Part shown: positions 1 to 17,396 of the stretch, piece by piece
How the letters are laid out: each line of letters begins with the position of its first letter
How positions within the stretch are numbered: the first letter of the stretch is position 1
Position numbers and translations under genes: made by a program
Assembly (NCBI GenBank): GCA_002772455.1
Contig: PCSQ01000043.1
Coordinates: forward strand, 1 to 17,396
DNA from: Candidatus Beckwithbacteria bacterium CG23_combo_of_CG06-09_8_20_14_all_47_9
GTDB taxonomy: Bacteria; Patescibacteriota; Microgenomatia; UBA1400; CG1-02-47-37
Length of the DNA: 17,396 nucleotides
Direction: 5' to 3'
The notes under the pieces: model-generated
What the model saw: the letters and a program-made list of their open reading frames with translations, nothing else
The model's database searches: none
What the model was told of the DNA's origin: nothing

Positions 1-408
1 AACCAGCATCGGCCCGGACTGCAGGCCATATTCGGCTCCCAGCCGGGGCCGGAAATCCAAATCAATCCGGCCGGAACTAATTGACAAAAAACCGTCAAAT
101 AGCCGGTTATTTTGCCGCGGGGTAATTTCTATGCCATTAACCTGAAACCAACCCAGGTGTTGATTTTCGGTATCGTAAAAACCGGCGCTGGTTAAAACCT
201 GACATTGATGCTTTTGTTTTAAATTAATCGCACTTTGCCGCCCATTTAAATTGGAAAATAACTGCAGACTGGAAAGATCATTGACCACTGCCTGACCGTA
301 CAGAAATTCCCCAAACTCCTGCAGGGCCGTTGGCACGGCTGTTGGCAAGGGCAAGGGCGACGGCGTTACCGAAAATAATCCCACCAGCCACAGCCACAGC
401 CATTTCAT
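1..408 (-). CDS. Secreted phosphodiester glycosidase-like protein (NAGPA/DUF2233-like), C-terminus beyond window
   Basis: The frame is open from the ATG at 408 to the window edge (136 codons, no stop), so this is the N-terminal part only. Residues 1-16 form a signal peptide or anchor (MKWLWLWLVGLFSV) followed by a Pro/Thr/Ala linker. The rest contains SAGFYDTE, a position where the family has a GGFFD-like motif, then NGIEI, and ends in YGLQSGPMLV, close to the family's QSGPxLV motif. The family removes sugar groups from phosphodiesters (mammalian uncovering enzyme, bacterial cell-wall homologues); here it would act outside the membrane. The start codon overlaps the stop of the dihydrouridine synthase gene as ATGA, so the two are translationally coupled. 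The domain call rests on motifs recognised by eye; the substrate is unknown. Confidence 0.65.
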   Translation of the reverse strand, partial: MKWLWLWLVGLFSVTPSPLPLPTAVPTALQEFGEFLYGQAVVNDLSSLQLFSNLNGRQSAINLKQKHQCQVLTSAGFYDTENQHLGWFQVNGIEITPRQNNRLFDGFLSISSGRIDLDFRPRLGAEYGLQSGPMLV

Positions 409-1352
409 TCATCTATTATAGCCCGGGCCGCCGTAATCGACCGGGTATTCATCAACTTAACCCTTAGACTCATTGCCCCGTGGAAACCGTTAACATAGAT
501 TTTGAAAAACCGCTTGAGCGGGTGATAAGACCGGGTTTTACCCCAAGTTTTTTGATAAATATCCAGATGTTTTTTTAAGAGTTTTAGTTTTTGTGTCTTA
601 GATTGATTGTTAATTATTTTCTGGGGGTTAAAAATATACGGGTCAGCAAACACCCCCCGGCCGATCATGACCCCGTCAACTTTAGTTTCCCTAATCCTTT
701 GCCGGGCGATTTCCCGGGAGAAAATATCGCCGTTGCCGATAATCAAAGTTTTAGATTTAAGTTGGTTTCTTAACCGGACAATTTTGCTTATTTCTTCCCA
801 ATGAGTCGGGCCGAGAGACAGCGCCTTAGTTGTCCGACAGTGGACGGAAATCGCCGCCAGATCAAAATTAAGCAAAAATTTAAGCCAGGTTTCCGTCACG
901 ATTGTTTGATTGCCTAAACGGGTTTTGACCGAAACCGGAATCCGGCCGGCCGCGCCCTTAAGCGCCGCCTGAATCATTTGGCCGGCCAGACTGGGATTAT
1001 CGATCAGGGCGCCGCCGGCGCCTTTTTTGACCACCGCTTTTACCGGACAGGCCATATTAATATCAATGCCGGCAAAACCGGCCGCGGCAATAAAATCCGC
1101 CGCCGCTTCAAACAATTCCGGGTCCAAGCCCCAAATTTGGGCAATCAAGGGTTGTTCTTTATCGGTAAAAGCTAACTGTTGAATCGCGGTTTCATCCGGC
1201 GAAAACAGCGCCTGGACATTGGTAAACTCGGTGAACATCAAATCCGGCTTGCCTATTTCCGCCAATAATTGCCGAAAAGCCGAATCAGTGGCCCCGAACA
1301 TCGGCGCCAAGCACCAGATTGGTTTTTTTAACTGCTGCCAAATATTAAGCAT
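405..1352 (-). CDS. dus: tRNA-dihydrouridine synthase (Dus family)
   Basis: A 315-residue FMN enzyme that reduces uridine to dihydrouridine in tRNA. The TIM-barrel motifs appear in order: LAPMFGATD near the N-terminus, DINMACP with the catalytic Cys102 followed by the KKGAGGAL loop, VSVKTR with Lys143, SVHCRT with His171, IIGNGDI near 205-210 and MIGRG at 229-233, which bind FMN phosphate. Length fits the family (about 310-350). Subtype (DusA/B/C) cannot be settled by eye; the layout is closest to DusB-type proteins. The start ATG at 1352 lies only 8 nt below an extended -10 box, so its message would be almost leaderless. It diverges from the 1390 gene and is followed by the secreted protein gene with an ATGA overlap. 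Confidence 0.9.
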   Translation of the reverse strand: MLNIWQQLKKPIWCLAPMFGATDSAFRQLLAEIGKPDLMFTEFTNVQALFSPDETAIQQLAFTDKEQPLIAQIWGLDPELFEAAADFIAAAGFAGIDINMACPVKAVVKKGAGGALIDNPSLAGQMIQAALKGAAGRIPVSVKTRLGNQTIVTETWLKFLLNFDLAAISVHCRTTKALSLGPTHWEEISKIVRLRNQLKSKTLIIGNGDIFSREIARQRIRETKVDGVMIGRGVFADPYIFNPQKIINNQSKTQKLKLLKKHLDIYQKTWGKTRSYHPLKRFFKIYVNGFHGAMSLRVKLMNTRSITAARAIIDE

Positions 1353-1360
1353 AATGCCTG

Positions 1361-1369
1361 ATTTTAGCA
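1361..1369 (-). promoter_or_regulatory. Extended -10 promoter of dus
   Basis: On the minus strand the sequence reads TGCTAAAAT, an extended -10 (TGn + TAAAAT). No recognisable -35 stands 17 bp upstream. Only 8 nt separate the box from the dus ATG at 1352, so transcription would start at or within a few nt of the start codon. Predicted by eye only. Confidence 0.5.
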
Positions 1370-1374
1370 GGCGG

Positions 1375-1383
1375 TGATATAAT
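1375..1383 (+). promoter_or_regulatory. Extended -10 promoter of the DUF5678/protease unit
   Basis: TGATATAAT is a perfect -10 with the TGn extension. The start codon at 1390 is 6 nt downstream, exactly where transcription should begin, so the transcript is predicted to be leaderless. No good -35 is visible. It lies back to back with the dus promoter in a 37-bp gap. Confidence 0.6.
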
Positions 1384-1389
1384 AAATAT

Positions 1390-1587
1390 ATGCGGGTAAA
1401 AAACTGGACTCACTTATTTCCTAAATTTGCCGGATTATGGGTGGCTTTCGCTAAAGATGAACAAACGGTTATCAGCAGTGCCAAATCATTAGAATATACT
1501 GTTAAAATGGCAGAGCAAAAGGGCTATAAAATGCCGCTTTTATTTAAAGTCCCAATGGAAAGCTTGCCCTATGTTGGATCATTCTAG
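1390..1587 (+). CDS. Small DUF5678-like protein
   Basis: A 65-residue protein. The pattern FPKFAGLWVAFAKDEQTVI, then a helix with KSLEYTVKMAEQKGYKMP and a closing LLFKVPME, resembles the DUF5678 family as I know it (a short strand-helix domain of unknown function with a WVA...G...VP signature). It is the first gene of an AT-rich pair and overlaps the start of the next gene by 17 nt in another frame, which suggests obligate coupling. No Shine-Dalgarno sequence precedes it; the upstream -10 box implies a leaderless message. Such small proteins next to retropepsin-like proteases recur in archaea and CPR bacteria to my recollection, but their joint function is unknown. An antitoxin-like or substrate role is conceivable but not shown. 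Confidence 0.6.
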   Translation: MRVKNWTHLFPKFAGLWVAFAKDEQTVISSAKSLEYTVKMAEQKGYKMPLLFKVPMESLPYVGSF

Positions 1588-2002
1588 GCTAGAATTTACT
1601 TATACTGAAATTGAGACAAAACCATTTCCCGCTTCTAAAAGATCAATTAAAACTTTCCGACCATTAATTCCAATCGTATTAATCAATAAAAATAAATTTT
1701 GCCAAATGGCGGTTTTATTAGACTCGGGAGCAGATTTTAATCTAATTCACGGCGATGTTGCTAATTATTTAGGTTTAAATTTAACTGCCGGATCAAAAAG
1801 AAATATTAGCGGTATCAGTGGACAAATTAAAGGATACGAACAAAAATTACAGATAAAAATTGGCAATTATCTTAATAAAACATCTGTAACTTTTTCCAAT
1901 CAATTACCAAATAATGCAATTGCCGTCTTGGGAAACGTCGGATTTTTTGATAAATTTACGGTAAAATTTACTTATCCAAAATTAATAACAATTAACCGTT
2001 AA
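1571..2002 (+). CDS. Retropepsin-like aspartic protease
   Basis: 143 residues. The core is MAVLLDSGADFNLIHGDVANYLGLNL, with the catalytic Asp51 in DSGA, the signature of retroviral-type (dimeric, single-motif) aspartyl proteases, followed by the usual helix and a late hydrophobic-glycine strand IAVLGNVGFFDKF that matches the family's ILG...F element. There is no signal peptide or membrane segment, so a soluble cytoplasmic homodimer is likely. Codons are AT-rich: the line 1741-1800 has 20 G/C of 60, against 31 of 60 in 2341-2400 of the next gene. It overlaps the DUF5678-like gene by 17 nt and ends 1 nt before the nuclease gene. The start is set by the ATG within the upstream gene; a later start is possible. 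Substrate unknown. Confidence 0.75.
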   Translation: MLDHSRLEFTYTEIETKPFPASKRSIKTFRPLIPIVLINKNKFCQMAVLLDSGADFNLIHGDVANYLGLNLTAGSKRNISGISGQIKGYEQKLQIKIGNYLNKTSVTFSNQLPNNAIAVLGNVGFFDKFTVKFTYPKLITINR

Positions 2003-2003
2003 T

Positions 2004-2819
2004 ATGGCCAAAGACAAATACAGCGCGGTCTGGGTGTCCCACTCTTCTATCGGCGATTGGCAAAAATGCCCCCGGGCCTATTTTTTAAAAAATGTCTACA
2101 AAGATCCCAAAACCGGGAAAAAAATTTCCCTAATGGGCCTGCCCCTCGCCATGGGCCAAGCCGTCCATGAAGTGATCGAGAACTTATCGACCATCCCGGT
2201 TAACCGCCGCTTGGTGGAACCGTTAACCCTTAAATTTGACCGGGTCTGGAAAAAATTTGACGGCTGGTTTGACCCAAGCGCCGCTGAACCCTACCGCGTG
2301 GCCGGGCGGGAAATGCTCAAAAAATTAATGGGCCGGCCGGGGCCATTGACCAAGCTCGCGGTCAAAATCAATATGGACCTGCCTTACTATTGGCTCTCGG
2401 AAACTGACAATATAATTTTGTGCGGCAAGATCGACTGGATCGAGTATTTAAAAAAATCGGATTCAATCCACATTATCGACTTTAAAACCGGGAAGGCTGA
2501 CGAAGCGGCCAACTCGCTCCAACTGCCGATTTACTATCTTTTAGCCGGCCACACCCAAAACCGGCCGGTGGCCAAAGTCAGCTATTGGTATTTAAACCGG
2601 GACCCGCAGCCGGTCGAGCAGCCACTGGCCGACCCGGAAACCGCCGAAGCTAAAATTCTAACCATCGCCAAAGAGATCAAATTGGCCCGGCAGTTAAACC
2701 GGTTTAAATGTCCCACCGGCGGCTGCCGCGAGTGCCAACCCTACGAAAAAATTTTAACCGGCGGGGTCAAACTGACCGGCCGGGACGAACTCGGCCGCAA
2801 CGTTTATATTTTATTATGA
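2004..2819 (+). CDS. RecB/Cas4-type PD-(D/E)XK nuclease with probable Fe-S cluster
   Basis: 271 residues. Visible motifs in order: SIGDWQKCPRAYFL (Cys22), GQAVHEVIE (His55), GKIDW (Asp144), HIIDFKTGK (Asp159, Lys161), LQLPIYY (Gln173), and C-terminal CPTGGCRECQPYEK (Cys236, Cys241, Cys244). This is the PDDEXK_1 order seen in the AddB C-terminus, Cas4 and RecB-like exonucleases: His, Asp, (E/D)xK and Gln for the nuclease, with one N-terminal and three C-terminal cysteines for a [4Fe-4S] cluster. It is a stand-alone nuclease without a helicase domain, probably acting on DNA ends in repair or on foreign DNA. There is no cas gene nearby, so Cas4 proper is unlikely. It starts 1 nt after the protease stop, and its stop overlaps the CBS gene start by ATGA. 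Confidence 0.85.
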   Translation: MAKDKYSAVWVSHSSIGDWQKCPRAYFLKNVYKDPKTGKKISLMGLPLAMGQAVHEVIENLSTIPVNRRLVEPLTLKFDRVWKKFDGWFDPSAAEPYRVAGREMLKKLMGRPGPLTKLAVKINMDLPYYWLSETDNIILCGKIDWIEYLKKSDSIHIIDFKTGKADEAANSLQLPIYYLLAGHTQNRPVAKVSYWYLNRDPQPVEQPLADPETAEAKILTIAKEIKLARQLNRFKCPTGGCRECQPYEKILTGGVKLTGRDELGRNVYILL

Positions 2820-3703
2820 CTCTAACCGCCAGAGATTTAGCCAAAACCGAAGGGGTGCTGACGGCCCGGCCGGAAGACAGTTTAGCCAGCGCTTTAGGGA
2901 AAATCCACTCCAGCCACGACGCCGTGTTTGTGACGGAAAAAGGCCAATTACTGGGCGTTATTTCACCTTATCAAGTTCTCTACCGCGGCCATTACCCGGC
3001 GGCGACCAAAGTGAAAAACTGTTTATTTTTGGCGCCTAAGTTAAAACCGGAAACCAAAATCGACCAAATCGCCCGGTTAATGCTGGAGGCCAAAGTCTAT
3101 TTTTTACCGGTAGTCACCCCCGCCGGCAAATGGCTGGGGGTAGTTTCTTACCGCCGCTTGCTGCGGCAATTGACCGGGTTTAAACTCCGGCCGAAACCTT
3201 TGGTTAAAATTCAGGACAGTCTCACTGTCAGCCAGGCCAGAAACTTGATGAAAACCAGCGGCGTTTCCCGCTTGATTGTGACCAGCGGCAATGACCGCTT
3301 GGCCGGAATCCTGACCCGTTATGACTTGAGCAAATCTTTAAACCTGCCGCCGTCGGCGCCGGTTAAAGCCTACATCAAACATGATGTGGCTACTTTCCGG
3401 CAAACAGACAACCCGGTTAATATTATTAATCAAATGGTCGACCGGCGCATCGGCAGTCTGGTCATGGTCAATCAAAACAACCAACCCATCGGCTTACTCT
3501 CGGTTCGCGACTGCCTGGCGGCGCTGGCCCAACCGGCCATTACCCAATCCAATAGTCTACAGGTTAAAATTACTCAAGTCCGATCGGGTTTTGAAGCCAT
3601 TGTCCGTTCCGGCCAAACCGCCGCCCACGCCGTCGGCCGCTTTAAAAAACAAACTTTAAGAAAAAGCCTGGAAAGACTGTCCCGCCAACTGAAAAGAAAG
3701 TAA
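2816..3703 (+). CDS. Four-CBS-domain protein with basic C-terminal tail
   Basis: 295 residues from the ATG at 2816, chosen because it overlaps the nuclease stop as ATGA and removes an unlikely Arg-rich out-of-frame extension. Four CBS units can be read: about 8-56 (DAVFVTEKGQLLGVIS), 67-117 (YFLPVVTPAGKWLGVVS), 127-175 (SRLIVTSGNDRLAGILT) and 183-237 (GSLVMVNQNNQPIGLLS). Tandem CBS pairs usually bind adenosine nucleotides and act as energy or ligand sensors. The last 50 residues leave the CBS pattern, with LQVKITQVRSGFEAIV and then a Lys/Arg-rich end, perhaps a degenerate ribosome- or nucleic-acid-binding piece; I cannot name it. It ends 1 nt from rpsI, with which it converges; no clear terminator stands between them. 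Confidence 0.8.
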   Translation: MTLTARDLAKTEGVLTARPEDSLASALGKIHSSHDAVFVTEKGQLLGVISPYQVLYRGHYPAATKVKNCLFLAPKLKPETKIDQIARLMLEAKVYFLPVVTPAGKWLGVVSYRRLLRQLTGFKLRPKPLVKIQDSLTVSQARNLMKTSGVSRLIVTSGNDRLAGILTRYDLSKSLNLPPSAPVKAYIKHDVATFRQTDNPVNIINQMVDRRIGSLVMVNQNNQPIGLLSVRDCLAALAQPAITQSNSLQVKITQVRSGFEAIVRSGQTAAHAVGRFKKQTLRKSLERLSRQLKRK

Positions 3704-3704
3704 C

Positions 3705-4106
3705 TTAACGCTTCGGGGACTGTTTCCGGCGGCGGGCTTTGCCGCCGGTACCAATATGCCGGCGCTGGCGTTTCCTGGAATCCCGGGTTAACAACCCGGC
3801 GCTTTTAAGAATAGTTTTAAATTTATCGCTGTCCAGTTTAACAATCGCCCGGGCTAAACCGTGGCGGATCGCCAATAACTGGCTGATCCGGCCCGAACCG
3901 AGCACCTTAATCGTGGCGGTATATTTTTCCGCTAAATCCGTCAAAACCAAAGACTCAAATAAAAGCTTTTGGCTGACCGCTAACGGAAAATAACGCTCGG
4001 CGGCCAAACCATTGACGGTCATTGACTCTTTCCCCTTGATTAAACGGACCCGGGCAACCGCTCTTTTTCGCCGGCCGATGGCCGGGAGATAACTATTTTT
4101 GGGCAT
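3705..4106 (-). CDS. rpsI: 30S ribosomal protein S9
   Basis: 133 residues, a normal length. Family motifs: IGRRKRAVARVRL near the N-terminus, MTVNGLAAERYFP, the GSGRISQLLAIRHGLARAIV core, LLTRDSRKRQRRHIGTGGKARRRKQSPKR at the end. The C-terminal tail reaches the P-site tRNA in the 30S head; the usual SKR end is PKR here. It overlaps rplM by 14 nt in another frame and is the last gene of the operon. Confidence 0.95.
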   Translation of the reverse strand: MPKNSYLPAIGRRKRAVARVRLIKGKESMTVNGLAAERYFPLAVSQKLLFESLVLTDLAEKYTATIKVLGSGRISQLLAIRHGLARAIVKLDSDKFKTILKSAGLLTRDSRKRQRRHIGTGGKARRRKQSPKR

Positions 4107-4473
4107 AAGGCTGTTCGCTCCCTTTAAATACTTTTAAACGTTGGAGCCGATCGGCCCGCAGCTTATTTTTCGGCAGCATTTTGGAAACCGCGTGGACAAT
4201 CAGCCGGCGCGAGTCTTTGACTCTTTGCTCATGAACGCTAATCTGCTTGAAACCGCCGGGATAATTGGAATGACTATAATAAAACTTGTTTAATTCTTTT
4301 TTGCCGGTAACTTTCACCAGATCGCTGTTAGTGACGACCACATAATCGCCGCCGTCTAAATTGGGCAGATAATCGACTTTTTGTTTGCCGATCAGAAGCC
4401 GGGCAACTTGGGTGCAAAACCGGCCCAAAATTTGGTCTTTGGCGTCAAGATAATGCCAATTACGTTTAATCAT
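4093..4473 (-). CDS. rplM: 50S ribosomal protein L13
   Basis: 126 residues, a little shorter than the usual 140 or so. Shows WHYLDAKDQILGRFCTQVARLLIGK, GDYVVVTNSDLVKVTGKK and RLIVHAVSKMLPKNKLRADRLQRLKVF, the L13 landmarks (family: W..DA....LGRLA...A..L.GK and AV.GMLP.N.LGR). It is an early-assembling 23S-binding protein. It overlaps the rplQ end by 8 nt. The pair rplM-rpsI follows rplQ directly, a common arrangement in Firmicutes-like and CPR alpha operons. Confidence 0.95.
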   Translation of the reverse strand: MIKRNWHYLDAKDQILGRFCTQVARLLIGKQKVDYLPNLDGGDYVVVTNSDLVKVTGKKELNKFYYSHSNYPGGFKQISVHEQRVKDSRRLIVHAVSKMLPKNKLRADRLQRLKVFKGSEQPYAQK

Positions 4474-4828
4474 TTTTATCGACCCATTCTATTTGGGCCA
4501 TTAAACTGTTGTCCCCGAGGCGCTGGCCCAAACGCCGGATGCGGGTAAAACCGCTGGTGCGGGTTTTAGTCCGCGGCGCCAGCTCTTTAAACAGTTTCTC
4601 GACTGCCGGTTTATGGGTTAAAACCGACAAAGCCCGGCGGCGGCTGGCCAAAGTATTGGCTTTGGCCATTGTCATTAACTTATCAACCAAAGGCTTAACC
4701 GCTTTGGCTTTGGCCAAACTCGTCCGGATCCGCTCATGCATCACCAAAGACCGGATTAAATTCCGGAATAATGACCAGCGTTCGTGAGTATTGCGGCCTA
4801 ACTTCCGGCCGGCAAGACGGTGTCTCAC
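4466..4828 (-). CDS. rplQ: 50S ribosomal protein L17
   Basis: 120 residues. The N-terminal MRHRLAGRKLGRNTHERWSL block and the later RTRTSGFTRIRRLGQRLGDNSLMAQIEWV block are diagnostic for L17. The start is GTG at 4828, which overlaps the rpoA stop as GTGA, so translation is coupled to rpoA. Confidence 0.95.
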   Translation of the reverse strand: MRHRLAGRKLGRNTHERWSLFRNLIRSLVMHERIRTSLAKAKAVKPLVDKLMTMAKANTLASRRRALSVLTHKPAVEKLFKELAPRTKTRTSGFTRIRRLGQRLGDNSLMAQIEWVDKND

Positions 4829-5739
4829 TTCACCTCCACGCCTTTGCTGGTTAATTTTTTGATAATGATATCCACGGATTTACCGCCCAGGTTTTTAACC
4901 TTGGCAATATCGGCGCGGGAAGCGGCGGCAAAGTCGCCGACCGTGGCGTAACCGCCCTTTTTAAGGGCATTGGCAATCCGCGTCGGCAAATCCAGTTCCT
5001 CGACCGAAAGCTTGAGCGATTCACCGTCGCCGGCGATAATCGGCTCGGCTTTGGTTTCGGGTTCGGCGACCGGATGAATGATCTGATCAAAAGCCCGGAT
5101 CAAAATCTCGACGGACTGATTTAAAGCCTCGCTCGGCTTGATGACACCGTTGGTGTAGATTTCCAAGATCAACTTGTCCAGATCGGCGCGGCGGCCCAAA
5201 TGGACGCTTTGAACCTGGAAATTAACCCTGACGACGGGCGAAAATGCCGCGTCCAGCAGGATTTCACCCAAGTGCTTGGGAGTCCGGTTTTGAGCGGATA
5301 AATAACCATAGCCGGATTGAATCTCCAGCTTGACCGCCAGCTTGGTTTTTTTATCGGCCAGGTTGGCCAACAGCAGATCTTTGTTAACGACACTGACCTT
5401 GGCCGGCACTTCAATGTCTCCGGCTTTAACTTTGGCCGGACCGGCGACTGACAATTTGGCCTCGATCGGTTCGGTGCCGCTGTATTTTATCCGGACCTGC
5501 TTTAAATTAAGCAGGAATTCGACAATGTCTTCTTTCACCCCGGCTAAGGTCGTAAATTGATGAGTCGCGCCTTCAATCGTGGCGCTGGTGACCGCCGCTC
5601 CGGGAAGCGACGATAATAATACCCGGCGCAGGGCATTGCCTAAAGTCAGGCCGAAGCCCGACTCCATCGGCCCAAACTCAAAGCGGCCGAAATCTTTGGT
5701 TTCCGCCAAGGCAGTAGTTTTAAAATTAATGGCAAGCAT
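4825..5739 (-). CDS. rpoA: DNA-directed RNA polymerase subunit alpha
   Basis: 304 residues (family about 310-330). The N-terminal dimerisation domain has FGPMESGFGLTLGNALRRVLLSSLPG, with the conserved Arg pair that contacts beta, and the insert domain ends in VHLGRRADLDKLILEI. A Glu/Pro/Ala linker follows, then a C-terminal HhH domain from about residue 245: VEELDLPTRIANALKKGGY and VKNLGGKSVDIIIKKL. The Arg in LPTRIANAL aligns with E. coli Arg265, which binds promoter UP elements, so upstream-element and activator contacts should be retained. It is preceded by the strongest Shine-Dalgarno in the operon (AGGAGG at 5745-5750). Confidence 0.97.
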   Translation of the reverse strand: MLAINFKTTALAETKDFGRFEFGPMESGFGLTLGNALRRVLLSSLPGAAVTSATIEGATHQFTTLAGVKEDIVEFLLNLKQVRIKYSGTEPIEAKLSVAGPAKVKAGDIEVPAKVSVVNKDLLLANLADKKTKLAVKLEIQSGYGYLSAQNRTPKHLGEILLDAAFSPVVRVNFQVQSVHLGRRADLDKLILEIYTNGVIKPSEALNQSVEILIRAFDQIIHPVAEPETKAEPIIAGDGESLKLSVEELDLPTRIANALKKGGYATVGDFAAASRADIAKVKNLGGKSVDIIIKKLTSKGVEVK

Positions 5740-5744
5740 GAGCG

Positions 5745-5750
5745 CCTCCT
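5745..5750 (-). promoter_or_regulatory. Strong Shine-Dalgarno of rpoA
   Basis: AGGAGG (minus strand) ends 5 nt before the rpoA ATG at 5739. It fills the whole rpsD-rpoA gap. Most other genes here rely on stop-start overlap with no clear Shine-Dalgarno, so rpoA seems set up for independent initiation. Confidence 0.8.
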
Positions 5751-6359
5751 TTATCTTGAGTAATACTCAACAATTAATTGTTCTTGAATGTTTAAATTAA
5801 GCTCTTCTCTCTCCGGCAGGCGCTCCAATTTTACCATGGCGGCCTGACGTTTTAACCAAGCGGATGGCTGATTGTTTTTGTCGGCCAGCAAAGCGGCCAC
5901 TTGGGGCGTTTTTTGAGCTTTGGCCGATAAACCGACGACCTGGCCGATTTTCACCTGATAGGAGGCAATGTTTAATTTGGCGTTTTCCACGGTAATGTGG
6001 CCGTGGGACACTAATTGCCTGGCCGAGGCCAGAGTGGCGGCAAACCCGGCGCGGTAGACGACACTATCCAAGCGGGATTCGAGCAATTGGAGTAATTTTT
6101 CACCGGTGGCCGCCTGGGTTTTACGGGCTAAGTCGTAAAGATGCCGGAACGGTTTTTCGGTTAAGCCGTACATCGCCCGCAATTTTTGCTTTTCTTCCAG
6201 CTGCTGGCCATAGTCACTCATGCGGCGGCGCATTTTTTTGCCGTGGGCGCCCGCCGGATAGGGTTTCTTAGCCAATAACCGGTCAAACTTGGGATTGCCG
6301 AAAATATTTTCCTTGAATTTGCGGACTAATTTGCCGCGGGCGCGGGTGACTCGGGACAT
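5751..6359 (-). CDS. rpsD: 30S ribosomal protein S4
   Basis: 202 residues, full length. RMSDYGQQLEEKQKLRAMYGLTEKPFRHLY matches the S4 core, and the S4 RNA-binding domain is read at LLQLLESRLDSVVYRAGFAATLASARQLVSHGHITVEN. The N-terminus lacks the four zinc cysteines, so this is the zinc-free form. S4 nucleates 30S body assembly on 16S rRNA and often represses its own operon in other bacteria. It ends 5 nt before the rpoA Shine-Dalgarno region and starts 3 nt after rpsK. Confidence 0.97.
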   Translation of the reverse strand: MSRVTRARGKLVRKFKENIFGNPKFDRLLAKKPYPAGAHGKKMRRRMSDYGQQLEEKQKLRAMYGLTEKPFRHLYDLARKTQAATGEKLLQLLESRLDSVVYRAGFAATLASARQLVSHGHITVENAKLNIASYQVKIGQVVGLSAKAQKTPQVAALLADKNNQPSAWLKRQAAMVKLERLPEREELNLNIQEQLIVEYYSR

Positions 6360-6362
6360 AGA

Positions 6363-6734
6363 TTATTTACCTTTACGCCTTTTCTGCGGCCGGGGGCCAT
6401 TGTGAGCCATCGGGCTAATATCGGCTAAAGTGGTAATTTTCAAACCCAGAGACCGGACCACGCCTAAGACTGCATCCCGGCCGGAACCCGGACCCTTGAT
6501 AAATACCTGGGCAGTGGTTAAACCGGCTTCTTTGGCTTTTTTGAGGGTATTTTCGATGGCCGTGGTGGCCGCATAAGGCGTCGATTTCCGGGCACCCTTA
6601 AAGCCGGCTAAACCGGTCGAGCCCCAAAACATTACCTGGCCGGTTTGGTCGGTGACAGTTACCAAAGTATTATTGAAAGTGGCGGTGATGTAAATCCGGC
6701 CGGTGCTTAATGTTTTCGGCGTCGCTTTTGCCAT
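6363..6734 (-). CDS. rpsK: 30S ribosomal protein S11
   Basis: 123 residues from the ATG at 6734, which lies 1 nt after the rpsM stop. A longer upstream reading would overlap the rpsM tail and has only Lys/Arg-rich sequence, so it was rejected. Motifs: GRIYITATFNNTLVTVTDQTG, KGARKSTPYAA, the GPGSGRDAVLGVVRSLGL loop and the C-terminal MAHNGPRPQKRRKGK. It sits in the platform near the mRNA exit channel. Confidence 0.96.
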   Translation of the reverse strand: MAKATPKTLSTGRIYITATFNNTLVTVTDQTGQVMFWGSTGLAGFKGARKSTPYAATTAIENTLKKAKEAGLTTAQVFIKGPGSGRDAVLGVVRSLGLKITTLADISPMAHNGPRPQKRRKGK

Positions 6735-6735
6735 A

Positions 6736-7149
6736 TTATTTCTTAACCTCTTCTTTCTTGGCTTCTTCAACTTTCGCGGCTTCTTCTTTCTTGAGGGCGC
6801 CGACGGTCATCCGCTTGCCGCGCTTGGTCCGGGCATTGTGACGGGTCCGCTGGCCCCTGGCCGGTAAACGATGAGCATGGCGCAAGCCCCGATAGGTCCC
6901 GATCTGCCTTAAACGTTTAATGTTTTCGGTCACAATTTTACGCAAAGAGCCTTCGGTCGGAATGGTTTCGACGGCCTTTTGCAGACGCATGACTTCGTCG
7001 CTGGTTAAATCTTTGGCCCGTTTATTGCCGTCGACATTGGCTAATTTGAGAATTTTACCGACGTTTTGCCGGCCGATGCCGTAAATATAATGCAGGGCAA
7101 TTTCGGTGCGCTTGTTTTGAGGAACGTCGACCCCGGAAATTCTCGGCAT
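6736..7149 (-). CDS. rpsM: 30S ribosomal protein S13 with Lys/Glu-rich tail
   Basis: 137 residues; usual length is about 115-125. MPRISGVDVPQNKRTEIALHYIYGIG and the C-terminal GTYRGLRHAHRLPARGQRTRHNARTKRGKR are clear S13 signatures. After residue 110 there is a repetitive tail of Lys, Glu, Ala and Val (KKEEAAKVEEAKKEEVKK) not found in typical S13. In the 30S head the S13 C-terminus approaches A- and P-site tRNA, so the tail could extend toward them or be disordered. Confidence 0.96.
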   Translation of the reverse strand: MPRISGVDVPQNKRTEIALHYIYGIGRQNVGKILKLANVDGNKRAKDLTSDEVMRLQKAVETIPTEGSLRKIVTENIKRLRQIGTYRGLRHAHRLPARGQRTRHNARTKRGKRMTVGALKKEEAAKVEEAKKEEVKK

Positions 7150-7155
7150 ACGCGG

Positions 7156-7269
7156 TTACCCTTGCCTCTGTTTATGACGTGGGTTTTGACAGATAACGTA
7201 AACCTTGCCCCGTCTTCGGACAATTTTACATTTTAGGCAGCGGGTTTTGACTGATGCTTGTACTTTCAT
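7156..7269 (-). CDS. rpmJ: 50S ribosomal protein L36 (zinc form)
   Basis: 37 residues from the ATG at 7269, which overlaps the infA stop as [24 protein letters not shown] is followed by [15 protein letters not shown]. The zinc ligands CxxC, Cys and His are all present (C+ form). The upstream in-frame extension is only the infA gene in another frame. Confidence 0.95.
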
Positions 7270-7496
7270 TTGTCCCGGTAAACAATCCGGCCTTTGGTAG
7301 TATCGTAGGGCGACTGAACCAGCCTCACCCGATCGCCGGGCATTACCTTGATATGATAAAGCCGCATTTTCCCGGCCAGATGACACAGAATTTCCTGATC
7401 CTGCTGGTCAAGTTTGACGCGGAAAGTGGCGTTGGGAAGGGCTTGGGTAACGACGCCTTCGACCTCTTGTTTGGCCTGATTGTCAACTGATTGCAT
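7266..7496 (-). CDS. infA: Translation initiation factor IF-1
   Basis: 76 residues forming a single OB fold: [41 protein letters not shown], then [13 protein letters not shown], all canonical IF-1 elements. IF-1 blocks the 30S A site during initiation. The start ATG at 7496 gives the normal family length. Only 11 nt separate it from a perfect TATAAT box (7508-7513), so the proximal promoter would yield a leader of about 5 nt without Shine-Dalgarno, while a distal promoter would give a leader of about 75 nt that carries GGAGGTAG. Confidence 0.96.
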
Positions 7497-7507
7497 TAAC
7501 TTTCTTC

Positions 7508-7536
7508 ATTATAACAAAAACTACCTCCGGTGTCAT
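7508..7536 (-). promoter_or_regulatory. Proximal infA operon promoter
   Basis: On the minus strand ATGACA (7531-7536), a 17-bp spacer, then TATAAT (7508-7513): five of six at -35 and six of six at -10. Transcription should start near 7501, about 5 nt before the infA ATG. It is the best sigma70-type promoter in the window and drives the nine-gene alpha-type operon. Confidence 0.8.
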
Positions 7537-7552
7537 CTCTCCCGCGAGGTAG
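7521..7552. repeat. Inverted repeat CTACCTC/GAGGTAG across the infA promoter
   Basis: Perfect 7-bp arms at 7521-7527 and 7546-7552 flank the -35 box, with an 18-bp centre. One arm lies within the spacer of the proximal promoter, so a protein bound here would block polymerase. In RNA from the distal promoter the arms could pair and hide GGAGGTAG, the only Shine-Dalgarno-like run before infA. Could be chance. Confidence 0.45.
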
Positions 7553-7578
7553 ATCAAGTTTGTTTGTTAACAGATTGA

Positions 7579-7607
7579 AGTGTAGCACAGGTTCTGGCGT
7601 TAGTCCA
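7579..7607 (-). promoter_or_regulatory. Distal infA operon promoter
   Basis: TGGACT (7602-7607), 17-bp spacer, then TACACT (7579-7584) preceded by TGTGC, an extended -10-like context. Start near 7572 gives a leader of about 75 nt. Weaker than the proximal one; four of six matches at each box. Confidence 0.5.
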
Positions 7608-7634
7608 GGGGGAAATTAATGATCTTTGATACTC

Positions 7635-7644
7635 TGATGCATCA
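7635..7644. repeat. Short perfect palindrome TGATGCATCA
   Basis: A 10-bp perfect palindrome in the divergent gap, about 60 bp upstream of the left 46-bp palindrome. The rest of 7614-7705 shows no gene. It might be an operator of the neighbouring PaaX-type regulator, but a 10-bp palindrome can occur by chance. Confidence 0.25.
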
Positions 7645-7705
7645 TCACTTCCGGTAACATCTTAGCTAAAAATACTCTCTCTCTGGAAAAATCAATAGGC
7701 AGTTG

Positions 7706-7751
7706 AAAACAACGTCTGGCACCAGTGGCCGCTTGTATCAGGCGTTGTTTT
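7706..7751. repeat. Left 46-bp palindromic terminal repeat
   Basis: Centre GG|CC at 7728/7729. The outer arms AAAACAACG and CGTTGTTTT pair perfectly, and 18 of 23 positions pair overall. It matches the reverse complement of the copy at 8554-8599 at 40 of 46 positions, but the direct orientation only at 35 of 46, so the two behave as inverted terminal repeats. It lies between divergent genes, so a terminator role does not fit; element end or operator does. Confidence 0.85.
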
Positions 7752-7761
7752 ATGTTAAGCT
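7733..7761 (+). promoter_or_regulatory. Possible promoter of the PaaX-like gene
   Basis: TTGTAT (7733-7738), 17 bp, TAAGCT (7756-7761), with the ATG 7 nt further on, again nearly leaderless. The -35 lies in the right arm of the left palindrome, so a protein bound to the palindrome would compete with polymerase. The -10 is poor (three of six). Confidence 0.3.
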
Positions 7762-7768
7762 GAAAGTG

Positions 7769-8554
7769 ATGACTAAAGGCAAGTTTATCCGGGAAAAGAA
7801 TAAACGCCGGATTGAAGAATTGAGCTGGGGACTGGCTTTCCGACTGACTGATTTAACGCTGATTACCCTGTTTCTGGGATTAACCTTATCCATGCCCTCA
7901 AAACACAGCAGTAAATTTTGGGCAAAAACTTTTACAAAAATTAGGGAAAACCTTGATGAGGACCAGATCAAACGGGCATTCTATGGCCTGAAAAAGGACG
8001 GCTTGATCGACTACACCAAACGGCTGTGGCAAAACCCACAGATAACCGCCGCCGGCAGAAAACGGCTGGCGGCGCTGTTACCGCAATATGACAAGACGCG
8101 GACTTGGGACAAACGGCTGTACCTGATTACCTATGACATCCCGGAAAAGAAAAAGTGGCGCCGGGACCAACTGCGGGCTTTTTTGAAAAAAATCGGCTGC
8201 GGCCGGCTCCAAGAGTCTACCTGGATTACTCCTTATAATCCTAAAGAGTTGATTGAAAATTTTGTGACTGAAACCGGGCTGGACAATCTGATCTTAGTTT
8301 CTGATCTTGGCAAAGACGGACAGGTAGGCCAAGAGAGTCTGCGGTCGCTGGTTGACCGGGTATATTGTTTAACGGACATCAATGAGAGATACCGACAGTT
8401 TCTCGAGGATTTAAAATCCAGAAAGATTAGGCAGAGTGATGCTGCTGCTTACTTTTTCTCGATTTTGAGAGACGACCCACAGTTACCGTTTGAGTTACTG
8501 CCGGACGGCTGGCTGGGCGAACAAGCTTGGGAAAAAATCAACCCCTCGAGATGA
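7769..8554 (+). CDS. PaaX-family protein with winged helix and Cas2-like ferredoxin domain
   Basis: 261 residues from the ATG at 7769; an in-frame TTG at 7703 would run translation through the palindrome and is unlikely. Domains: a basic N-terminus; a winged-helix region at about 30-100 (DEDQIKRAFYGLKKDGLIDYT, then QITAAGRKRL); a Cas2-like fold starting LYLITYDIPEKKKWRRDQL with Asp123, then GRLQESTWITPYNP; and the PaaX C-terminal signature DDPQLPFELLPDGWLGEQAW at about 235-254. PaaX is a repressor of phenylacetate genes, but nothing here points to that pathway. The YDIP strand keeps the aspartate used by Cas2 nucleases. No cas1 or CRISPR is nearby. Its stop codon ends at the first base of the right palindrome. 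Likely a DNA-binding regulator of itself or of the repeats; nuclease activity is speculative. Confidence 0.8.
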   Translation: MTKGKFIREKNKRRIEELSWGLAFRLTDLTLITLFLGLTLSMPSKHSSKFWAKTFTKIRENLDEDQIKRAFYGLKKDGLIDYTKRLWQNPQITAAGRKRLAALLPQYDKTRTWDKRLYLITYDIPEKKKWRRDQLRAFLKKIGCGRLQESTWITPYNPKELIENFVTETGLDNLILVSDLGKDGQVGQESLRSLVDRVYCLTDINERYRQFLEDLKSRKIRQSDAAAYFFSILRDDPQLPFELLPDGWLGEQAWEKINPSR

Positions 8555-8599
8555 AAATAACGCCTAAGACCAGCGGCCGCTGGTGCTAGACGTTGTTTT
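8554..8599. repeat. Right 46-bp palindromic terminal repeat, also possible bidirectional terminator
   Basis: Centre GG|CC at 8576/8577 inside a perfect 16-bp palindrome (ACCAGCGGCCGCTGGT). The outer arms are AAAATAACG and CGTTGTTTT. It lies between convergent genes and overlaps both stops (TGA ending at 8554, TAG at 8588-8586). On the plus strand the stem is followed by CGTTGTTTTT, so it could end the PaaX-like transcript, and more weakly the minus-strand operon. Confidence 0.85.
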
Positions 8600-9110
8600 T
8601 GTTTGCCAATAGGTGGTCCAGCTGGTAGTGAAGCTGGTCCAAAGAACCGTTGTTATCCACCAGGTAGTCGGCGATGGCGATGGGGCCGGCTTTATGAGAG
8701 ACTTCAATTTCGGCAATATCCCGGGCCCGGGCTTGCCGGGGAGTCAACTGCCTGACAGCGCGAACGGCCAGGCGCCGGTAGCGGATTTGGGGCCGGGCGT
8801 AGATGACGATTAATTTAAGGCCGGGAAATTTGGGCTGTAAATAGACATACTCTTCCCAGGAATAAAGGCCGTCAAGAATGATTGATTGTTGGTTTTTTAA
8901 CGCCTCATTAATGCGGGGTTCTATTTTAATTGCATAAGCAGCCATCCCTAACTCTTGGCGTAAGTTTTCCCGGTATTTCCGCTCGTTTTCCTCCTTCAGG
9001 GAGAGTCCCTGAAGGCGTAAACCGCGGTCGGTTTCGTCGCCAAAACGCAAAACCGGAAAACCTTTGGCGGCTAAATAACGGCAGGCCTCGGACTTGCCGG
9101 CGCCGGCCAT
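8586..9110 (-). CDS. P-loop kinase, UPF0200 / dephospho-CoA-kinase-like
   Basis: About 174 residues from the only usual start codon, ATG 9110. That start gives MAGAGKSE and would cut the Walker A motif: the in-frame codons before it read VILAVVG, so the full motif is GMAGAGKS. The real start is probably a non-AUG codon at 9123-9131 (CTG, ATC or GTA), right at the adk stop. Other matches to the UPF0200 family (archaeal and CPR nucleotide-kinase-like proteins of unsettled substrate) are SIILDGLYSWEEY, RYRRLAVRAVR and the C-terminal RARDIAEIE...IAIADYLVDNNGSLDQL. The last residues KNNV and the stop come from the right palindromic repeat. It follows adk in the place often used by map. Confidence 0.75.
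   Translation of the reverse strand: MAGAGKSEACRYLAAKGFPVLRFGDETDRGLRLQGLSLKEENERKYRENLRQELGMAAYAIKIEPRINEALKNQQSIILDGLYSWEEYVYLQPKFPGLKLIVIYARPQIRYRRLAVRAVRQLTPRQARARDIAEIEVSHKAGPIAIADYLVDNNGSLDQLHYQLDHLLANKNNV
8993..9015. repeat. Perfect hairpin inside the kinase gene
   Basis: Arms CCTTCAGGGA and TCCCTGAAGG, 10 bp each and perfectly complementary around a 3-nt centre (9003-9005). It encodes RLQGLSLKE in the loop region after the P-loop of the kinase. It has no sequence relation to the other palindromes. Confidence 0.7.
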
Positions 9111-9127
9111 GCCGACGACGGCCAGGA

Positions 9128-9697
9128 TTACTGGGCGATTACCTGAATATCCGCGAAGATCTTGTCGATCGTTTGTTCGCCGCTGACGCGCCGTAATAAG
9201 CCCTCCTCCTCGTAAAATTTTAAGACGTCGGCCTCCTGCTCCAGGTAAAACTTTAACCGATTCTTAATTTTTTCCTCGGAATCATTGAGGCTGCCGTCCG
9301 GATTGGTGCGGCCCCTTAACAATAAACGTTTAACCGCTTCGGCTTCGGACACCTCGAGGTAAAAAACATGGTTGACGGTTTTGCCGTACTTTTCCAGTTT
9401 TTCGGCTAAAAATAAGGCTTGGGTGTGGTTTCTGGGAAAACCGTCGATGACAAAACCGTTTTGAACGTCGGCCTCTTTTAGGCGGACTTTCCAGAGCACA
9501 AACATCTCCGAATCGGCCACGTAATGGCCTAACCGCAGAGCTTCCCGGCAGATATCGCCCATCATGCCTTTGTCTTTGGCGGCGTAATCCCGGACCAGAT
9601 CACCGGAACCCAAATACGGCAGTTTCAGCTTTTCGGCCAATAACTTGGCCTGGGTGCTTTTGCCCGAGCCTTCAGCGCCGTAAAAAATTATATACAT
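9128..9697 (-). CDS. adk: Adenylate kinase, short-LID form
   Basis: 189 residues. Converts ATP + AMP to 2 ADP. Walker A GAEGSGKST (7-15); GSGDLVRDY AMP-binding segment (30-38); DGFPRN (85-90); then RGRTNPDG with a short LID lacking the zinc cysteines and the long insertion; then EEKIKNRLKFY with the catalytic Arg. Length and LID suit the short class, shared with UMP/CMP kinases, so substrate preference is inferred mainly from position after secY, the classical place of adk. The start ATG is right after the secY stop with no Shine-Dalgarno. Confidence 0.9.
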   Translation of the reverse strand: MYIIFYGAEGSGKSTQAKLLAEKLKLPYLGSGDLVRDYAAKDKGMMGDICREALRLGHYVADSEMFVLWKVRLKEADVQNGFVIDGFPRNHTQALFLAEKLEKYGKTVNHVFYLEVSEAEAVKRLLLRGRTNPDGSLNDSEEKIKNRLKFYLEQEADVLKFYEEEGLLRRVSGEQTIDKIFADIQVIAQ

Positions 9698-9698
9698 A

Positions 9699-10988
9699 TT
9701 AAAGAAAACTGTCGTAGTTCCTCATAACTAATTGCGACTCCAGCGATTTGGACAATTCTAACACCACCGACACGACGATTAAAATCCCGGTGCCGCCGAT
9801 GGATAGAGTGGAAATGCCGGTCGCCCCCTGGACCAAGGACGGCAGAACCGCCACTACCCCTAAAAACAAACCGCCGGCCAAAGTAATCCGGTTTAAAACA
9901 TAGCTTAAATAATCGGCTGTCTGCCTGCCCGGACGCAACCCGGGAATAAACCCGCCGTATTTTTTGATTTCGTCGGCAATTTTATCGGGATTGAAAGTCA
10001 CGGCGGTGTAAAAATAAGTAAAGCCCATCACCAGTAAAAAGTAGATGGCGTGATAGCTCCAGCGGTTGGGGTCAAACGTGGTTGATAAAAACGCGGCTAA
10101 GCCGGTTAGTTGAGGCAGGTTAAGCTGTAATAAATACTTGCCGGCAATCGAGGGCATGATGACCAAAGACACGGCAAAAATGATCGGGATGACACCGGCC
10201 TGGTTGACCCGCAAAGGCAAGTGGGTGGACTGGCCTGCCTGCGCAGGCAGGCCGCCGCTATGAATTCGGCGGGCGTAACTGACGGTAATCTGCCGGGCGC
10301 CTTCGTTGACAAAAACAATTCCGGCAATCACCGCCAAAGCCAAAGCAATAAAAATGATCAAATTAAACAATGTCAGTGTCTGACGGATCGCCCCGGTTTG
10401 AAGCAAAGCCACCGGCAAACGGCCGACAATGCCGGCAAAAATAAGCAGGGAAATGCCGTTGCCGAGACCGGATTCCGTCAGGAGCTCCCCAAGCCACATT
10501 AAAAGCATGGTACCGGCAATCATGGTTACCACCACGTTGACTACCGCCAACGGATCGGCAAAACTGATAATGTTCTGGTTTTTAAGCAAAGCCACCATTC
10601 CTACCGCCTGCACCGAAGCCAACGGTACGGTCAACAGCCGGGTATACTGGTTGATTTTTTCCCGGCCGAACTCGCCTTCTTTGGAAAGCGCTTCGAGCTT
10701 GGGAAAAATCATCGTCAACAACTGAAGCACGATCGAGGCGTTGATATACGGCCCCAAGCCCAAAGCCATAATCGAAAAATTCGCCAGGGTGCCGCCGGAA
10801 AAAATGTCCAGTAAGCCCAATACCTGATTACCGGAAAAAAGCTGACGGAGCGCCTCCCGGTCAATCCCCGGCACCGGGATTACCGCCAGTAGGCGGAAAA
10901 TCGTCAAAATTCCCAAGGTAATTAAAAACTTGCGCCTTAAATCTTTTACTTTCCAAAAATTAGTAATCGTCTCTAAAACCTTAATCAT
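9699..10988 (-). CDS. secY: Protein translocase subunit SecY
   Basis: 429 residues, ten predicted membrane spans, the channel subunit of the Sec translocon. Landmarks: VIPVPGID after the first span, [16 protein letters not shown] in span 2, [31 protein letters not shown] at span 7, [16 protein letters not shown] in the span 8-9 loop and the C-terminal [11 protein letters not shown]. The cytoplasmic loop between spans 6 and 7, a ribosome-docking loop, holds GGLPAQAG, encoded by a 22-bp palindrome, where E. coli has GRRVYAA. The start overlaps the rplO end by 8 nt. Confidence 0.97.
10232..10253. repeat. Palindromic repeat inserted in secY
   Basis: A perfect 22-bp palindrome with half-site GGCCTGCCTGC. 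In the secY frame it reads GLPAQAG between conserved blocks. Its core CCTGCCTGC/GCAGGCAGG is shared with the rplF palindrome at 12416-12435, so both belong to one repeat family. Confidence 0.85.
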
Positions 10989-11397
10989 TGACCTTCTTGG
11001 CCGCAGATTTACTCATGGGCAAGTCAATCTTTAACTTTTCCTTGAGTTCGCCTTCGCCTAAAAGTTTAACTGACGCGCCCTCGGAGACCCAGCCGGCTTT
11101 AACTAATGACTCTACCGTGACCGGCGTGGCTTTAGGCCAATCGGCAAAATCCCGCAGGTTAAAAATGACCGGTTTATTTTTCTTTGCCTGATTCCGCAAT
11201 TTGCCCCGAAGCATCGGCAGGCGGCGGATTAAACTTTTTCTCATTTTTGAACCTTCAAAATACAGCGGCAATTTCCCCCGCGATTTTTGCCCTTTTTGGC
11301 CGCGCGAAGATGTGTGGCCGCCTTTGCCTGAACCGTAACCCCGGCCGAGGCGTTTTTTTGGTCTGGTGGTCGTTTTACTGATTTTTTCCAGCTTCAT
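10981..11397 (-). CDS. rplO: 50S ribosomal protein L15
   Basis: 138 residues. The N-terminal [29 protein letters not shown] stretch is the extended rRNA-binding tail of L15; [12 protein letters not shown] and VKLLGEGEL form the globular part. A Shine-Dalgarno-like AAGGGGG stands just upstream, inside rpsE. It overlaps rpsE by 23 nt, leaving no room for rpmD (L30), which lies here in most bacteria. Confidence 0.95.
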
Positions 11398-11863
11398 AGT
11401 TTACCCCCTTAAGTAATTTTAACGCTTTAATGGCCGCGTAAACATTAGTCGCCTGATTTCTGGTGCCCAGCACCTTGCTGGAAATATCTTTAATTCCGGC
11501 CGCTTCCACGACTGCCCGGACCGCTCCGCCGGCGATGACGCCCGAACCCGCCGGAGCCGGTTTGAGCAGGATTTCGGCGGCGCCGAACTTCACCCGGATA
11601 TCATGAGGAATGGTCGTGCCTTTGAGCGGCACGGTCACTAAATTCTTTTTGGCCTGGCGGACGCCCTTTTTAATGGCCGATAACACATCCGGGGCTTTAC
11701 CTAAACCAACGCCCACCCGGCTCTTTTTATCGCCGACGACCATCAGTACGGAAAAACCGATACGGTTGCCGCCCTTGGTTTTCTTGGAAACCCGGTTAAC
11801 CTGCATGACCCGCTCGTCAAACTCTTTGTCCCGGTTTTGGTCAAAACGGCCTTGATTTCTCAT
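11375..11863 (-). CDS. rpsE: 30S ribosomal protein S5
   Basis: 162 residues. N-terminal double-stranded-RNA-binding type domain ([28 protein letters not shown]) and C-terminal domain ([50 protein letters not shown]). S5 helps form the mRNA entry channel and supports decoding accuracy. It starts 2 nt after the rplR stop, with GGAG 8 nt upstream. Confidence 0.96.
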
Positions 11864-11865
11864 AG

Positions 11866-12165
11866 TTAAAACTCCAAGCCTGTCTTTCTGGCCGCGTCGG
11901 CCAGGGTTTTCACCCGGCCGTGGTACTGATAAGACCCGCGGTCAAAAACGACTTTGATAATTTTCATTTTCTTCCCTTTTTCCGCCAATTGCTCGCCCAC
12001 TTTTTTGGGATCCTTACCCCAAGCGACGGCTAAGGTTATTCTTTTTTGATCATCAATGATCTGGGCATAAATAAACTTGAGCGAACGGAAAACCGATAAT
12101 CTGGGCCGGTCGGACCGGGCCCGCAGGCGGGTTCGGACTCGTGCTTGTCTTTCGGTTCTTAACAT
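11866..12165 (-). CDS. rplR: 50S ribosomal protein L18
   Basis: 99 residues, shorter than the usual 110-120, mostly because the N-terminus is brief. RPRLSVFRSLKFIYAQIIDD and the C-terminal IIKVVFDRGSYQYHGRVKTLADAARKTGLEF are definitive. Binds 5S rRNA with L5. Five nt after rplF. Confidence 0.95.
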   Translation of the reverse strand: MLRTERQARVRTRLRARSDRPRLSVFRSLKFIYAQIIDDQKRITLAVAWGKDPKKVGEQLAEKGKKMKIIKVVFDRGSYQYHGRVKTLADAARKTGLEF

Positions 12166-12170
12166 AGACT

Positions 12171-12656
12171 TTAGGCTTCGGCGGCTTTAGCCGCTTTCCC
12201 CGGTTTTAATTTAATGATTTCCCCCTGATAGCGGACGCCTTTGCCCTTATAGACATCGGGCCGGCGCAGGCGGCGCAGGTTGGCGGCCACTTGACCGACC
12301 AGGGATTTATCGGCGCCGGCCACGGTAATAAAACGGTTGTCTTTGACGGTCAGAGTGATCCCCTCGGGCGCGCTAAAACTCACCGGATGGGAAAAACCCA
12401 AAGACAGCTCTAACCCCTGCCTGCCGGCAGGCAGGCCTTGATCCTTGATTACGGCTTTATAGCCGGTGCCGACAATTTCCATGGTTTTGGCAAACCCGCT
12501 GGTTAAGCCGATCACCGCATTAGCCAACAGGCTTTTTTGGGTGCCGGCGTCGGCCAGAGCGTTGCCGCTTTGAGACCGGGTAAAACTCAATTCGCCCTTA
12601 TCGTTTTTAACGATGGTTTTATCGCCTTGGTTGGTAACACTTATATTATCCGGCAT
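12171..12656 (-). CDS. rplF: 50S ribosomal protein L6, short N-terminus, palindrome insertion
   Basis: 161 residues against about 175-180 normally. The first residues MPDNISVTNQGDKTIVKNDKGELSF align with the family after its usual SRIGKKPI start, so about eight N-terminal residues are missing; no in-frame upstream start is available and the ATG overlaps rpsH by 16 nt. The core MEIVGTGYKAV...LELSLGFSHPV is interrupted by GLPAGRQG, encoded by a 20-bp palindrome. The C-terminal half has RRPDVYKGKGVRYQGEIIKLKPGK, the standard L6 end. L6 sits near the sarcin-ricin loop. Confidence 0.95.
   Translation of the reverse strand: MPDNISVTNQGDKTIVKNDKGELSFTRSQSGNALADAGTQKSLLANAVIGLTSGFAKTMEIVGTGYKAVIKDQGLPAGRQGLELSLGFSHPVSFSAPEGITLTVKDNRFITVAGADKSLVGQVAANLRRLRRPDVYKGKGVRYQGEIIKLKPGKAAKAAEA
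12416..12435. repeat. Palindromic repeat inserted in rplF
   Basis: Perfect 20-bp palindrome with half-site CCTGCCTGCC. It adds about LPAGRQG to the turn between two strands in the first half of L6 (family: short turn before LxLSLGFSHPV), keeping the frame. Same core as the secY copy. Confidence 0.85.
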
Positions 12657-13009
12657 AACAGCTCCCCGCCTAATTTTTGCTGGTAAGCCTCTCTGGCCGT
12701 CATCAGGCCTTTGGAGGTGGATAAAATGGTAATTCCCCGGCCCCGCAAATAACGAAACAGTTCTTTGGTTTCGGCATACAGCCGGCTGCCCGGTTTAGAC
12801 AGGCGTTTGGCCGTCTCCAACCGCGGCTGTTTAATGATCAGTGACGGCTTCTCTCCTTTAGTCACTTCATAACCGGCCACGTGTTTGGATACCACCAGCA
12901 GTTTGACCAGCGCTTCTTTTAATTTAGAGTGGGGCACCGCTAATTGGCGGTGTTTAGCCATGCAGGCATTTTTCATTCTGGTTAATAAATCGGCTAGCGG
13001 ATCGCTCAT
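12641..13009 (-). CDS. rpsH: 30S ribosomal protein S8
   Basis: 122 residues from ATG 13009 (ATG 13012 just before is equally possible). MSDPLADLLTRMKNACMAKH and VPHSKLKEALVKLL are the N-terminal hallmarks; RLYAETKELFRYLRGRGITILSTSKGLMTAREA matches the C-terminal STSxGxMTxxxA motif. The longer open frame upstream would overlap rpsN and has no S8 similarity. S8 binds helix 21 of 16S rRNA and represses the spc operon in E. coli. Confidence 0.95.
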   Translation of the reverse strand: MSDPLADLLTRMKNACMAKHRQLAVPHSKLKEALVKLLVVSKHVAGYEVTKGEKPSLIIKQPRLETAKRLSKPGSRLYAETKELFRYLRGRGITILSTSKGLMTAREAYQQKLGGELLCRII

Positions 13010-13019
13010 CATAATCTGG

Positions 13020-13205
13020 TTACCAACTGGCCTTGGTGACTCCGGGGAGTTCACCTTTAGCCGCTAATTCTCTAAAACACAGCCGGCACAAGCCAAACCA
13101 GCGGATATAACCGCGCGGCCGCCCGCAAAGGCGGCAACGGTGGTGTATCCGCGTCGAAAATTTCGCCGGCAGGGATTGTTTCACCCAAAATTTTACTTTT
13201 GCCAT
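13020..13205 (-). CDS. rpsN: 30S ribosomal protein S14, zinc type
   Basis: 61 residues, the short zinc-binding form. [21 protein letters not shown] supplies the CxxC...CxxC ligands, followed by [18 protein letters not shown]. It overlaps the rplE end by 13 nt. Confidence 0.95.
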
Positions 13206-13732
13206 GGCATTCCTAAAAGTTCTAATAAGCGCAGGGCTTTTTTGTCGTCACCGGCATTGGTAACGATCGTCAACTGCAGGCCCCGGACGCTATCGATTGT
13301 ATCATAGTCAACCTCATGAAAAACGATTTGCTCCCGAAAGCCCAAAGAATAATTGCCGCGGCCGTCAAAACTGGTCTTGGAGACGCCGGAAAAATCACGC
13401 ACCCGGGGTAAAACCAGGCTTAAGAGTTTGTCTAAAAATTCATACATCCGCTCGGCCCGGAGCGTGGCCATCGCCCCGATCGGATCGTTAAGCCGGATTT
13501 TGAAAGCGGCTTCGGCTTTGCGGGCTAAGGTGGTCACCGCTTTCTGCCCGGCAATTTGGGACAGCATATCGGTGACTTTCTTGGCGACGCCTTTATCGCC
13601 GGCGCCGTCTTTGATACCCAAATTTAAAACAATTTTAGTAATCCGGGGCACGGCTAAATCGTGTTTGAGCTTAAATTCCCGTTTCAGCGCCGGCACGACT
13701 TCTTTAAAATATTTTTCTTTTAAACGGTTCAT
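13193..13732 (-). CDS. rplE: 50S ribosomal protein L5
   Basis: 179 residues from ATG 13732, chosen because it overlaps the rplX stop as ATGA and gives the family length; an ATG at 13747 would add five residues. [16 protein letters not shown]-like [32 protein letters not shown] and [24 protein letters not shown] are L5 motifs. Binds 5S rRNA in the central protuberance. Confidence 0.95.
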
Positions 13733-14031
13733 AAGTTTTTCCCGCACTTTTTACAAATTCTGACCTTATTTTTCTTATCCATCTTATAGCCAATCCGGGT
13801 CGGCTGATGACAATGAGGGCAAATTAAGGCTATCTTAGCCAAGGTTAACGGCCGGGGCAGTTCGACCATCTGGCCGGCTTTATCGCCCTGTTTTTTAACG
13901 TGTTTTTTATAAAGGTTGACCCCGGGGACCACGACGCTGTTTTTCTTGGGCAAAACCGCTTCGATTTTGCCGGTTTTCCCCCGGTCTTTACCCAAAGTAA
14001 TTTTAACCTGATCGCCGACTTTAAGTTTCAT
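13729..14031 (-). CDS. rplX: 50S ribosomal protein L24 (zinc-ribbon form)
   Basis: 100 residues. KOW motif in VGDQVKITLGKDRGKTGKIEAVLPK, then GVNLYKKHVK. The C-terminal half has CPHC and, 19 residues later, CKKC, so a zinc ribbon is probable. Initiator of 50S assembly near the tunnel exit. It begins 1 nt after rplN. Confidence 0.95.
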   Translation of the reverse strand: MKLKVGDQVKITLGKDRGKTGKIEAVLPKKNSVVVPGVNLYKKHVKKQGDKAGQMVELPRPLTLAKIALICPHCHQPTRIGYKMDKKNKVRICKKCGKNL

Positions 14032-14406
14032 TTACAGTACCTCCGGCGCCAGCGAGGCAATTTTATGGTAGCCCAAGTCTTTAACTTCGCGGGCGATGGG
14101 CCCGAAAATCCGGGTGCCTTTCGGCTCTTTATTGGCGACGGTTTCCAGAATCACCGCGGCGTTGTCGTCGAACCGGATGTAGGAACCGTCCGGCCGCCGG
14201 CTTTCTTTGCGGGTCCGCACCACCACGGCTTTGACGACGTCGCCGGTTTTCACCTGGCCATGAGGGTTGGAGCGGAAAACCGAGGCGGTAATCAGGTCGC
14301 CCAAATAACCGAAGCGGCGTTTCGAGCCGCCGTGGACCAAAATCACCCGGATGGTTTTCGCCCCGGTATTATCGGCTACATTCAGGATTGACCGCAGTTG
14401 AATCAT
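14032..14406 (-). CDS. rplN: 50S ribosomal protein L14
   Basis: 124 residues, normal. [19 protein letters not shown] at the start, then [23 protein letters not shown] and [12 protein letters not shown]. Lies at the subunit interface near the sarcin-ricin loop and contacts L19 and, in silencing, RsfS. ATGA overlap with rpsQ. Confidence 0.97.
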
Positions 14407-14627
14407 AGCTTTTTAACCACCTGCCAATTTTTGTTTTTGCTCATCGGCCGGATTGGTTTTAACCGGACTTTGTCGCCGGCTTTGACTTCGATCAGACAAT
14501 GGACCAGGTAATTTTTGCGCCGGGTAATGATTTTATGATAGAGCGGATGGGTCCAGCGCCGGACCACCTGGACCTTAGCGGTTTTGAGGGTTTTGGCAGA
14601 TAGGACGGAACCGATTAGTTGCTGCAT
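14403..14627 (-). CDS. rpsQ: 30S ribosomal protein S17
   Basis: 74 residues, a short but complete OB fold: [61 protein letters not shown]. The start lies within rpmC (13-nt overlap). Binds the 5' domain of 16S rRNA. Confidence 0.94.
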
Positions 14628-14779
14628 ATGGTTTTAATTAACGCAATTTTATATTTAACCTCCGACGCGTCAGCCGGTTTTAATTTTAACTCCTTTAGCT
14701 CCTTAATTAACTCCGGCAGCATTGCCTGCAGTTCCGCCTTGGACTTGGTTTTTAATAATTTAATGTCTTTTAATTTCAT
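14615..14779 (-). CDS. rpmC: 50S ribosomal protein L29
   Basis: 54 residues, read by hand between rplP and rpsQ. Begins [20 protein letters not shown], continues [16 protein letters not shown] and closes [14 protein letters not shown], the two-helix coiled hairpin expected of L29 (family: L...EL...L..L......L....IR.VRR.IARI.T), although the usual C-terminal Arg-rich helix is Lys-rich and ends early. The start overlaps the rplP stop as ATGA and the end overlaps rpsQ. Positioned at the tunnel exit next to L23. Confidence 0.85.
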
Positions 14780-15183
14780 AGCCGGGCCACCACTTTAGTT
14801 TTTAAGGCTAACTTCCGGCCGGCCAAACGGAACGACTCGCGGGCCAGCTCGGCGGAAACTCCGCCCAGCTCAAACAAAATCCGCCCGGGCCTAATCACGC
14901 AAACATAACCCTCAATTTCCCCTTTACCGCCGCCCATCCGGACGCCGGCGCCTTTTTTAGTGTAGGGTTTATCGGGAAACACCCGCAGCCAGACCTTGCC
15001 GATCCTTTTGGTGGCGTGGGCGATGGTTTTCCGGGCGGCCTCAATCTGCCGGGCGGTCAGCCAGCCCCGGTCCAGGCTTTTTAAGCCATAGTCGCCAAAC
15101 GAAACCGTGTTGCCGGAGTTGGCATTGCCGGCCATGGTGCCCCGGAATTGTTTGCGGTATTTGGAACGTTTAGGCTGCAGCAT
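14776..15183 (-). CDS. rplP: 50S ribosomal protein L16
   Basis: 135 residues. [84 protein letters not shown]: canonical L16. Organises A-site tRNA and the central protuberance. No Shine-Dalgarno precedes it; instead repeated GTGTCA/TGACAC arms lie between it and rpsC. Confidence 0.96.
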
Positions 15184-15191
15184 ATTAAAAG

Positions 15192-15214
15192 TGACACAGT
15201 GTCATAGTGACACT
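15192..15214. repeat. Competing hairpin arms at the rpsC-rplP junction
   Basis: AGTGTCA/TGACACT (15198-15214, 7-bp perfect stem, 3-nt loop) contains the rpsC stop, and TGACAC/GTGTCA (15192-15204, 6-bp stem, 1-nt gap) shares its middle arm, so only one can form. AGTGACAC also occurs twice as a direct repeat. Possible coupling switch for rplP, otherwise chance. Confidence 0.45.
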
Positions 15215-15837
15215 TTCTCCCCGGTATAAACCCAAATTTTAATCCCGACGTAACCCATTTTGGTAAAGGCCGGCTGCTGGAAATAATCGATATCCGACCG
15301 CAAGGTTGACAACGGCATTGACCCCTTGAAGTATTTCTCTTTCCGGGAAATTTCCGCGCCGTTGATGCGGCCGGAAAGCAGAATTTTTACCCCTTTGGCC
15401 CCGGAGGCCATGGTTTTTTCCAAAGCCTGGGCGATGGCCCGCCGATGGGGGTAACGGCGCAGGAGCTGATCGGCCAAACGCAAACCGATGAGCCGGGCGG
15501 ATAAATCCGGGTTCTTGACCTCGACTACCTGCAGTTCCAGTTTGGGGGTTTTTAACTTGGCGCTGATCTCTTTTTTCAGCTGTTCCAGACCTGATCCGCC
15601 GCGGCCGATCACTACGCCCGGCCGGGCCACCGATAAAGTGATTTTGATGGTATTGATTGACCGGTCGATCTTGATCTCGGTAATACCGGCCAGCTTTAAC
15701 CGCTCCAGGAGCCACTGGCGCAGCCGGAAATCCTCCACCAAAAACTTGGCATAGTCGCCTTTTTTAGGGTACCAGTTGGACGACCAGGTATACAAACTGC
15801 CCAACCGGAAACTTTTAGGATTTACTTTTTGGCCCAT
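15202..15837 (-). CDS. rpsC: 30S ribosomal protein S3
   Basis: 211 residues. GQKVNPKSFRLG start, type II KH domain with VIGRGGSGLEQLKKEI, then the C-terminal domain AQALEKTMASGAKGVKILLSGRINGAEISRKEKYFKGSMPLSTLRSDIDYFQQPAFTKMGYVGIKIWVYTGE. Part of the mRNA entry helicase with S4 and S5. It starts 2 nt after rplV. Confidence 0.97.
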   Translation of the reverse strand: MGQKVNPKSFRLGSLYTWSSNWYPKKGDYAKFLVEDFRLRQWLLERLKLAGITEIKIDRSINTIKITLSVARPGVVIGRGGSGLEQLKKEISAKLKTPKLELQVVEVKNPDLSARLIGLRLADQLLRRYPHRRAIAQALEKTMASGAKGVKILLSGRINGAEISRKEKYFKGSMPLSTLRSDIDYFQQPAFTKMGYVGIKIWVYTGEKVSL

Positions 15838-15839
15838 CT

Positions 15840-16190
15840 TTATCCGCCTTTGGCGGAGCCCTCCAAAACAATTTTAATATGACTGGTTCTTTTTTTAATC
15901 GAATGACTGCGGCCTTTGGAAACCGCCCGGCCCCGTTTCATGATCGGCCCGGCATTAATCTCGATGGTCTTGATTTTCAACTTGTCTTTGGCTAAATTCA
16001 GGTTGTTAACCGCATTGGCCTGCGCCTGCCGTAAAACTTTAGCCAGAGGCAGGGCGGCCCGCTTGCTTAAGTTTTTCAGGGTCAATAACGCCGCGTCTAC
16101 GCCTAAAGGCCGGACTAAATCGGCCACCAGCCGCAATTTTCTGGGGCTGGTGCGGATATTGGTGGCTTGAGCAATCGCGGCGATAGTCAT
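15840..16190 (-). CDS. rplV: 50S ribosomal protein L22
   Basis: 116 residues. NIRTSPRKLRLVADLVR, then ALPLAKVLRQAQANAVNNLNL, then the C-terminal INAGPIMKRGRAVSKGRSHSIKKRTSHIKIVL, whose beta-hairpin lines the exit tunnel at the macrolide site. The last codons (SAKGG, stop) form a small TCCGCC/GGCGGA hairpin at 15843-15857. It starts 1 nt after rpsS. Confidence 0.96.
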   Translation of the reverse strand: MTIAAIAQATNIRTSPRKLRLVADLVRPLGVDAALLTLKNLSKRAALPLAKVLRQAQANAVNNLNLAKDKLKIKTIEINAGPIMKRGRAVSKGRSHSIKKRTSHIKIVLEGSAKGG

Positions 16191-16191
16191 T

Positions 16192-16476
16192 TTAGGTTTT
16201 AGTCATTAATCTTTTAACCATCTTGCCGTGGCCTTTAAAAGTCCGGGTGAGGGAAAATTCACCCAAACGGTGGCCGACCATGGCTTCATTCACAAAAACG
16301 TCGATAAACTTCCGGCCGTTGTGGACGGCAAAAGTGTACCCGACAAAATCCGGGGCAATTTGGCTGGCGCGCAGCCAAGTTTTAATCGGTTCTTTTTTGC
16401 CGGTAGCTTTCATCCCGGCAATTTTTGCCAGGAGCCTTGGGTCAACGTATGGTCCTTTTTTACCGCTTCTTGCCAT
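16192..16476 (-). CDS. rpsS: 30S ribosomal protein S19
   Basis: 94 residues from ATG 16476: [19 protein letters not shown], then [55 protein letters not shown], all S19 motifs. The longer open frame upstream only retraces rplB in another frame. It overlaps the rplB end by 17 nt. Sits in the 30S head with S13. Confidence 0.95.
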
Positions 16477-17284
16477 AAATAAACTTATTTGAATACTTTT
16501 TGAGTTTCCGGGTTTTCTTACCCAAAGTCTTCTTGCCCCAAGGCGATAAAGGCGAGGGTCGGCCGATGCCGGACCGGCCTTCACCACCGCCATGAGGGTG
16601 GGAATGAGGATTTTGGGCCGTGCCGCGAACCGTAGGGCGAATTCCCCGGTGACGTTTGCGGCCGGCTTTACCTAACTCAATATTGCCATGATCGCTGTTG
16701 CCGACCACGCCAATTGTAGCATAACAGGCAAGACTCAACTGGCGGACTTCACCGGAAGGCATTTTGATAACCGCCAGCTTATCTTTACTTTGCAAAATAG
16801 CCGTTAGCCCGGCCGAACGGACCAGCTGGCCGCCTTTTCCGGGAGTAATTTCCAAATTGTGAACCTGCGAGCCGACCGGAATATTAGCCAATGGCAGGGC
16901 ATTACCCGGTTTGGGAGCGGCGGTCGGCCCGGACAAAACTTCGTGACCGACGGCCAAACCTTCCGGAGCCAAAATGTATCTTTTTTCGCCGTCGGCATAA
17001 TAGAGCAGGGCGATAAAGGCCGAACGGTTGGGATCGTATTCCAGGCTGACGACCCGGGCGGGAACTCCCGGTTTATTCCGCTTAAAATCGATAATCCGGT
17101 ACATCTGCTTGTGGCCGCCGCCCTGATGGCGCAGGGTGACTTTACCGGAATTATTCCGGCCGCCGTGTTTGGTAAATTTAACCTGCAGGCGCTTCTCCCC
17201 CGTATACCCGGCAGTCAGGACCTCCCGGTAGTTAATGTCCAGGCGGTGGCGGCGGGACGGATTGGTGGCTTTAGCCAGTTTCAT
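16460..17284 (-). CDS. rplB: 50S ribosomal protein L2
   Basis: 274 residues, full length. [28 protein letters not shown] at the start, [32 protein letters not shown] in the OB part, [22 protein letters not shown], then the C-terminal [36 protein letters not shown], with the His of HPHGGGEGR near the peptidyl-transferase centre. ATGA overlap with rplW. Confidence 0.97.
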
Positions 17285-17396
17285 TTCTTTTTCTCCGGTA
17301 ATTTAAAGTATTCAATCATCTGCCCGGCTTTAAGCATTACCATCGCTTTCTTTTGATCGTGGCCTTGGCTGGTTAACCGGCGCTTCCCGGTCCGCC
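17281..17396 (-). CDS. rplW: 50S ribosomal protein L23, C-terminal end only
   Basis: The last 38 codons including the stop lie in the window; the 5' part is beyond 17396. The readable end is [18 protein letters not shown] then [19 protein letters not shown], matching the L23 end (family: RRSDWKKAIVTLKEGDKI.FFE). L23 at the tunnel exit docks trigger factor and SRP. Its TGA overlaps the rplB ATG. Confidence 0.85.

Follow-up and report, generated by a model that had tools for sequence, protein, structure and literature searches.

The window, the whole 17,396-nt stretch of DNA analysed here, comes from a Candidatus Beckwithbacteria genome and carries one plus-strand gene enclosed by two 46-bp imperfect palindromes. 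The left palindrome (7706..7751, no strand assigned) has its centre between 7728/7729 and lies 17 bp 5' of the start codon; the right one (8554..8599, likewise without strand) has its centre between 8576/8577 and starts at the stop codon. The gene (7769..8554, plus strand) encodes a 261-aa protein composed of winged-helix, Cas2-like and PaaX_C-like parts, with a Cas2-type aspartate at residue 123. Note that the list of open reading frames gives a TTG start at 7703, while homologues favour the ATG at 7769, from which the 261 residues run to the stop codon at 8552-8554. We recovered the figures given in an earlier note on this DNA, in which the two palindromes agree at 40 of 46 positions as inverted copies and at 35 of 46 as direct copies; their self-complementarity is 18/23 and 19/23. 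Shuffling the sequence 200 times gave no inverted 46-mer match above 29 and no palindrome (per 1.4 kb) above 16/23; by this test the palindrome pair around the gene is far above chance.

The left flank of the element carries, on the minus strand, infA, rpsM and the alpha operon (names read from the sequence), and the right flank, also on the minus strand, an AAA_18 kinase gene (8586..9110; Pfam) together with adk and secY (named from the sequence). The final codons of the kinase gene fall inside or beside the right palindrome, with the stop codon (8586) within it, and the C-terminus of this kinase is unlike that of its counterpart in G001, a genome of the same genus. In G001, the kinase gene and infA are both present with no such gene, the 916 bp at 7700..8615 (no strand) being replaced by 51 bp between a 25-bp match on the left and a 1.1-kb match on the right; in a second relative, G002, kinase and infA are ~130 bp apart. 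The empty sites that had been proposed as a check thus exist, and the description of a minimal unit, one gene between palindromic ends, set between the spc and alpha operons, is borne out, its anatomy resembling that of RAYT/REP. As we read it, the mobile unit extends over 7706-8599, i.e. 894 bp. The heptamer CAATAGG, present at 7693..7699 (plus strand) and again at 8607-8613, is a weak candidate for a decayed target duplication, with no excess over chance for the window element. The empty site in G001 (L086 2061-2369) contains a 103-codon open frame and a terminator-like hairpin. Elsewhere in the window (1571-2819), a retroviral-type aspartyl protease-like ORF is directly followed by a PD-(D/E)XK nuclease ORF (Pfam).

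The window protein matches the Pfam family PaaX_M (Cas2-like) with an E-value of 2e-16 and falls just below the cut-off for PaaX_C (21.7 versus 22 bits) and CRISPR_Cas2 (21.5 versus 23.8), while the Cas2 profile TIGR01573 scores 29.2, above its cut-off of 24.5. The PaaX equivalog TIGR02277 reaches 61.9 bits, far from its cut-off of 264.55. The Pfam matches consist of these three families and two weak unrelated ones, and do not include a Y1 (Transposase_17) domain. The best solved-structure match is 8a39, a likeness to the PaaX family; there is no transposase among the fold matches listed, which is not evidence either way.

The genome from which the window comes (884,784 bases, 149 contigs) returned eight rows in a protein search, corresponding to seven genes, one of them split, and a domain search added an eighth gene, at C128. 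A palindrome pair surrounds five of the seven genes (C124, which is the window, C23, C6, C59 and C129), and the five elements have five different palindrome sequences, one per element. At C44 the pair is direct and shorter (30 bp), with one copy inside the gene, and no pair was found at C27 or C128. Among 37 genomes that included the window's own, 12 had family matches; in a class-wide draw 150 of 373 genomes had them at 1e-12, several with at least six matches.

These genome draws, together with 38 loci from a scan of GTDB contigs, yielded a family set of 120 distinct ORFs, with 12 canonical PaaX, and we scored bracketing as palindrome quality plus the likeness of the four half-sites (cut-off at least 54 of 88). 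At this cut-off, 73/120 family ORFs are bracketed compared to 4/235 other ORFs in the same loci, and two of these four control positives (L051 and L013) are genes that lie beside a family gene, have its palindrome in common and had been missed by the screen. The link between palindrome pairs and PaaX/Cas2-like genes, raised as a question by the earlier note, hence holds across many genomes. Rescanning the low scorers with wider limits gave further pairs, e.g. at L133, L138 and L179, and still none at L048, L062 and L140 among others. No pair was found at the 12 canonical PaaX loci (Bacillales, Rhodococcus, Betaproteobacteria). Among viral contigs, 11 stretches fitted the pattern and none was confirmed; no family member was found in phages, PHROGs gave weak matches only, and seven plasmid records had partial PaaX-like matches. 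At L051 (1794-2531) and L013 (452-1153), the neighbour gene also lies between the palindromes of the element, as cargo or as a regulated gene.

The Cas2 aspartate, located at the end of the first strand, is present in 72/73 bracketed members and in 0/12 canonical PaaX, and also in 29/47 unbracketed family ORFs. The f17 family protein is shorter (~165 aa), the PaaX_C part being missing in two members scanned. Help from Cas1 in trans, as the earlier note had envisaged, found no support, as Cas1 (PF01867) was detected in 0/18 carrier genomes searched, the control search being positive in 9/14.

The palindromes have a two-zone design, with a core C-N-N|N-N-G (for example CGGCCG, CGATCG, CACGTG or CTATAG) and, 13-19 nt out from the centre, arms that are private to each element. 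Over the 73 elements, half-site agreement within an element is 0.71-0.96 at positions 1-5 from the centre, 0.40 at position 9 and 0.68-0.86 at positions 13-19, the core figures being somewhat favoured because centres were picked for palindrome quality. Nearly all half-sites have G at position 3 (96 percent with long proteins, 99 percent with short proteins). Site likeness rises with protein identity class, half-site similarity going from 0.35 in the lowest class to 0.51 in the highest, a modest link. In f17, most palindrome centres are placed 17-23 bp ahead of the start codon and 5-25 bp past the stop codon. Inverted orientation finds no support as the rule, since the family counts 46 direct, 14 inverted and 13 tied pairs, or 19 direct versus 1 inverted when a difference of at least 6 is required; the window element belongs to the inverted-leaning minority. 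At L013/L057, L046 and L024, tandem palindromes are found upstream of the gene with centres 43-54 bp apart, and at L013 downstream too.

Further element-free sites were observed in relatives, at other loci where the window's genome has an element. Between the PBP2 and dprA genes, 867 bp of the window's genome correspond to 22 bp in G002, and 864 bp to 12 bp in G001. A further element lies right after the recR stop codon, whereas in G003 the recR stop overlaps the next start. A candidate empty site of L127 near nusG was too variable to read.

The clearest trace of insertion comes from L041, the closest relative of the window element (59 percent protein identity). The 14-mer ATTTTCCCGCTTGA is found at both outer edges of L041 and in a single copy at the orthologous empty site in the window's own genome, after a 65-aa ORF downstream of PNP. 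Judging from these two loci, the repeat is a target-site duplication for which the empty site is seen as well, and it places the ends of the element at the outer palindrome arms. The exact ends and target duplication called for by the earlier note were thus obtained at one locus, none of the other 72 bracketed elements having a clear duplication, and a duplication general to the family was dropped. Short direct repeats outside the palindromes show a mild family-wide excess, with 11 elements at 7/8 or better versus 3.5 expected in one of six settings, and means of 5.6-7.7 versus 5.4-7.3 in two settings. The mean inverted similarity of the flanks was not raised; exact inverted 8-mers numbered 4 versus 0.5 expected in two of three settings. 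Insertion into host hairpins, suggested by L055 and by the hairpin at the G001 empty site, is therefore no more than possible. L041 is labelled Portnoybacteria, and a cross-class transfer was considered and dropped: its flanks resemble the window's family (PNP, 65-aa ORF and AbiEi, read from the sequence), and its contig may therefore be misbinned.

We searched the window's genome for solo palindromes using patterns of three palindrome types with up to 3 mismatches. The palindrome of the window has no further copy and matches only its own locus, as expected if each palindrome is private to its element. By the test set in the earlier note, a palindrome confined to one locus with the same gene order in all relatives would have pointed to operators, but the gene order there is not common to relatives. 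The solo copies asked about in the earlier note do exist for other types, namely three full copies of the L006 (C59) type and one of the L007 (C129) type. Two of the four are in frame inside long ORFs, one is at the convergent ends of two genes, and the fourth lies between rmuC and a GNAT gene and is absent from G003. The copy in a ligase-like gene has a counterpart of the same length without palindrome in G002, and replacement or selection fits this copy better than insertion, as there is no net length change. The C124, C23 and C6 types had no solo copy in 93,550 further bases of this genome. In the 1.3 Mb searched for the family, 24/73 elements had further matches, mostly sites of related elements, and copies outside any element were found near L046, L029, L145 and L051 (reversed-sequence control: 0).

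Presence of the element is patchy at the tRNA-Leu/pepN site of family f17, for which 16 genomes were searched and 12 inspected closely (13 loci). Orthologous elements are found in G225, G311, G348, G316 and G204, a different element in G359 and a remnant with a lone right palindrome in G139; G093, G327, G283 and G277 have no element, the second G348 locus is empty too, and G305 was unreadable. Both palindromes have the same core in four of the five orthologues, CGATCG in G225 and G348 and CGGCCG in G311 and G204, and differ in core in G316. The five orthologous elements have dN of 0.08-0.24, with dS of at least 1.0 (saturated) in 8/10 pairs and not computable in two; on these rates, purifying selection has long acted on the f17 element gene. 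Elements after a PBP2-like gene (L004, L178, L180, L182 and L176, with dprA near in most) occur both in f17 genomes and in the genome of the window; they encode unlike proteins, and the gap may have been used repeatedly.

No near-identical copies were found within a genome, the highest identity being 0.77 among 95 within-genome pairs. In all seven close between-genome pairs examined for their flanks, the sequence of one flank or of both is shared, and these are therefore probably orthologous sites rather than fresh moves; L120/L130 as one pair at different sites was ruled out, the left flanks being homologous. With a single clear target duplication, no near-identical copies and shared flanks, movement appears to be rare or old.

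Taken together, the empty sites, the target duplication and the solo copies favour a mobile unit. We consider it fairly probable, from sequence comparison, that 7706-8599 is a small mobile element operating in the manner of RAYT/REP, its Cas2-fold protein taking the role of the Y1 transposase. Its ends would be two copies of the protein's own palindromic binding site, read by a dimer of the protein, which would repress its own promoter at the left palindrome and bring the two ends together. The protein would then cut DNA via its Cas2-type metal site, or hand the ends to a host nuclease, and staggered joining would leave the 14-bp duplication. We propose that the palindrome is private to each element because sites drift together with the protein. 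Possibly, and we put this forward only tentatively, these Patescibacteria elements form a new class of DNA transposon, the winged-helix Cas2-fold protein itself being the transposase, which would read a bipartite palindrome at each end, cut through its Cas2-type metal site and join with a 14-bp stagger.

The main rival explanation, which we regard as rather unlikely, is an autoregulator cassette, in which a PaaX-like repressor would act on operators at its promoter and after its stop codon, forming a DNA loop, with the solo sites as a small regulon and the gene spread by ordinary horizontal transfer and duplication. Self-repression is likely and belongs to the favoured mobile reading as well, the left palindrome often having promoter-like boxes directed into the gene: a promoter-like pair straddles it in 34/73 elements (score at least 9 of 12), compared to 12, 17 and 10 of 73 for the three other promoter readings. 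The left palindrome of the window element itself has no such boxes. The right palindrome fits this explanation less well, since it is kept whatever the direction of the neighbours (++ 21, -- 18, +- 17 and -+ 11 among the 73 elements, one neighbour missing in 6). Its promoter signal is found in 7/31 cases with a co-directional neighbour versus 8/35, and a role as promoter of the next gene was rejected, the score being unlinked to neighbour direction; the right palindrome is therefore left with a role as element end or looping partner. In addition, only one of the four solo sites in the window's genome is just upstream of a start codon, the target duplication at the palindrome edges is unexpected for operators, and the canonical PaaX loci lack the pair.

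A passive unit moved by a host recombinase acting on the palindromes, as Xer moves dif modules, the protein only binding and regulating, appears improbable. The lean towards direct repeats suits recombination sites, and a tyrosine recombinase-like gene (named from the sequence) adjoins element L028; such an enzyme would, however, need a common site, yet every element has sites of its own, and visual inspection of element-free sites revealed no palindrome, save the unrelated hairpin in G001. Very improbable, finally, is a stable toxin- or defence-like gene with palindromes for autoregulation or retention and a Cas2-fold nuclease like VapD: the retained aspartate, the patchy presence, the purifying selection and the relatedness of Cas2 to VapD-like toxins, from which it is thought to derive (PMC3150331, PMC8987985), would agree with it, but it leaves the target duplication and solo palindromes unexplained, and no recurring partner gene accompanies seven bracketed members.

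Those seven members taken as bracketed (L006, L007, L015, L023, L024, L029 and L030, L023 being counted by pair scan only) have no neighbour common among them. The palindrome-less L005, L018, L020 and L017 have comEC-side neighbours in common, one of which is also found at L016; L025-L027 and L038 have another common neighbour, and palindrome-less L019 has none. One downstream gene is common to L015 and palindrome-less L025. At L005 (C27 of the window's own genome), L018, L020 and L017, the PaaX/Cas2-like gene lies beside comEC/metallo-hydrolase-like genes (named from the sequence). This palindrome-less comEC-side gene, which the window's genome shares with three relatives, is read as a fixed host form, perhaps tied to DNA uptake.

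Compared with known systems, the putative mobile element resembles RAYT/REP in its layout. In PMC2817692, RAYT/REP are described as a single gene between two cognate palindromes, one near the stop codon, with sites that differ between genes and change with them, and with palindromes elsewhere in the genome. The present elements differ in having a PaaX/Cas2 fold without a Y1 domain, pairs that lean direct (the window element leaning inverted), few extra copies (0, 1 and 3 for the three types searched throughout the window's genome) and, in one element, a 14-bp target duplication. RAYT genes are moreover reported, in the same paper, to be fast-evolving, in contrast to the f17 orthologues.

With PaaX repressors, the element protein has a three-part layout in common, while the 12 canonical PaaX examined lack both the Cas2 aspartate and flanking palindrome pairs. 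The dif modules (Xer-dependent) similarly consist of genes between short recombination sites. These dif sites are palindromic. The sites of the elements described here are private, with no common host site. The likeness to Cas2 lies in the Cas2-like domain with its aspartate, and that to Cas1-Cas2 adaptation in repeat-like palindromes of ~36-46 bp on both sides of inserted DNA; in contrast to CRISPR Cas2, a winged helix is added and Cas1 is lacking in all 18 carrier genomes searched. Casposases make target duplications of 14-15 bp according to PMC6977970, a likeness limited to L041 (1/73 elements), while the element has no Cas1, a single gene and a length below 1 kb. In the portion of the open-access literature covered, we found no described element with a Cas2-fold protein as its only gene, and a search of that literature found no paper treating PaaX and Cas2 together. 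These comparisons point to a mobile gene, seated at many different genomic positions in these tiny uncultured bacteria, that fits none of the known mobile families compared.

A widespread element of this kind would add a mobile-element type outside the families compared here. In these bacteria, a Cas2 or PaaX annotation may mark a gene that belongs neither to a CRISPR system nor to the phenylacetate regulators. If the reading of a Cas2-fold transposase is true, these elements would be a mobile, Cas1-free relative of CRISPR Cas2 and a place to look for a source of both Cas2 and palindromic repeats. A widespread one-gene Cas2-fold element would make the origin of Cas2 and palindromic repeats testable in a living system.
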